Assembly (NCBI GenBank): GCA_001603505.1
Contig: LUZC01000023.1
Coordinates: forward strand, 1-64,000
Direction of reading: 5' to 3'
Source: Bacteroidales bacterium Bact_11
GTDB lineage: Bacteria; Bacteroidota; Bacteroidia; Bacteroidales; UBA932
DNA: 64,000 bases
The position numbers and the translations under genes are program-made. Each line of letters opens with the position of its first letter. Within the stretch, counting starts at the first letter, position 1. Under the pieces are notes generated by a model, which did not search any database, had not been told where the DNA came from, and was given only the letters and a program-made list of their open reading frames with translations. Positions 1 through 64,000 of the stretch are shown one piece after another.

Positions 1-45
1 CGCGCCGCCGCCCTCGATCCCATCGAGGCCCTCCGAAGTTTGTGA
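1..45 (+). CDS. C-terminal end of an ABC transporter permease (MacB/FtsX-like), truncated by window start
   Basis: Frame 1 reads RAAALDPIEALRSL then TGA at 43-45; an (A)LDPIEALR(Y/S) ending is typical of MacB/FtsX-like permeases. Very short, so only suggestive. Confidence 0.6.
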   Translation, partial: RAAALDPIEALRSL

Positions 46-69
46 TGGGATGCCCGGTCAAGCCAACCC

Positions 70-2706
70 TCAGATCACTTCGAAGGTAGAGACGATTGCC
101 CAGCCTTGGCGTCCGTCGGCGATTTCGATCTTGGAGAAGTCGCCCACGTTGTCGAGGAGTCGGACCTTGGTGCCCTCGTGAAGCACGAATACCGTGTTGC
201 CACCCTGGGCCGGTGAACTCTTCACCGAGCAGACCGGCGAGGTGATGATGGCGCTGTCGTGCCGGGTGACGGCCTGCCGCTGCATTATCGAAAAGATGAA
301 TGCTACGATGGCCGCAGCCAGCACCACGCACCCCAAGATGAACGAAACCTTGCGCAGCGCGGTGGAACCGCCGTTGCGGAACAGGACGAACAGGAGACCG
401 ACCACCGCCAGCAACGCCAGCGTAATCCACGCCCAGGAATCGGCGGAAAGCCCTTGCCGTACCCCGCGGAACCAGGAAACCAGAATGAATTCGGGCACCT
501 CATCGATCTTGTCGAGCGTCATCTGCCGCACGATGGCCAGGTTGTTGGCCGCATCGACGTGCGACGGGTCGAGCTTCAGCGCCCGTTCGAAATAGAGGAT
601 GGCGTGCGCGATGTCGTCCATCTTGAAATAAGTGTTACCGATGTTGTAGTATAGATCGGCGCTCTCAAGGTTTTCGCCCTCGATCATCTGGTAGTAGTTG
701 AGCGCGTTCTGCCACTGCCCGGCCGCAAAGGCTTCGTTGCCGGCCGTCCACAGTGAGGAAACCTCCTCCTGTGCCGCTGCAGAAACCCCGGAGAGACACA
801 GCAGCAACGCTGCAATCGCGGCTCCGGCGGCCTTCTTGCCCGAGGCTTTCGCCGGATTCTTCATCTGGCTTTCGATATCGGAAATAACCCGGACGGCTTC
901 GTTGTATTCGTTCTCCATCTGCGTCTGGCCGCCGTCGGGCGCATAGCGCGCGAACTCGCAGCGGTCGATCAACGTGGCGAGCGCCTCGATGGTCGCATCG
1001 TTCACACCGCGGTCACGCAACTTTTCGCTGACCGAATCCTTCGACAGGTCGGCCGCCGGAATCAGCAGCTTGTCGGAAATATAGCCGAGCAGGGCCTTGT
1101 GCAATTCTTCGTAATAGGCGCCGCCCAGTCCTTGTTTCAGATAGGACTCCGCGTTCTTGAGACGGGTTCGGGCCAGGCGGTTGGCACGCCGGTTCTTGGA
1201 ACCGGCGACATCGGCCCGCCGCTCGTGCCTGCGGCGCACCAGATAATTGATGAGCAGGATAATCAGCGTCAGTGTAAGCATAAGTACATAGAACAGGAGT
1301 GAACCTGCGAAACAAGTGTCTTTTTTCTTGAGGTGACCGTCACTCAGGGCGATGTAACGGATGTCTTCGGCCAGGCTGCGAACGCTCTGCCGATTGCTGC
1401 CAGCCACAGCCACGCCGCCGCCTGCAATCTCTTCTCCCTTCTCCACGGAAATGGCGATGTCGCCGGTGGAGGTGGTGGCATACTTGCCGTGCGCGTTGTC
1501 GTAGTAGCCGTATTCAATCGCTGGTATCACGAACTCGCCGTGACTGCGCGGGATGAACGGGAACTCGAACGTCTTCGAGCCGCTGGTACCGCTGGCGGAA
1601 GTCTTGTCGGTGGTCTTGAGGTCATACACCTCGAAGTCGGGCGGGAAATTAACCTTGGGAGCCTCGAGCATCGAAAGGTTGCCATTGCCGGAGATGGTGA
1701 CGATAAGCGAAGCGGCTTCGTTCGACTTGATGCCGTCCTTGCTCAACTTCGCACTGATTTTGAAATCACCCACGCCGCCGGCGAAGGAAGCCGGCGCACC
1801 CGCCGGCAGGTCGCGCACCTTAACTTGGAGCGTCGGTGTGCTGATCCGTTTGCGGATGGTGGTGTACTGGTCGAAGAAATCGTCGAAGATCGAGAGCGGA
1901 CTGCCGCCGGAAGAGGAGCGTACGCGCAGCTGGCATACCATTTCCGCCGGATCGATGGACAGTGAGCCGCTCTGCTGCGGAATCAGCACCCATTGGCGTA
2001 CCAAAGCCGAGTTGTAAATCGTGCCATTTACGTTTTCCCTGTTGAATTCCAGGTTGTTGACCGTTACGGTCTCTTTGCTCCAGAAGCCGTTGAACGTGGG
2101 GAATTTGACATCCTCGAATCCGACGATGTCGGTTCGGGTGTAGAGTTTCAGCGTAGCGGTGACGGGCTCGCCCTTGACGACGTTGGTCTTGTTGAGTGTC
2201 AGGCGAAGGAAGATGTCCTGATTGGAGACGGTACCCGTGACGGTGGGATCGTTGCTGCCGGCGTTACCCTGCGATGGCTGCTGCGTATTGGACTGGGTAT
2301 TGCCATCGCCGGTGTCGCCGGCCTGCGGTTGGACCGCTGAGGCCACGACTTCGATCTGAAGCTGTCCCGATGAAACGCTTTCCTTGCCAACTGTCGCCGT
2401 GGCGGCCGCCAGCATGAAGGTGCCCGTCTTTTTGGGCTGAAGGAGATAGGTTATGGTCTCCTGGTGCGTGGACGTGCGTTTTCCGTTCACGAAACTGGTG
2501 TTGCTCATGGAGCCCCGCTGCGGCCCCCAAACCACGTCGAAATCGTCGGTGCCGGGCCAATCGAAATCGCTCATCCGGTCGTCGGCGGTAAAGACGATGC
2601 GGAAGGTCTCGTCGGCCGAAACCACCCGCGGACCCTCGACTTTGAGCGTCTGGGCCAGGCCCGTGACGGAGCTCAAAAGCATCAGCCATGTAAGAATGCG
2701 TTTCAT
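70..2706 (-). CDS. BatD-BatE fusion: BatD-like N-terminal beta domains, TM and cytosolic region, then TPR domain, two TM helices and SH3-like tail
   Basis: ORF 70..2718; the ATG at 2706 (MKRILTWLMLLSSVTGLAQ signal peptide) is preferred over the TTG at 2718. BatD-like sequence, then TPR (AADLYYNIGNTYFKMDDIAHAILYFERALKLDP) and a C-terminal SH3-like segment. Confidence 0.85.
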   Translation of the reverse strand: MKRILTWLMLLSSVTGLAQTLKVEGPRVVSADETFRIVFTADDRMSDFDWPGTDDFDVVWGPQRGSMSNTSFVNGKRTSTHQETITYLLQPKKTGTFMLAAATATVGKESVSSGQLQIEVVASAVQPQAGDTGDGNTQSNTQQPSQGNAGSNDPTVTGTVSNQDIFLRLTLNKTNVVKGEPVTATLKLYTRTDIVGFEDVKFPTFNGFWSKETVTVNNLEFNRENVNGTIYNSALVRQWVLIPQQSGSLSIDPAEMVCQLRVRSSSGGSPLSIFDDFFDQYTTIRKRISTPTLQVKVRDLPAGAPASFAGGVGDFKISAKLSKDGIKSNEAASLIVTISGNGNLSMLEAPKVNFPPDFEVYDLKTTDKTSASGTSGSKTFEFPFIPRSHGEFVIPAIEYGYYDNAHGKYATTSTGDIAISVEKGEEIAGGGVAVAGSNRQSVRSLAEDIRYIALSDGHLKKKDTCFAGSLLFYVLMLTLTLIILLINYLVRRRHERRADVAGSKNRRANRLARTRLKNAESYLKQGLGGAYYEELHKALLGYISDKLLIPAADLSKDSVSEKLRDRGVNDATIEALATLIDRCEFARYAPDGGQTQMENEYNEAVRVISDIESQMKNPAKASGKKAAGAAIAALLLCLSGVSAAAQEEVSSLWTAGNEAFAAGQWQNALNYYQMIEGENLESADLYYNIGNTYFKMDDIAHAILYFERALKLDPSHVDAANNLAIVRQMTLDKIDEVPEFILVSWFRGVRQGLSADSWAWITLALLAVVGLLFVLFRNGGSTALRKVSFILGCVVLAAAIVAFIFSIMQRQAVTRHDSAIITSPVCSVKSSPAQGGNTVFVLHEGTKVRLLDNVGDFSKIEIADGRQGWAIVSTFEVI

Positions 2707-2711
2707 TGCTT

Positions 2712-4445
2712 CTACCAATTTTTCTCTTTCTGTTTCGATTTCAGCTTCGCGGCCTTTTCCTTCTTGACCTTGTCCTGCGTCTTGTCCTCCTGGGCCTGGA
2801 TGGCCTGCAGCATCTGCTGGGCGGCCTGCGGCGTTATCTTGGACTCCTGGCCTTGGTTCTGCTGCTGGTCCTGGTTCTGATCCTGGTTCTGATCTTGATT
2901 CTGATCGGGATTCTGCTGTTGGTCCTGCTGATCGTTCTGGTCCTTATTCTGATCGTTGTTCTGATCCTGCTGCTGATCCTGATTCTGATCTTGATTCTGG
3001 TCGTTGTTGTCCCCGCCGCCACCATTTTGCGGTTCATTCTCCAGCATCTTCTGGGCATAGGCCAGATTTTCCTTTGTCTCCCTGTCGTCCGGCCGGCGAC
3101 GCAACGAGTTCTTGTAGGCATCGATGGCGCCCTGCCAATTGCGCTGCTTCAGCAGCGAATTGCCCATGTTGTGGTAAGCGTCTGCACCGTATTTTCCCTT
3201 GGCCAGCGAATCGATGCCCGCCTTGTAATAGCGGTCGGCTTCGCCGTAATTCTCCATACGGTAATAATCGTTGGCCAGGTTGTAGTCGGCCGCGATGGAG
3301 GTCGAGTCTGCTACCAACGCCTTCTTGTAGTCGATTTCCGCCTCGGCATAATGATCCTTCTTGAACTCGCGGTTGCCATGGCGTACGCTCTTGCGTTCGC
3401 TCTGCGCGAAACAAACGGTTGTACAGAGCAGCATGATCAACACGGTGAAGAGTTTCCGCCGGGCGCGGCGGCCGGGAACCAGGAATTCCAGGACCAGGAA
3501 GAAGAGGGCGATGGCAAAGAAATACATATACTGTTCGTCGAAGTCTTCGAACACCACCGATTTGAACTGCTCCTTGTCGATGGTGCGGATGTCGTCGATA
3601 ATGGGGTTGAGGCCGAATTCGCTGTTGCCGGCGCGAACATACTTACCCTGGCCGATACCGGCGATTTCCTGCAGGATGTCTTCGTCGAGCCGCGACACCA
3701 CGATTTCACCGTCTTTGTCTTTCATCAGGCCGCCGCCCTTGAGGGGAATCGGCTTGCCCTGCGGGGTGCCCACGCCGATGCAATAAATGCGAATACCCTG
3801 TTCGGCGATGGTGCGGGCTGCGTCGAGCGCTTCGCCTTCGTGGTCCTCACCGTCGGTGATCAGGATGATGGCGCGCGAGCGTTCGCTCTGCGTGCTGAAA
3901 CTGCGGGCCGATGCCATCAGTGCCGCGGCCAGGTCGGTGCCCTGGATGGGCACGCTGCCGGTGTCGATGCTCTTCAGGAAGATCTTGGCCGAAACATAGT
4001 CGGCCGTGATGGGAAGCTGTACGAACGACTCGCCGGCGAAGACCACCAGTCCGATGCGGTCGCCCTGCAGGCGGTCTACCAGCCTGGAAATAGCCAGTTT
4101 GGAACGCTCCAGCCGGTTGGGCGAATAATCTTCAGCCAGCATCGAATTGGAAACGTCGAGGGCGATCATCACTTCCACGCCCTGGCTCTCATGTTCCTTG
4201 AGGCGGGCGCCCAGCTGCGGCCGGGCCAGGCCGATCACGAAGAAAAACCAGGCAGCGGCCAGCAGGCTGATCTTGAGCCATCCCTTGCCGGTAGAGGCAT
4301 CGGGCATCAGGCGGCGGACCATCTCCGCATTGCCAAAACGCGCCAGTCGCCGGCGGCGCATGCGCAAGTACAGCGCATAGCCCACGAACAGCAGCGGAAT
4401 CAGCAGTAGGAGAAGCAGATATTGACTTTGTGTCAGATAGACCAT
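2712..4445 (-). CDS. BatB-BatC fusion: membrane VWA-domain protein fused to TPR protein with D/N/Q-rich tail
   Basis: VWA MIDAS motif (ALDVSNSMLAEDYSPNRLERSK), TM helices, then TPR repeats and a DQNQDQ low-complexity tail. Confidence 0.88.
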   Translation of the reverse strand: MVYLTQSQYLLLLLLIPLLFVGYALYLRMRRRRLARFGNAEMVRRLMPDASTGKGWLKISLLAAAWFFFVIGLARPQLGARLKEHESQGVEVMIALDVSNSMLAEDYSPNRLERSKLAISRLVDRLQGDRIGLVVFAGESFVQLPITADYVSAKIFLKSIDTGSVPIQGTDLAAALMASARSFSTQSERSRAIILITDGEDHEGEALDAARTIAEQGIRIYCIGVGTPQGKPIPLKGGGLMKDKDGEIVVSRLDEDILQEIAGIGQGKYVRAGNSEFGLNPIIDDIRTIDKEQFKSVVFEDFDEQYMYFFAIALFFLVLEFLVPGRRARRKLFTVLIMLLCTTVCFAQSERKSVRHGNREFKKDHYAEAEIDYKKALVADSTSIAADYNLANDYYRMENYGEADRYYKAGIDSLAKGKYGADAYHNMGNSLLKQRNWQGAIDAYKNSLRRRPDDRETKENLAYAQKMLENEPQNGGGGDNNDQNQDQNQDQQQDQNNDQNKDQNDQQDQQQNPDQNQDQNQDQNQDQQQNQGQESKITPQAAQQMLQAIQAQEDKTQDKVKKEKAAKLKSKQKEKNW

Positions 4446-5431
4446 TACGGAATCCTCCTCAATACGATGAACCGGAAAAACAGCTCGCCCAGCAGGCAGA
4501 AGAGCGCAATCAGCGCGAAGCGCATGAACAGTTCGGAATACACCGGGAAACTGTCGACGGTGGTGCGCGTCTTTTCCATCTGGTTGATCTCGTTGTAGAT
4601 TTCCATCAACTTGGTGTTGTTGGTGGCACGGAAGTACTTGCCTCCGGTTTCCGAGGCGATCTGTCGCAGGAGATCTTCGTCGATTTCAACCTTGACGTTC
4701 TGAATCTGCACGCCCCAGGGCGTCATGAACGGGTAGGGAGCCTCGCCCATCGCACCCACGCCGATGGTGTAGACGCGGACGCCGTAGGTCTTGGCGATCT
4801 CGGTGGCCATCAGGGGCGAGACTTCGCCGCAGTTGTTCATGCCGTCGGTCAGCAGGATTACTACCTTGCTTTTTGCTTCGGAATCTTTCAGGCGCGCCAC
4901 GGCGGTGGCCAGGCCGTTGCCAATAGCGGTCCCGTCGTCGATCAGCCCGGTTTCCACTTCCTTCATCAGGTTGATGAGGGTGGCACGGTCGGTGGTCAGC
5001 GGCGCCTGTGTGTAGCTCTCGCCGGCAAACACCACGATACCCATGCGGTCGGCCGGACGGCTGGCGATGAATTCCATGGCGATATCCTTGGCGGCTCCGA
5101 TGCGGTCGGGCTTGAAGTCGCGGGCCAGCATGGAAGTGGAGACGTCCATCGTCAGCACGATGTCAATGCCTTCGGTGTCGACCTTCTCGAAGTTCTCCGA
5201 CGAACGCGGCCGGGCGATGGCCACGATGAGTGCCGCCATGGCCAGCATCCGGAGGATGAAGGGGATGTGGCGCAGCCACGTGGCGGGATGCGTCTTACCG
5301 TCATCCCATTGGGCCGTATTCGAAACAGTAAGACCCGGATCTTGGCCGCGCAACTGCCGCCACAGGTAAATCGCCAGCAGCGGAATCAGCAGCAGTTCAA
5401 GCCAGAGCAGGTTGGGGTATTCAAAAAACAT
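4445..5431 (-). CDS. BatA-like VWA domain membrane protein
   Basis: VWA MIDAS (TMDVSTSMLARDFKPDRIGAAKD), flanking TM helices, position in Bat operon. Confidence 0.9.
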   Translation of the reverse strand: MFFEYPNLLWLELLLIPLLAIYLWRQLRGQDPGLTVSNTAQWDDGKTHPATWLRHIPFILRMLAMAALIVAIARPRSSENFEKVDTEGIDIVLTMDVSTSMLARDFKPDRIGAAKDIAMEFIASRPADRMGIVVFAGESYTQAPLTTDRATLINLMKEVETGLIDDGTAIGNGLATAVARLKDSEAKSKVVILLTDGMNNCGEVSPLMATEIAKTYGVRVYTIGVGAMGEAPYPFMTPWGVQIQNVKVEIDEDLLRQIASETGGKYFRATNNTKLMEIYNEINQMEKTRTTVDSFPVYSELFMRFALIALFCLLGELFFRFIVLRRIP

Positions 5432-6382
5432 CTATTCTTCCTCCTCCTCTTTCACTTGTTGCATATAGGTGTCGTTGACGAACCGGATCGCCGTGGGAAT
5501 GGCGCTCTCGTTCTCCTGGTCGGTGGCGGTGTGCTTGGCGAACTTCACGAAGTCGGCGGTGGTGAACAGGTCCTTCATCTGGTCCATCAGGGCCGGCTCG
5601 ATGTCCTTGCCTTCCAGGTCGCGGAACATCTCGCCGGAGGTCTGCTCGAGGGCGGACACGTCGTAGCGCTCGGCGATGTACTGGCGCAGGGCGTCGGTTA
5701 CCTGCGTGTAGAACTGTTTCTGCTTGCCGGCCTGCCAGAGTTTTTGGGCACGTGTCTTTTCGAGGCTGCGGAGCGCAACGATGTGGGGCGGATCCTGGAC
5801 CACAGGCTTGCCAAACAGCGTACGGTTCTGTTTCCGCATCCGGATCCAGCGGATGAGCAGCCATACCAGCGCGGCGACCAGCAGCGCCAGACCGATCCAG
5901 GGCAGTGTTTCCTTGAAAGTAATAGGATAACGGATCTGGCCCTTGATGTCGTGGGGCTGGAAGGTGGCTGTGTCGATGGGGAAGGTGTCCACCGCCAGCG
6001 TCGGTCCGGCATATTCGAGCGTGTCGACGGTGCCGTCGGCGCGGGCGAGGAGGACATAGAGCGGCGGAAGAGCATAACTGCCGCTATCGAAGCTTGTGAG
6101 GGTAACGCGCCCCTGGAGATTCAGGATGCCGTTTTTGGTGGAAAGGGTGTCGAGCGCGAGTTCGCCAAGCGCTTCGACGCCGGGAACCGGCGATTCGCCG
6201 GGTTTGCTGATGCGCGCCGATTCGCCAGGTGCGAGCTGCAGGTCGAGTGTCCACTCGATCTGGTCGCCGATCAGGATGGAGTCGCGGCTGAGGCGGCTGC
6301 GCAAGGCTCCGTCGGCGTCCTGTCCGAAAAGGGGAAAGGCGGCGAGCAGCAAGGTGCAGATTCCGGATAGCATCTTCTTCAT
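5432..6382 (-). CDS. Bat-operon membrane protein with short BatD-like architecture (signal peptide, beta domain, TM, cytosolic helical domain)
   Basis: Signal peptide MKKMLSGICTLLLAAFPLFGQ, one central TM (LPWIGLALLVAALVWLLIRW), between the DUF58 and BatA genes. Confidence 0.75.
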   Translation of the reverse strand: MKKMLSGICTLLLAAFPLFGQDADGALRSRLSRDSILIGDQIEWTLDLQLAPGESARISKPGESPVPGVEALGELALDTLSTKNGILNLQGRVTLTSFDSGSYALPPLYVLLARADGTVDTLEYAGPTLAVDTFPIDTATFQPHDIKGQIRYPITFKETLPWIGLALLVAALVWLLIRWIRMRKQNRTLFGKPVVQDPPHIVALRSLEKTRAQKLWQAGKQKQFYTQVTDALRQYIAERYDVSALEQTSGEMFRDLEGKDIEPALMDQMKDLFTTADFVKFAKHTATDQENESAIPTAIRFVNDTYMQQVKEEEEE

Positions 6383-6383
6383 A

Positions 6384-7268
6384 TTATGCTCTGTTTTTGA
6401 AGAATGCGATCAAATTCTTAACATAGTCCTCTCCGGTGCCGATGCGGACGTTGTCGATGCGGTAGCGGCGCAGCGTGGCGAGGGTGTTGTCGGTAGCTTC
6501 CCGCCTCCAGGTTTCATAGTTGCGCCGCACGGCGGCCGACGAGGTGTTGATCCAGCGCTCGCGGCCCGTTTCGGCATCGCGGATGTGCACCAGTCCGATA
6601 TCGGGCAGCGTAAGTTCACGCGGGTCGTAGATGTCGATGACCGAAATGTCGTGGCGGCCGGCTGCAATCTTGAGGGCGTCCTCGTAGCGGGGAAGCCGCT
6701 GGTCGTCCAGGTCGATCATGTCGGAAAGGACAAACGCTGTGCAGCGCTTCTTGATGGCGTTGGTCAGGTAGCGGAGGGCGGCGCCGATGTCGGTGCCTCT
6801 GTCTTCCGGCTCGAATTCCACCAGTTCGCGAATGATGCGGAGCAGGTGGCTCCTGCCTTTCTTGGGCGGGATGAATTTCTCCACCCTGGAACTGAAGAAC
6901 AGGGCCCCCACTTTGTCGTTGTTGATGGCGGCGGAGAAGGAAAGCACGGCGGCGATTTCGGTAATCAGGTCTTTCTTGGTCTGGCTGGTCGTTCCGAACA
7001 GGCGCGAGCCGCTCACGTCGATGAGCAGCATCACCGTAAGCTCGCGCTCTTCTTCGAAGACCTTGACATAGGGGCTGCGCAGGCGGGCGGTGACGTTCCA
7101 GTCCATGCTGCGCACGTCGTCGCCGTACTGGTACTCACGCACTTCGCTGAAGGCCATGCCGCGTCCCTTGAACGCAGAATGGTACTCTCCGGCGAAGACC
7201 TGGTGAGACAGCGCCTTCGTCTTGATTTCGATTTTCCGTACCTTCTTTAACAAGTCGTTTTCCATCAT
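6384..7268 (-). CDS. DUF58 domain protein (MoxR-associated)
   Basis: Start trimmed to MMENDLLKKVRKIEIKTK; contains DUF58 core (GRGMAFSEVREYQYGDDVRSMDWNVTAR) and a degenerate VWA region. Follows moxR. Confidence 0.9.
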   Translation of the reverse strand: MMENDLLKKVRKIEIKTKALSHQVFAGEYHSAFKGRGMAFSEVREYQYGDDVRSMDWNVTARLRSPYVKVFEEERELTVMLLIDVSGSRLFGTTSQTKKDLITEIAAVLSFSAAINNDKVGALFFSSRVEKFIPPKKGRSHLLRIIRELVEFEPEDRGTDIGAALRYLTNAIKKRCTAFVLSDMIDLDDQRLPRYEDALKIAAGRHDISVIDIYDPRELTLPDIGLVHIRDAETGRERWINTSSAAVRRNYETWRREATDNTLATLRRYRIDNVRIGTGEDYVKNLIAFFKNRA

Positions 7269-8260
7269 TAAGGAACTTCTACGGCGTTGAGCACTTCGGT
7301 AATGATTTCTTCGGAGGTGATGTTTTCGGCTTCGGCTTCGTAGGTCAGGCCGATGCGGTGACGGAGCACATCGTAGCACACGGCGCGCACGTCTTCGGGA
7401 ATCACGTAACCGCGACGCTTGATGAAAGCGTAGGCCTTGGCCGCCATGGCGAGCGAGATGCTGGCACGCGGCGATCCGCCGAAGGAGATCATGTCCTTGA
7501 GTTTGCCGAGCCCGTATTCTTCCGGCTGGCGCGTGGCGAACACGATGTCCACGATGTAGCGCTCGATTTTCTCGTCCATGTACACGTCGCGCACCACTTC
7601 GCGGGCCCGCACAATGTCCTCAGGCTTAAGTTGCGCGCTCGGGCGCGGAAACTCACCCTGGTTGTTCATCCGGATGATGAGTTTTTCCTCGTCCTTCTTC
7701 GGATAGGTGACTTTCACTTTCAGCATGAAGCGGTCGACCTGTGCTTCGGGCAGGGGATAGGTGCCTTCCTGCTCGATGGGGTTCTGCGTGGCCATTACCA
7801 GGAACGGTTCGGGCAGCTTGAAGGTGCTCTCGCCGATGGTCACCTGACGCTCCTGCATGGCTTCGAGCAGGGCCGACTGCACTTTGGCCGGGCTGCGGTT
7901 GATTTCATCGGCCAGTACGAAATTGGCGAACACGGGGCCTTTCTTGATTTGGAACTGTTCGCTTTTCTGGCTGTAGATCATCGTACCGATAAGGTCGGCC
8001 GGCAACAGGTCGGGTGTGAACTGGATGCGGTTGAATTTGGCATCCACGATCTGGGCGAGCGTGTTGATGGCCAGGGTCTTCGCCAGGCCGGGCATGCCTT
8101 CGAGCAGGATGTGTCCGTTGGCCAGTAAACCGATGAGGAGGTTGTCGACGAGCTGCTTTTGCCCCACGATCACCTTGCCCATCTCCATCTGGATGATGTC
8201 GACAAAGGCGCTCTCCTTCTCGATGCGCTCATTTAACGCTTTAATGTTTACGCTATCCAT
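7268..8260 (-). CDS. MoxR-family AAA+ ATPase
   Basis: Walker A-like GMPGLAKT, Walker B VLADEINRSPAKVQSALLEAMQERQVT, ATQNPIEQEGTYPLPEAQVDRF. Confidence 0.95.
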   Translation of the reverse strand: MDSVNIKALNERIEKESAFVDIIQMEMGKVIVGQKQLVDNLLIGLLANGHILLEGMPGLAKTLAINTLAQIVDAKFNRIQFTPDLLPADLIGTMIYSQKSEQFQIKKGPVFANFVLADEINRSPAKVQSALLEAMQERQVTIGESTFKLPEPFLVMATQNPIEQEGTYPLPEAQVDRFMLKVKVTYPKKDEEKLIIRMNNQGEFPRPSAQLKPEDIVRAREVVRDVYMDEKIERYIVDIVFATRQPEEYGLGKLKDMISFGGSPRASISLAMAAKAYAFIKRRGYVIPEDVRAVCYDVLRHRIGLTYEAEAENITSEEIITEVLNAVEVP

Positions 8261-8324
8261 GTTTGTATTGTGTTTTTTTGTATTTTTGTTGTCTGATTAA
8301 ACTACAAAATTAGTAAAATTTTCC

Positions 8325-9077
8325 ATGCGGTTCTTCGTTCAGCTTTCCTACGACGGGAGTCCATTCTGCGGTTGGCAGTTCCAGCCCAATGTGCCTTCCG
8401 TCCAGGCCGAAGTGGAACGGGCACTCTCGATTGTATTTGGGGAACCTGTGACCGTGGTCGGAGCCGGGCGGACAGATACCGGCGTGAATGCGCGCCATTA
8501 CATCGCGCATTTTGACGTTTCTGTCTGGCCGGACGAAGAAACCGCCCGACTCTTGCGCAAATTAAATGCCATTCTGCCTTCCGCCATTGTGGCAGAAGCG
8601 TTCTACCGGGTGGCAGACAATGCGCATGCGCGTTTCGACGCCGTCAGCCGCACCTATCGCTACTACATCCATACCGACAAAGACCCTTTCATCCGCCACT
8701 CCTGCCGTTGCTGGTACGATTTCGACGTGGACGCCATGAACCGGGCGGCGCAGGTGCTGCTGGGCACCCATGATTTCTCGAGTTTCGAGAAGACGGGCGG
8801 CGCCAACAAGACGTCGATCTGCACGGTAACAGAGGCCCGCTGGGAGGCGACCGACGCTCACCACCTGGTGTTCACCATCACGGCCGACCGCTTCCTCCGC
8901 AACATGGTGCGGGCTACGGTCGGCACGCTTTTGGAAGTAGGTAGGGGCCGGCAGACGCCCGAATGGGTGGCCGAGGTGCTGGAAGTCCGCGACCGGTGCC
9001 AGGCAGGTCAGTCGGTCATCGGGGAAGCCCTCTTCCTGACGGAGATCCGCTACCCGTATCCATTGCTAACAATTTAA
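8325..9077 (+). CDS. truA: tRNA pseudouridine(38-40) synthase TruA
   Basis: YDGSPFCGWQFQPN, GAGRTDTGVNA catalytic motif, FLRNMVRATVGTLLEVGRG. Confidence 0.95.
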   Translation: MRFFVQLSYDGSPFCGWQFQPNVPSVQAEVERALSIVFGEPVTVVGAGRTDTGVNARHYIAHFDVSVWPDEETARLLRKLNAILPSAIVAEAFYRVADNAHARFDAVSRTYRYYIHTDKDPFIRHSCRCWYDFDVDAMNRAAQVLLGTHDFSSFEKTGGANKTSICTVTEARWEATDAHHLVFTITADRFLRNMVRATVGTLLEVGRGRQTPEWVAEVLEVRDRCQAGQSVIGEALFLTEIRYPYPLLTI

Positions 9078-9088
9078 AAACGTATCAT

Positions 9089-9790
9089 ATGCTTCTTACA
9101 TTTCTCCAAGCCGCCGTCGAAGCCGTCGAGGTGGCTCCCGTTCAGGAAGAACTCTCCTTTTCGCTGATCAGCATGGCTGCCAAGGGTGGCTGGCTGATGC
9201 TGGTGCTGCTGGCGCTTTCCATCGTGGCCATCTATATCTTCGGCAAGAAGTGGTGGGCTATCAGCCAGGCCGGCAAAATCGACAAGAACTTTATCAAGGA
9301 TGTTGACAACTACCTGATGGAGGGGAAAGTGCGTTCCGCGCGCGAACTGTGCAGGCGCAGCGACACGGCTATCGCCCGAATGATCGGGAAAGGCGTCGAG
9401 CGTATCGACAAGCCGCTGGCCGACATCCGCATTGCCGTCGAAAACGTGGCCAATGTGGAAGTCGCGAAACTCGAGAAGGGCCTGCCTGCCCTGGCTACCA
9501 TCGCCGGCGGCGCGCCGATGATCGGTTTCCTTGGAACGGTGATAGGCATGGTGCAGGCCTTCTTCAACATGGCGCAGGCCGGCAACAACATCGATATCAC
9601 ACTGCTTTCAGGCGGTATCTACACAGCGATGATCACCACGGTCGGTGGTCTGATCGTGGGCATTCTGGCCTACTTCGCCTACAACTTCCTCACATCGAAA
9701 GTGACGTCGCTGGTTGCCAAGATGGAAGCCGCTTCCATTGAATTCCTCGATGCGGCGCAGGCACGCAAGGAAGCCAAAAACCAGGAGTAA
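9089..9790 (+). CDS. exbB: MotA/TolQ/ExbB proton channel family protein
   Basis: Start at ATG 9089 (MLLTFLQAAVEAVE); GFLGTVIGMVQAFFNMA and TTVGGLIVGILAYFAYN are ExbB/TolQ hallmarks. Confidence 0.9.
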   Translation: MLLTFLQAAVEAVEVAPVQEELSFSLISMAAKGGWLMLVLLALSIVAIYIFGKKWWAISQAGKIDKNFIKDVDNYLMEGKVRSARELCRRSDTAIARMIGKGVERIDKPLADIRIAVENVANVEVAKLEKGLPALATIAGGAPMIGFLGTVIGMVQAFFNMAQAGNNIDITLLSGGIYTAMITTVGGLIVGILAYFAYNFLTSKVTSLVAKMEAASIEFLDAAQARKEAKNQE

Positions 9791-9793
9791 GCC

Positions 9794-10207
9794 ATGGCTA
9801 TCAAGCGAAATACGAAGGTAAATCCGGCTTTCTCGATGTCGTCGATGACCGACATCGTGTTCCTGCTGCTGATCTTCTTCCTCGTCACATCCACGCTGGT
9901 CAACCCCAACGCACTCAAGCTCCTGCTGCCCAAGAGCACAGGTCAGGTGGCGGCAAAGGCCACGGTCAGCGTGTCGGTCAAGCACTATCCCGAGGAAAAC
10001 CGTGTGACCTACCACATCAACGGCAGCCAGCGTCCCGTGGCATTCAGCCAGATTGAGCCGGAACTCCAGGAGCTCCTCCAGTTCGAGGACGATCCCACCT
10101 TCTCGATCTACGCCGACGAGACGGTGCCCGTGAAAGAAGTGGTGGCGCTGATGAACATCGCCAAGCGTAACCACTACAAAGTCATTATGGCGACATCGCC
10201 GGAATAA
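9794..10207 (+). CDS. exbD: ExbD/TolR family biopolymer transport protein
   Basis: FSMSSMTDIVFLLLIFFLVTSTLV with conserved Asp in N-terminal TM; follows exbB. Confidence 0.9.
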   Translation: MAIKRNTKVNPAFSMSSMTDIVFLLLIFFLVTSTLVNPNALKLLLPKSTGQVAAKATVSVSVKHYPEENRVTYHINGSQRPVAFSQIEPELQELLQFEDDPTFSIYADETVPVKEVVALMNIAKRNHYKVIMATSPE

Positions 10208-10220
10208 TACAGGGCAGACC

Positions 10221-10955
10221 ATGCATCGCGCAGACTGGATCGGACTCGGGCTGACGGTAGTGTTTCACGCACTGCTACTGACGCTCTGTTTCTCATCCGG
10301 TCTGAAATACATCTATCCGCCGCCGCAGGAGCAGGCCATCCTGATGGAGTTCCCGGAAGAGCCCCTGCCCGAACTGGTGGAAGTGGGCACGCAGCCGCGC
10401 TCCGAGACGCCCAATCCGGAAACGGAGCCGGTGCTGGTCAAGCGTGCGGACGCTCCGGTGGAAGGACACAAGGTCAATGAGGCCCCCGAAGCCGCGGTCG
10501 GTGACGACGGCGACGTGGAAGTGGCCGAACCGAAGCACGAGATCGACCGTCGGGCGCTCTTCCCGTCGGCCGCCAACAACAAGAAAGATACGGTAGCGCC
10601 GCAAACCTCCTCGCAGCCCTCCACACGTTTCGATGAAGGCCATGCCAGCGGCAATACCCTGGCCGACGCCAGCGACGGTGAACCTTCGGCGCGGCTGGCC
10701 GGCCGTACGGTGGTAGGATCGCTGCTGCTGCCGTCCTACGGTGTCCAGAAGTCGGGCCGGGTGGTCGTGCGCATCATGGTCGACCGCGAGGGCAACGTCA
10801 CCGACGCCATCCCCGGCATCGAGGGGACTACGGTCCAGGACCGTTCGCTGTGGTCGGCCGCCAAACAGGCTGCGCTTCAGGCGCATTTCAACGCAAATCC
10901 CAAGGCGCCCGTCCTGCAGGAGGGCACCATCACCTACATTTTTAAATTGAAATAA
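10221..10955 (+). CDS. TonB-family energy transducer
   Basis: N-terminal TM, Pro/Glu-rich spacer, C-terminal TonB-like domain (SGRVVVRIMVDREGNVTDA); follows exbBD. Confidence 0.8.
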   Translation: MHRADWIGLGLTVVFHALLLTLCFSSGLKYIYPPPQEQAILMEFPEEPLPELVEVGTQPRSETPNPETEPVLVKRADAPVEGHKVNEAPEAAVGDDGDVEVAEPKHEIDRRALFPSAANNKKDTVAPQTSSQPSTRFDEGHASGNTLADASDGEPSARLAGRTVVGSLLLPSYGVQKSGRVVVRIMVDREGNVTDAIPGIEGTTVQDRSLWSAAKQAALQAHFNANPKAPVLQEGTITYIFKLK

Positions 10956-10959
10956 GTTC

Positions 10960-12183
10960 ATGCAGAGGGTAGTCATTACGGGAATGGGCATCTGGTCGTG
11001 CCTGGGAACCACGCTCGACGAAGTACGGGATTCATTGTATGCCGGACGGTCGGGCATCATCCTCGACCCGGTCCGAAAGGAGATGGGATTCCGCTCGGGA
11101 CTTACGTCCCTTGTGCCGCTCCCCGATCTGAAGAAGGAATTGCCGCGTTCGCAGCGCGTGTATATGCCCGAACCGGCACAGTATGCCTATTGCGCCACGC
11201 GCGACGCCCTGCAGGCGGCGGGCATCGACCAGGATTTTCTCAATACCCATGAAGTAGGCTTGCTCTACGGCAACGACAGCACCGCCGACGCCGTGTACAA
11301 GACCATCCAGAAAATCGTGGAGAAGCGCGATACGATGCTCTGCGGCAGCGGTGCCATCTTCCAGTCGATGAACTCCACGGTGACGATGAACCTGGGCGTG
11401 ATCTTCTCGCTCAAGGGCATCAACCTCACGGTTTCCGGCGCCTGCGCCAGCGGTTCCCACGCCATTGGGTTGGGTGCCCTGCTCATCCAGAACGGGCTGC
11501 AGGAGATTGTGGTGTGCGGCGGCGCCCAGGAAGTGAATCCGGCGGCGGTCGGCTCGTTCGACGGCATTTCGGCCTTTTCCACGCGGGAAGACGATCCCAC
11601 GGCGGCCAGCCGTCCGTTCGATCGCGACCGTGACGGGCTGGTGCCGGGCGGCGGCGCAGCCACCGTCATCCTCGAAAGCTACGAATCGGCCGTGCGCCGC
11701 GGTGTGCCTATCCTGGCGGAAGTGCTGGGCTATGGCTTTTCTGCCAACGGCGACCATATTTCCTCGCCCAATGTCGACGGCCCCACGCGTTCGCTGGAGA
11801 TGGCGGTCCGGCGCTCCGGACTGGACATCCGGGAGATCGGGTATATCAACGCTCACGCCACATCCACGCATGTGGGCGACGCCAACGAAGCCAAGGCGCT
11901 GCTGCGCGTGTTCGGCGACCGCACGGTTCCCGTGACTTCCACCAAATCGCAGACGGGCCACGAAATGTGGATGGCCGGCGCTTCGGAGGTCGTGTATTCG
12001 ATGCTGATGATGAAGGGCGGCTTCATCGCGGGCAACATCAATTACGAGCATCCCGACGAAGATTCGGAGCACCTGCTCATCCCGGCTACGACCATCGAGC
12101 GGCACTTCGACGTTTTCCTCTCCAATTCCTTCGGATTCGGCGGCACCAATTCTACCCTTGTCATCCGGAACTTGCCTGAATAA
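10960..12183 (+). CDS. Beta-ketoacyl-ACP synthase (KAS I/II, FabF-like) family protein
   Basis: VSGACASGSHAIG active-site Cys, INAHATSTHVGDANE, SFGFGGTNSTLVI. Confidence 0.9.
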   Translation: MQRVVITGMGIWSCLGTTLDEVRDSLYAGRSGIILDPVRKEMGFRSGLTSLVPLPDLKKELPRSQRVYMPEPAQYAYCATRDALQAAGIDQDFLNTHEVGLLYGNDSTADAVYKTIQKIVEKRDTMLCGSGAIFQSMNSTVTMNLGVIFSLKGINLTVSGACASGSHAIGLGALLIQNGLQEIVVCGGAQEVNPAAVGSFDGISAFSTREDDPTAASRPFDRDRDGLVPGGGAATVILESYESAVRRGVPILAEVLGYGFSANGDHISSPNVDGPTRSLEMAVRRSGLDIREIGYINAHATSTHVGDANEAKALLRVFGDRTVPVTSTKSQTGHEMWMAGASEVVYSMLMMKGGFIAGNINYEHPDEDSEHLLIPATTIERHFDVFLSNSFGFGGTNSTLVIRNLPE

Positions 12184-12193
12184 TCCTCCGCGC

Positions 12194-12613
12194 ATGATTC
12201 CCCATCCTATTCCCGATACCGTGGCCCTCGAGGCCGAACTTGTCGGTGCCGTGAAGGCCGGTTTTCCTTCGCCTGCGGAAGACGCCCGTGAGAAACTCGA
12301 TCTGGTGAAGCTGTTGGTACGCCACAACGCGTCCACTTTTTTCTTCCGGATCGACGGTGTGTCGATGGTCGATGCCGACATGGACGAGGGCGACATCATC
12401 ATCGTCGACCGTTCCGTGGAGCCCTACAACGACTGCAAGGCCGTATGCTTCATCGACGGGGAATACACGGTCAAGCGGGTGGAAATCGGGGAGAACGGTG
12501 CGGTGCTGCTGCCCTGCAACGAGCACAACGACAAGTACCGGCCGATTCCCGTGGGTCCCGACAACGATTTCCTGATCTGGGGCGTGGTGACCTACGTCAT
12601 CAAGAAAGTCTAG
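12194..12613 (+). CDS. umuD: UmuD-like LexA-fold peptidase (DNA polymerase V accessory)
   Basis: Start trimmed to ATG 12194; AG cleavage site (VKAGFPSPAEDAREKLDL), catalytic Ser in GVSM, Lys in YTVKRVE; directly upstream of umuC. Confidence 0.9.
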   Translation: MIPHPIPDTVALEAELVGAVKAGFPSPAEDAREKLDLVKLLVRHNASTFFFRIDGVSMVDADMDEGDIIIVDRSVEPYNDCKAVCFIDGEYTVKRVEIGENGAVLLPCNEHNDKYRPIPVGPDNDFLIWGVVTYVIKKV

Positions 12614-12625
12614 CGTCGCCTCCCG

Positions 12626-13891
12626 ATGTTCGCCTTGGCCGACTGCAACAATTTCTTCGTGTCCTGCGAACGGGTGTTCCGTCCCGATCTGGAAGGGAAG
12701 CCTGTCATCGTGCTGAGCAACAACGACGGCTGTGCCGTGGCCCGCTCCAACGAGGCCAAGGCGCTGGGCATCAAGATGGGAGAACCCTATTTTAAAATCC
12801 GGCCCATCGTGGAACAACATGGCGTAAAGGTTTTTTCGTCGAATTATGCCCTGTATGGCGACATGTCGCGGCGGGTACATGCCGTGCTGCGGGATTTTGC
12901 CCCTGCGGTGGAGCAGTATTCCATCGATGAATCGTTCCTCGACTTGCGCGGTATGATGATTGCCGATCTCGATGCGTATGCGAAAGAGATTTCCGCGTCC
13001 TGTCGGCACCTGACGGGCATTCCTGTTTCGGTGGGCATTGCGCCCACCAAGACGCTGGCCAAGATCGCCTCAAAACTCTGCAAGAAATTCCCCAGGCTCC
13101 GCGGCGGCTGCTATATGCACCGGCCGCAGGACATCGAAAAGGTGCTTTGCACCTACCCGGTGGAGGATGTATGGGGCATCGGACGGCGATCCGCTAAAAA
13201 GCTTTCCGCAATGGGAATCACCACGGCGTGGCAGTTCGCGCAACTGAAAGAATATGAGGTGTGCAAGTCGTTTGCCTTGCCGGGTTGGCGCACCTGGAAA
13301 GAATTGCACGGGGAGCCGAGCGTGGACTTTGAAGACCAGATGGAACCCCGCCAGTCGCTCTGCGTGTCACGCAGTTTCGCCCACGAACTGACCGATGTGC
13401 GGGATCTTTGCGCACAAGTGGCCACCTTTGCCGAAAGTGCGGTAAGGAAACTGCGGAAACAGGGGTCACTGGTCCTCGAAATGGCGGTGTTCGCCATGAC
13501 CAACCGTTTTCACGAAAACGATCCGCAGGCTTTCTCCAGCGAGCTGGTCGTGTTTCCCGACGGGACCGATGATCACGCAACGCTCGTGGCAGCTGCTTCG
13601 GAAGCGGTGCGAGCGTTGTTCGACAAGCGGTTTTCCTACAAGAAAGCAGGGGTGATCTTCACACGGATGGCCCAGCGCGATGGTTTCCAGCGGGCGCTGT
13701 TTCGTGATGCAGAAGCCGATGATCGACAGGAGCGGCTGTCCCGTGCGCTGGACTCCCTGGCATCGGAGTATGGTCCCGGGACGGTGCTGTTCGGCGTACA
13801 GGGCGATGGCAGGGTGTGGATGGCGCAGGAGAACCGCTCCCCGCAATACACCACACGCTGGTCCGACATTCCTACAGCCTCCGTGAAATAA
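12626..13891 (+). CDS. umuC: UmuC, Y-family DNA polymerase V catalytic subunit
   Basis: [79 protein letters not shown]. Confidence 0.95.
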
Positions 13892-13913
13892 AACGGAAGG
13901 GCTGGAGGAGGAG

Positions 13914-14462
13914 TTACTCGATTTCAGTGAGGGCTCCCGTCACGGAGTCGATGATGAAGCCGCGGACGGAGAGACCGTCGGGCATCAGCGGATGTTCCCT
14001 GATGGCGGCGACGGTACGGCGGACGGAGGCTTCCGTGTCGTGGAATCCTTCCAGCCAGGCCGTCAGGTCGATTCCGCCTGCTTCGACGGCGGCGAGCGTT
14101 TCCGGGGCGATGCCCCGCTCCAGCATGGCCTCTCGCAGGTGTGCATAGCACATGTGGCAGGCGCCGCAGGCGGAATGGTGGATCACCATGACTTCTTCCA
14201 CACCCAGTTCATACACCGCCACGACCAGACTTCGCATGACCGAATCGTACGGGCCGGGGATGATGCCGCCTGCGTTCTTGATGATCTTGGCGTCGCCGTT
14301 GGCCAGGCCCAGTGCCTCCTGGAGGAGCACCGAAAGACGCGTGTCCATGCAGCTGACTACCGCCAGCTTCTTGTCGGGGTACTTGTCGGTGATGTGGGGC
14401 TCGTAGGATTTGGCGGCAACGAAGTTGCGATTGAATGCGAGAATCTGTTCTATGGAGGTCAT
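13914..14462 (-). CDS. Beta-class carbonic anhydrase
   Basis: VVSCMDTRL, KNAGGIIP, HHSACGACHM zinc-ligand motifs. ATG at 14462 preferred to TTG at 14468. Confidence 0.85.
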   Translation of the reverse strand: MTSIEQILAFNRNFVAAKSYEPHITDKYPDKKLAVVSCMDTRLSVLLQEALGLANGDAKIIKNAGGIIPGPYDSVMRSLVVAVYELGVEEVMVIHHSACGACHMCYAHLREAMLERGIAPETLAAVEAGGIDLTAWLEGFHDTEASVRRTVAAIREHPLMPDGLSVRGFIIDSVTGALTEIE

Positions 14463-14468
14463 TTGCAA

Positions 14469-14496
14469 AAAAACCGCTGATTGTTCAGCGGTTTTT
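14469..14496 (-). terminator. Intrinsic terminator downstream of tRNA-Leu
   Basis: Hairpin CCGCTGA-TTGT-TCAGCGG with flanking A/T tracts; T-run on minus strand immediately 3' of the tRNA. Confidence 0.8.
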
Positions 14497-14499
14497 GTG

Positions 14500-14585
14500 T
14501 GCCCAGGACAAGACTCGAACTTGCACGCCCTAAAGCGGGCACCAGCCCCTCAAGCTGGCGTGTCTACCAATTTCACCACCTGGGC
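14500..14585 (-). tRNA. tRNA-Leu (anticodon GAG)
   Basis: Minus strand GCCCAGG...CCAGC-TTGAGGG-GCTGG...long variable arm...GTTCGAGTC...CCTGGGC-A; 7-bp acceptor pairs; no encoded CCA. Confidence 0.93.
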
Positions 14586-14620
14586 AGAGTGTTTGGGACT
14601 GCAAATATACATCTTTTTTC

Positions 14621-14628
14621 TAACTTTG
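14621..14628 (+). promoter_or_regulatory. Putative Bacteroidota -7 promoter element TAACTTTG upstream of ubiE/menG
   Basis: Matches TAnnTTTG consensus in an AT-rich gap; ends 8 nt before the ATG. Confidence 0.5.
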
Positions 14629-14636
14629 TACCGGAA

Positions 14637-15341
14637 ATGGCGAAAAAATTAGATAAGAGCGCGAAGAACATATCGGGAATGTTCGACTCGATCGCTGGCA
14701 ACTACGACCGCGTGAACCACGACATGTCGCTGGGTATCGACCGCCGCTGGCGCCGGCGTTTCGTTGGGGCGATCGCCCGTTCGCTGGACGTGGAATCGCC
14801 AGTCGTTCTGGATCTTGCCTGTGGCACCGGAGACTTGACAAAAGCCATGGCGGAACGTGGCTGGCAGGTTACGGGACTTGATATTTCAGAAGAGATGATG
14901 GCGTTGGGAAAGGCCAAGTGCGGCCACCTTCATCCACAGCCCGTTTTCGTAACGGGATCGGCCGAGCAGATTCCCTTTGCCGACGCCTCCTTCGATGCCG
15001 TAACCATCGCATTCGGCCTCCGCAATTTCGACCATCGCGCCCATTGCCTGACAGAGATCCGTCGCGTCCTCAAGCCGGGCGGCCAGCTCGCCGTACTGGA
15101 GTTCGCCGTGCCGCGCAATCGAATCTGGCGAAATATATACCTCCTTTATTTCAAGCGGTCCATGCATCTCGCCGGCCAGCTCATCGGCCGTGCCGACGCC
15201 TACGGCTACTTGGTCGATTCCGTGCTTTCGTTCCCGTGCTACGAAGCCCTCTGTGCAGAAATGATTGCCGCCGGTTTCCACAATCCCCGATACGCCGCCT
15301 ATTCCGGCGGCATCGCCGTGGGTTATTTTTCATCGATTTAA
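14637..15341 (+). CDS. ubiE: Demethylmenaquinone methyltransferase (UbiE/MenG family)
   Basis: Start ATG 14637 (MAKKLDKSAKNISGMFDSIAGNYDRVNHDMSLGIDRRWRR); DLACGTGDLT, GLRNFDHRAHCLTEIRRVLKPGGQLAVLEF. Confidence 0.93.
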   Translation: MAKKLDKSAKNISGMFDSIAGNYDRVNHDMSLGIDRRWRRRFVGAIARSLDVESPVVLDLACGTGDLTKAMAERGWQVTGLDISEEMMALGKAKCGHLHPQPVFVTGSAEQIPFADASFDAVTIAFGLRNFDHRAHCLTEIRRVLKPGGQLAVLEFAVPRNRIWRNIYLLYFKRSMHLAGQLIGRADAYGYLVDSVLSFPCYEALCAEMIAAGFHNPRYAAYSGGIAVGYFSSI

Positions 15342-15347
15342 CGGGCC

Positions 15348-16532
15348 ATGCAATACAGGAAAGACAAAAACGGCAATCCCCTGTCCGTGCTCGGATACGG
15401 CTGCATGCGTTTCACGCGGAAGGGAGGTGGCATCGACATCGACAAGGCGGAGCAGGAAATCATGGCCGCCATCCGTGGCGGCGTCAACTATTTTGACACG
15501 GCGTTCATCTATCCCGGCAGCGAAGTGGCGCTTGGGGAAATCCTGGAGCGCAACGGCGTCCGCGACAAGGTCAACATCGCCACAAAACTCCCGCAATACC
15601 TTATTCAGCACGGTAGCGCCTTTGACCGCTACTTCAATGAGGAACTCAAACGCTTGCGCACGGACCACGTCGATTACTATCTGTTACACCAGATGTCCGA
15701 TTTCGCCCAGTGGGAGAAACTGCAGCGCCTTGGAATCGAGGATTGGATCGCAGAGAAAAAATATATTGGAGCCATCCGCAACATCGGCTTTTCCTACCAC
15801 GGGACTTCTGCCCATTTCCTGAAAATCCTGGCTGCTTACGACTGGGATTTCTGCCAGATCCAGTACAATTATCGCGATGAACACACCCAGGCGGGTGTCA
15901 TTGGACTCAGGGCGGCGGCCGAGCGGGGTATTCCGGTCGTAATCATGGAGCCGCTCCGGGGAGGGAAACTGGTAAATCTGCTGCCCGATGCCGCCAAGAA
16001 GGTTATTGCCGGAAATGAAAGGGGATGGATGCCGGCCGAATGGGCCTTCCGATGGCTCTACAATCAACCGGAAGTGACGGTCGTACTCTCGGGTATGAAC
16101 TCGCTCGAAATGGTGGCGGAGAACCTCCGGACCGCATCAGAAGCGCGCGTCGGCGAATTCTCCGAGAAGGATTTCGCGCTGATCCGACAGGTTAACGAAG
16201 AGATCCGGCGGAAGGAGAAAGTGGGCTGCACCGGCTGCGGCTACTGTATGCCGTGCCCGCACGGCGTGGACATCCCCACGACCTTCCGTTGCTATAACAC
16301 GATGTTTTGCGAATCGAGGCCGTCCGGAAGGTTCCAATATGCCCAGTCCGTCAGTTTTGCGCGGGAGCCCGCCTTCGCCACGCAATGCGTCGGCTGCGGC
16401 AAATGCGAGAGGTATTGTCCACAGGGAATCCCCATCCGCCAGATGCTGAAAGAAGCCGACAAGGCGCTCCGCCCCCTCCGCTACCGCATCTTCACCGCTC
16501 TCTACCGCAGGATGGTGTTCCGCCGAGGCTGA
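15348..16532 (+). CDS. Aldo/keto reductase with C-terminal ferredoxin-like 4Fe-4S cysteine motifs
   Basis: AKR fold sequence plus CTGCGYCMPCPHGVDIP and CVGCGKCERYCPQGIPI. Confidence 0.92.
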   Translation: MQYRKDKNGNPLSVLGYGCMRFTRKGGGIDIDKAEQEIMAAIRGGVNYFDTAFIYPGSEVALGEILERNGVRDKVNIATKLPQYLIQHGSAFDRYFNEELKRLRTDHVDYYLLHQMSDFAQWEKLQRLGIEDWIAEKKYIGAIRNIGFSYHGTSAHFLKILAAYDWDFCQIQYNYRDEHTQAGVIGLRAAAERGIPVVIMEPLRGGKLVNLLPDAAKKVIAGNERGWMPAEWAFRWLYNQPEVTVVLSGMNSLEMVAENLRTASEARVGEFSEKDFALIRQVNEEIRRKEKVGCTGCGYCMPCPHGVDIPTTFRCYNTMFCESRPSGRFQYAQSVSFAREPAFATQCVGCGKCERYCPQGIPIRQMLKEADKALRPLRYRIFTALYRRMVFRRG

Positions 16533-16540
16533 GCCCGCCA

Positions 16541-18067
16541 CTATTCCCATTCGATCGTTGCCGGGGGTTTGGAAGAGATGTCGTAAACGACGCGGTTGAT
16601 GCCGCGGACGTGGCGGATGATGTCGTTGGAGATGCGCGCCATGAAATCGTAGGGCAGCGGATACCAGTCGGCCGTCATGCCGTCGGTCGAAGTGACTGCC
16701 CTGAGGGCTGCCGTGTATTCGTAGGTACGTTCGTCGCCCATCACGCCCACGCTCTTGACCGGCAGCAGGATGGTTCCGGCCTGCCAGATCTTGTCGTAGA
16801 GCCCGTCGGCACGCAGTCCGTCGATAAAGATCTTGTCGGCGTCGCGCAGGATTTCAAGCTTCTCGAAAGTCACTTCGCCCAGCACGCGGATGGCCAGCGA
16901 CGGTCCCGGGAACGGGTGCCGGCCAATCAGGCTGGCGGGAATGCCGAGCGCCCGGCCTACGCGCCGGACTTCGTCCTTGAACAGCATCCGAAGCGGTTCC
17001 ACGATCTTGAGATTCATCTTTTCGGGCAGGCCGCCCACGTTGTGGTGGCTCTTGATCTTGGCCGCCGAGCCGCCGATGGCCGCCGACTCGATGACGTCGG
17101 GATAGATGGTGCCCTGGGCCAGCCAGCGCGCGCCTTCCACCTTGCGGGCTTCCGCTTCGAACACTTCGATGAACGTGTGGCCGATGGCCTTGCGTTTCGC
17201 TTCGGGGTCGGTGAGCCCGGCGAGCGCGTCGAGGAAACGCTCTCCGGCGTCCACGCCCGTGACGTTGAGGCCCATGCCGCGGTACGATTCCATCACTTCG
17301 TTGAATTCATTGCGCCGCAGCAGTCCGTTGTCCACGAAGATGCAATGGAGCCGGTCGCCGATGGCGCGGTTGAGGAGCACGGCCGCCACGGAGGAGTCCA
17401 CGCCGCCGCTCAGGCCGAGAATCACCGTGTCGGAGCCGATCTGGCGACGGAGCGCGTCGATGGTCGTGTCGATGAACGAGGCGGGTGTCCAGTCGCCGCG
17501 GCATCCGCAGATGCCCAGCACGAAATTCGCCAGGATCTGGGAACCGTATTCCGTGTGGTAGACTTCGGGATGGAACTGTACGGCGTAGGTCTGCTCGCCG
17601 AAGATGCGGTAGGCCGCGTTGACCACGCTGGAAGTGGAAGCCAGTACCGTGGCGTTGTCGGGCAGGGCGGTGATGGTGTCGCCGTGCGACATCCACACCT
17701 GACTCTTCGGGGGAACGCCGTCGAACAGCGGGTCGCGCTGCTTGACTTCCAGTTCGGCGCGACCGTATTCCCGCGAGCCCGCACTTTCCACGGCACCGCC
17801 GAAATGGTGTGCGAGATACTGGGCACCGTAGCAGATGCCAAGGAGGGGCAGCCGGCCCTTGATGCCGGAGAGATCCACCTGCGGCGCATCGGGTGCCGTG
17901 ACGGAACAGGGGCTGCCGCTGAGTATCACGCCCTTGACACTTTCGTCAAGCGCAGGAATCTTGTTGAACGGATGGATTTCGCAATAAACATTGAGTTCGC
18001 GGAGGCGCCGTCCGATGAGCTGGGTCACCTGGGAGCCAAAATCAAGGATGATGATCTTTTCAACCAT
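16541..18067 (-). CDS. guaA: GMP synthase (glutamine-hydrolysing)
   Basis: [46 protein letters not shown]; ends PPATIEWE. Confidence 0.97.
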
Positions 18068-18143
18068 ACTACAAAAATACGAAACACTTTCTTATAATTG
18101 CGAGATTATTTCTACTTTTGCGGCTTTCAGAAGCTAACGATCC

Positions 18144-19943
18144 ATGCAAGATATCAGAAACGTAGCGATCATCGCCCATGTGGACCACGGCAAGACCACC
18201 CTTGTGGACCGGATGATCTATCAGGCGAAACTGACCCGCCGGGCGGAAGACCTTGGCGAACTCATCCTCGACAGCAACGACCTGGAACGCGAACGCGGCA
18301 TCACCATCCTGGCCAAGAACGTGTCGGTGCCCTACAAGAATACCAAGATCAACATCATCGATACCCCCGGTCACGCCGACTTCGGCGGCGAGGTGGAGCG
18401 CGTGCTCAACATGGCCGACGGCGTGCTGCTGCTGGTTGATGCGTTCGAGGGAACGATGCCCCAGACGCGCTTCGTGCTGCAGAAAGCCCTCGAGATGGGC
18501 AAGAAACCCATCGTGGTCATCAATAAGGTCGACAAGCTCAACTGCCGTCCCGACGAGGTGAACGAAGAGGTGTTCGACCTGATGTTCGCGCTGGGGGCTA
18601 CCGAAGAGCAACTCGACTACCAGACCATCTACGGCAGCGCCAAGCAGGGCTGGATGTCGCGTGACTGGCGCAAGCCCGCCACCGACATCACTGCTGTTCT
18701 CGATGCCATCATCGAGGAAATCCCCGCCCCGAAAGTTGTGGAAGGTACGCCCCAGATGCTGATCTCCTCGCTGGAGTATTCCCCGTATGTGGGCCGTATC
18801 GCCGTGGGACGCGTCACGCGCGGCTCGCTCCGTTCGGGTATGCCCGTTTCGCTGTGCAAGCGTTACGATATTGTGGAGAAGCAGAAGATCAAGGAATTGA
18901 TGGTGTTTGAAGGGCTGGAGAAAAAGAAGGTCGACGAGGTCCAGTGCGGTGACATCTGCGCCCTGGTGGGACTGGATGGATTCGAGATTGGCGACACCGT
19001 GGCCGATTTCGAGAATCCGGAGGCCCTGCCGCCCATCGCCGTGGATGAACCGACCATGAGCATGGTGTTCTGCATCAACGACTCGCCGTTCTTCGGCCGG
19101 GAAGGCAAATTTGTAACCTCCCGCCATATCAAGGAGCGCCTGGAGCGCGAATTGGAAAAGAACCTGGCGCTGCGCGTCAAACCCGGCGTCAATGCCGATT
19201 CCTTCGTGGTATATGGCCGCGGTGTGCTGCACTTGTCGATCCTCATCGAGACCATGCGCCGCGAGGGGTTTGAACTGCAAGTCGGTCAGCCGCGCGTGCT
19301 CGATAAGACCATCGGAGGCAAACGCTGTGAGCCGATCGAATATCTGACTATCGACGTTCCTGAGGAATTCGTGGGACGTGCCATCGAGATGACCACCCGC
19401 CGCAAGGGCGCGCTTATCCGGATGGAGACCCGCGGCGACCGCACCCATCTCGATTTCGAGATTCCTTCGCGCGGTCTGATGGGCCTCCGCAGCAACCTGC
19501 TCACCGCCACCCAGGGTGAGGCCGTGGTGGCGCACCGTTTCAAGGATTACGAGCCGTACAAGGGTGAGATCGAGAAACGCACCAATGGTTCGCTCGTGGC
19601 CCACGAGACCGGCCTCTCCGTGGCTTACGCCATGGACAAGCTGCAGGACCGCGGACGTTTCTTCATCGATCCGGGCGAGGAAGTGTACGCCGGTCAGGTG
19701 GTTGGCGAGCACACCCGCGATTTCGACCTGGTGATCAACATCTGCAAGACCAAGAAACTCACCAACGTCCGCGCCGCCGGCACCGACGAAAAAGTGATGT
19801 TGCCGCCGCCCGTGCGTTTCAGTCTCGAAGAGGCCCTGGAGTATATCCAGGAAGATGAATTGGTGGAGATTACACCCAAGTCGATGCGCATGCGCAAGAT
19901 CATCCTCGATGAGACGGCACGAAAAAGAGCGGAAAGAAATTAA
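18144..19943 (+). CDS. typA: Translational GTPase TypA/BipA
   Basis: [50 protein letters not shown]. Confidence 0.96.
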
Positions 19944-19986
19944 TTTTCAAAATATTTTGCTATATTTGCAGCCCAATTTTTCCGAG

Positions 19987-20535
19987 ATGGACAGCGAGTA
20001 TCGTGATATCGTGATTCCGGTCAGGGGTTTACCCCTTGGAGAAAGCACATTTCGGTTTGAAATCGGGAAACCGTTCTTTCAAGCATTTGAGAACAACCAG
20101 ATCAAGGATGCCGACTGCAGCGTGAAGGTCAGCGTGATCCGGCACCAAACGTTACTCGATGTGGTCTGCGAGGTGTTCGGCTTCGTGGTGGTCGAGTGCG
20201 ACCGGTGTCTCGACGACCTCACGTTGAAAGTGGACATCGCGCCCCGGCTTACCGTAGGCTTTGGCAGTGTCGATGTCGACGAAGAGGCTCAGGGAGAAGA
20301 AGATATACTGGTGATTGACCGCTCCGAAAGCGAGTTGGATCTCGACCAGTTCGTCTATGATTATGTCTGCCTGGGGCTTCCGATGGTGAAGGTGCATCCC
20401 GAAGGGAAATGCAACCCTGAGATGCTCCGCTTCCTCACCGATCGCGAAGGCGATGAAAACGCCGCTGCGGAAGAAAACGCCCGGCCGTTCGAAGGCTTGA
20501 AAGATTTATTGAAAAAGCAAAAACAATTAAAATAA
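19987..20535 (+). CDS. DUF177 / YceD-family protein
   Basis: Start trimmed to ATG 19987; VECDRCLDDL Cys motif and position immediately upstream of rpmF. Confidence 0.8.
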   Translation: MDSEYRDIVIPVRGLPLGESTFRFEIGKPFFQAFENNQIKDADCSVKVSVIRHQTLLDVVCEVFGFVVVECDRCLDDLTLKVDIAPRLTVGFGSVDVDEEAQGEEDILVIDRSESELDLDQFVYDYVCLGLPMVKVHPEGKCNPEMLRFLTDREGDENAAAEENARPFEGLKDLLKKQKQLK

Positions 20536-20541
20536 GTACAA

Positions 20542-20724
20542 ATGGCACATCCGAAACACAAAATCTCGAAGCAGCGCCGAGATAAAAGAAGAACCCACGA
20601 CAAGGCCCTCGTGCCTCAGCTCTCCACGTGCTCGAATTGCGGTGCTACCGTCATGTATCACCACGTCTGCCCGGAGTGCGGTTACTATCGTGGCCGTCAG
20701 ATCATCAACAAGACCGTTGCGTAA
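20542..20724 (+). CDS. rpmF: 50S ribosomal protein L32
   Basis: MAHPKHKISKQRRDKRRTHDKA...CSNCGATVMYHHVCPECGYYRGRQII. Confidence 0.97.
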   Translation: MAHPKHKISKQRRDKRRTHDKALVPQLSTCSNCGATVMYHHVCPECGYYRGRQIINKTVA

Positions 20725-20776
20725 CCGCTGTTGATGAAGAAGCAGAGTGCCGGGCGAGTTCCCGGCATTTTTGTAG

Positions 20777-20848
20777 GGCCCTGTAGTTCAACGGATAGAA
20801 TGGAGGTTTCCTAAACCTTAGATGGCGGTTCGATTCCGCCCGGGGCTA
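20777..20848 (+). tRNA. tRNA-Arg (anticodon CCT)
   Basis: GGCCCTG..GAGGT-TTCCTAA-ACCTT..GGCGG-TTCGATT-CCGCC-CGGGGCT-A; full cloverleaf, no encoded CCA. Confidence 0.93.
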
Positions 20849-20849
20849 C

Positions 20850-20878
20850 AAAAAAAGCAGGCTTAGCCTGCTTTTTTT
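20850..20878. terminator. Bidirectional intrinsic terminator between tRNA-Arg and xerD
   Basis: A7-GCAGGC-TTA-GCCTGC-T7 perfect hairpin flanked by A and T tracts. Confidence 0.85.
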
Positions 20879-20894
20879 GTAGCCAGTCGGCGCC

Positions 20895-21800
20895 TTATCG
20901 GGCAGGATGGTACTTCAAGATGGTCTCCTGCCATTTTCTCGTGTCGATGTGGGTGTAGATCTCGGTGGTGAGGATGCTTTCGTGGCCGAGCATCTGCTGT
21001 ACGACGCGCAGGTCGGCGCCGTTTTCGACCAGGTGCGTGGCGAAGCTGTGGCGGAAGGTGTGTGGGGATATCTCCTTGGTGATGCCGGCGATGCGTGCCT
21101 GCTCCTTGACGATGTTGAAGACCGCTACGCGGGAGAGTTTACCGCCACGGTGATTGAGAAACAGAATGTCTTCGGCGGCTTTCTGTACGGGGCCGGCATC
21201 GCGCCCCTGGCGGTAGAGCCGGATGGCCTCCAGGGCGGGCTGTCCGATGGGAACGAGCCGCTGCTTGCTGCCCTTGCCGAAGACACGGATGAACTGTTCG
21301 TCCGGAAATATGTCCGATATTCTCAGGTTGACGAGTTCGCTCACGCGAAGGCCGCAGGAATACAGGATCTCCAGCATACAGCGGTTGCGGTGACCCTCGC
21401 TCTGCGAGAGGTCCACGGAATCGAGGATGCGGAGCACTTCTTCAACAGAGAGGACGGTGGGAAGATACGGGTTGATTTTGGGCGTGGTAAGCTTGTCGCA
21501 GGGATTCTGGGTCAGCTGCCCCTCGGCATCGAGGAACCGGTACAGCGCCTTGACGGAACTCACGGCCCGGGCCTGGGAACGTTTCGTGACGCCGGCATCC
21601 ATCAACTTCTGCAGATACAGCGAGATGTCGTCGATGGTGGCGTCGGCCGGCGCGATGCCGTCGTTGCGGAGCAGGTCGAAGAATTTCTTCACGTCGGCTT
21701 CATAGCCTGCGACGGTGTTGGGTGACAGCGCCCGCTCGAGCTTCAGGTGGTCTTTGAAGTCGAGGAGCGTGGTCTCGTAGATGTCAGCGTGATTGCGCAT
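20895..21800 (-). CDS. xerD: Site-specific tyrosine recombinase XerD
   Basis: Start trimmed to MRNHADIYETTLLDFKDHL; catalytic R (CGLRVSEL), HTFRHSFATHL, LGHESILTTEIYTH. Confidence 0.9.
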   Translation of the reverse strand: MRNHADIYETTLLDFKDHLKLERALSPNTVAGYEADVKKFFDLLRNDGIAPADATIDDISLYLQKLMDAGVTKRSQARAVSSVKALYRFLDAEGQLTQNPCDKLTTPKINPYLPTVLSVEEVLRILDSVDLSQSEGHRNRCMLEILYSCGLRVSELVNLRISDIFPDEQFIRVFGKGSKQRLVPIGQPALEAIRLYRQGRDAGPVQKAAEDILFLNHRGGKLSRVAVFNIVKEQARIAGITKEISPHTFRHSFATHLVENGADLRVVQQMLGHESILTTEIYTHIDTRKWQETILKYHPAR

Positions 21801-22440
21801 GTCGGCAGTGTGGTTGCAGGCCGCATTCGTCGCATTTCGGGTTGCGGGCGGTGCAGGTGTAGCGGCCGTGGAGGATGAGCCAGTGATGGGCCTTAGGCCG
21901 CACGGCTTCGGGAATGCCGGCCTCCAGGTCGAGTTCCACGGCGTAGGGCGTCTTGCCATCGGAGAGGCCGAGGCGGTGCGCTACGCGGAACACATGGGTA
22001 TCGACGGCGATGACCGGTTCGTCGTAGAGCACGGAAGTGACGACGTTGGCTGTCTTCCGCCCGACGCCGGGCAAGGTCATTAAGGCATCGATGTCGCGGG
22101 GCACTTCCCCGTTGAAATCCGTCATTACCTTGGCTGCCATGGCGACCAGGTGTGCCGCCTTGCTGTTGGGGTAGGAAATCGACCGGATAAGCGGATACAC
22201 CTCGTCGGGCGTGGCCTCGGCCAGGGTGGGGATGTCGGGGAAGCGTTCAAAAAAGGCAGGCGTGGTAAGGTTCACGCGCTTGTCGGTACACTGGGCCGAA
22301 AGGATCACGGCGACGATGAGCTGGTAGGGCGAAGCGAAATGCAACTCACTCGCGGCCAGCGGGCGGTTGGCTTCAAACCAGGCCAGGACCGGTCCGAACG
22401 GCGGCTCAGGCTTGCGACGCGATTTCACGGCAGATTCCAT
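21784..22440 (-). CDS. nth: Endonuclease III (DNA glycosylase/AP lyase)
   Basis: ILSAQCTDKRVN, LPGVGRKTANVV, VDTHVFRVAHRLG, C-terminal 4Fe-4S Cys cluster (C-x6-C-x2-C-x5-C). Confidence 0.95.
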   Translation of the reverse strand: MESAVKSRRKPEPPFGPVLAWFEANRPLAASELHFASPYQLIVAVILSAQCTDKRVNLTTPAFFERFPDIPTLAEATPDEVYPLIRSISYPNSKAAHLVAMAAKVMTDFNGEVPRDIDALMTLPGVGRKTANVVTSVLYDEPVIAVDTHVFRVAHRLGLSDGKTPYAVELDLEAGIPEAVRPKAHHWLILHGRYTCTARNPKCDECGLQPHCRHAQSR

Positions 22441-23095
22441 TTTCCAGGATAATGACGCGGGCGGGGAAGGTGCGGATGAGCGACTGGTTGTGCGTAACCA
22501 TCAGGATGGCGGTTCCCCTGCGGTTGATGTCGAAAAGAAGCCGCATGATGCCGCGGGCGGTCTCTTCATCGAGGTTTCCCGTGGGTTCGTCGGCCAGGAT
22601 GAGGGCGGGCTCGTTGAGCAGGGCCCGGGCGATGGCCGCGCGCTGCTGTTCGCCGCCGGAGAGCTGATGGGGGAGCCTGTGGGCCTTGTTGACCAGCCCC
22701 ACGGCTTCCAGCACGTCTTCGATCCGGCGCGTCATGGCACCCTTGTCGCGCCAGTCGGTGGCTTCCAGGGCAAAACGGAGATTGTCTTCGACAGAACGGT
22801 CCATCAGCAGCTGGAAATCCTGGAAAACGATGCCGAGGCTTCGTCGAAGGTACGGAATTTGTTTACTCTTAAGGTTGGCAAGATCGAACGACCCGACGCG
22901 CGCCTCTCCGGACAAGAGCGGATTTTCTCCGGTGAGGGTGCGGATGATGGAGGTCTTGCCGCTGCCGACCTTGCCCACGAGATAGACGAATTCACCCGGG
23001 CGGATGGTCAGGTCAAGCCCTTCTACGACCACCACCTCTCCGTTGGAGATGTCGGCGGCGTGAAAGACGACGATAGGTGTTGAATCCGTGTTCAT
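22406..23095 (-). CDS. ftsE: FtsE-like ABC transporter ATP-binding protein
   Basis: Walker A GKVGSGKTS, signature LSGGEQQRAAIARALL, Walker B LILADEPTGNLD; FtsE-type length and spacing. ATG at 23095. Confidence 0.75.
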   Translation of the reverse strand: MNTDSTPIVVFHAADISNGEVVVVEGLDLTIRPGEFVYLVGKVGSGKTSIIRTLTGENPLLSGEARVGSFDLANLKSKQIPYLRRSLGIVFQDFQLLMDRSVEDNLRFALEATDWRDKGAMTRRIEDVLEAVGLVNKAHRLPHQLSGGEQQRAAIARALLNEPALILADEPTGNLDEETARGIMRLLFDINRRGTAILMVTHNQSLIRTFPARVIILENGICREIASQA

Positions 23096-23149
23096 ATGGA
23101 CTGGTTTGATGCACAAATTTACGATTAATTTGCGTATTTTTGCAGAGTA

Positions 23150-26131
23150 ATGAAAAGGTTTTCCCCGATACGAATATTGTTGCCGGCACTATGGCTGCTT
23201 CTGGCAGCGCTGCCAGCATGGGGCCAGGTGAAGGACCGTCAGCATACCGACCGCCTGGAGTCGGCCCGCAAGCTTTACTACAGTGGTTCCTACTATGCGG
23301 CTGAAAAAGCTTTCACCGAGCTGGGCAAGGAGTCGTCGCAGGCCCTCGACCGGACGGAAATCGAGGCTTATAAGGTGCTGTGTGCCATTGCGCTCGACAA
23401 GGTCAATGCAGAGGGATTGGTCAACACTTTCTGCAACAAGTACCCCAATTCGCCGCAGCAGTCGCTGGTCAAGGAAGCGCTCGCCTCCCGCTTCTTCGAC
23501 ATTGGCAACTATGCCGATGCCCTTGCTATCTACAACACCATCAATCCCGACCATCTGTACCGTACCCAGCAAACGGGATTCGCTTTCAAGAAGGCTTACA
23601 GCAATCTCCGGACGGGCGGCTACGAGCGGGCGGAAGCAGGCTTCGCCGATGTGCTGGCCGCACCGCGCTCCCAATACACGTTGCCCGCCACCTACTATAA
23701 AGGCTATGTGCATTACATCCGCCAGCAGTTCGCCCAGGCGGTTTCGCTTTTCGAGCAGGTGGGCGACGGCAATCAGTTCTCCGACATGGCCCGTTATTTC
23801 GCCGTGGAGAGCAAGCTGATGCTTAAAGACTATGACTATGTAATCCGTCGTGGCGTGCCGCTTTATCATGACCTTGACGGCGAGATGAAGACCAGCCTGG
23901 CCCGGATCCTTTCGGAAGCCTACTATGAGAAAGGTGACCAGGAATCGGCCCGGTTTTACCTCGATATCTATGCGCAGAGCGGCGTGCAGCTGAGCCGGAA
24001 AGACTACTACTTTTCGGGTATCGTGTCGTACAGCCTCAAGTCTTGGCAGGCCGCCATCGACGCATTCTCCCATGTGCTGGGCACCGATGACGAGCTCGGC
24101 CAGAACGCCTGGTATTACACGGCCAACAGCCTGCTCCAGGTCAAGAATAAAGTAGCGGCCCTCGATGCCTTCCAGAAGGCGGCCGCCTGCGATTTCGATC
24201 CAGTGATCCGTGAGGATGCGTTCTTTAACTTCGCCAAGCTGTCGTTCGACGTGAACTCCGACATTTCGCAGTTCCGCAACTACATGGATGCTTATCCCGA
24301 CAGTGGGAAAGAAGATATCATCAACAACTACATGGCGACCTCGTTCCTCCTGGGCAAGGATTACCGTTCCGCCGTGGAAGCCCTGCGCGCCATCAGGAAC
24401 CATACGCCTGAGTCGGCCGACAACCTCCAGAAGGCCGCGTTTTTCCGGGGGCTCCAGCTGATTGAAGGCAAGGGCTACCGTGCGGCGGAACCGCTCATGG
24501 AGACCGCCGTGGAAACCGGCAGCAACGAGCCGCTCCGTAATCTCGCCCGCTTCTGGCAGGCCGAATGCTGCTACCGCGACGACCGCTTCTCCGAAGCCAT
24601 CGCCATCCTGGGGAACCTGCTGCTCGATCCTGATTTCCGCAGCACCTCAGACTATCCGCAGGCCCTCTACAACCAGGCATACAACTTTTTCAAGAGCGGC
24701 AACTACGTGTATGCGGAGAACAATTTCCGCAATTTCCTCAACGTATCGGGCGAGTTCCAGGAATATGAACGCGATGCGCAGACCCGCTTGGGTGACGCCT
24801 GCTTCATGCAGGGTAAATACGCCGATGCGGCCCGCTTCTACGAGCAGGTGTATGAATCGGATCCCGGTGCGGCCGACATCTATCCGGCTCTCCAGGCTGC
24901 GGTGGCCTACGGACTGATGGGAGAGGAAGGCAAGAAAATCGACCTGTTGAAGGAAGTCACGCGCTACAACAGAGCCGCGCCCCTCTATCCGCAGGCACTC
25001 TACGAACTGGGTCGCACCTACGTTCAGACCGGCAAGAACGACAATGCCACGGAATGCTTCTTCACCCTGCTTGGGATGAAAGGCAACGACTATTACGGAA
25101 AGGCGTTGCTGGAGCTTGCGCTCATCAACACCAACGCCCAGAAATACGACAAGGCGATCGAGTATTACAAGACCATCGTGAAGACCGCGCCGCAGTCGCC
25201 GGAAGCTGACGACGCCCTCGCTGGCCTGGAAAGTATCTATCAGTTGCGCAATCAGCCCGAGCGGTTCTTGACCTATCTTGATGAAATCGGCCGTTCCGAT
25301 ATCAAAACCGATACGGAAAAAGAGCAGATGATCTTCCGTTCGGCAGAGCAGGTTTATCTGTCGGGACGCTACACGGCGGCCATCAGTGACCTGCAACGCT
25401 ATCTGGCCAAGTATCCATCCGGCAGCCACGTGCCGCTGGCGGCGTATTACCTGGCCGAAAGTCTCCGGGCCACAGGCCGGCTCGAATCGGCGGCCGACAA
25501 CTATCTGAAGGCGATGAACGCCGGCCATTCGCCTGTCTTGCAGGACGCGACGGCGGCCTATGCCGACATCAACTACGATCTGCAGCACTACGACAAGGCG
25601 GTTGAGGCCTACGGAAAGTTGGCGGAACTGGCGCAAGACGATGCCATGCGGCACCGGGCCCAGGTTGGCCTGATGCGCGCGAGTTACGGTGCGAAGGATT
25701 ACACCCGTGCCATCCAGTATTCCCACTCGGTGGGTGGACGCGAAGCCCGCTTCATCCAGGCGAAATCCTATCGCACGCTCGGACAGCGCGACCATGCTAC
25801 GGCGGCATTCGACGAGCTGGCTGCCAATACATCCGACAGTTACGGAGCGGAGAGTGCCTATATCCTGATCCTCGACGCCTATGACCGGGGCAGTTTCTCG
25901 GAAGTGGAGCAGCGGGTGTATGCCTTCGCGGATTCCGGTTCCGACCAGAGCTACTGGCTGGCCAAGAGCTTCATCATCCTGGGTGATTCCTTTGCCGACC
26001 GGGGCGACAAGGCGCAGGCCGAAGCCACCTTTGTCAGCATTCTCGAGGGATATCAGCCCACCCGTGAAGATGACGACGTCCTCGGGCAGGTACACAGCCG
26101 CCTGGCCCTCCTTAAAACCATGAACAGATGA
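23150..26131 (+). CDS. Large periplasmic tetratricopeptide repeat protein (993 aa)
   Basis: Signal peptide (ILLPALWLLLAALPAWGQ) and many TPR-like repeats throughout. Confidence 0.85.
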   Translation: MKRFSPIRILLPALWLLLAALPAWGQVKDRQHTDRLESARKLYYSGSYYAAEKAFTELGKESSQALDRTEIEAYKVLCAIALDKVNAEGLVNTFCNKYPNSPQQSLVKEALASRFFDIGNYADALAIYNTINPDHLYRTQQTGFAFKKAYSNLRTGGYERAEAGFADVLAAPRSQYTLPATYYKGYVHYIRQQFAQAVSLFEQVGDGNQFSDMARYFAVESKLMLKDYDYVIRRGVPLYHDLDGEMKTSLARILSEAYYEKGDQESARFYLDIYAQSGVQLSRKDYYFSGIVSYSLKSWQAAIDAFSHVLGTDDELGQNAWYYTANSLLQVKNKVAALDAFQKAAACDFDPVIREDAFFNFAKLSFDVNSDISQFRNYMDAYPDSGKEDIINNYMATSFLLGKDYRSAVEALRAIRNHTPESADNLQKAAFFRGLQLIEGKGYRAAEPLMETAVETGSNEPLRNLARFWQAECCYRDDRFSEAIAILGNLLLDPDFRSTSDYPQALYNQAYNFFKSGNYVYAENNFRNFLNVSGEFQEYERDAQTRLGDACFMQGKYADAARFYEQVYESDPGAADIYPALQAAVAYGLMGEEGKKIDLLKEVTRYNRAAPLYPQALYELGRTYVQTGKNDNATECFFTLLGMKGNDYYGKALLELALINTNAQKYDKAIEYYKTIVKTAPQSPEADDALAGLESIYQLRNQPERFLTYLDEIGRSDIKTDTEKEQMIFRSAEQVYLSGRYTAAISDLQRYLAKYPSGSHVPLAAYYLAESLRATGRLESAADNYLKAMNAGHSPVLQDATAAYADINYDLQHYDKAVEAYGKLAELAQDDAMRHRAQVGLMRASYGAKDYTRAIQYSHSVGGREARFIQAKSYRTLGQRDHATAAFDELAANTSDSYGAESAYILILDAYDRGSFSEVEQRVYAFADSGSDQSYWLAKSFIILGDSFADRGDKAQAEATFVSILEGYQPTREDDDVLGQVHSRLALLKTMNR

Positions 26132-27876
26132 AACGGTTCGTAACGATACTGATGTTGCTCGCCGGAGCGGTCTCGCTCCGTGCACAGGTGGCCTCCGTGG
26201 AGGTGAGCCGCGCCTACGACGTGGGACTCGATGGCATCCTCAAGCCTGCCATCCCGATTTCGGTCGACGATTCCCTGCATCGCTTTGATGTCCGGTTCGA
26301 CTATTCCATCTTCAACCGGCCTTATGCCGACCTGTATGATTTTACCCCCTATGAGACCATCCAGCTATCGACGGTGGGGGCCAATCGGACGCCCTTCCTG
26401 TTTGCCCGTCTCGGTTCACAGTATGCCTTTGGTGAGCGTGGCGTGATGCCTGCGGGGGAACTGTATCTCCAGACCAAGCCCCGCAACGGGTTCTGCTCAG
26501 GCTTGTATGGCCGGCACAATTCCTTCTTCGGCGACCTGGGACGCGGGTTTGGCGGGAATGCCATGCTGAACACCTCCCGTATGGAGAACACGGTGGGTGG
26601 CGACATGACCTACGACTGGGCGACCGGTGAATTGATGTTTGACGTGAAATACGATTTCGACCGTTACCGGTATACGCCGACATGGAATGGGACGGCGGTG
26701 GAAAATGGCAAGACGGACATCTTCCCGACAGCCGCGCATCGGAACAACAGCCTGACCGCATCCTTCAACCTGAATTCCGCGCAGAAAGAGCAGAACACGG
26801 TGTATTACGACGTGACGTTCTCGTACCGCAATACGCAGAAAGACCTCGCCATGTCGTATCCTGCCGCGGCTCCGGATACGACGCGGATTTCGGAGGGCTT
26901 CCTCTGTGTGAACGGGTATGTGGGCGCATCCTTCGACATCCACCGCATCTATGTTGATATGAACATCGAATACGCTTCCTATGGGGGCGTGCACGATTTC
27001 CAGATTGGTGTCGTGGAGTTTTCTCCCATCTACAAACTCCAGCGCAAGCGGCTGGATGCCAAGTTTGGCGTGAAGTTCGGTACCCGTTACGGAATTGCCG
27101 GGACCATTGAGGAACCCGGCCTGGACCTGTCGGCGCGCAGCAGTATCTTCCCCGATGTGGATATACGATACAACCTGATCGACAGGACGCTCTGGGCACA
27201 CGCCATCGTAACTGGCGGTAACGACCTGAATCCGTTCTCGCGCATGGTGGACGATTGTCCCATCGTGCTTCCGACGGCCGCGATGATGTTCGGCGTCCGT
27301 CCGGTCGACGCCACATTGTCGTTGGAAGGCGTGATCGGCGGGCGGCTCGGCCTGAATCTGGAAGGCAACTACAAGGTTACGCGCAACAAGATGCTCTTCG
27401 TCCCCGTGTACGACGGCTCCGTGCTGTCCCAATTGACACCGTCCTACCGCGACGTGAACCAGTATTCGGTGCAGGGCGAGGTCTTCTGGAAATCGCAGGA
27501 CCTGACGGTCGGCGGACGCCTCCGCTATGCGCATTATTTTGATGCGGAAGACAAGTCCACGGTGACCGAGATGCCGGCCTGGACGGGCTACGGATTCGTG
27601 CGCTACAATTTCCGCGAGCGGATTATCGCCCAGGTGGAATGCAACTACCGCGGGGCAACCAGCGGAGAGATGGCCGTATTGAATGGAACCTGTCTGCGGA
27701 TGTACTACGAGGTCCCGTCGATCGTGGATGTGGATGTAAATGTCAACTATTTGATTAACAAGAATTTTTCTGTCTTTGCAAAGGTGGGGAACCTGTTGAA
27801 TCACCGCAACCAGTACATGCCGCTCTATCTGGAGCCGGGCATCAATCTGGGCGCAGGGGTCTGCTTGAATTTCTAG
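26128..27876 (+). CDS. Outer-membrane beta-barrel resembling a TonB-dependent receptor barrel but lacking an obvious plug domain
   Basis: Signal peptide (MKRFVTILMLLAGAVSLRAQ), alternating beta-strand pattern, C-terminal NFSVFAKVGNLLNHRNQ...GVCLNF; ATGA overlap with the TPR gene. Confidence 0.75.
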   Translation: MKRFVTILMLLAGAVSLRAQVASVEVSRAYDVGLDGILKPAIPISVDDSLHRFDVRFDYSIFNRPYADLYDFTPYETIQLSTVGANRTPFLFARLGSQYAFGERGVMPAGELYLQTKPRNGFCSGLYGRHNSFFGDLGRGFGGNAMLNTSRMENTVGGDMTYDWATGELMFDVKYDFDRYRYTPTWNGTAVENGKTDIFPTAAHRNNSLTASFNLNSAQKEQNTVYYDVTFSYRNTQKDLAMSYPAAAPDTTRISEGFLCVNGYVGASFDIHRIYVDMNIEYASYGGVHDFQIGVVEFSPIYKLQRKRLDAKFGVKFGTRYGIAGTIEEPGLDLSARSSIFPDVDIRYNLIDRTLWAHAIVTGGNDLNPFSRMVDDCPIVLPTAAMMFGVRPVDATLSLEGVIGGRLGLNLEGNYKVTRNKMLFVPVYDGSVLSQLTPSYRDVNQYSVQGEVFWKSQDLTVGGRLRYAHYFDAEDKSTVTEMPAWTGYGFVRYNFRERIIAQVECNYRGATSGEMAVLNGTCLRMYYEVPSIVDVDVNVNYLINKNFSVFAKVGNLLNHRNQYMPLYLEPGINLGAGVCLNF

Positions 27877-29907
<2,031 letters not shown>

Positions 29908-29936
29908 TTTTTAAAATAATATCGTTACTATTTACT

Positions 29937-31196
29937 ATGGATATTTTTGACAGGATAGCGAAAGATTCCGGCGGTCCGCTTGGTCAGTATCGTGATAAGG
30001 CTTTCGGTTATTTTATGTTCCCGAAACTCGAAGGCGAGTTGGGACCCCATATGAAATTCCAGGGTGAGGACGTGCTTTGCTGGAGCCTGAACAACTATCT
30101 CGGCTTGGCCAACCATCCGGAAATCCGCAAGGCAGATGCCGAGGGCGCCGCCCGCTGGGGCCTGGCTTACCCGATGGGCTCCCGCATGCTGACCGGACAT
30201 ACTTCCCTTCACGAGCACCTGGAACGCGAACTGGCCGATTTTGAGAAGAAGGAAGACGCTTTCCTGTTCAATTTTGGCTATCAGGGCATCGTCTCGACGA
30301 TCGACGCGCTGGTGAGCCGCCGCGACGTGATCGTGTATGACAACGAGTGCCACGCCTGCCTGCTCGACGGTATCCGTCTCCACATCGGCAGCAAATATAA
30401 ATATCGTCACAACAACATCGCCAATTGCGAGATGATCCTGGCGCGCGCCTGCAAGGAAGCCGAAGAGAACGGAGGCGGCGTGCTGCTGATTACCGAGGGC
30501 GTGTACGGCATGACCGGTGCATTGGGTATTCTCGACCAGATAGCCGCCCTCAAGAAGAAATACAAGTTCCGTATCCTGATCGACGATGCCCACGGTTTCG
30601 GCGTGATGGGCCCCAACGGGCGCGGTACGTCCGAGCATTTCGGGGTGATGGACGAGATAGACATTTACATTGGCGCCTATGCCAAGAGCATGGCCATCAT
30701 CGGCGGCTTCGTGGCGGGTCCTCATGTCATTATCGACTATCTGCGTTATAATCTCCGTTCCCAGATTTACGCGAAAGCACTCCCGATGCCGATCGTGGAA
30801 GGCTGCCTCAAGCGTCTGGAAATCATCCGTGGCGAAGAGGGCGACAAGCTCCGCAAGCAACTCTGGGTCATTACCCGCGCGCTGCAGGATGGCCTGCGCA
30901 AGCGTGGCTTCGACATCGGCGTGGCAGAGGCATGCGTGACGCCGGTGTTCATGAAGGGCAATCTGGCACAGGCGACCAACATCCTGATCGACCTGCGCAA
31001 GAACTATCACATCTTCTGCTCGGTGGTGACGTATCCCGTCGTTCCGGAGGGAATCCTGATGTACCGCATTATTCCGACTGCGGCGCACTCGCTTGAGGAT
31101 GTGGAATATACGCTCAATGCGTTTGCCGAGATCAAGGAGAAGCTCGCGAAAGGCCAGTACGACGCTTTCGAGATGCAGAATATGAGCATCCGCTAG
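29937..31196 (+). CDS. PLP-dependent aminotransferase, alpha-oxoamine synthase-like family (KBL/BioF/SPT group)
   Basis: LNNYLGLANHPEIRKADA, SRMLTGHTSLHEHLERELADF, IDDAHGFGVMG, AYAKSMAIIGGFVAG PLP-Lys region. Confidence 0.8.
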   Translation: MDIFDRIAKDSGGPLGQYRDKAFGYFMFPKLEGELGPHMKFQGEDVLCWSLNNYLGLANHPEIRKADAEGAARWGLAYPMGSRMLTGHTSLHEHLERELADFEKKEDAFLFNFGYQGIVSTIDALVSRRDVIVYDNECHACLLDGIRLHIGSKYKYRHNNIANCEMILARACKEAEENGGGVLLITEGVYGMTGALGILDQIAALKKKYKFRILIDDAHGFGVMGPNGRGTSEHFGVMDEIDIYIGAYAKSMAIIGGFVAGPHVIIDYLRYNLRSQIYAKALPMPIVEGCLKRLEIIRGEEGDKLRKQLWVITRALQDGLRKRGFDIGVAEACVTPVFMKGNLAQATNILIDLRKNYHIFCSVVTYPVVPEGILMYRIIPTAAHSLEDVEYTLNAFAEIKEKLAKGQYDAFEMQNMSIR

Positions 31197-31197
31197 G

Positions 31198-32022
31198 ATG
31201 GTCACCGGAAAAGTCATCATCATTACGGGAGCAAGCTCGGGAATCGGGCTTGCTTCCGCTCGTTTGTTTGCTGCACACGGCAACAAGGTGGTGATGGCGG
31301 CCCGCTCGATCGATCGGCTGGAGGCGCTTGCTGCGGAGATGCTGTCCGATCCTGCCACGCCGGCCTCGACGGAAATTCTTTGTGTGAAGACCGATGTGTC
31401 GCTGGAAGCGGACTGCAGGACGATGGTGGAACGGACGCTGGAACGGTTTGGCGGAATCGATATTCTGGTGAACAATGCCGGCGTGTCGATGCGCGCGCTC
31501 TTCCGCGATGTCGACCTGAAGGTGCTTCGTACGTTGATGGACGTGAATTTCTGGGGGACGGTTTACTGCACGAAGTATGCGTTGCCGTCGCTGCTGGAGC
31601 GCAAGGGCTCGGTGGTTGGGGTGGTCTCAACGGCCGGGTATGCCGGGCTTGCCGCTCGGACGGGCTACAGCGCTTCGAAGTTCGCTGTCCGCGGTTTTCT
31701 CGACACGCTGCGGATCGAGCATGTGAAGGATGGGTTGCACGTCCTGGTGTTCGCGCCGGGGTTCACTACGTCGAACGTCCGCTTTGCGTCACTGACTGCT
31801 GATGGGACGCCGCAGGGCAGTTCGCCGCGCGACGAGAGCAAGATGATGAGTGCTGAAAAGGTGGCACGCAAGATGGAACGGGCCATCGAGCGCCGCCGCC
31901 GCGAGGTGATCCTCACGTTCCTGGCGCACCTTGAACTCTTCGTCCAGCGCCATATGCCCCGCCACATGGACCGCTGGGCCTACGATTACATGGCCCGCGA
32001 GCCCGATTCGCCTCTCAAGTGA
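31198..32022 (+). CDS. Short-chain dehydrogenase/reductase
   Basis: TGASSGIG Rossmann motif, NNAG, YSASKFAVRGF catalytic Y-x3-K. Confidence 0.9.
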   Translation: MVTGKVIIITGASSGIGLASARLFAAHGNKVVMAARSIDRLEALAAEMLSDPATPASTEILCVKTDVSLEADCRTMVERTLERFGGIDILVNNAGVSMRALFRDVDLKVLRTLMDVNFWGTVYCTKYALPSLLERKGSVVGVVSTAGYAGLAARTGYSASKFAVRGFLDTLRIEHVKDGLHVLVFAPGFTTSNVRFASLTADGTPQGSSPRDESKMMSAEKVARKMERAIERRRREVILTFLAHLELFVQRHMPRHMDRWAYDYMAREPDSPLK

Positions 32023-32871
32023 TCAATACCCAAGGTTCTCGCCGTTGAGGATGCGGGAGAAGTACCAGAGATGGAGTCGGAGGGCGTAGCCCCAGTATTT
32101 CCAAGAGTGGACGCCGGGAGAATAGACCTCGATGTAGGGGACGCCTTCTTCTTTGCAGCGCTCGCAGAAACTGCGCGATGCCCCGTACAAGATATCATCG
32201 TATCCGCAGGAAACCAGCATCAGCTTTCCGGAATCCTTCGCCCGTGCCACACGGTTGATCGCCGACTCTTCCGCGTAACGCGTGTTCTCAGGCACATACG
32301 GTCCGAGCAGCTCTCCCAGGCCGAGACGGTCTTTTTCATAGGAAAGGTCCAGCACACCGCTCATCGAACCGGCGGCGCGGAAGCGGTTCACATCGTCGAG
32401 GAACAGGTTGATCGCGCCGTGGCCGCCCATCGAAAGACCGGTGATAAACGTCTTCTCCGGACTCAGGAAATACTTCTCCATGATGGTCGGATACAATTCC
32501 TCATCGAAAAATTTGCGCCACTGCATCCCTTCGGGATTGTTGGCGTTCACATACCAGCTTTGGTAAAAGCCATCGGGGCAGATGATGATGAACCCGGTCT
32601 CGTCGGCCACCTGCTGGATGTCATATTTCCGGCTCCAGTCGTGGAAGCAGCCTGACCAGCCGTGCAGTAGGAAGAGCGCCGGCACCGGGTCGGGATCGCC
32701 CATGCAGTCGATGCAGTACTCCTCTGCATAATTGGCGGCATACTGCTGCGGGATAAACACCAGAACGGAATCGTCGGCATGGAGGTTGGGAGAGGGGAGA
32801 ACCAGCAGCTGCTGTGCACCGGCGGCCAGGGGCAGGAGGGCCAGGATGGCGGCCACGATGATTTTTTTCAT
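32023..32871 (-). CDS. Secreted alpha/beta-hydrolase esterase
   Basis: Signal peptide MKKIIVAAILALLPLAAGAQ; FLLHGWSGCFHDW; GLSMGGHGAINLF nucleophile elbow. Confidence 0.8.
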   Translation of the reverse strand: MKKIIVAAILALLPLAAGAQQLLVLPSPNLHADDSVLVFIPQQYAANYAEEYCIDCMGDPDPVPALFLLHGWSGCFHDWSRKYDIQQVADETGFIIICPDGFYQSWYVNANNPEGMQWRKFFDEELYPTIMEKYFLSPEKTFITGLSMGGHGAINLFLDDVNRFRAAGSMSGVLDLSYEKDRLGLGELLGPYVPENTRYAEESAINRVARAKDSGKLMLVSCGYDDILYGASRSFCERCKEEGVPYIEVYSPGVHSWKYWGYALRLHLWYFSRILNGENLGY

Positions 32872-32919
32872 TTTCGGAGATTATTGTTAACTTTACTTTT
32901 TGTCCATTTGTACAAAGTT

Positions 32920-34950
32920 ATGAAAAATTATCGGATCTACATCTGTTTTATCGTGTTGGCAGTTCTGATGCTCCTCCTGTATCCCAAGGAGGGGAAATTC
33001 CAGTATGAGTACCAGAAAGGCCGCCCGTGGGTCTATGAGACGCTGATCTCTCCCATCGATTTCCCGATCCTGAAAACGGAAGCGGAAATGCTCAAGGAGA
33101 AGGATGAACGGGCCTCGGAGATGATCGACTATTACAGCTATGATCCGACGGTTGCTCCTCGGATGCTGGAACAATTTGGCCACAAGGCCGTGGAACTGCA
33201 TCTGGACGGGGAATTGACCCGCGATATGTATGACCATCTGAGCCAGGCCTATGCACGGGGCATCGTGGCAGACTTCGGCAATGCCGACCTTTCAAGCAAG
33301 GTCATCTCCATCAAACGCGATAAACGGGTGGTCGAAACCCCCGCTACCGATATCTACGACATAGAACGGGTGTATGAGGTGCTCAAGTCGGACCTGGTAT
33401 TCGACTATCCCGGCATGGACATCGATTCGATTGCCAATCGTCTGGACGTAAAATCTTTCATTGTCCCCAATCTGCTTTACGACGAAAATACCACCCAACT
33501 GGTACATAAGGAGGCCGTGAATTATATCTCGCCGACCAAGGGCATGATCTACGCGGGCCAGCTCATCGTGTCGGAAGGAGAGATCGTCACGAGCGACATT
33601 TGCCAGATCCTGGATTCCTACAAGGAAGAATACAAAGAGAGTTACGGCTATACGGGATCCCCCGATGCCTTGCTGATCAGTCATCTCTTCTTGATCATCG
33701 TTATTCTGGGCGTCTTTTTCTTTGCCGTTTTCTTCCTCGACAAGTCGGTTTTCGCCTCGATGCCTAAACTGCTGTTCCTGATGATGCTGCTGCTGATCTC
33801 CTTTGCCGGTGTATCAATACTCTTCCAGGTAGACCAGCGCCTGCTCTATCTCTTCCCGTTTGCGGTGCTGGCCCTCTACATGAGCGCCTTCTTTCACGAC
33901 GACATGGCTTATGCCGTGTATGCTGTCACCATCCTGCCGCTGCTGATTATCCCGGAGAACGGCGTAGAGTTGTTCTTCATCAATTTGATTGGTGGCTCCG
34001 TAGCGCTGTATGCCTACGGCAAACTCAACCGTGGCTGGCTCCAGTTTGTCAATGCGCTGTTTATTTTCATAGGAATGTCGCTGGTTTGCTTCGCGTTCAA
34101 GCTTGGTACGGGGGACCTGACCTATGCGCTCAAGTCGACCAATTTCCTGTATCTGGGAATCAGCGCCATCCTGAGCGTCGTGCTCTATCCCTTTGTGTAC
34201 TTGTTTGAGAAGATTTTCGGTTTTGTGTCGTATTCCCGTCTCTGGGACCTTTCAGATACCAACAACAGACTGCTGCAGGACTTGCAGTACAAGGCCCCGG
34301 GAACGTTCCAGCATTCGCTTCAGGTGGCTAATCTGGCTGAAAAGGCGGCTCGGGAGATTGGCGCCGACGGCATGCTTGTGCGGGTTGGAGCGCTTTACCA
34401 CGATATCGGAAAGATGGAAAATCCGCAGTGCTTCATCGAGAACCAGGCGGAAGGCGTGAATTACCACGCCGGCCTGACGCCTGAAGAAAGTGCGCGGGCC
34501 ATCATCAAGCACGTGAGTGACGGCCTTGCTCTGGCCCGCAAGAGCAAATTGCCCGAAAACGTGGCGGATTTCATTGCCAGCCACCACGGCCATTCCCTGA
34601 CGCTCTATTTCTACAACAGCTATTGCAATGCGGGTGGCGATCCTGCCAACAAAGAACCATTCACTTACGATGGCAAGCTCCCCCGCACCAAGGAGCAGGT
34701 GGTGGTGATGATGGCCGACGCGGTAGAGGCGGCCTCCCGTACGCTGAAAGATTATTCCGAGGAGAGCATTTCGGATCTCGTCGAGCGCATCCTCAAAAAC
34801 AAGTTCGACGATTCTCAGTTGGCCGAGGCCGCTATCTCCATCAAGGAGATCAATACCGTGAAGGCTTCGTTCAAACAGTATCTCCAGCAGATTTACCACG
34901 CCCGGATCGCTTATCCAAAGCGGCAGCAACCCGCAAAACCAGCAGAGTAA
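32920..34950 (+). CDS. 7TM-HD (PgpH-like) family membrane HD-domain phosphohydrolase
   Basis: Start trimmed to MKNYRIYICFIVLAVLMLLLYP; multiple TM helices; FQHSLQVANLAEKAA...GALYHDIGKMENPQCF HD motif. Confidence 0.9.
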   Translation: MKNYRIYICFIVLAVLMLLLYPKEGKFQYEYQKGRPWVYETLISPIDFPILKTEAEMLKEKDERASEMIDYYSYDPTVAPRMLEQFGHKAVELHLDGELTRDMYDHLSQAYARGIVADFGNADLSSKVISIKRDKRVVETPATDIYDIERVYEVLKSDLVFDYPGMDIDSIANRLDVKSFIVPNLLYDENTTQLVHKEAVNYISPTKGMIYAGQLIVSEGEIVTSDICQILDSYKEEYKESYGYTGSPDALLISHLFLIIVILGVFFFAVFFLDKSVFASMPKLLFLMMLLLISFAGVSILFQVDQRLLYLFPFAVLALYMSAFFHDDMAYAVYAVTILPLLIIPENGVELFFINLIGGSVALYAYGKLNRGWLQFVNALFIFIGMSLVCFAFKLGTGDLTYALKSTNFLYLGISAILSVVLYPFVYLFEKIFGFVSYSRLWDLSDTNNRLLQDLQYKAPGTFQHSLQVANLAEKAAREIGADGMLVRVGALYHDIGKMENPQCFIENQAEGVNYHAGLTPEESARAIIKHVSDGLALARKSKLPENVADFIASHHGHSLTLYFYNSYCNAGGDPANKEPFTYDGKLPRTKEQVVVMMADAVEAASRTLKDYSEESISDLVERILKNKFDDSQLAEAAISIKEINTVKASFKQYLQQIYHARIAYPKRQQPAKPAE

Positions 34951-36526
34951 ACAGGAGAATCAGGAATCCCGTCGTAGAGAAGCGTCCCACCCGGTCGCCA
35001 TGGCGGACGAACGGCGTCTGCGCGTCGTTGCCGTTGACGGTACCCTTCAGGGTGGTTTCCACCCACCAGCCGGTCTTCTGCAGCACGTCGCCCCGCTGGT
35101 TGATGATACCCGAAGTGCCGGTGTTGGCAGCCTGCACGATGTCGCGCCGATTCTCGATGGCCCGCAGGCGCGCATAGTTGAAATGCTGCCGGTAGCCGGG
35201 CGTATCTCCCCACCAGCCGTCGTTGGTGATGACGGCCAGGAACCGGGCGCCCTTCTTCGTGGCCAGGCGCGACCAGTCGCCGTACACCGATTCGTAGCAT
35301 ATCATCACCCCGACTTTGTCTCCGTTGCTGTCGGGGATCACCTCCATTTCCTCTTGTGTGCCATAGCTGCTGCTTGATCCGCCGAACTTCCGAACGAGGG
35401 GGCCCAGGAAAGTCAAGACGTTTTCGTAGGGGATGATTTCGACACCCGGGACGAGTTTCGACTTGAAGTACGACCCATACACCTGCGCGCTGTCGAGCAC
35501 CATGGCGGTGTTGTAAACGTCGATCCAGTGGCCTTGTCCGCGGTCACGGGCGCTGCGAGTGGGCTTGACGGAACTCTCGAAATGCCGGTAGGTGAGGGCT
35601 CCCAGCAGCAGGTCGGTGCCCGGATGGGCAGAGAGGAACGACTGGTACAGCCGGATCGAGGCATTGGCCTCGGGGTTGTCGATATCGATGTCGTAGGTGA
35701 AGGTCTCCGGGGTAACGATGAAGCGGGTTTCCGGCGTCGCGGCATCTTCCATCAGTTCCACGAGCCGGGCGTCGAGGGCAGCCTGCGGGGACACGCCGTA
35801 TTTGTGGAACGGGTCGATGTTGGGCTGGATGACCACCACTTCCATCGGGTCGTCCGATTCCCTGTAAGTGGCGTAACGGATTTCCGAACAGAGGATCGGG
35901 ATAAGGATGAGCGCGAGGGAACACCCCCCGTACCAACGCTTGTTATTCCGGGTATCGGAAATCAGCAGCAGGTAAAGCGCTGCATTGGTCAGCAGGATCC
36001 AGGCGGAACCGCCGACCGCACCGACCGATTCATACCATTGCACCAGCCGCGTAGAAGTGGCGAAGGCGTTGCCCAGGCAGAGCCAAGGCCAGGAAATCTC
36101 CACGTCGAAGTACAAGTGTTCCCAGGCCAGCCAGGTCACAATGAAAAAGAACAGGGACAGCGCTTCGGCTTTTACCGGGTTTTTCTCGCGGCTGCGGATG
36201 ATGCGTCCGCCCCAGCGGTAGATGGCAAATACGGCCGCCATCTGAAGAGCGTTGAGCAGTAGTGCGGCGATGGCCCCTGCTGGAGAAACGAACCAAATCC
36301 AGAACGTGGTGGCGATGTTAAAGAGCAGGAAGGCCGCATAATAGTACCAGAAGGCATGCCGGACCTGATGCTCAAGCAGCATCCGGTCGAGGCAGAAGAG
36401 GGGAACAAAGGCGACCAGGGAGAGGAATCCGAGGTGTGGTACCAGGAAGGGAAGGCTGAGCAGCAGCGCAAATCCTGCAACCAGAAACCAGCGGTTTCCA
36501 CGTATGTTTTTCCGAAGGACAGTCAT
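34871..36526 (-). CDS. lnt: Apolipoprotein N-acyltransferase
   Basis: Start at ATG 36526 (MTVLRKNIRGNRWFLV); TM-rich N-terminus, nitrilase domain with ICYESVYGDWSR and ITNDGWWGDTPGYRQHFNYARLRAIENRR. Confidence 0.92.
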   Translation of the reverse strand: MTVLRKNIRGNRWFLVAGFALLLSLPFLVPHLGFLSLVAFVPLFCLDRMLLEHQVRHAFWYYYAAFLLFNIATTFWIWFVSPAGAIAALLLNALQMAAVFAIYRWGGRIIRSREKNPVKAEALSLFFFIVTWLAWEHLYFDVEISWPWLCLGNAFATSTRLVQWYESVGAVGGSAWILLTNAALYLLLISDTRNNKRWYGGCSLALILIPILCSEIRYATYRESDDPMEVVVIQPNIDPFHKYGVSPQAALDARLVELMEDAATPETRFIVTPETFTYDIDIDNPEANASIRLYQSFLSAHPGTDLLLGALTYRHFESSVKPTRSARDRGQGHWIDVYNTAMVLDSAQVYGSYFKSKLVPGVEIIPYENVLTFLGPLVRKFGGSSSSYGTQEEMEVIPDSNGDKVGVMICYESVYGDWSRLATKKGARFLAVITNDGWWGDTPGYRQHFNYARLRAIENRRDIVQAANTGTSGIINQRGDVLQKTGWWVETTLKGTVNGNDAQTPFVRHGDRVGRFSTTGFLILLFTLLVLRVAAALDKRSGRGKSAGDTV

Positions 36527-36598
36527 ATTGTTGAGTTTGGTACACAAAGATAGGTTTTTTGTACAAATAATGGTATCTTTGTGTCCGGTTTGGAAAGC

Positions 36599-37252
36599 AT
36601 GGCAATCTATTTCATCAAGGCCATCCTCGTCGGGTTGACCGCCGCGATTCCTCTGGGACCGTTGGGCATCGTTTGCATACAGCGAACGCTCAACCATGGC
36701 CGTTGGTCGGGCTTTGCGGTGGGTATCGGTGCCGCCATCGGCGATACGATCTATGCTGCCATCTCGCTTTTCTCGCTGTCGTTCGTCAGCGAATTCCTCG
36801 ACCGCAACCGTGTGTGGGTGCTGCTGATCGGCGGTATCATCATCATGCTGATCGGCATCCAGATCGCCATGAAGAATCCTATCAAGGATGTGCGCCAGCC
36901 CAAGAAGAACCTCGGTTCGGGTTTGATGCAGGATGTGCTGCGCGGATTCCTGATGACGCTTTCCAATCCGGGCGCACTGGTGCTCATGCTGGGCATCTGC
37001 GCTTTCTTCGGCCTCGACATGGGCGGGGAGTACCGCTTTTATCTGATGATGATCGTCTTGGGCGGCATTTTCCTGGGCTCCGTTGGCTGGTGGTTCCTGC
37101 TGAGCGGCGGCATCAACCTGTTCCGCAAGCGGTTCCGGCTGCGGCAGCTGCTGGTGATCAACCGGATCGCAGGCACCATCATCGCACTCATCGGCCTGGC
37201 CTCGCTGGTGGAGAGCCTGGCCGAGCTGATCTTCCATCAGCCGCTGATCTAA
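36599..37252 (+). CDS. LysE-family amino acid exporter
   Basis: Start trimmed to MAIYFIKAILVGLTAAIPLGPLGIVCIQRTLNHGR; six-TM LysE profile. Confidence 0.85.
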   Translation: MAIYFIKAILVGLTAAIPLGPLGIVCIQRTLNHGRWSGFAVGIGAAIGDTIYAAISLFSLSFVSEFLDRNRVWVLLIGGIIIMLIGIQIAMKNPIKDVRQPKKNLGSGLMQDVLRGFLMTLSNPGALVLMLGICAFFGLDMGGEYRFYLMMIVLGGIFLGSVGWWFLLSGGINLFRKRFRLRQLLVINRIAGTIIALIGLASLVESLAELIFHQPLI

Positions 37253-37908
37253 TGGTTTGAAGAGAGGATTTCGGGCAGTTCCTGGAAATCGTCGATGAGG
37301 AACTCCGCTCCGGATTGCCGCAGCGCTTCGCGGCTGGCATTGCCGTAGGTCACGGCGCAGGTGTGCGCCCCGGCGCGGCGCCCCATCTCTATGTCGACAG
37401 GCATATCGCCCACCACAAAGGTTTCTTCCGGGGAAAAGCCGAGTTCCCGCAGGGTTTTGCATACGGGTTCCGGATCGGGCTTTGCCCGTGTTACATTATC
37501 GGCTCCCAGTACGTAGGAGATGCAGTCGGCGATACCCATTTCCTGCAGGAATTCGTTGAGGGAGCGGGAACTGCGGGAGGACGCAACCGTCATGACTAGG
37601 CCCTGGTCCCGCAGAGGGAACAGCGTTTCCCGAACATGGGGAAACAGCTGCGGAACGAGGATCCTGCGGTTCTTCTCGAAGATGTCCCTGTATACTGCTG
37701 CGCAGCGTTTCCTGCCTTCGGGGGAAAGGTCCGGCAGGAGCTGCGCGAAACAGTCTTCCAGCGGAAGTCCGATGGTGGCGGCAATGGCTTCTTCCCCTGC
37801 TAAAGGGTAGTCCATCGCCGCCATCGTCTCCTGCATGGTGCGCACAATGTTGGCGCGGGTATCGCCCAGCGTCCCGTCGAAGTCGAAGATGATAAGCCGG
37901 ATCTGCAT
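37249..37908 (-). CDS. HAD-family hydrolase (phosphoglycolate phosphatase-like)
   Basis: IIFDFDGTLGDT motif I, KPDPEPVCKTL, FVVGDMPVDIEMGRRAGA. Confidence 0.92.
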   Translation of the reverse strand: MQIRLIIFDFDGTLGDTRANIVRTMQETMAAMDYPLAGEEAIAATIGLPLEDCFAQLLPDLSPEGRKRCAAVYRDIFEKNRRILVPQLFPHVRETLFPLRDQGLVMTVASSRSSRSLNEFLQEMGIADCISYVLGADNVTRAKPDPEPVCKTLRELGFSPEETFVVGDMPVDIEMGRRAGAHTCAVTYGNASREALRQSGAEFLIDDFQELPEILSSNH

Positions 37909-37927
37909 CGATGATGGCGGTGGCGCG

Positions 37928-39091
37928 TCAGAGGCTGGCGACGAGGATCTCCTTGATGGCCGGCTCGTCGAGCGGCACGTAGGCTTCCTCCAAACCTTCG
38001 TTCACGGCGATGTGGTGGGCCATCTCGTCGATGCGGCTCTCGTCAATCCCCACTTCGCGCAGGTGCATCGGGATGTCGATGCTCTCAAAGAAGGCGTAGG
38101 TCTCGTCGATGGCTTTGCGGGCAATCTCCCATTTGTCGAGCGAAGCGTCGATGCCGAACACGTTGACGCCGTATTTGACGAAGCGGTCGAGCGTGCGTTC
38201 GCTGAGGATGTGCTGCATCCAGCGCGGGGTGATAATGGCCAGGCCCCATCCGTGGGTGATGTCGTAGTAGGCGCTCAGGGCGTGCTCGATGGCATGGCAG
38301 GGCCAGCCGGAATAGGTGTTGCCCAGAGCGAGTATGCCGTTGCAACCGTAGGTGCAGCAGAGCATCATTTCGGCACGGGCGGTGTAGTCTTCCGGATTGT
38401 CCAGGCACTTGCGGCCATTGACCATCAGGCTGCGGAGCATGGATTCGCAGAAACCGTCGTTGAGCAGCGTGGTATCCTCGGTGAAGTATTGCTCAATGGT
38501 GTGGTTCATCGCGTCGGCAATGCCGGCAGCCGTCTGTTTCCTGTTGACGGAGAAGGTGTAGGTGGGGTCGAGGAATGAGCAGACCGGGAAAAGCAGCGGA
38601 TCGCCGTAGCCGATCTTGTCGTTGGTTTCCGTGCGGGAAATCACGCCGTAGATGTCGTATTCGCTACCGGTGGCAGCCAGCGTGAGGATGTCAACGATGG
38701 GCAGGGCCGCCTTGGCTTTTACCTTGCAAGTGATCAGGTCCCAGGGGTCTCCGTCGTAGCAGGCGCCCGCGGCGATGGCTTTCGAGCAGTCGAGCACGCT
38801 GCCGCCGCCTACGGCCAGGATCACGTCGATGCCATGTTCCTTGCACAGGCGGACGCCCTCCAGCACGCTGGGGTCATACTTGGGGTTGGGCTGGATCCCG
38901 GGAAGCTCCACGATCTCATAACCTGCGAGCAGTTCCAGGACTTTCTGGTAGAGGCCAATCTTCTTGATGCTTCCGCCACCGTAGGTGAGGAGGACTTTCT
39001 TTCCGAACGCCGCCATCACGTCCGGAAGTTTCCGGATAACGCCCTTTCCGAAGATCAGGCGGGTAGGGGTTTGGTAATCAAAGTTCTGCAT
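37928..39091 (-). CDS. Iron-containing alcohol dehydrogenase
   Basis: YGGGSIKKIGLY, AVGGGSVLDCSKAIA, GWPCHAIEHALSAYYDITHGWGLAI metal ligands. Confidence 0.93.
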   Translation of the reverse strand: MQNFDYQTPTRLIFGKGVIRKLPDVMAAFGKKVLLTYGGGSIKKIGLYQKVLELLAGYEIVELPGIQPNPKYDPSVLEGVRLCKEHGIDVILAVGGGSVLDCSKAIAAGACYDGDPWDLITCKVKAKAALPIVDILTLAATGSEYDIYGVISRTETNDKIGYGDPLLFPVCSFLDPTYTFSVNRKQTAAGIADAMNHTIEQYFTEDTTLLNDGFCESMLRSLMVNGRKCLDNPEDYTARAEMMLCCTYGCNGILALGNTYSGWPCHAIEHALSAYYDITHGWGLAIITPRWMQHILSERTLDRFVKYGVNVFGIDASLDKWEIARKAIDETYAFFESIDIPMHLREVGIDESRIDEMAHHIAVNEGLEEAYVPLDEPAIKEILVASL

Positions 39092-39098
39092 GTCGCTG

Positions 39099-39533
39099 TC
39101 AGTTGAAGTTCAGGATAATGTCGCCATCCTTGTACGCCTGGTCGACAATCAGCATCACAAAGGGTACCATCGTGTAGGAGAGTTCCTCCGGGGTGGCGGT
39201 GACGTGGCCGCTAACCGTCAGTTGTTTCGCGCCGGTCGCCATAACCGAATCAATCACGATTTCCGTCAGATGATCGGTCTCGGGACAGACAATGGGGATG
39301 ACGAACGATTTTTCGAAATCGATGTCCGTGGGCAGGCCGTTTTCGCCCATCACGGCAGCCATGCCGAAATAATCCAGCAGTTGTTCCTGCGAGGTGATCC
39401 GGTCGGGGATTTCGGCCACTGTGACGTCGTTGCGTACGAAGTAGTTCTGGGCAAATCCAAAGGGAATCTCGTTGTCCTGCTTGCAGCCGAGCAGGCTGCA
39501 GGCCAGCAGAAGAAGGGGAAGCAAGCGTTTCAT
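39099..39533 (-). CDS. Putative lipoprotein of unknown function
   Basis: Signal peptide with lipobox (MKRLLPLLLLACSLLGC); no family recognised. Confidence 0.65.
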   Translation of the reverse strand: MKRLLPLLLLACSLLGCKQDNEIPFGFAQNYFVRNDVTVAEIPDRITSQEQLLDYFGMAAVMGENGLPTDIDFEKSFVIPIVCPETDHLTEIVIDSVMATGAKQLTVSGHVTATPEELSYTMVPFVMLIVDQAYKDGDIILNFN

Positions 39534-39559
39534 AAGTAGGAGGTTTGTTACGCGAAGAT

Positions 39560-39596
39560 ACGAAAAAACCTCTGGATTTTCCAGAGGTTTTTTCGT
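39560..39596 (-). terminator. Intrinsic terminator downstream of tRNA-Val
   Basis: Perfect 16-bp stem ACGAAAAAACCTCTGG / CCAGAGGTTTTTTCGT, loop ATTTT. Confidence 0.85.
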
Positions 39597-39597
39597 G

Positions 39598-39672
39598 TGG
39601 CCCTTAGCAGATTTGAACTGCTGACCTCCTGCCTGTCAAGCAGGCGCTCTAAACCAGCTGAGCTAAAGGACC
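39598..39672 (-). tRNA. tRNA-Val (anticodon GAC)
   Basis: Minus strand GGTCCTT..CCTGC-TTGACAG-GCAGG..GCAGT TCAAATC TGCTAAGGGCC-A; acceptor pairs with one G-U; anticodon loop TTGACAG gives GAC. Confidence 0.9.
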
Positions 39673-39748
39673 AGGTAATTCCGCCGAAACGGGACTGCAA
39701 ATATAGACATTTTTTTGAATAATCCATAAAAAACGGAAAAACTTCCGC

Positions 39749-40978
39749 TTATGGGAGATGGCGCTTCGAAAGGGCCGAGAGTCCGTTTACCAGGCGGTCG
39801 ATTCCTTCCCGCATCAGGGTGGACGGACAGGCCAGGTTGACACGGATGAACCGGTCGTCGCCGTACATCTTGCCGGCGTTGATCCATACCTGCTCGCTTT
39901 GGATCAGCTGCGCTTCAATCTCTTCCGCAGAAAGGCCGCTGGCGGAAATATCGACCCAGGCCAGATAGGTAGCTTCCAGTTCGCACACCGGGAAATCTGG
40001 CAACGCTTCGCCGAAGCGCTCCACGAGCATCTCGTAGTTGCACCAGACGGTCTGGTTGAGGCCTTCCAGCCAAAGCACGCCCTCGGGCGAGTAAGCCGCT
40101 TCGACCGACACGGCTCCGAAGGGATTGATCTCGCCGATTTCGTTGACTTCGATGACCTTGCGTATCTTCTCCCGCCAGTCGGGGCGTTCTGCTACGATGT
40201 TGGCCATGTGCAGGCCGGCCGTGTTGAAACTCTTCGACGGGGAACTGAGCGTTACGGATTCACGTCGGAACGCATTGCTCAAAGAAGCAAACGGCGTGTA
40301 TTTGGTGCCGGGGCGGGCGATTTCGCAGTGTATTTCGTCGGCGATCACGGGAACGCCGTGTTTCAGCGCGATGTCGCCGATGCGGCGGAGTTCCGCTTCC
40401 GACCAGCGTCGTCCGGCCGGGTTGTGCGGGTTGCATAGCAGCAGGAGCCGGTTGCCGGGGTCGGCACAGGCTGCTTCCAGGCCGTCGAAATCCATCTGGT
40501 AGGTAAACCGGCCGTCGGAGAGATCTTTCCGGAGCAGCGGCACGTCGGTGATGCGGCAGCCGTTCTTTTGGATCGACGAGAAGAAGCAATTGTACACGGG
40601 CGACTGGATGATCACACCTTCACCGGGGGCGCAGAATGCCTTGACGACAGCCGTGAGTTCCGGGACCACGCCGGTGGAATGGAGGAACCATTCCCGTTTC
40701 AATTCCAGATTGTGCCGTTCGCGGAACCATCGGATCACAGCCTCGTAATAGCTGTCGTGGACGATGGTGTAACCGAATACGCCATGGTCCAGCCTTTTTT
40801 GCAGGGCTTCCCGAATAAAGGGCGCCGCCACGAAATCCATATCTGCCACCCAAAGCGGAATCAAGCGTTTCCTTTGTTGCGGCGTCAGGGTAATGCCGTA
40901 GGGCAGGGGCGCGTCCCATTTCACGCAGCCGGTGCCGCGGCGGTCGACGTGGGTTTCAAAATCGAAGTGAGTCGTCAT
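39749..40978 (-). CDS. MalY/PatB-family pyridoxal-phosphate enzyme (cystathionine beta-lyase-like aminotransferase)
   Basis: Start trimmed to MTTHFDFETHVDRRGTGCVKWD; LIPLWVADMDFVAAPFIREALQKRLDHGVFGYT; LCNPHNPAGRRWSEAEL; SPSKSFNTAGL. Confidence 0.92.
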   Translation of the reverse strand: MTTHFDFETHVDRRGTGCVKWDAPLPYGITLTPQQRKRLIPLWVADMDFVAAPFIREALQKRLDHGVFGYTIVHDSYYEAVIRWFRERHNLELKREWFLHSTGVVPELTAVVKAFCAPGEGVIIQSPVYNCFFSSIQKNGCRITDVPLLRKDLSDGRFTYQMDFDGLEAACADPGNRLLLLCNPHNPAGRRWSEAELRRIGDIALKHGVPVIADEIHCEIARPGTKYTPFASLSNAFRRESVTLSSPSKSFNTAGLHMANIVAERPDWREKIRKVIEVNEIGEINPFGAVSVEAAYSPEGVLWLEGLNQTVWCNYEMLVERFGEALPDFPVCELEATYLAWVDISASGLSAEEIEAQLIQSEQVWINAGKMYGDDRFIRVNLACPSTLMREGIDRLVNGLSALSKRHLP

Positions 40979-41460
40979 AACGGATAGATGTCTGCGCCGA
41001 TGAAATCGATGAGATCCTGCGGCGCGATTTTCAACTGCAGGCCGCGGAGGCCGGCGCTCACGTAAATATAATCGTAGAGCAGCGCGCTCTCGTGGATAAA
41101 CGTGGGAAAGGGCTTTTTCATGCCGATGGGAGAACAGCCGCCGCGGATGTAGCCTGTGGTGGGCAGCAACTCCTTGACGTGCAGCATCTCGCAGTTCTTG
41201 CTGCCGGAAATCTGCGCGGCCAGCTTCAAATCGACTTCGAAATTGCCGGGGATCACGCACACGAAGAAACCCGTACGGTCGCCGCGCAGCACCAGCGTCT
41301 TGAACACCTGTTCGATGTTTTCGCCGAGTTGGGCGGCCACATGATCGGCCGCGAGGTTGTTCTCGTCCACTTCGTAGGGCACGAGTTCGTAGGCGATGTC
41401 GGCCGCGTCAAGCAGCCGGGCCGCATTGGTCTTGGCCGGTGCGTCAGATTTCTTCGCCAT
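40975..41460 (-). CDS. ybaK: YbaK/EbsC-family Cys-tRNA(Pro) deacylase
   Basis: Start trimmed to MAKKSDAPAKTNAARLLDAADIAYELVPYEV; QVFKTLVLRGD; YIRGGCSPIGMKKPFPTFI. Confidence 0.92.
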   Translation of the reverse strand: MAKKSDAPAKTNAARLLDAADIAYELVPYEVDENNLAADHVAAQLGENIEQVFKTLVLRGDRTGFFVCVIPGNFEVDLKLAAQISGSKNCEMLHVKELLPTTGYIRGGCSPIGMKKPFPTFIHESALLYDYIYVSAGLRGLQLKIAPQDLIDFIGADIYPL

Positions 41461-42475
41461 GGTCGTGATCGTGCCAGTCGGAGAAAGTGAGCACCAGTCG
41501 CAGCACCTCGCCGTAGTTCTTGGTGCCGTCGGCGATGCGGTTGCTGCGGAGGAAGTAATTGTAGAAACGTTTCTGCGCTTTGGCGAAGGCGTCCCAGCGG
41601 AGCGAAGCCCAGTGGTCCTGCGTGCGGTGGAGGTCTTCCAGTATCTCGGGGCGGAGCGTATCCGTCCATGCGTTGAAGGCTTCTTCGCCCAGCAGCGACT
41701 CGATATTCCGCCAGGAGTAGGTGAACAACATGTACCAGGCGCTGTAGCGGATGGCGGCATCGTCGCTGGCGCGGGTTGCTTCGAAGGCCCAGAAATTGGC
41801 CTCCGCCTCACCGCTGACGCCCAGCACGTGGGCGTATTCATGGGCGAAGACAAAAGGGTATTCGAGCGGCGTGATGTCGCGGTTGAGCTGCATCTCGTCG
41901 AAGAAGGGACCGACAAACCCCAAGACGCCTACGGCCGACTGGATACGATTGAAAGTCAGCCGCTTGGGATGCTGCCAACTGCGGGGCTTGCAAAGCCCGG
42001 CTTCCGCTGGAAGGTTCGCGTACCATGTTTTCACGTGCTGCTCCACAAGGGTGGAATCGACGGCCTCGACGGGCAGCCAACCCTCGTTGAGTTCCTCTGA
42101 GAGGACTTCCAGGAATTCCTGGAAATCGGCTTCCTCAAAGTGGGAGGGGACGGTGCCCAGACGGGTATAGATGTCGCTCCGGGAATAATTCAGTGCCCAG
42201 CCTCCGTAGAACCATACAAAGATCCAGATCAGGAGCGTTGCAATCCGCCGGATTCCCTTCCAGAAGCCCCAATGCCGCCGGAAGACCCGGACAATGAGTA
42301 CGAAGAAGAGCACGACGGCCGCCACCACGACGATTTCTGTGAGGGAAAAACGGAAGGGCGACGCCAGCCATGACAGGGCGGCTGACAGATAAGGATAGAG
42401 ATGCGTGGCATACCAGTCGGCGGCCGGCACACTATGCCGGCACCACAGCACCAGGATGAGCAGTAGGATCCCCAC
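41444..42475 (-). CDS. DUF3810-like membrane protein with HExxH metalloprotease-like motif
   Basis: Three N-terminal TM segments; FAHEYAHVLGVSGEAEANFWAF. Confidence 0.75.
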   Translation of the reverse strand: MGILLLILVLWCRHSVPAADWYATHLYPYLSAALSWLASPFRFSLTEIVVVAAVVLFFVLIVRVFRRHWGFWKGIRRIATLLIWIFVWFYGGWALNYSRSDIYTRLGTVPSHFEEADFQEFLEVLSEELNEGWLPVEAVDSTLVEQHVKTWYANLPAEAGLCKPRSWQHPKRLTFNRIQSAVGVLGFVGPFFDEMQLNRDITPLEYPFVFAHEYAHVLGVSGEAEANFWAFEATRASDDAAIRYSAWYMLFTYSWRNIESLLGEEAFNAWTDTLRPEILEDLHRTQDHWASLRWDAFAKAQKRFYNYFLRSNRIADGTKNYGEVLRLVLTFSDWHDHDHGEEI

Positions 42476-44106
42476 TATTTCAGGATGCTTTTGAGAATCT
42501 CGGTGGTGACTTTGCGTGTAGCGGAGTTGACGGCAGTCTGGGTGGCTTTCTTCAGGGTGCTGTTTGACGAAGTATTCTTCTTGGAGGAAGTCGTCTTTTT
42601 GCTGGTCGTCTTTTTCGAGCCGCTGATGCTCTTGCCGATTTGTGTGCCTGCGCTTCGGGCGAAGCTCGTGGCGGCAGCGGCAATCATGGTGCCGAGGATC
42701 GTACGGCCGATGCCGCTCTTCTTCGAACTCTTTTCCTTGGCTTTCTGCTCTTTCTCCTTGGCTTTGGCTTCTTTCTCTTTTTCAAGGGCCTGGCGCTCTT
42801 TTTCCTTCTCCTCCTCGATCTTTTGGTTGACTTCGGTCAGTACTTCGTAGGCGCTTTCACGGTCGAAGGCGCTTTCGTATTCCTTGAGTTTGCGCGGTGC
42901 GGCGGCCTGGATGTCCATACGCTGGCCCGGGGTAATGGCGCCGATCTGGCTGAGCGGGAAGAGGATCTTGGCGCGCTCCACGACGCTCGGAGCGCCTTTC
43001 TCGTCGAGGAAGGACACGAGGGCCTCGCCGGTGCCCAGGTCGAGGATGGCGTCCTCGGTCTTGAAGGCAGGATTGGTGCGGAAGGTCTGGGCGGCGGCGC
43101 GCACGGCTTTTTGATCCTGCGGGGTGTAGGCGCGAAGGGCGTGCTGGACGCGGTTGCTGAGCTGCGCGAGGACGCTGACGGGCACGTCGCTCGGCACCTG
43201 GGTGATGAAATAGATGCCGACGCCCTTGGAGCGGATGAGGCGGATGACCTGCTCGATCTTGTCGACGAGGGCCTTGGAGGTGCCGTCGAAGAGCATATGG
43301 GCTTCATCGAAGAAAAACACGAACTTGGGCAGATCGAGGTCTCCGACTTCGGGCAGCTTGGCGTAGAGCTCCGTCATGAGCCACAGCAGGTAGGTGGAGT
43401 AGAGCTTGGGGTTCATCATGAGCCGGTCGGCAGCCAACACGTTCATCACGCCGCGGCCGTTCTCGACGGCGAAGAGGTCTTCGACGTCGAATGCTGGTTC
43501 GCCGAAGAATTTGTCGCCGCCTTCGCTTTCGATCTGCAGCACGGCGCGTTGGATGGCGCCGATGCTGGCGGCGGCGATGTTGCCGTATTCCGTCGTGAAC
43601 TTGGCGGCGTTCTTGCCGACGAAGTCGAGCATCAGCTTAAGGTCTTTCAAGTCGATGAGCAGCAGGTTGTTGTCGTCAGCGATGCGGAACACGGCGTTGA
43701 GGACGCCGGCCTGGACTTCGCTGAGTTCCATCAGACGGGCGAGCAGCTGCGGGCCCATGGCCGAAATGGTGGCGCGCATGGGGAATCCCTGTTCGCCGAA
43801 TACGTCGAAAAAGCGGGTGGGGCAGCCGGCGAACATGGGGTCCTCGATGCCGAACTCGGGCATGCGTTTCTCGATGAATCCGCTGAGTCGTCCGGGCTGG
43901 CTGATGCCGCTCAGGTCGCCCTTCATGTCGGCCATGAAGCAGGGAACCCCGGCCTGGGAGAAGGTCTCGGCGAGGACCTGAAGGGTAACGGTCTTGCCGG
44001 TACCGGTGGCTCCGGCGATCAGGCCGTGGCGATTGGCCATCTTCCCGACGAGGTTGATGTTTCCGTTGTCGCTATGTGCGATGTAGAGTTGTCCGTCTTT
44101 AAGCAT
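42475..44106 (-). CDS. HerA-like / DUF853 helicase-type ATPase
   Basis: GATGTGKTVTLQVLAE Walker A, FVFFFDEAHMLFDG Walker B, C-terminal Lys/Glu coiled coil and Ser/Lys-rich tail. Confidence 0.9.
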   Translation of the reverse strand: MLKDGQLYIAHSDNGNINLVGKMANRHGLIAGATGTGKTVTLQVLAETFSQAGVPCFMADMKGDLSGISQPGRLSGFIEKRMPEFGIEDPMFAGCPTRFFDVFGEQGFPMRATISAMGPQLLARLMELSEVQAGVLNAVFRIADDNNLLLIDLKDLKLMLDFVGKNAAKFTTEYGNIAAASIGAIQRAVLQIESEGGDKFFGEPAFDVEDLFAVENGRGVMNVLAADRLMMNPKLYSTYLLWLMTELYAKLPEVGDLDLPKFVFFFDEAHMLFDGTSKALVDKIEQVIRLIRSKGVGIYFITQVPSDVPVSVLAQLSNRVQHALRAYTPQDQKAVRAAAQTFRTNPAFKTEDAILDLGTGEALVSFLDEKGAPSVVERAKILFPLSQIGAITPGQRMDIQAAAPRKLKEYESAFDRESAYEVLTEVNQKIEEEKEKERQALEKEKEAKAKEKEQKAKEKSSKKSGIGRTILGTMIAAAATSFARSAGTQIGKSISGSKKTTSKKTTSSKKNTSSNSTLKKATQTAVNSATRKVTTEILKSILK

Positions 44107-44118
44107 ATCGTTGTCGTT

Positions 44119-45036
44119 TTATTTCTTATATCGAAGCCATCCTCCGTCGGGCGTCACCTCGAGGGTGGCTTCTCGGCCGAGGTAAAGGCTGTAGTTGGGG
44201 TGCTCGTGGCCGCAGTCGAAGCCGAACAGCACCGGTTTGTCGAGCGGCGCCATGTATTCGTTCACCAGGTCGAGCGCCTTGCGCTGCCACTGGTCTTCGC
44301 CGCTGGTGTCGGTGAACTGTCCGACGATGACGGCCTTGGCACGGTCGAACGTACCGCCCTGCTGCAACGTGAGCAGCATCCGGTCGAGGTTGTACATCCG
44401 TTCGTCCACGTCTTCGATGAAAAGGATGCTGTTTTCGCGCAGGCGGTTCTGCCACGGCGTGCCGAGGCAGGACACGATCAGGCTCAGATTGCCGCCCACC
44501 AGCCGGCCGGTCACTTTTCCCATGTGGTTGAAGGGATGGGAGGCGGTGCGGTAGCCCTTGATCTCGCCGAAAAGCGCTTTGCGCAGCGATTCCTCGCTCA
44601 CTTTCGAATCGTCGCCCAAGGTGCTGGGCATCGCGCCCAGGATCGATTCGATGCCCATGCTCTGCAGCACGGCGTGGAAAACCGTGATGTCGCTGAATCC
44701 CACCAGCCACTTCGGATGTTCCGCGAAGAGGTTCAGGTCGAGCGCCCGGACGGTGCGCATCGAACCGTAGCCGCCCCGGAACGAGATGAGGGCCTTGACT
44801 TCGGGATCGAGCAGCGCTTCGGTGATATCGGCGGCCCGGTCTTCGTCGGCGCCGGCGAATTCCCCCGGTGCGCTGTCGTAAAGGTGCTTGCCGGGTTTTA
44901 CGCGGAGTCCCCACGATTCGAGCATCTCTTTCCAATACATCGTCTGACGGCTCTGCTCGCTGAGCGAGGAGGCCATCGCCATGACCGCGACGGTGTCGCC
45001 GGGCTTCAGATAGGCGGGTCGGAAATAGGGTTTCAT
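44119..45036 (-). CDS. LD-carboxypeptidase (peptidase S66/MccF-like)
   Basis: Start trimmed to MKPYFRPAYLKPGDTVAVMAMAS; SFRGGYGSMRTV nucleophile region, LVGFSDITVFH, LFIEDVDERMYNLDRML. Confidence 0.88.
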   Translation of the reverse strand: MKPYFRPAYLKPGDTVAVMAMASSLSEQSRQTMYWKEMLESWGLRVKPGKHLYDSAPGEFAGADEDRAADITEALLDPEVKALISFRGGYGSMRTVRALDLNLFAEHPKWLVGFSDITVFHAVLQSMGIESILGAMPSTLGDDSKVSEESLRKALFGEIKGYRTASHPFNHMGKVTGRLVGGNLSLIVSCLGTPWQNRLRENSILFIEDVDERMYNLDRMLLTLQQGGTFDRAKAVIVGQFTDTSGEDQWQRKALDLVNEYMAPLDKPVLFGFDCGHEHPNYSLYLGREATLEVTPDGGWLRYKK

Positions 45037-45087
45037 GTTTTTCGCTTTATCATCCAAAGATAGTAAAAAATCACATATCTTTGTAAT

Positions 45088-45792
45088 ATGGACAAGCACA
45101 TCGTGATCGTAGAAATCCTTTCCACAGGATTCAATTATGTGGAAGACGCCCTCGCCCGCGGCTATACGCCCGTGGTGGTGGAGGCCATGTATCCGGGTAC
45201 GGATGAAGACCGGGCTCAATTTGTCGAAGCGCAGCGTACTGCCCGCGAGCGCCTTCCCGAAGGTGTTCCCTGCATCCCGCCGAGCGATGACTACGCTGCG
45301 GTGCTGGAACAGGTCCGCGCTTATGCTCCCGTGGCCATCGTGGCGGGCAGTGAATTCGGGGTGGAACTCGCCACGCACCTGGCCTCCGACCTGGGCCTTC
45401 CCGGCAACCCCTGGTCCATCATCGGCAAGATGACCCGGAAGGACGAGATGCATCAGGCACTGGCCGACCATGGCGTGCGCGCCATCCGCGGCCGCATCGT
45501 CCGCAGCGAAGCCGAGGCGGAAGCTTTCTACAAAGAGCTCGGCACAACGCATACCGTCATCAAGCGCGACCGGAGTGCCGCCACGCTGGGCGTGCATCTC
45601 TGTGAAGGATTCGACGAGATGATGGCGGCCGTGCGGGAGGAACTCGCGCTGTCGGCCGAAGACGAGAATGTGGGCGACATCCTGATGCAGGAGCGCATCA
45701 TCGGCATGGAAATCCTTCTCCACGCTAAGGGATTCCGTATCGAAGCACCGCTTGCGGGAAAAGGCAGGATGATCATCGCTTCGTGCTGCTAG
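45088..45792 (+). CDS. Truncated ATP-grasp-like protein (234 aa)
   Basis: MDKHIVIVEILSTGFNYVEDALARGYTPVVVE; GSEFGVELATHLASDLGLPGN; ILMQERIIGMEI, then stops before the C-terminal ATP-grasp half. Confidence 0.65.
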   Translation: MDKHIVIVEILSTGFNYVEDALARGYTPVVVEAMYPGTDEDRAQFVEAQRTARERLPEGVPCIPPSDDYAAVLEQVRAYAPVAIVAGSEFGVELATHLASDLGLPGNPWSIIGKMTRKDEMHQALADHGVRAIRGRIVRSEAEAEAFYKELGTTHTVIKRDRSAATLGVHLCEGFDEMMAAVREELALSAEDENVGDILMQERIIGMEILLHAKGFRIEAPLAGKGRMIIASCC

Positions 45793-46632
45793 ATGGGTAT
45801 GAAGAAGATATACAAGGAAATCCTCGCCTCGCTGCTCGTGGTCCTTGCCGGCGTCCTGTATTGGCTGTTCGGCTACGAAAAGTCCGAACCGAACACCGAC
45901 CCCACGGAGATCGGGACGCCTGTCCCTTCCGGTCTGGACAACCTGATGGAAATCCCCGCCCTGACGGACGGAGGGCGCGTCGTACAGCACGGTGCCTACG
46001 TTTCGTCGTACAACACGGAGACACTGATTCCCAACTGGGTAGCGTATGAACTGACCGCAGGGGAAACGGAAGGCGACAGGAAGCGTGATGGAATCGAGTT
46101 CCGCAAGGATCCCGACCTGAAAGGCGTCCCGCAGGCGATGCGGGAGGATTACTCCGGTTCGGGCTGGACGAAAGGGCACCTGATGCCCGCCGCCGACGCC
46201 GCTTTCGATGCCTCCGCCATGAGCCAGACGTTTTACTTTACCAACGTTTGCCCGCAGGACGAAACGCTCAACGCGGGCGACTGGCAATACCTGGAAAAGA
46301 AAGTCCGTCAGTGGGCCAACCGCTATGGCAGCGTCTGGGTGGTTACCGGGCCCATCGTGGGCGACAACCGCTACGGCACCATCGGCGACCGCCAGGTCGT
46401 GGTTCCCGACGCCTTCTTCAAGGCACTACTCATCCGCAAGAAAAACGGTTCATACAGCGCCATCGCCTTTGTGATGGACAACGACGACGACCGCTACTAC
46501 TTGAAAGACTGCTCGATGAGCGTTAATGAACTGGAGGCCCTTACGGGCTTCGACCTTTTCCCCGCCCTCGACGACAAGGTGGAGGAAAAGGTGGAAAGCA
46601 CGCTCCGTCTCTCCGACTGGGGCATTAAATAG
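45793..46632 (+). CDS. DNA/RNA non-specific endonuclease (NUC1 family), membrane-anchored or secreted
   Basis: N-terminal TM/signal (ILASLLVVLAGVLYWLFG); GHLMPAADAAF...TNVCPQDETLNAGDWQYLEKKVR. Start could be 45793 or 45799. Confidence 0.85.
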   Translation: MGMKKIYKEILASLLVVLAGVLYWLFGYEKSEPNTDPTEIGTPVPSGLDNLMEIPALTDGGRVVQHGAYVSSYNTETLIPNWVAYELTAGETEGDRKRDGIEFRKDPDLKGVPQAMREDYSGSGWTKGHLMPAADAAFDASAMSQTFYFTNVCPQDETLNAGDWQYLEKKVRQWANRYGSVWVVTGPIVGDNRYGTIGDRQVVVPDAFFKALLIRKKNGSYSAIAFVMDNDDDRYYLKDCSMSVNELEALTGFDLFPALDDKVEEKVESTLRLSDWGIK

Positions 46633-46656
46633 ACAATCCCATCAATACCTACTGAT

Positions 46657-47112
46657 ATGCTCAAAATTGGTGATAAGATGCCGCTGTTCGAGGTCGTGGA
46701 CCAGGACGGCGTCACCGTGAAATCGGATGAATTCATCGGAAAAGGCCGCAAGACCATCATTTACTTCTATCCCAAGGACAATACTTCCGGCTGTACGGCC
46801 GAAGCCTGCTCGTTTCGCGATAATTACGCTGAGTTGACGGCTGCGGGCTACAACGTGGTGGGCGTGAGCAAGGACAGCGCCAAGTCCCATACGGGCTTCC
46901 GGGCCAAGTTCGAACTTCCGTTCCGGCTTTTGTCCGATACGACGACGAAGATGCTGCAGGATTTCGGTGCCTGGGGCGAGAAGACGATGTACGGCAAGAA
47001 AACGATGGGCACGCTCCGCCGCACGTTCATCTTCGACGAGAACGGCATCCTGGAGCGCATCATCGAGAAAGTGGATACGCAGAACGCCGCCGGGCAGATT
47101 TTGGAGGGGTAG
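46657..47112 (+). CDS. bcp: Thioredoxin-dependent thiol peroxidase (Bcp/PrxQ-type peroxiredoxin)
   Basis: FYPKDNTSGCTAEACSFRDNYAEL, VVGVSKDSAKSHTGFRAKFELPF. Confidence 0.92.
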   Translation: MLKIGDKMPLFEVVDQDGVTVKSDEFIGKGRKTIIYFYPKDNTSGCTAEACSFRDNYAELTAAGYNVVGVSKDSAKSHTGFRAKFELPFRLLSDTTTKMLQDFGAWGEKTMYGKKTMGTLRRTFIFDENGILERIIEKVDTQNAAGQILEG

Positions 47113-47117
47113 CGGTC

Positions 47118-47915
47118 ATGGTCATTCTGATTACGGGTGTCTCGTCGGGGTTCGGGCTGGCAATGGCGCGACAGCTGCAGGCGGACGGGCATATGGTGTA
47201 CGGAACGGTGCGGCGCGATGTGGATCCGCTGCCCGGGGTGCATTACCTGCGGGCGGATGTGCGTGACACGGCTTCGGTAGAGGCTGCTGTGTCGGATGTA
47301 TTGGCGGCGGAAGGCCGCATCGACGTGCTGATCAACAATGCGGGAATGGGTATCGGCGGGCCGGTAGAATTTGCGCCCGAGGCGGACGTGCAACTCCAGA
47401 TGGATACGAATTTCATGGGGCAGGTGCGCTTTACGCAGGCCGTGCTTCCCGCGATGCGGCGGCAGGGGAGCGGCAAGATTCTTTGCTTCAGTTCGATCGG
47501 CGGCGTGATGGGACTTCCTTTCCAGGGATTCTATTCGGCCAGTAAGTTTGCCGTCGAAGGCTTCTGCGAGGCGCTTCAGATCGAAGTGCGCAGCCACGGC
47601 ATCCAGGTAGTCCTGATTGAACCCGGCGATTTTTCGACAGGTTTTACGGCCGCCCGGATCAAACAGGTGTCCGACGAAGCCGTCGCGGCCTATCCTTCGC
47701 TGCGGCAGTCGGTGAGCAGTTTCGAGAAAGACGAGCAGACCGGTCTCAAGCCGGAATACCTGGCACGAAAGGTCGCAGGAATCATCCGCAAGCAGCATCC
47801 GAAGTTCCGCTATGTCATCGCAACTTTCGTCCAGAAGCTCTCCATCCCGCTGAAACGCATCCTTCCCGCCCGCACTTTCGTCAAGGTCCTGTCGCTCTTC
47901 TATAACGTTAAATAA
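47118..47915 (+). CDS. Short-chain dehydrogenase/reductase
   Basis: TGVSSGFGLAMARQL, NNAGMGIGGP, YSASKFAVEGFCEALQIE. Confidence 0.92.
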   Translation: MVILITGVSSGFGLAMARQLQADGHMVYGTVRRDVDPLPGVHYLRADVRDTASVEAAVSDVLAAEGRIDVLINNAGMGIGGPVEFAPEADVQLQMDTNFMGQVRFTQAVLPAMRRQGSGKILCFSSIGGVMGLPFQGFYSASKFAVEGFCEALQIEVRSHGIQVVLIEPGDFSTGFTAARIKQVSDEAVAAYPSLRQSVSSFEKDEQTGLKPEYLARKVAGIIRKQHPKFRYVIATFVQKLSIPLKRILPARTFVKVLSLFYNVK

Positions 47916-47937
47916 ACGACGGTATTGCAATAATTTA

Positions 47938-47945
47938 TATATTTG
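47938..47945 (+). promoter_or_regulatory. Putative -7 promoter element TATATTTG upstream of eno
   Basis: TAnnTTTG match 68 nt upstream of eno; no convincing -33 TTTG at ideal spacing. Confidence 0.4.
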
Positions 47946-47959
47946 CAGATTGATATGAG

Positions 47960-47980
47960 ATGCCCGTACAGGCCGGGCAT
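47960..47980 (+). promoter_or_regulatory. Perfect inverted repeat in eno 5' leader
   Basis: ATGCCCG-TACAGGC-CGGGCAT, 33 nt upstream of eno ATG. Confidence 0.5.
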
Positions 47981-48001
47981 AACGGCAATAAGTTTAATTA
48001 A

Positions 48002-50400
<2,399 letters not shown>

Positions 50401-50403
50401 CGT

Positions 50404-51834
50404 TTATCCTTGTCCTTGAGAAGGGGGAGTAATGAATCCGCTTTGCGGATCCCAGGCGGTGTGTTTGAGGGTGCGTACGAAGACCTTCCCGAAGCTCCTG
50501 ACGTACAGTTGGCGGCCAGTGAAGCAGAGGGTGTCGATACGGCGGGATGGGAGCGTCAGGATGGCGCGCACGCGGCCGTTCTGGTCGCAGACCTGCACGC
50601 CGAAGGGCGTGGCCACGTAAAGGTTGCCCAGCGTGTCGAAGGCCATGTCCTTCGCGATGGCACCGTCAAGGGTATGATTGTCGGGATTATGGAGCCAGTA
50701 GAACTGCTCGGTGGCGGAACGCTGGCCATGCGGCTCCACCAACGAACACAGCAGCCAGTTTGAATGGTCTTGCGCCGAGACTTCCAGTTTACCGGAAGGA
50801 TACAGGAGCGTGGTGACGGGATGATCCAGCCGCTCGCAGACGGCTTTCGGCAGATCCTTCGACGCGATTTCCTGCCAGCCCGCTTCGCGGTCTTTCCCAG
50901 TGCCGAGCAGGGACTGCAGCATGTCGTTGCGCGACTCGCCGGTTACGACGGGCGCCGGCCAACCCTTCCAGAGCCAGCGCATCGCATCGGGGAACATCTT
51001 GGTGCCGTGCCAGATGCTGTGGCCGCCGCGGTCCCAGTGCGCGATCTCCTCGTAGCCCGCGAAATCGAGCGCCGATTCCATCAGCAGGTTCTGCTCCCAC
51101 CATTCTCCGAAAAGGGGATTCCAGGCGTCCTTCATGCCATCCTGCAAGAAGATGCGCAGGGGCTTGGGTTCGCATTTGCGGATGTAGGCCGGGTAGTCGT
51201 TGCCGCCGCGCATCGCGACATATGTTCCCACGGAACTGTACACGCGGTGGAACAGGTCGGGACGCTCCCAGGCAGCCGTGAAGGCGGCGATGCCGCTGCT
51301 GCTGGCGCCCGTGATGGCCCGGTCGTCCGGGTTGTGCGACAGGCGCACGGGGCGGCCGTCGGGCGTGACGAGTGTCTCGACCATCGGCAGGATTTCAGTC
51401 TCGAGGAAGCGGGCGAAGGTCCCGTCGGTGCGGTCGAATTCGTTGCTGCGGTTGTAGCGCAGCACGTTGCCCTCGGCGTCGTACGAGACGCCCGGCTGCA
51501 CGAATACCCCGATGGTCACGGGCATCTCGCCGCTGGCGATGAGGTTGTCCATCACGGTGGTGGCATTGAACAGGATGCCGTCGAGGCCCACGAGCAGGCA
51601 AGCCGGTGTGGTTCCGTCGTATTGCAGAGGGACATAGACCTTCCACTCACGTCGAGTCTCGGGATAGATCTTCGAGTCGCCCCATTCACCTTTGAGGATG
51701 ATCCCCTGCAGGGAATCGGCCACGGGCTTGAAGGCCGGGTCGTCCGGATACTGCGCATTGTGCCGCAGTTCCTGCGCCTCTGCGCCTGCGACGGCCAGGA
51801 GTACCGTCCATACGAAAACGATAAGTCTTTTCAT
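50404..51834 (-). CDS. Secreted CE1-like esterase fused to C-terminal SMP-30/gluconolactonase-like segment
   Basis: Signal peptide (MKRLIVFVWTVLLAVAGAEA); ITGASSSGIAAFTAAWERPDLF esterase elbow; C-terminal DGAIAKDMAFDTLGNLYVATPFGVQVCDQNGRV beta-propeller-like segment. Confidence 0.75.
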   Translation of the reverse strand: MKRLIVFVWTVLLAVAGAEAQELRHNAQYPDDPAFKPVADSLQGIILKGEWGDSKIYPETRREWKVYVPLQYDGTTPACLLVGLDGILFNATTVMDNLIASGEMPVTIGVFVQPGVSYDAEGNVLRYNRSNEFDRTDGTFARFLETEILPMVETLVTPDGRPVRLSHNPDDRAITGASSSGIAAFTAAWERPDLFHRVYSSVGTYVAMRGGNDYPAYIRKCEPKPLRIFLQDGMKDAWNPLFGEWWEQNLLMESALDFAGYEEIAHWDRGGHSIWHGTKMFPDAMRWLWKGWPAPVVTGESRNDMLQSLLGTGKDREAGWQEIASKDLPKAVCERLDHPVTTLLYPSGKLEVSAQDHSNWLLCSLVEPHGQRSATEQFYWLHNPDNHTLDGAIAKDMAFDTLGNLYVATPFGVQVCDQNGRVRAILTLPSRRIDTLCFTGRQLYVRSFGKVFVRTLKHTAWDPQSGFITPPSQGQG

Positions 51835-51839
51835 GCTTC

Positions 51840-54629
51840 TCATTTGTTTGGGGCGCTTTCTTCGCGAAGCGCGCGCCCGGTCCAGGTGTCGGCCTTCGCC
51901 AGCTCTTCGGGTGTACCCTCGAAGACCACCTGTCCGCCTTCGGCGCCTGCGTCGGGCCCCAGGTCGATTATCCAGTCGGCGGCGCGGATCACGTCGAGGT
52001 TGTGTTCCACCACGAGGATGGAATGTCCCCGGTCGACCAGCGCTCCGAAAGCTTTCAACAGTTTTTCAATGTCGTGGAAATGCAGGCCCGTGGTGGGCTC
52101 GTCGAACACGAAGAGGATGGATCCCTTCGTGTCGAAATCCTTGCCCAGAAACGAGGCGAGCTTGATGCGCTGGCTCTCGCCGCCGCTGAGGGAACTGCTG
52201 CTTTGGCCGAGGCTGATGTAGGAAAGCCCCACGTCCATCAGCGGCTGCAGCCGTTCGGCAATGCGGCGTGCCATCGGATCGTCCTGGCTCCCAAAGAAGG
52301 CGATAGCCTCTTCCACACTCATGCCGAGCACGTCGCTGATGTTCTTTCCCTGGTATCGCACTTCCAGGATGTCGCTCTGGAAACGCTTGCCGCCGCAGGT
52401 CTCGCACACCATCTCCACGTCGGCCATGAACTGCATGGGGATGTGGATCACGCCTTCGCCCAGACACTCAGGACAACGGCCGCCATCGATGTTGAACGAA
52501 AAATGCGAGTGTCCGTAGCCATTGATCTTCGCGTAGGGCTGCTCCGAGAACAGCCGGCGGATGTCATCGTACACCTTCAGGTAGGTCACGGGATTGGAGC
52601 GGGTGCTCTTGCCGATGGGATTCTGGTCGATATATTCCACAGAGGCGATCTTGCCAAGGTCGCCCCGGAGTTCCTTGAAGATACCCGGCTTGTTGCCGAT
52701 CTGGTTGAGGTGGCGGTATAGCGCCGGATAGAGGATGTCGCCCACCAGGGAACTCTTGCCGCTGCCGCTCACGCCCGTCACCACGGTCAGGCAGCGGAGC
52801 GGGAACCGTACCGTGATGCCTTTCAGGTTGTTCTCCCGGGCGCCGACAACCTCGACGGCATATTTCCAGGAGCGTTTCTTTTTCGGCAAGGGAATCTGCC
52901 GCACTCCCGAAAGATAATCGAGGGTCAGGGAATGCGCTCCTTCCCGGAGGCCTTCCGCGATACTGCCCTGGAAAACCACTTTCCCGCCGTTCTTGCCTGC
53001 CAGCGGACCAATGTCGATGAGCTGGTCGGCCGCCTCAATGATATGGCGGTCGTGTTCCACCACGATTACGGTATTGCCCAGGTCGCGCAGGCGCAGCAAC
53101 ACGCCGATCAGGCGCTGCGTGTCGCGCTCGTGGAGGCCGATGCTGGGTTCATCGAGAATGTACATTGAACCCACCAGGTTGTTGCCCAGCGAACTGACCA
53201 GGTTGATGCGCTGGCTCTCGCCGCCGCTGAGCGTGTTGGAGGCACGGCTCAAAGTGAGGTAGGAGAGTCCTACGTCGCAGATGTATTTCAACCGGGAGCG
53301 AATCTCTCGCAGCGGACGTTCCGCAACCGTGCGGTCGTAGTCGTCGAGTTCGAGCAGGTCGAAAAAACCGGCCAGCTCGCCAATCGGCATCGTCATGAGT
53401 TCGTGGATGTTGCGGCCGCCCACCTTCACGTATAGCGCTTCCGGCCGGAGCCGGGATCCGCCGCAGGTGTGGCAGGTGGTTTTCCCGGAATAGCGGCTCA
53501 TCATATACCTGTACTGCACTTTGTAGCGCTGGCTCTCCACCCATTTGAAAAACGGGGTGATGCCGGTGAAGCACTCGTTGCCGTCCCACAACATCTTTTT
53601 CTGCGTTTCCGTCAGTTCGATGTAGGGCTTGTGGATGGGGAAGTCGCACTTGTAGGCATTGAGGACCAGTTCGTCGTTGAGCTGTTTCATCAGTTCGCCT
53701 CGCCAGCAGGCCACGGCACCCTGGTAGATGCTTAAGGTCGGATCGGGGATGACAAGGCTTTCATCGATACCGATGGTCTTGCCGTAACCGCCGCAGACCG
53801 GGCAGGCGCCCAGCGGACTGTTGTAGCTGAACAGGTGCTCCGTTGGCTTTTCAAATTGGATACCGTCGGCTTCGAAAAGACTGGAAAAGCTGCGCGCTCC
53901 CGCCTTTTCATTCCAGATGCACAAACAACCGCTGCCTGTGGCGAAAGCCGTCTGCACGGAGTCGAGTGCGCGGCTCACGGTGTCTTCGTCGTCATCGACG
54001 GTAAGCCGGTCCACCAGCAGCAGCCACTCTTCGGAAAACTCCTCGATGTGCTGCAGCGCCGCTTCCATCTTGGCGATGCGCCCGTCGCGGGTGGCCAGGC
54101 GCGTAAAGCCTTCTTCCTTGAGATTCAGGAGTTTTTCGACCTTCCCGTCGTCGCTCCAGTGGATGTCGGCCAGCACCAGTGCCGTGGTGCCTTTTTCCAG
54201 CGACACCAGATAGTCCACCACGTTCTTGGCCGTGTCGCAGCGGACTTCTTGGCCCGAGACGGGGGAATAGGTCTTGCCGATGCGGGCAAACAGCAATCGC
54301 AGGTGGTCGTAGATTTCGGTGGTGGTGCCGACCGTGGAGCGGGGATTGCGGGTGTTGACCTTCTGCTGGATGGCGATGGCAGGCGGGATACCGGAAATAA
54401 AATCGACGTCGGGCTTGCTCATCCGTCCAAGGAACTGGCGTGCGAAAGCCGAGAGGCTCTCCGCAAACCGCCGTTGCCCTTCGGCGAACAGTGTGTCGAA
54501 AGCGAGCGAACTCTTTCCGCTGCCGGAAATGCCGGTAATCACCACCAGTTTCCCGAGCGGAATGTCCAGGTCGATGTTCTGCAGATTGTTAACCCTGGCG
54601 CCTCTTATGTGGATCTGTTTTTTCTCCAT
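51840..54629 (-). CDS. uvrA: Excinuclease ABC subunit A
   Basis: Start trimmed to MEKKQIHIRGARVNNLQNIDLDIP; GISGSGKSSLAFDTLFAEGQRR, two LSGGESQRI signatures. Confidence 0.95.
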   Translation of the reverse strand: MEKKQIHIRGARVNNLQNIDLDIPLGKLVVITGISGSGKSSLAFDTLFAEGQRRFAESLSAFARQFLGRMSKPDVDFISGIPPAIAIQQKVNTRNPRSTVGTTTEIYDHLRLLFARIGKTYSPVSGQEVRCDTAKNVVDYLVSLEKGTTALVLADIHWSDDGKVEKLLNLKEEGFTRLATRDGRIAKMEAALQHIEEFSEEWLLLVDRLTVDDDEDTVSRALDSVQTAFATGSGCLCIWNEKAGARSFSSLFEADGIQFEKPTEHLFSYNSPLGACPVCGGYGKTIGIDESLVIPDPTLSIYQGAVACWRGELMKQLNDELVLNAYKCDFPIHKPYIELTETQKKMLWDGNECFTGITPFFKWVESQRYKVQYRYMMSRYSGKTTCHTCGGSRLRPEALYVKVGGRNIHELMTMPIGELAGFFDLLELDDYDRTVAERPLREIRSRLKYICDVGLSYLTLSRASNTLSGGESQRINLVSSLGNNLVGSMYILDEPSIGLHERDTQRLIGVLLRLRDLGNTVIVVEHDRHIIEAADQLIDIGPLAGKNGGKVVFQGSIAEGLREGAHSLTLDYLSGVRQIPLPKKKRSWKYAVEVVGARENNLKGITVRFPLRCLTVVTGVSGSGKSSLVGDILYPALYRHLNQIGNKPGIFKELRGDLGKIASVEYIDQNPIGKSTRSNPVTYLKVYDDIRRLFSEQPYAKINGYGHSHFSFNIDGGRCPECLGEGVIHIPMQFMADVEMVCETCGGKRFQSDILEVRYQGKNISDVLGMSVEEAIAFFGSQDDPMARRIAERLQPLMDVGLSYISLGQSSSSLSGGESQRIKLASFLGKDFDTKGSILFVFDEPTTGLHFHDIEKLLKAFGALVDRGHSILVVEHNLDVIRAADWIIDLGPDAGAEGGQVVFEGTPEELAKADTWTGRALREESAPNK

Positions 54630-56559
54630 CTTTCTGTCGGGGTTTCCAGCGAACTTCAATCACCCGGTAGGGATAGTTTCCGCGCAGTCGTGCGGCGTTG
54701 GGACAATTTTCACGGTGTATCTTGATGCCGTCGCGGATGGTCACGAATCCGAAGATATCGTCGCCATACGCGGGCGTGCAGCACTTGGCGGGTTTGAGGT
54801 CCACGCCCTGCAGCTTGCGGTCGATGATGAAAACGCCGCTCGCCACGTCGTTGGACACCCGTTCGGGATGATCGGTCGGTCGGGTTTCCGCCGCCGGCTC
54901 TTCCTCCATCTTGCGCAACAGGTACTCCTTGATGGCCGCCACGTCGAACTGTCCGTTCCCGATGGCGCCGAAGAATTCGTTGAGATTGCTGAATTTGTTG
55001 CGCTTGGCCAGGCCGAACAATTCAGAATCGGTAATGACAAGTTTCCAGTTCTTCAGCCGTCGGGCCAGCAGTTCCTTGCCGACCTTCGCCCGGGCATGTT
55101 CCTCTTCCTTGAGTTTCTGTTTGATTTTGCTGCGGGCTTTCGACGACACCACGAAGTTCAGCCAGTCGGCCGTGGGCTTCTGGTTCTTGCTGCTGATGAT
55201 TTCCACCACGTCGCCGGTATGGAGTTTCTCACGGATGGAGCACATCTTGCCGTTGACGCGGGCCCCGGTGCAGCGCAGGCCCAGGTTCGAATGGATCTCG
55301 AACGCGAAGTCGAGCACGGTACTGCCGGCGTGTAACTGGCGCAGGTCTCCGGTCGGTGTATAAACCAGCAGTTCTTCCAGCGCGATGGAGGCGTGCTCAT
55401 ATTTCTCCTCCTCGTCGCTCTGCATCAGGCCTCGGACCTTGTTGAGCCAGTCGGTAAGGTGGTCGCTGCCTCCCTTGATGCCTTTGTACGACCAATGGGC
55501 CGCGCCGCCCTGTTCCGCCACGTAGTCCATCCGAGTGGTACGGATCTGCACTTCCACGGGGATGCCTTCCTTGGTCTGTACGGTGGTGTGGAGTGATTCG
55601 TAGCCGTTGTCCCTGGGCTTGGAGATCCAATCGCGCAGGCGTTTGGTGTCCGGCTCATATTCTTCGGTCACCAGCGAATAGACTTTCCAGCAGAGCGCCT
55701 CTTCGGCGGCGTGGTCGCCGTCGCACTCGATGATGAAGCGCATGGCGAACAGGTCGTACACCTTGTCGAAACCGATGTGCTGGACCTGCATCTTCTTCCA
55801 GATGGAGTAAGGGCTCTTGGTCCGGGCCTTGAGCGTATAGCGGATGCCTTCGCGGTCGAGCTTGTCCTTGAGGGGATTGACGAAATTCCGTACGAGCGCT
55901 TCCCGCTGCGGCTCGGTGTCCTTGATCTTCCGGACGATCTCCTTGTATCGTTCCGGTTCGGTGTATTTCAGGAAGATGTCTTCCAGCTCGCTCTTGATAT
56001 GGTACAGGCCGAGCTGATGGGCAAGCGGAATGTAGAGCATCATGGTCTCCATCAGCTTCTTGGTGCGTTTGGCCGGCGACATGATGTTGATGCTGCGCAT
56101 CACTTCCAGCCGGTCGGCGAGCTTGATGAGGATCACGCGCGGATCGGTGGAGTAGGAGATGATGAGCTTGCGGTAGCGCTCCTCGTCAAGGTTGGCGTCC
56201 TGCAGCTGGATGGTGGAAATATTGTTGAGGCCTTCCACGATCTCGAGGATGTCCTTGGGGTATTCGGCGCGGAACGATTCAAGCAGCGGCGTCTTGTTGA
56301 GGTCCGCCTCGCGGCTGCATTGGAAGCGGTTGGCTTCGTGGAGCAGGATGGCCGTGGCAGCATCGGCGCGCAGGCCGACCTCCTTGCAGACGATATGGGC
56401 TACAGCGACGGGATGCTCGATGAAAGGATGGCTGTTGCTGCGCATCTTCCCGTCAAGGGCTTCCCGGGCGGCTTCGTAGGCCGAGAGTACCATCTTTTTC
56501 TCACTGTCGTGAAAGTCGGACAGGATTTCCTGGAGTTTCTTGGGCATCGTCGGTTTCAT
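54589..56559 (-). CDS. RelA/SpoT homologue (RSH) (p)ppGpp synthetase-like protein with degenerate HD hydrolase site
   Basis: HPFIEHPVAVAHIV; ILIKLADRLEVMRSI; SPYSIWKKMQ; RDWISKPRDNGYESLHTTV; GAAHWSYK; TGS region. No C-terminal ACT domain visible. Confidence 0.9.
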   Translation of the reverse strand: MKPTMPKKLQEILSDFHDSEKKMVLSAYEAAREALDGKMRSNSHPFIEHPVAVAHIVCKEVGLRADAATAILLHEANRFQCSREADLNKTPLLESFRAEYPKDILEIVEGLNNISTIQLQDANLDEERYRKLIISYSTDPRVILIKLADRLEVMRSINIMSPAKRTKKLMETMMLYIPLAHQLGLYHIKSELEDIFLKYTEPERYKEIVRKIKDTEPQREALVRNFVNPLKDKLDREGIRYTLKARTKSPYSIWKKMQVQHIGFDKVYDLFAMRFIIECDGDHAAEEALCWKVYSLVTEEYEPDTKRLRDWISKPRDNGYESLHTTVQTKEGIPVEVQIRTTRMDYVAEQGGAAHWSYKGIKGGSDHLTDWLNKVRGLMQSDEEEKYEHASIALEELLVYTPTGDLRQLHAGSTVLDFAFEIHSNLGLRCTGARVNGKMCSIREKLHTGDVVEIISSKNQKPTADWLNFVVSSKARSKIKQKLKEEEHARAKVGKELLARRLKNWKLVITDSELFGLAKRNKFSNLNEFFGAIGNGQFDVAAIKEYLLRKMEEEPAAETRPTDHPERVSNDVASGVFIIDRKLQGVDLKPAKCCTPAYGDDIFGFVTIRDGIKIHRENCPNAARLRGNYPYRVIEVRWKPRQKDGEKTDPHKRRQG

Positions 56560-56563
56560 GGCG

Positions 56564-58564
56564 TTATCTCCTTCCAGCTAGGGTTTCGAGGGCTTTCATT
56601 TCGTCGCGCCAGCGGGCGGCGGCGGGGAAGTCGAGCCGGGCGGCGGCTTCTTCCATCTGTTTCCGCGCCGACTCGATGGATGCCTTCAGTTCGGCGGGCG
56701 ACATCCGGGCGACAATGGGGTCTTCTTTCAGATAGCGTACCTTGGTGTCGATCGTTTCGCTGTAGGCGCGCGGTGCCTTCATGGCGCTGCGGGCTGCGGA
56801 ACCCACCTGCCTGGGCACGATACCGTGTTCTTTGTTGTAGGCCATCTGCTTGGCCCGGCGGCGGTTGGTGCCGTCGATGGTGGCCTGCATTGATTCGGTG
56901 ATCTTGTCGGCATACATGATAACGCGGCCGTTGACGTTGCGGGCGGCGCGACCGGCCGTCTGGGTGAGGCTGCGGTCGGAGCGCAGGAAGCCTTCCTTGT
57001 CGGCGTCGAGGATGGCCACGAGCGACACGGTGGGCAGGTCGAGCCCCTCGCGCAACAGGTTCACACCGACCAGCACGTCGAAGCGCCCCGCCTTGAAATC
57101 GTCGAGAATCTCCACGCGTTCGAGTGTGTCCACGTCGGAGTGGATATAGCGCGTGCGGACGTCCATCCGCGAGAGGTATTTCTCCAGTTCCTCGGCCATC
57201 CGCTTGGTGAGCGTGGTAACGAGCACCCGTTCGTCTTTCTCGGCCCGAACCTGGATTTCTTCCAACAGGTCGTCGATCTGGTTTTCGATGGGACGCACCT
57301 CAATGGGCGGATCGAGCAGGCCCGTGGGCCGTACCACCTGTTCCACGACCACGCCGCCGCACTGCTCCAGTTCGTAATCGCCCGGAGTGGCACTCACGAA
57401 GAGGCGCTGGCCCACCAGTGCCTCGAATTCGTCGAAGCGCAGCGGCCGGTTATCGGCGGCCGCCGGCAGCCGGAATCCGTATTCAATCAAAGTCTGTTTG
57501 CGGCTGCGGTCGCCGCCCGACATGGCCCGGATCTGCGGCACGGTGACATGGCTCTCGTCGATGAAGGTCAAGAAGTCGTCGGGGAAGTAGTCGAGCAGGC
57601 AGAAGGGCCGCATGCCCGCACTGCGTCCGTCGAAGTAGCGCGAGTAGTTCTCGATGCCTGGGCAGTAACCTACTTCCTTGATCATCTCCAGATCGTATTC
57701 CACGCGGGCCTTGAGCCGTTTGGCTTCCAGGTGCTTGCCGATCTCTTCAAAGTAGGCGCACTGGGCCATCATGTCGTCCTGGATGGTGGCGATGGCGCTG
57801 CGGGTGCGTTCCTTGCTGGTAACGAAGTTGTTGGCCGGGTAGATGGCGATTTCACTGAGGAATTCCAGCGTGGCACCGCTCACGGGGTCGATCATTTCGA
57901 TGGTTTCGACTTCGTCGCCGAAAAAGACAACGCGGCAGCCGTAGTCACCGTAGGCCAGGTGGATGTCGATGCTGTCGCCCTTTACGCGGAAGGTGCCGCG
58001 TTTGAATTCGGCTTCGTTGCGGGAGTAGAGGGCATCGACCAGGCTGTAGAGGAATTTCTGCCGGCTGAGTTTCTGGCCGGTGGCCACGTGGACGGTGGTT
58101 TCGTGGAAGTCGTCGGGGTTGCCGATGCCGTAGAGGCACGACACCGAAGAGACGACGATGATGTCGCGGCGGCCGGAGAGGAGTGCCGATGAAGCACTGA
58201 GGCGCAGTTTTTCGATTTCGTCGTTGATGCTGAGGTCTTTCTCGATGTAGGTGTCGGTGGTCGGCAGGTAGGCCTCGGGCTGGTAGTAGTCGTAGTACGA
58301 CACGAAGTATTCGACGAGGTTCTTGGGGAAGAAGCTCTTGAATTCGCTGTAGAGTTGGGCCGCGAGGGTTTTGTTGTGGCTGAGTATGAGCGTAGGACGG
58401 TTGAGCTGGGCGATGACGCCGGCCATGGTGAAGGTTTTCCCCGAGCCGGTCACGCCCATGAGCGTGGTGGCGGGGTTGCCTTCCCGGATGGAGGCCACGA
58501 TCTGCCGGATGGCTTCCGGCTGGTCTCCCGTGGGCTGGTACGGCGCTGTCAGTTCAAAGTCCAT
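56564..58564 (-). CDS. uvrB: Excinuclease ABC subunit B
   Basis: GVTGSGKTFTMAGVIA, YYDYYQPEAYLPTTDTYIEKD, DLPTVSLVAILDADKEGFLRSDRSLTQTAGRAARN. Confidence 0.97.
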   Translation of the reverse strand: MDFELTAPYQPTGDQPEAIRQIVASIREGNPATTLMGVTGSGKTFTMAGVIAQLNRPTLILSHNKTLAAQLYSEFKSFFPKNLVEYFVSYYDYYQPEAYLPTTDTYIEKDLSINDEIEKLRLSASSALLSGRRDIIVVSSVSCLYGIGNPDDFHETTVHVATGQKLSRQKFLYSLVDALYSRNEAEFKRGTFRVKGDSIDIHLAYGDYGCRVVFFGDEVETIEMIDPVSGATLEFLSEIAIYPANNFVTSKERTRSAIATIQDDMMAQCAYFEEIGKHLEAKRLKARVEYDLEMIKEVGYCPGIENYSRYFDGRSAGMRPFCLLDYFPDDFLTFIDESHVTVPQIRAMSGGDRSRKQTLIEYGFRLPAAADNRPLRFDEFEALVGQRLFVSATPGDYELEQCGGVVVEQVVRPTGLLDPPIEVRPIENQIDDLLEEIQVRAEKDERVLVTTLTKRMAEELEKYLSRMDVRTRYIHSDVDTLERVEILDDFKAGRFDVLVGVNLLREGLDLPTVSLVAILDADKEGFLRSDRSLTQTAGRAARNVNGRVIMYADKITESMQATIDGTNRRRAKQMAYNKEHGIVPRQVGSAARSAMKAPRAYSETIDTKVRYLKEDPIVARMSPAELKASIESARKQMEEAAARLDFPAAARWRDEMKALETLAGRR

Positions 58565-58575
58565 GTCATTCCGTC

Positions 58576-58628
58576 ATGCCCGGCTTGACCGGGTATCTCG
58601 CTTGTGCTTTGCGCAGTATCGCACAAGC
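58576..58628. repeat. Two tandem inverted repeats in uvrB/amidase intergenic region
   Basis: ATGCCCGG-CTTGA-CCGGGTAT (one G-T) followed by GCTTGTGC-N13-GCACAAGC. Confidence 0.6.
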
Positions 58629-58641
58629 TCAAAACTATCGT

Positions 58642-60126
58642 TTATTTCTTCTTCTTACTATTCGTTTTTACCCCGTTCGCGTCGGCGACCTTCTGGAGAT
58701 AGTCTTCAAGGCCGGCGACGATCTTTTCAGCAATCTTCTTATGGTTGGCCGGGTCGGCGAGCATTTCTTCGTCGGGGAGGCTGCTCATGAAGAGGCATTC
58801 GACCAGCGCGTTGGGATACTCGGTCGGCATGTTCAGCGAGAAGTTGAAATTGCCCGTCAGACCATAGCAGGGTACGTCGAGTTCGAGCATGTGTTTCAAC
58901 AGCGTTGCCGCCAGTTCGCGGTTGACGATATGCTTGTAGTAGGTGCTGGTTCCCATCGGCACGAGGGGTGAGCCGCCGGCATTGTTGTGGATCGACAGCA
59001 TCAGGTCGATGTCGGCCTCGCGGAAAATCTTCTTGCGCTCGGTCATCGTCATCGCTGAATCGTCGGTGCGGCTGATCACCACCGTAGCCCCTTTCTTCAG
59101 CAGCAGTTTCTCCAGTTCCCTGACGATGCTCAGGTTCACATCCTTTTCGTTGAGCCCCGTCGTGCTGACGGCGCCCAGCGCGCTGCCGCCGTGCCCGGCA
59201 TCAAGGCCGATCTTCAGACCTTTGAGCGAAAGGTTCTTCGGGCTGTGGCGCACCTCGATAATGAGGTTGTTGCCCTCGTAGTTCACGCGGTAGCCCCACG
59301 CGTATTTCTCCTTGAGCTTGATGACGAGGCGGAATACGTCGCTGTCCACCTGCTGCAGGTCCACGTAGTCCACCATCTCCGTTTCGTTGTATTGCGTCAC
59401 CCAGTTGCTGTTGTTCATCGCACCGAACACGTCCACGTTGATGGTGGTCGGGTCGAGTGCCGTCCAGGAGGCATAGGGGAGCTTCTCGGGGAGGGAGAGG
59501 CGGATGCGGTCGCAGTCGCCCTGGTTGGAGATGCCCATGTTGTTGGTATTCACCACGCGGCTGCTGCGGGGCGTCATCTCCACGTCCTCGGCGTGGATGT
59601 ACGCGAAGCGGCTGGCCGAGAGCTGCACCTTATAGAGTTCGCCCACCTGTCCCACGACCTTCAGCACGATGCCGGGATCGAGGAAACCCATTTTCGATCC
59701 GCCAAGGCGGTCGGAGCCCGAGCCGTACTGCAGGTAGGCGAGTTCCTTGGTCACTACGTAAAAGAGCCGGTCTTCCAACTGCGGTTCCGGCTGGGCAGCG
59801 GACGTGCTTTTGCGGTGGGTGTCGTAGTAGATGCTGAATTGCTTCGTTACGACGTCGGTGCCCTTGAAGATGGTCACGTCCACCGGGTTGTCGCCGGGCT
59901 GCAACTTGAGTTCGCGCCCGAACGTGCCGGTCTTGTAGACCTTCACCTGCACGCCGTTGATGGCGGCCAGGTTGCCCGGGTCGGTGATGCAGACTGCGTA
60001 GAACTTGCTGTTGTAGACAGTGTCTTGGCTGTAGTAGGGGGCGCGCTGGAACTTGATCTGGGCCTGGGCCTCGGTGAGCGAGAGCAGCAGCAGAACGGCG
60101 CTGAAAAGGATGCGGAGCGTTTTCAT
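58642..60126 (-). CDS. N-acetylmuramoyl-L-alanine amidase (Amidase_3)
   Basis: Signal peptide (MKTLRILFSAVLLLLSLTEAQA), IGLDAGHGGSALGAV, LSIHNNAGG, VECLFMSSLPDEEMLAD. Confidence 0.88.
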   Translation of the reverse strand: MKTLRILFSAVLLLLSLTEAQAQIKFQRAPYYSQDTVYNSKFYAVCITDPGNLAAINGVQVKVYKTGTFGRELKLQPGDNPVDVTIFKGTDVVTKQFSIYYDTHRKSTSAAQPEPQLEDRLFYVVTKELAYLQYGSGSDRLGGSKMGFLDPGIVLKVVGQVGELYKVQLSASRFAYIHAEDVEMTPRSSRVVNTNNMGISNQGDCDRIRLSLPEKLPYASWTALDPTTINVDVFGAMNNSNWVTQYNETEMVDYVDLQQVDSDVFRLVIKLKEKYAWGYRVNYEGNNLIIEVRHSPKNLSLKGLKIGLDAGHGGSALGAVSTTGLNEKDVNLSIVRELEKLLLKKGATVVISRTDDSAMTMTERKKIFREADIDLMLSIHNNAGGSPLVPMGTSTYYKHIVNRELAATLLKHMLELDVPCYGLTGNFNFSLNMPTEYPNALVECLFMSSLPDEEMLADPANHKKIAEKIVAGLEDYLQKVADANGVKTNSKKKK

Positions 60127-60225
60127 ATCGTGGTAGTTATCTCGTCCGCGCTCACGCACGCGCGCTGATACGCGAACTTACAAAGATACGAAAATATTTG
60201 ATTCTTTGGTTTGGCGAAAAATTCC

Positions 60226-60233
60226 TAACTTTG
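60226..60233 (+). promoter_or_regulatory. Putative -7 promoter element TAACTTTG upstream of PIG-L deacetylase gene
   Basis: TAnnTTTG match with TTTG at 60205-60208 (17-nt spacer). Confidence 0.45.
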
Positions 60234-60254
60234 AACTGTTGACCGAGACGTGAC

Positions 60255-61013
60255 ATGAACAGAAGATCGATGCTCAAGGCGGCCGGAAGTGCCGCTGCGC
60301 TGACCATTTTGGGCGGCATCCCACTAGATGCCGCGGAGGCCGGGATGACGCCGGCCGGCAAACGGAAAAACCGGAAAAAGATTCTCGTGATCGGGGCGCA
60401 TCCCGACGATCCCGAGACCGCCGCGGGCGGCACCATCTGCCTGCTTACGGACGCCGGACACGAGGTGGTGTGCGTGTATCTCACGCGGGGCGAAGCGGGC
60501 ATTCCCGGCAAGAGTCACGAAGAAGCCGCCGCCATCCGCGAAAAGGAGGCCCGCGCCGCCTGCGCCGCTACGGGTGCCAGGCCGCTGTTCATGGACCAGA
60601 TCGATGGCAATACCGAGGTGAATCTTATCCGCTACCGCGAGATGCGCGACATGATCGACCGGGAAAACCCCGATGTGGTCATCACGCACTGGCCCGTCGA
60701 CGGGCATCGTGACCACGCCATCTGCGGCATTCTGGTGCTGGACGCCTGGCGCCGGCTCGAGCGCCGTTTCGAACTCTACTATTTCGAGGTGATGAGCGGG
60801 ACGCAGACGCAGATGTTCCATCCTTCGGATTGGGTGGACATCACCACGACGCACGATCGCAAGTACAAGGCTTGTTTCTGCCACGAGAGCCAGCAGCTGG
60901 AAGACCTGATGAAAGAGTGGCACGATCCGATGGAGCGTTTCCGCGGCCTCGAGTGCCGTACAACCTTCGCCGAGGCCTTCCTCCACCACGTTGAACCCGT
61001 TGCTTTGGTATGA
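60255..61013 (+). CDS. PIG-L/LmbE-family deacetylase with Tat-like signal peptide
   Basis: IGAHPDDPETAAGGTI zinc motif, THWPVDGHRDHAICG; N-terminus MNRRSMLKAAGSAAALTILGG. Confidence 0.88.
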   Translation: MNRRSMLKAAGSAAALTILGGIPLDAAEAGMTPAGKRKNRKKILVIGAHPDDPETAAGGTICLLTDAGHEVVCVYLTRGEAGIPGKSHEEAAAIREKEARAACAATGARPLFMDQIDGNTEVNLIRYREMRDMIDRENPDVVITHWPVDGHRDHAICGILVLDAWRRLERRFELYYFEVMSGTQTQMFHPSDWVDITTTHDRKYKACFCHESQQLEDLMKEWHDPMERFRGLECRTTFAEAFLHHVEPVALV

Positions 61014-61531
61014 GTATGGTCAAGGATATCTATCTGGCGGGGGGATGCTTCTGGGGAGCCGAGCATTTCTTTCAGCAAATGGAAGGCGTGGTACGAACCG
61101 AGGTCGGCTTTGCCAACGGGCATACGCCCGACCCGACCTACAAGGAGGTCTATACCGATACTACCGGCTATGCCGAAACGGTGCACGTGCAATACGATAC
61201 GGACCGCGTGGGGCTGAAGTTCCTGCTGCGCATGTTCTTCAAGGCCATCGATCCTACTTCGCTCAATAAGCAGGGAGAGGATGAGGGCACGCGCTACCGC
61301 ACGGGCATCTATTACACCGATCCGGAGGACTTGCCGAAGATCCGCGCCATTTACGAAGATGAGCAGCGGAAAACCGCCGCTCCCTTTGTCGTAGAGGTCA
61401 AGCCTCTGGAGAATTTCTTCCGCGCCGAAGACTATCATCAGAATTATCTGGACAAGAATCCCGACGGCTACTGCCACCTGCCGCTCGAACTCTTCCGTTT
61501 CGCCCGCGAAGCCAGGCCGGAACGCGACTGA
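61010..61531 (+). CDS. msrA: Peptide-methionine (S)-S-oxide reductase MsrA
   Basis: AGGCFWGAEHFFQ, EVGFANGHTPDPTYKEV, GTRYRTGIYY, FFRAEDYHQNYLDKNP. Confidence 0.95.
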   Translation: MSMVKDIYLAGGCFWGAEHFFQQMEGVVRTEVGFANGHTPDPTYKEVYTDTTGYAETVHVQYDTDRVGLKFLLRMFFKAIDPTSLNKQGEDEGTRYRTGIYYTDPEDLPKIRAIYEDEQRKTAAPFVVEVKPLENFFRAEDYHQNYLDKNPDGYCHLPLELFRFAREARPERD

Positions 61532-62032
61532 TCAGAACGCGTAACGCAGGCCGACGCCGAGGCAGGCATCGAAGTGCCCATACAAAAACCAGTTGTATGT
61601 AGGACGGACGTCTATCGACAGTTGGAGCGGACCGTCGAACTGCCAGTCGAATCCGGTCTGCGCCCCGAGTCCCGGGCCGTAATCGGGCCTTCCGAACTGT
61701 ACGGCGGGACCGGCATAAAAACCGGCTCTGCGTCCCACGGGCCACCGCCATTGGAAACTGGCCGCAACCATCGCGTCTAAATGGACCTTGTTCTGGCCGG
61801 GGTAGTAGTCGTGGATCCTTGCTCCGAAATCTACTTCGATTCGTGTCTTCGGACCGACGAAACGCTGGTAGGAAAGTTCCGCGCCGGCCCCCGGGAAGTC
61901 GATGGCCGCATTCATGTTCCCCGTGAGCCGGATGCCCAACGCGTTGGCGGGCTGCGCTGCCGTCCTGGCCGGAAACCCGGCCAGGACGAGCAGCATCATA
62001 CCAACGGGGAGAAGAACGCGGAGACGCCTCAT
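61532..62032 (-). CDS. Small outer-membrane beta-barrel-type protein, unknown function
   Basis: Signal peptide (MRRLRVLLPVGMMLLVLAGFPARTAAQ) and beta-strand pattern ending in CLGVGLRYAF. Confidence 0.65.
   Translation of the reverse strand: MRRLRVLLPVGMMLLVLAGFPARTAAQPANALGIRLTGNMNAAIDFPGAGAELSYQRFVGPKTRIEVDFGARIHDYYPGQNKVHLDAMVAASFQWRWPVGRRAGFYAGPAVQFGRPDYGPGLGAQTGFDWQFDGPLQLSIDVRPTYNWFLYGHFDACLGVGLRYAF
61961..61988. repeat. Perfect 12-bp inverted repeat inside the signal-peptide-coding region of an OMP gene
   Basis: CGTCCTGGCCGG-AAAC-CCGGCCAGGACG. Confidence 0.8.
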
Positions 62033-64000
62033 TTCTCCAGGTTGAAGCCGCTTATGTCGATGCGGCCGAACGGGGTGTCGTCGTTGTTCAGGGTGTAGGT
62101 CAGCGTGCGGGTTTCGCCGGGCATCAAGTGGATGTAGTTGTCCGACCAGAAGGTGGGGAGGATGCGTGTGCCGTCGGGCTCGCGGGCGATCAGGTGCAGC
62201 ATCAGGGCTGGCACGTCGGAGGTGTTGGTCAGCGTGACGGTCCCGGGCCAGCCGTCCTGGACTTTGACGCGTACCTTTGCGTCGGGCAGCGTGTTGAGGG
62301 CCTGCAGGTTGTCGGTCTCGCGGCCGAGGACGTAGTCGTTCTGCGACAGGAGTTCATCTCCGTCGTACAGTCGCAGGCGGAGGATGCTGACCTCGGGCCT
62401 CGCTTCGGGGGCAGGGATGACGGGCGTGTCGAGGCAGGGCACGGTGCTGTCTTCCGGGGAATCGACCAGGCAGGAATGGATGGAGAGCAGGTTGCCGTTG
62501 AAATCGGAATACTGCACGTCGATGCGCAGATTGCTCCTGTCTCCTGCGCTATAGTTGACTACCTCCACGCATTCTCCCACCGGATTCCACTGGATGTGCA
62601 GCGGTTCGCAGGCCTTGCGGCAGGCGTAGTAGGAGGCGGTGCAGTCGAAGTACCAGTCGTAGGTGCAGAAGGCCATCGACGGCCAGGCCGGGTGGCTCAT
62701 CCAGAGCAGCAGGCCGCGGCGCTGCTTGCTGCGGCTTTCGAAGATCGACCGGTAGGCATCGTAGTTCACCCACTGGGCGCGGGCGGCGAAGGTCTCAGCG
62801 TCGGGCGACGGGCCGAAATACGAATTGACCGCGTCGATGAACGTCTGTCCCCGCTGGGCGCTCTGCAGCGCGAAATCGTGGATGCCCCACATCCGGGACG
62901 GAGGCCAGGCCTGGCTTGCGGGCATCATCTTGAGCAGGCTTTCGATGTTCGGGAAGTTGGGCAGGCCTCTTTCGCTGTGGAACTGCACGGTTTCATACGT
63001 GAATCCGGGAACCGTGTCGAGCAGCCAGTAGTCTTTCGAAGGCAGCCGGTAATACGGGCCGTGGCCCGATACGACGTCGTCGGCCGAGGAGGAGATGTAG
63101 ATACTTTCGGGATTGTCGCGCTTGACCAGTTCCCGCAGCGCGCGGTCGAGCGTTGCCGGGGGATAGCCCTCGTTGCGGCCGCACCAGAGGAGCAGGCACG
63201 GATGGTTGCGGATGCGCAGCATCATGTTCTCGGCGTTGTCCATGAACATGGCCTCGTCGTCGGGATCCGGGCCGTCGGCCGGGTTGGCCAGCCAGAAATC
63301 CTGCCACACGAGGATGCCGAAATGGTCTGCCATTGCATAGAAGCTTTCGTCGCCGATCATGCCCACCCAATTGCGCACCAGGTTGAAGTTCTCGTGACGG
63401 TGGAGCTGCATTGCCGCCCAAAAGTCTGTGGGGTAACGGAGGTTGCTGTCGCTGAAGCCCCAGTTGCCGCCGCGGCCCACCAGCCGCCGCCCGTTGACCC
63501 AGATGCGGAGGTTGTCGCGGGACAGGTCGTAGGTGAACTGCCGTACACCGGACCAGAAACGGATGTCGTGGCTGTCGCCCGCCCGCATGGTCACGTCGTA
63601 AAGATACGGTTCGCCGTAGCCGTTCGGCCACCAGAGCTTCGGGTTTTCCAGCGCCAGCTGCGTGCTGACTTCTTTCGATTCGCCTGCTGCCAGTGACACG
63701 GTCTGGCTGAACGGCACTTCGCCGAAGTTTCCTTCCCACACCGTTTCTACGGGCTGCGCGGATTCGTTGACCAGCGTGGCGCTCAGCGTGATGAGGGCCT
63801 GCGTCGTGTCGAGCTGCGGCGGCAGGGTTTCCTGTGCAGGGAAGCGGCTTACGGCATTGGGATGCAGGATGCGCACCGGCCCGTGGCGTTCGAGCCATAC
63901 TTTGTTCCAAATGCCCATATTGCGTCCGCGGATGGTCGGGATCCAGTCCCAGCCGATGGAGGCGTGGAAGGTGGGGTTGTCGGCGCCGAGGATGCCGCCG
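62029..64000 (-). CDS. Glycoside hydrolase family 2 (exo-beta-glucosaminidase/mannosidase-like), 5' end beyond window
   Basis: Frame stays open from ATG 63918 to 64000 (GGILGADNPTFHASIGWDWIPTIRGRNMGIWNKV), so 63918 is internal; LLLWCGRNEG and FHSERGLPNFP match GH2 catalytic regions. Confidence 0.88.
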   Translation of the reverse strand, partial: GGILGADNPTFHASIGWDWIPTIRGRNMGIWNKVWLERHGPVRILHPNAVSRFPAQETLPPQLDTTQALITLSATLVNESAQPVETVWEGNFGEVPFSQTVSLAAGESKEVSTQLALENPKLWWPNGYGEPYLYDVTMRAGDSHDIRFWSGVRQFTYDLSRDNLRIWVNGRRLVGRGGNWGFSDSNLRYPTDFWAAMQLHRHENFNLVRNWVGMIGDESFYAMADHFGILVWQDFWLANPADGPDPDDEAMFMDNAENMMLRIRNHPCLLLWCGRNEGYPPATLDRALRELVKRDNPESIYISSSADDVVSGHGPYYRLPSKDYWLLDTVPGFTYETVQFHSERGLPNFPNIESLLKMMPASQAWPPSRMWGIHDFALQSAQRGQTFIDAVNSYFGPSPDAETFAARAQWVNYDAYRSIFESRSKQRRGLLLWMSHPAWPSMAFCTYDWYFDCTASYYACRKACEPLHIQWNPVGECVEVVNYSAGDRSNLRIDVQYSDFNGNLLSIHSCLVDSPEDSTVPCLDTPVIPAPEARPEVSILRLRLYDGDELLSQNDYVLGRETDNLQALNTLPDAKVRVKVQDGWPGTVTLTNTSDVPALMLHLIAREPDGTRILPTFWSDNYIHLMPGETRTLTYTLNNDDTPFGRIDISGFNLEK

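Follow-up and report, generated by a model that had tools for sequence, protein, structure and literature searches.

The Bat operon and its fused genes

The window analysed here, 64,000 nucleotides of a contig from a gut Bacteroidales genome, carries a Bat operon on its minus strand from 8260 to 73, in which Pfam identifies MoxR, DUF58, the BatA and BatB VWA proteins, BatD and TPR proteins. In transcription order, the genes encode a MoxR AAA+ ATPase (7268..8260; AAA_3, E 5e-67), a DUF58 protein (6384..7379; E 6e-75), a protein with an N-terminal signal peptide and one transmembrane segment (TM) (5432..6382), the VWA protein BatA (4445..5431; BatA N-terminal domain, E 1.6e-12) and the two fusions BatB-BatC and BatD-BatE. 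The third of these proteins is without a Pfam match and has only a sub-threshold match to the NCBIfam family LB_053.

The batB-batC gene (2712..4445, minus strand) is a single stop-free frame of 577 aa, as an earlier note on this DNA had it, with a VWA domain at residues 92-227 and TPRs at 385-466 by Pfam. Matches to the fused gene occur in 378 of 393 Bacteroidales genomes. The BatB part, residues 1-331 (3453..4445), runs TM-TM-VWA-TM, the TMs being read from the sequence, so that a predicted periplasmic VWA lies between two N-terminal TMs and the C-terminal TM3, and a basic tail follows. Among solved structures it is closest to PDB 3ibs, titled 'BatB' (E 1.6e-61), and 3ibs and its relative 4jdu cover residues 87-291.

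The mature BatC part, residues 348-577 (2715..3404), has the makeup of a secreted TPR protein downstream of BatB. It matches TPR_1 and TPR_2, more weakly TPR_BatC_Lepto below the cut-off, and is orthologous to the separate batC genes of genus relatives. It ends in a Q/N/D-rich tail, which is a degenerate (QDQN)n-like repeat at 2720-3025 on the minus strand and seems to differ in length among relatives.

Between the two parts come TM3, YMYFFAIALFFLVLEFLVPG (residues 306-325), the basic tail RRARRK (326-331; GRRARRK with the preceding G), the hydrophobic LFTVLIMLLCTTVCFA (332-347; 3405..3452, minus strand) and Q348. The chain reads on as LFTVLIMLLCTTVCFA/QSERKSVRHGN, where the slash marks the predicted cut, and then enters the TPRs. 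The hydrophobic segment has the length of the signal-peptide h- and c-region in separate BatC. Its predicted signal peptidase I cut falls between A347 and Q348 (3402..3407, between bases 3405 and 3404), inside the interval 3390-3480 for which the earlier note had quoted a signal-peptide-like segment, and the segment reads as quoted there.

The batD-batE gene (73..2706, minus strand) joins BatD (Pfam E 1.6e-38), TPR and SH3_3 in one frame. It encodes BatD with a C-terminal TM, a cytosolic helical part, the signal-peptide-like KNPAKASGKKAAGAAIAALLLCLSGVSAAA (772..861, minus strand) followed by QEE, and then the TPR, TM and SH3 of BatE. Its predicted cut is A645/Q646 (SAAA/QEE). This second fusion of the same design was absent from the earlier note.

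Origin and recurrence of the fusions

Of the 40 genomes in the window's genus, batB is present in 36, and 35 of the 36 keep batB and batC separate; the fusion occurs only in the window's genome. The statement that the two genes are usually separate is thereby borne out for this genus, but many related genera depart from it and generally have the fusion.

Aligned with the five nearest genus members (84-86% identical), the window lacks 30 nt by a clean in-frame deletion whose point is 3446..3447 on the minus strand. The nearest relatives read, for example, ...ARRKLFKH-TGA-GTC-ATG-AAA-CGA-TAT... at this place. Lost were the batB stop TGA and the ATG AAA CGA TAT ... n-region of batC, while the h-region and CFA/Q were spared. 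The BatB tail GRRARRK now stands in for the lost n-region. Where batC is a gene of its own, its start usually lies some 5 nt past the batB stop (interquartile range 2-11), so a small deletion or a stop loss readily fuses the genes.

The window's own deletion is known from one contig of a metagenome-assembled genome (MAG) that is 81% complete, and the other 35 genus members with batB have separate genes. Both facts lend something to the view that an assembly or sequencing error hides separate genes in this organism, which the earlier note had named as a way to overturn the fusion. However, a single-base error is an improbable cause, and a clean 30-nt in-frame deletion that spares both frames and the cut site is untypical of errors. 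Moreover, the same architecture is found in many other, unrelated genomes and clades, one of them without a MAG label. An error is hence very unlikely.

That last case is locus L035 (NZ_NFIV01000003.1, titled Muribaculum sp. An289), which carries both the BatB-BatC and the BatD-BatE fusion. The BatB tree places it with Candidatus Merdivivens, and the genus name in its record may be wrong.

Operons were drawn from genomes of the order, of the family and from named genomes, and were classed as fused or separate with profile HMMs. The count of fused and separate genes that the earlier note had proposed came to 77 fused and 160 separate for BatB/BatC, and 43 fused and 117 separate for BatD/BatE; the loci are best matches, so these are not population frequencies. 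On the BatB tree, the BatB/BatC state changes at least 17 times, or 11 times if only branches with support of at least 95 are counted, against 57 or more changes upon label shuffling, and the fused loci form 19 clades. The BatD/BatE state changes at least 7-8 times. The tree thus points to a BatB-BatC fusion that arose repeatedly across the class, with at least 11-17 switches.

The two fusions are combined in various ways. The Coprenecus-type lineages have BatB-BatC fused and BatD, BatE separate, and the window's genus relatives the reverse. Both fusions coincide at five loci, namely the window, L035, L038, L102 and L150. The BatD-BatE fusion is common to those close relatives of the window in which the downstream genes are present (L032-L034, L051, L056 and others), the more distant L036 being an exception with unfused genes.

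The predicted signal peptide at the junction

A signal peptide is expected to have a basic n-region, a hydrophobic core of 10-15 residues and small residues at -3 and -1. The junction offers the basic RRARRK, the core LFTVLIMLLCTTV and then CFA, and CFA/Q is precisely the site chosen by a predictor that takes no account of position +1. Its location is not N-terminal but internal, at residues 326-347, and there is no usable start codon ahead. TTVC in it was considered as a lipobox and rejected, the L-[AS]-[GA]-C pattern being absent.

By the Q-rule of Bacteroidetes, cleavage with signal peptidase I leaves most substrates with a +1 Gln at the new N-terminus, which then cyclises to pyroglutamate (PMC5837995, PMC10653852). 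Q348 lies at this position. A small residue followed by Gln stands at the site in all 81 fusions found, 77 from Bacteroidales and four from other orders of the class. The latter (L270, L281, L292, L295) keep [AS]/Q and end in YS/Q, AA/Q, SA/Q and SS/Q. Two of them, L292 and L295 from another order (family f168), have a very short loop and a basic tail of only RRR; the L292 junction is PRRRLFFLFAFAFPLVASA/Q.

Gln lies 7-11 residues ahead of the BatC RxGN at 77/77 fused junctions. The residue before it was not forced by the search and is A in 64, G in 9, S in 3 and C in 1. The motif [small/aliphatic]-x-[AGSC]-Q is present at all 77, against a mean of 15.3 and a maximum of 27 in 2000 residue shuffles, and the junction claimed by the earlier note thus exceeds chance. 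At -3 the restriction is only moderate, with A in 27, L in 25, V in 9 and M in 8.

The predictor blind to +1 places Q at +1 in 65 of 77 fused junctions and in 128 of 159 separate BatC (Fisher p 0.59), whereas it does so in 0-3% at BatB's own three TMs. The length from the last charge to the cut has a median of 17 in both fused and separate proteins. A simple signal-peptidase site score failed to set the junction apart from BatB TM2 (p 0.057); it was dropped as a discriminator, since TM2 scores nearly as high and only the +1 Gln separates them.

The site is retained in each of the 19 fused clades. The 36-member clade holds 19 distinct junctions at BatB tree distances of up to 0.7, and its entropy is 0 at +1 and 0.63 bit at -1 versus 2.0-2.6 bit at -2, -4, -5 and +2. 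Positions +3, +6 to +8, +10 and +11 of BatC are conserved too, so the Gln could be kept for BatC's own structure. Such a cause would leave the small residue at -1 unexplained.

Start codons bear on another explanation, that BatC is also or mainly translated from a start codon within the fused frame and has a normal N-terminal signal peptide. An in-frame ATG followed by K/R does lie ahead of the h-region in 8 of 77 BatB-BatC and 26 of 43 BatD-BatE fused junctions, the window's BatD-BatE (MKNPAKASGKK...) included. However, such an ATG is missing from the other 69/77 BatB-BatC junctions, and any ATG, GTG or TTG is missing from 42/77, so an internal start cannot be the general explanation. The window's BatB-BatC junction has no in-frame start codon there, the deletion having taken the batC ATG together with the n-region. 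Internal initiation is thus scarcely credible.

Probable cleavage of the fused chains

The earlier note left two options, a polyprotein split by signal peptidase I and a genuine fused protein. The comparison favours the former: A, G, S or C at -1 and Q at +1 persist in each independent fusion while their neighbours drift. We put the probability that signal peptidase I splits the fused chain, as a co-translational polyprotein, at roughly 0.85.

In this model, the product of the fused gene would be inserted by Sec, with the VWA of BatB in the periplasm and the C-terminal RRARRK in the cytosol. The 16-residue hydrophobic segment would then restart translocation as an internal signal peptide and bring the BatC TPR domain to the periplasm. 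Signal peptidase I would cut CFA/Q to yield membrane BatB and free periplasmic BatC. The leftover signal-peptide helix would stay on the BatB C-terminus, perhaps trimmed, and the N-terminal Gln of BatC would become pyroglutamate. For the window's protein, we infer the topology, the cleavage, the cyclisation and the 1:1 synthesis.

The topology agrees with a spirochaete homologue, BB0173, whose VWA was measured to be periplasmic and is held by three TMs (PMC5700661). Such an arrangement would leave the tail cytosolic, so that the segment after it can export BatC. Signal peptidase I is encoded in 34 of 40 genomes of the window's genus and in 13 of the 13 good-quality ones; Peptidase_S26 was not found in the window's own, 81% complete MAG. 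Pfam Peptidase_M28 was discarded as a marker of glutaminyl cyclase, being too broad to inform.

Alternatively, the chain may stay uncleaved, with the segment as a fourth transmembrane helix that tethers the BatC TPRs to BatB in the periplasm. This would give the correct topology as well, BatB and BatC have been proposed to work within one complex, and bat genes are commonly fused (the genomes compared here; PMC3557215). However, it explains neither the small residue directly before Gln in every independent fusion nor the signal-peptide length of the segment. Were the chain an uncleaved tether, nothing would maintain the pair of a small -1 residue and a +1 Gln across so many independent fusions, which argues for cleavage. 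We regard the tether as unlikely, and the split polyprotein as the preferred reading.

The window's BatD-BatE fusion most likely works like BatB-BatC. AxA-type sites are retained at the fused BatD-BatE junctions and score no lower than those of separate BatE. Gln is found in 13 of 43 fused versus 39 of 117 separate, and BatE obeys the Q-rule less, fused or separate.

Polyproteins cut by host proteases are usually seen as a viral or eukaryotic device, and to our knowledge few bacterial ones are proven and the arrangement is rare in bacteria. In Bradyrhizobium japonicum, the cytochrome b/c1 precursor FbcH is one chain that signal peptidase cuts in two. The window's gene has the same anatomy, in which a membrane protein, an internal, predicted-cleavable signal and an exported protein are encoded together, and the two products of FbcH, like those predicted for the window's gene, belong to one complex, one in the membrane and one facing the periplasm. 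FbcH is unrelated to the Bat proteins, and the Bat fusion has many origins in one operon and bears the Bacteroidetes +1 Gln.

The Bat operon of Leptospira biflexa also contains batB and batC as a single fused frame (PMC3557215). Unlike the window's, this is one case in a spirochaete, and the portion of the report available discusses no junction signal peptide or cleavage; it also states that a batABD deletion gave no oxidative-stress phenotype (PMC3557215). Likewise, Borrelia burgdorferi BB0170 is a BatD-TPR-SH3 fusion, in which one protein carries the domains of BatD and BatE as the second fusion of the window does, but processing at its junction is not described in the available part of its source (PMC5700661). 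Like the window's site, the described Q-rule substrates of signal peptidase I combine a small -1 residue with a +1 Gln, but their signal peptides are N-terminal and the window's is internal (PMC5837995, PMC10653852). The Q-rule is described for Bacteroidetes and not for related phyla, and L. biflexa is a spirochaete.

Hence, BatB-BatC and BatD-BatE fusions in spirochaetes and signal-peptidase-split fusions such as FbcH are already known. What appears new, as far as shown, is that fusion recurs in Bacteroidia and retains the Q-rule cut site every time, in two neighbouring gene pairs. More tentatively, the Bacteroidia Bat operon may have run the same natural experiment many times, with selection for signal-peptidase-split polyproteins of BatB-BatC, BatD-BatE or sometimes both. 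They would perhaps fix the stoichiometry or place BatC and BatE co-translationally at the assembly site, and the leftover signal peptide would be a fourth BatB helix.

One operon with many fusions and a cut site always kept makes a convenient model in which to test signal-peptidase-split polyproteins. Arguments on the topology and stoichiometry of the Bat complex hinge on whether the link between BatB and BatC persists. If it is cut, annotation as single VWA/TPR fusions would misread the products. Opposite batB-batC, the plus strand has an L/V/I-rich open frame of 567 aa (2706-4409), which appears to mirror the high-GC coding strand along with the Q/N/D-rich tail and not to be a gene.
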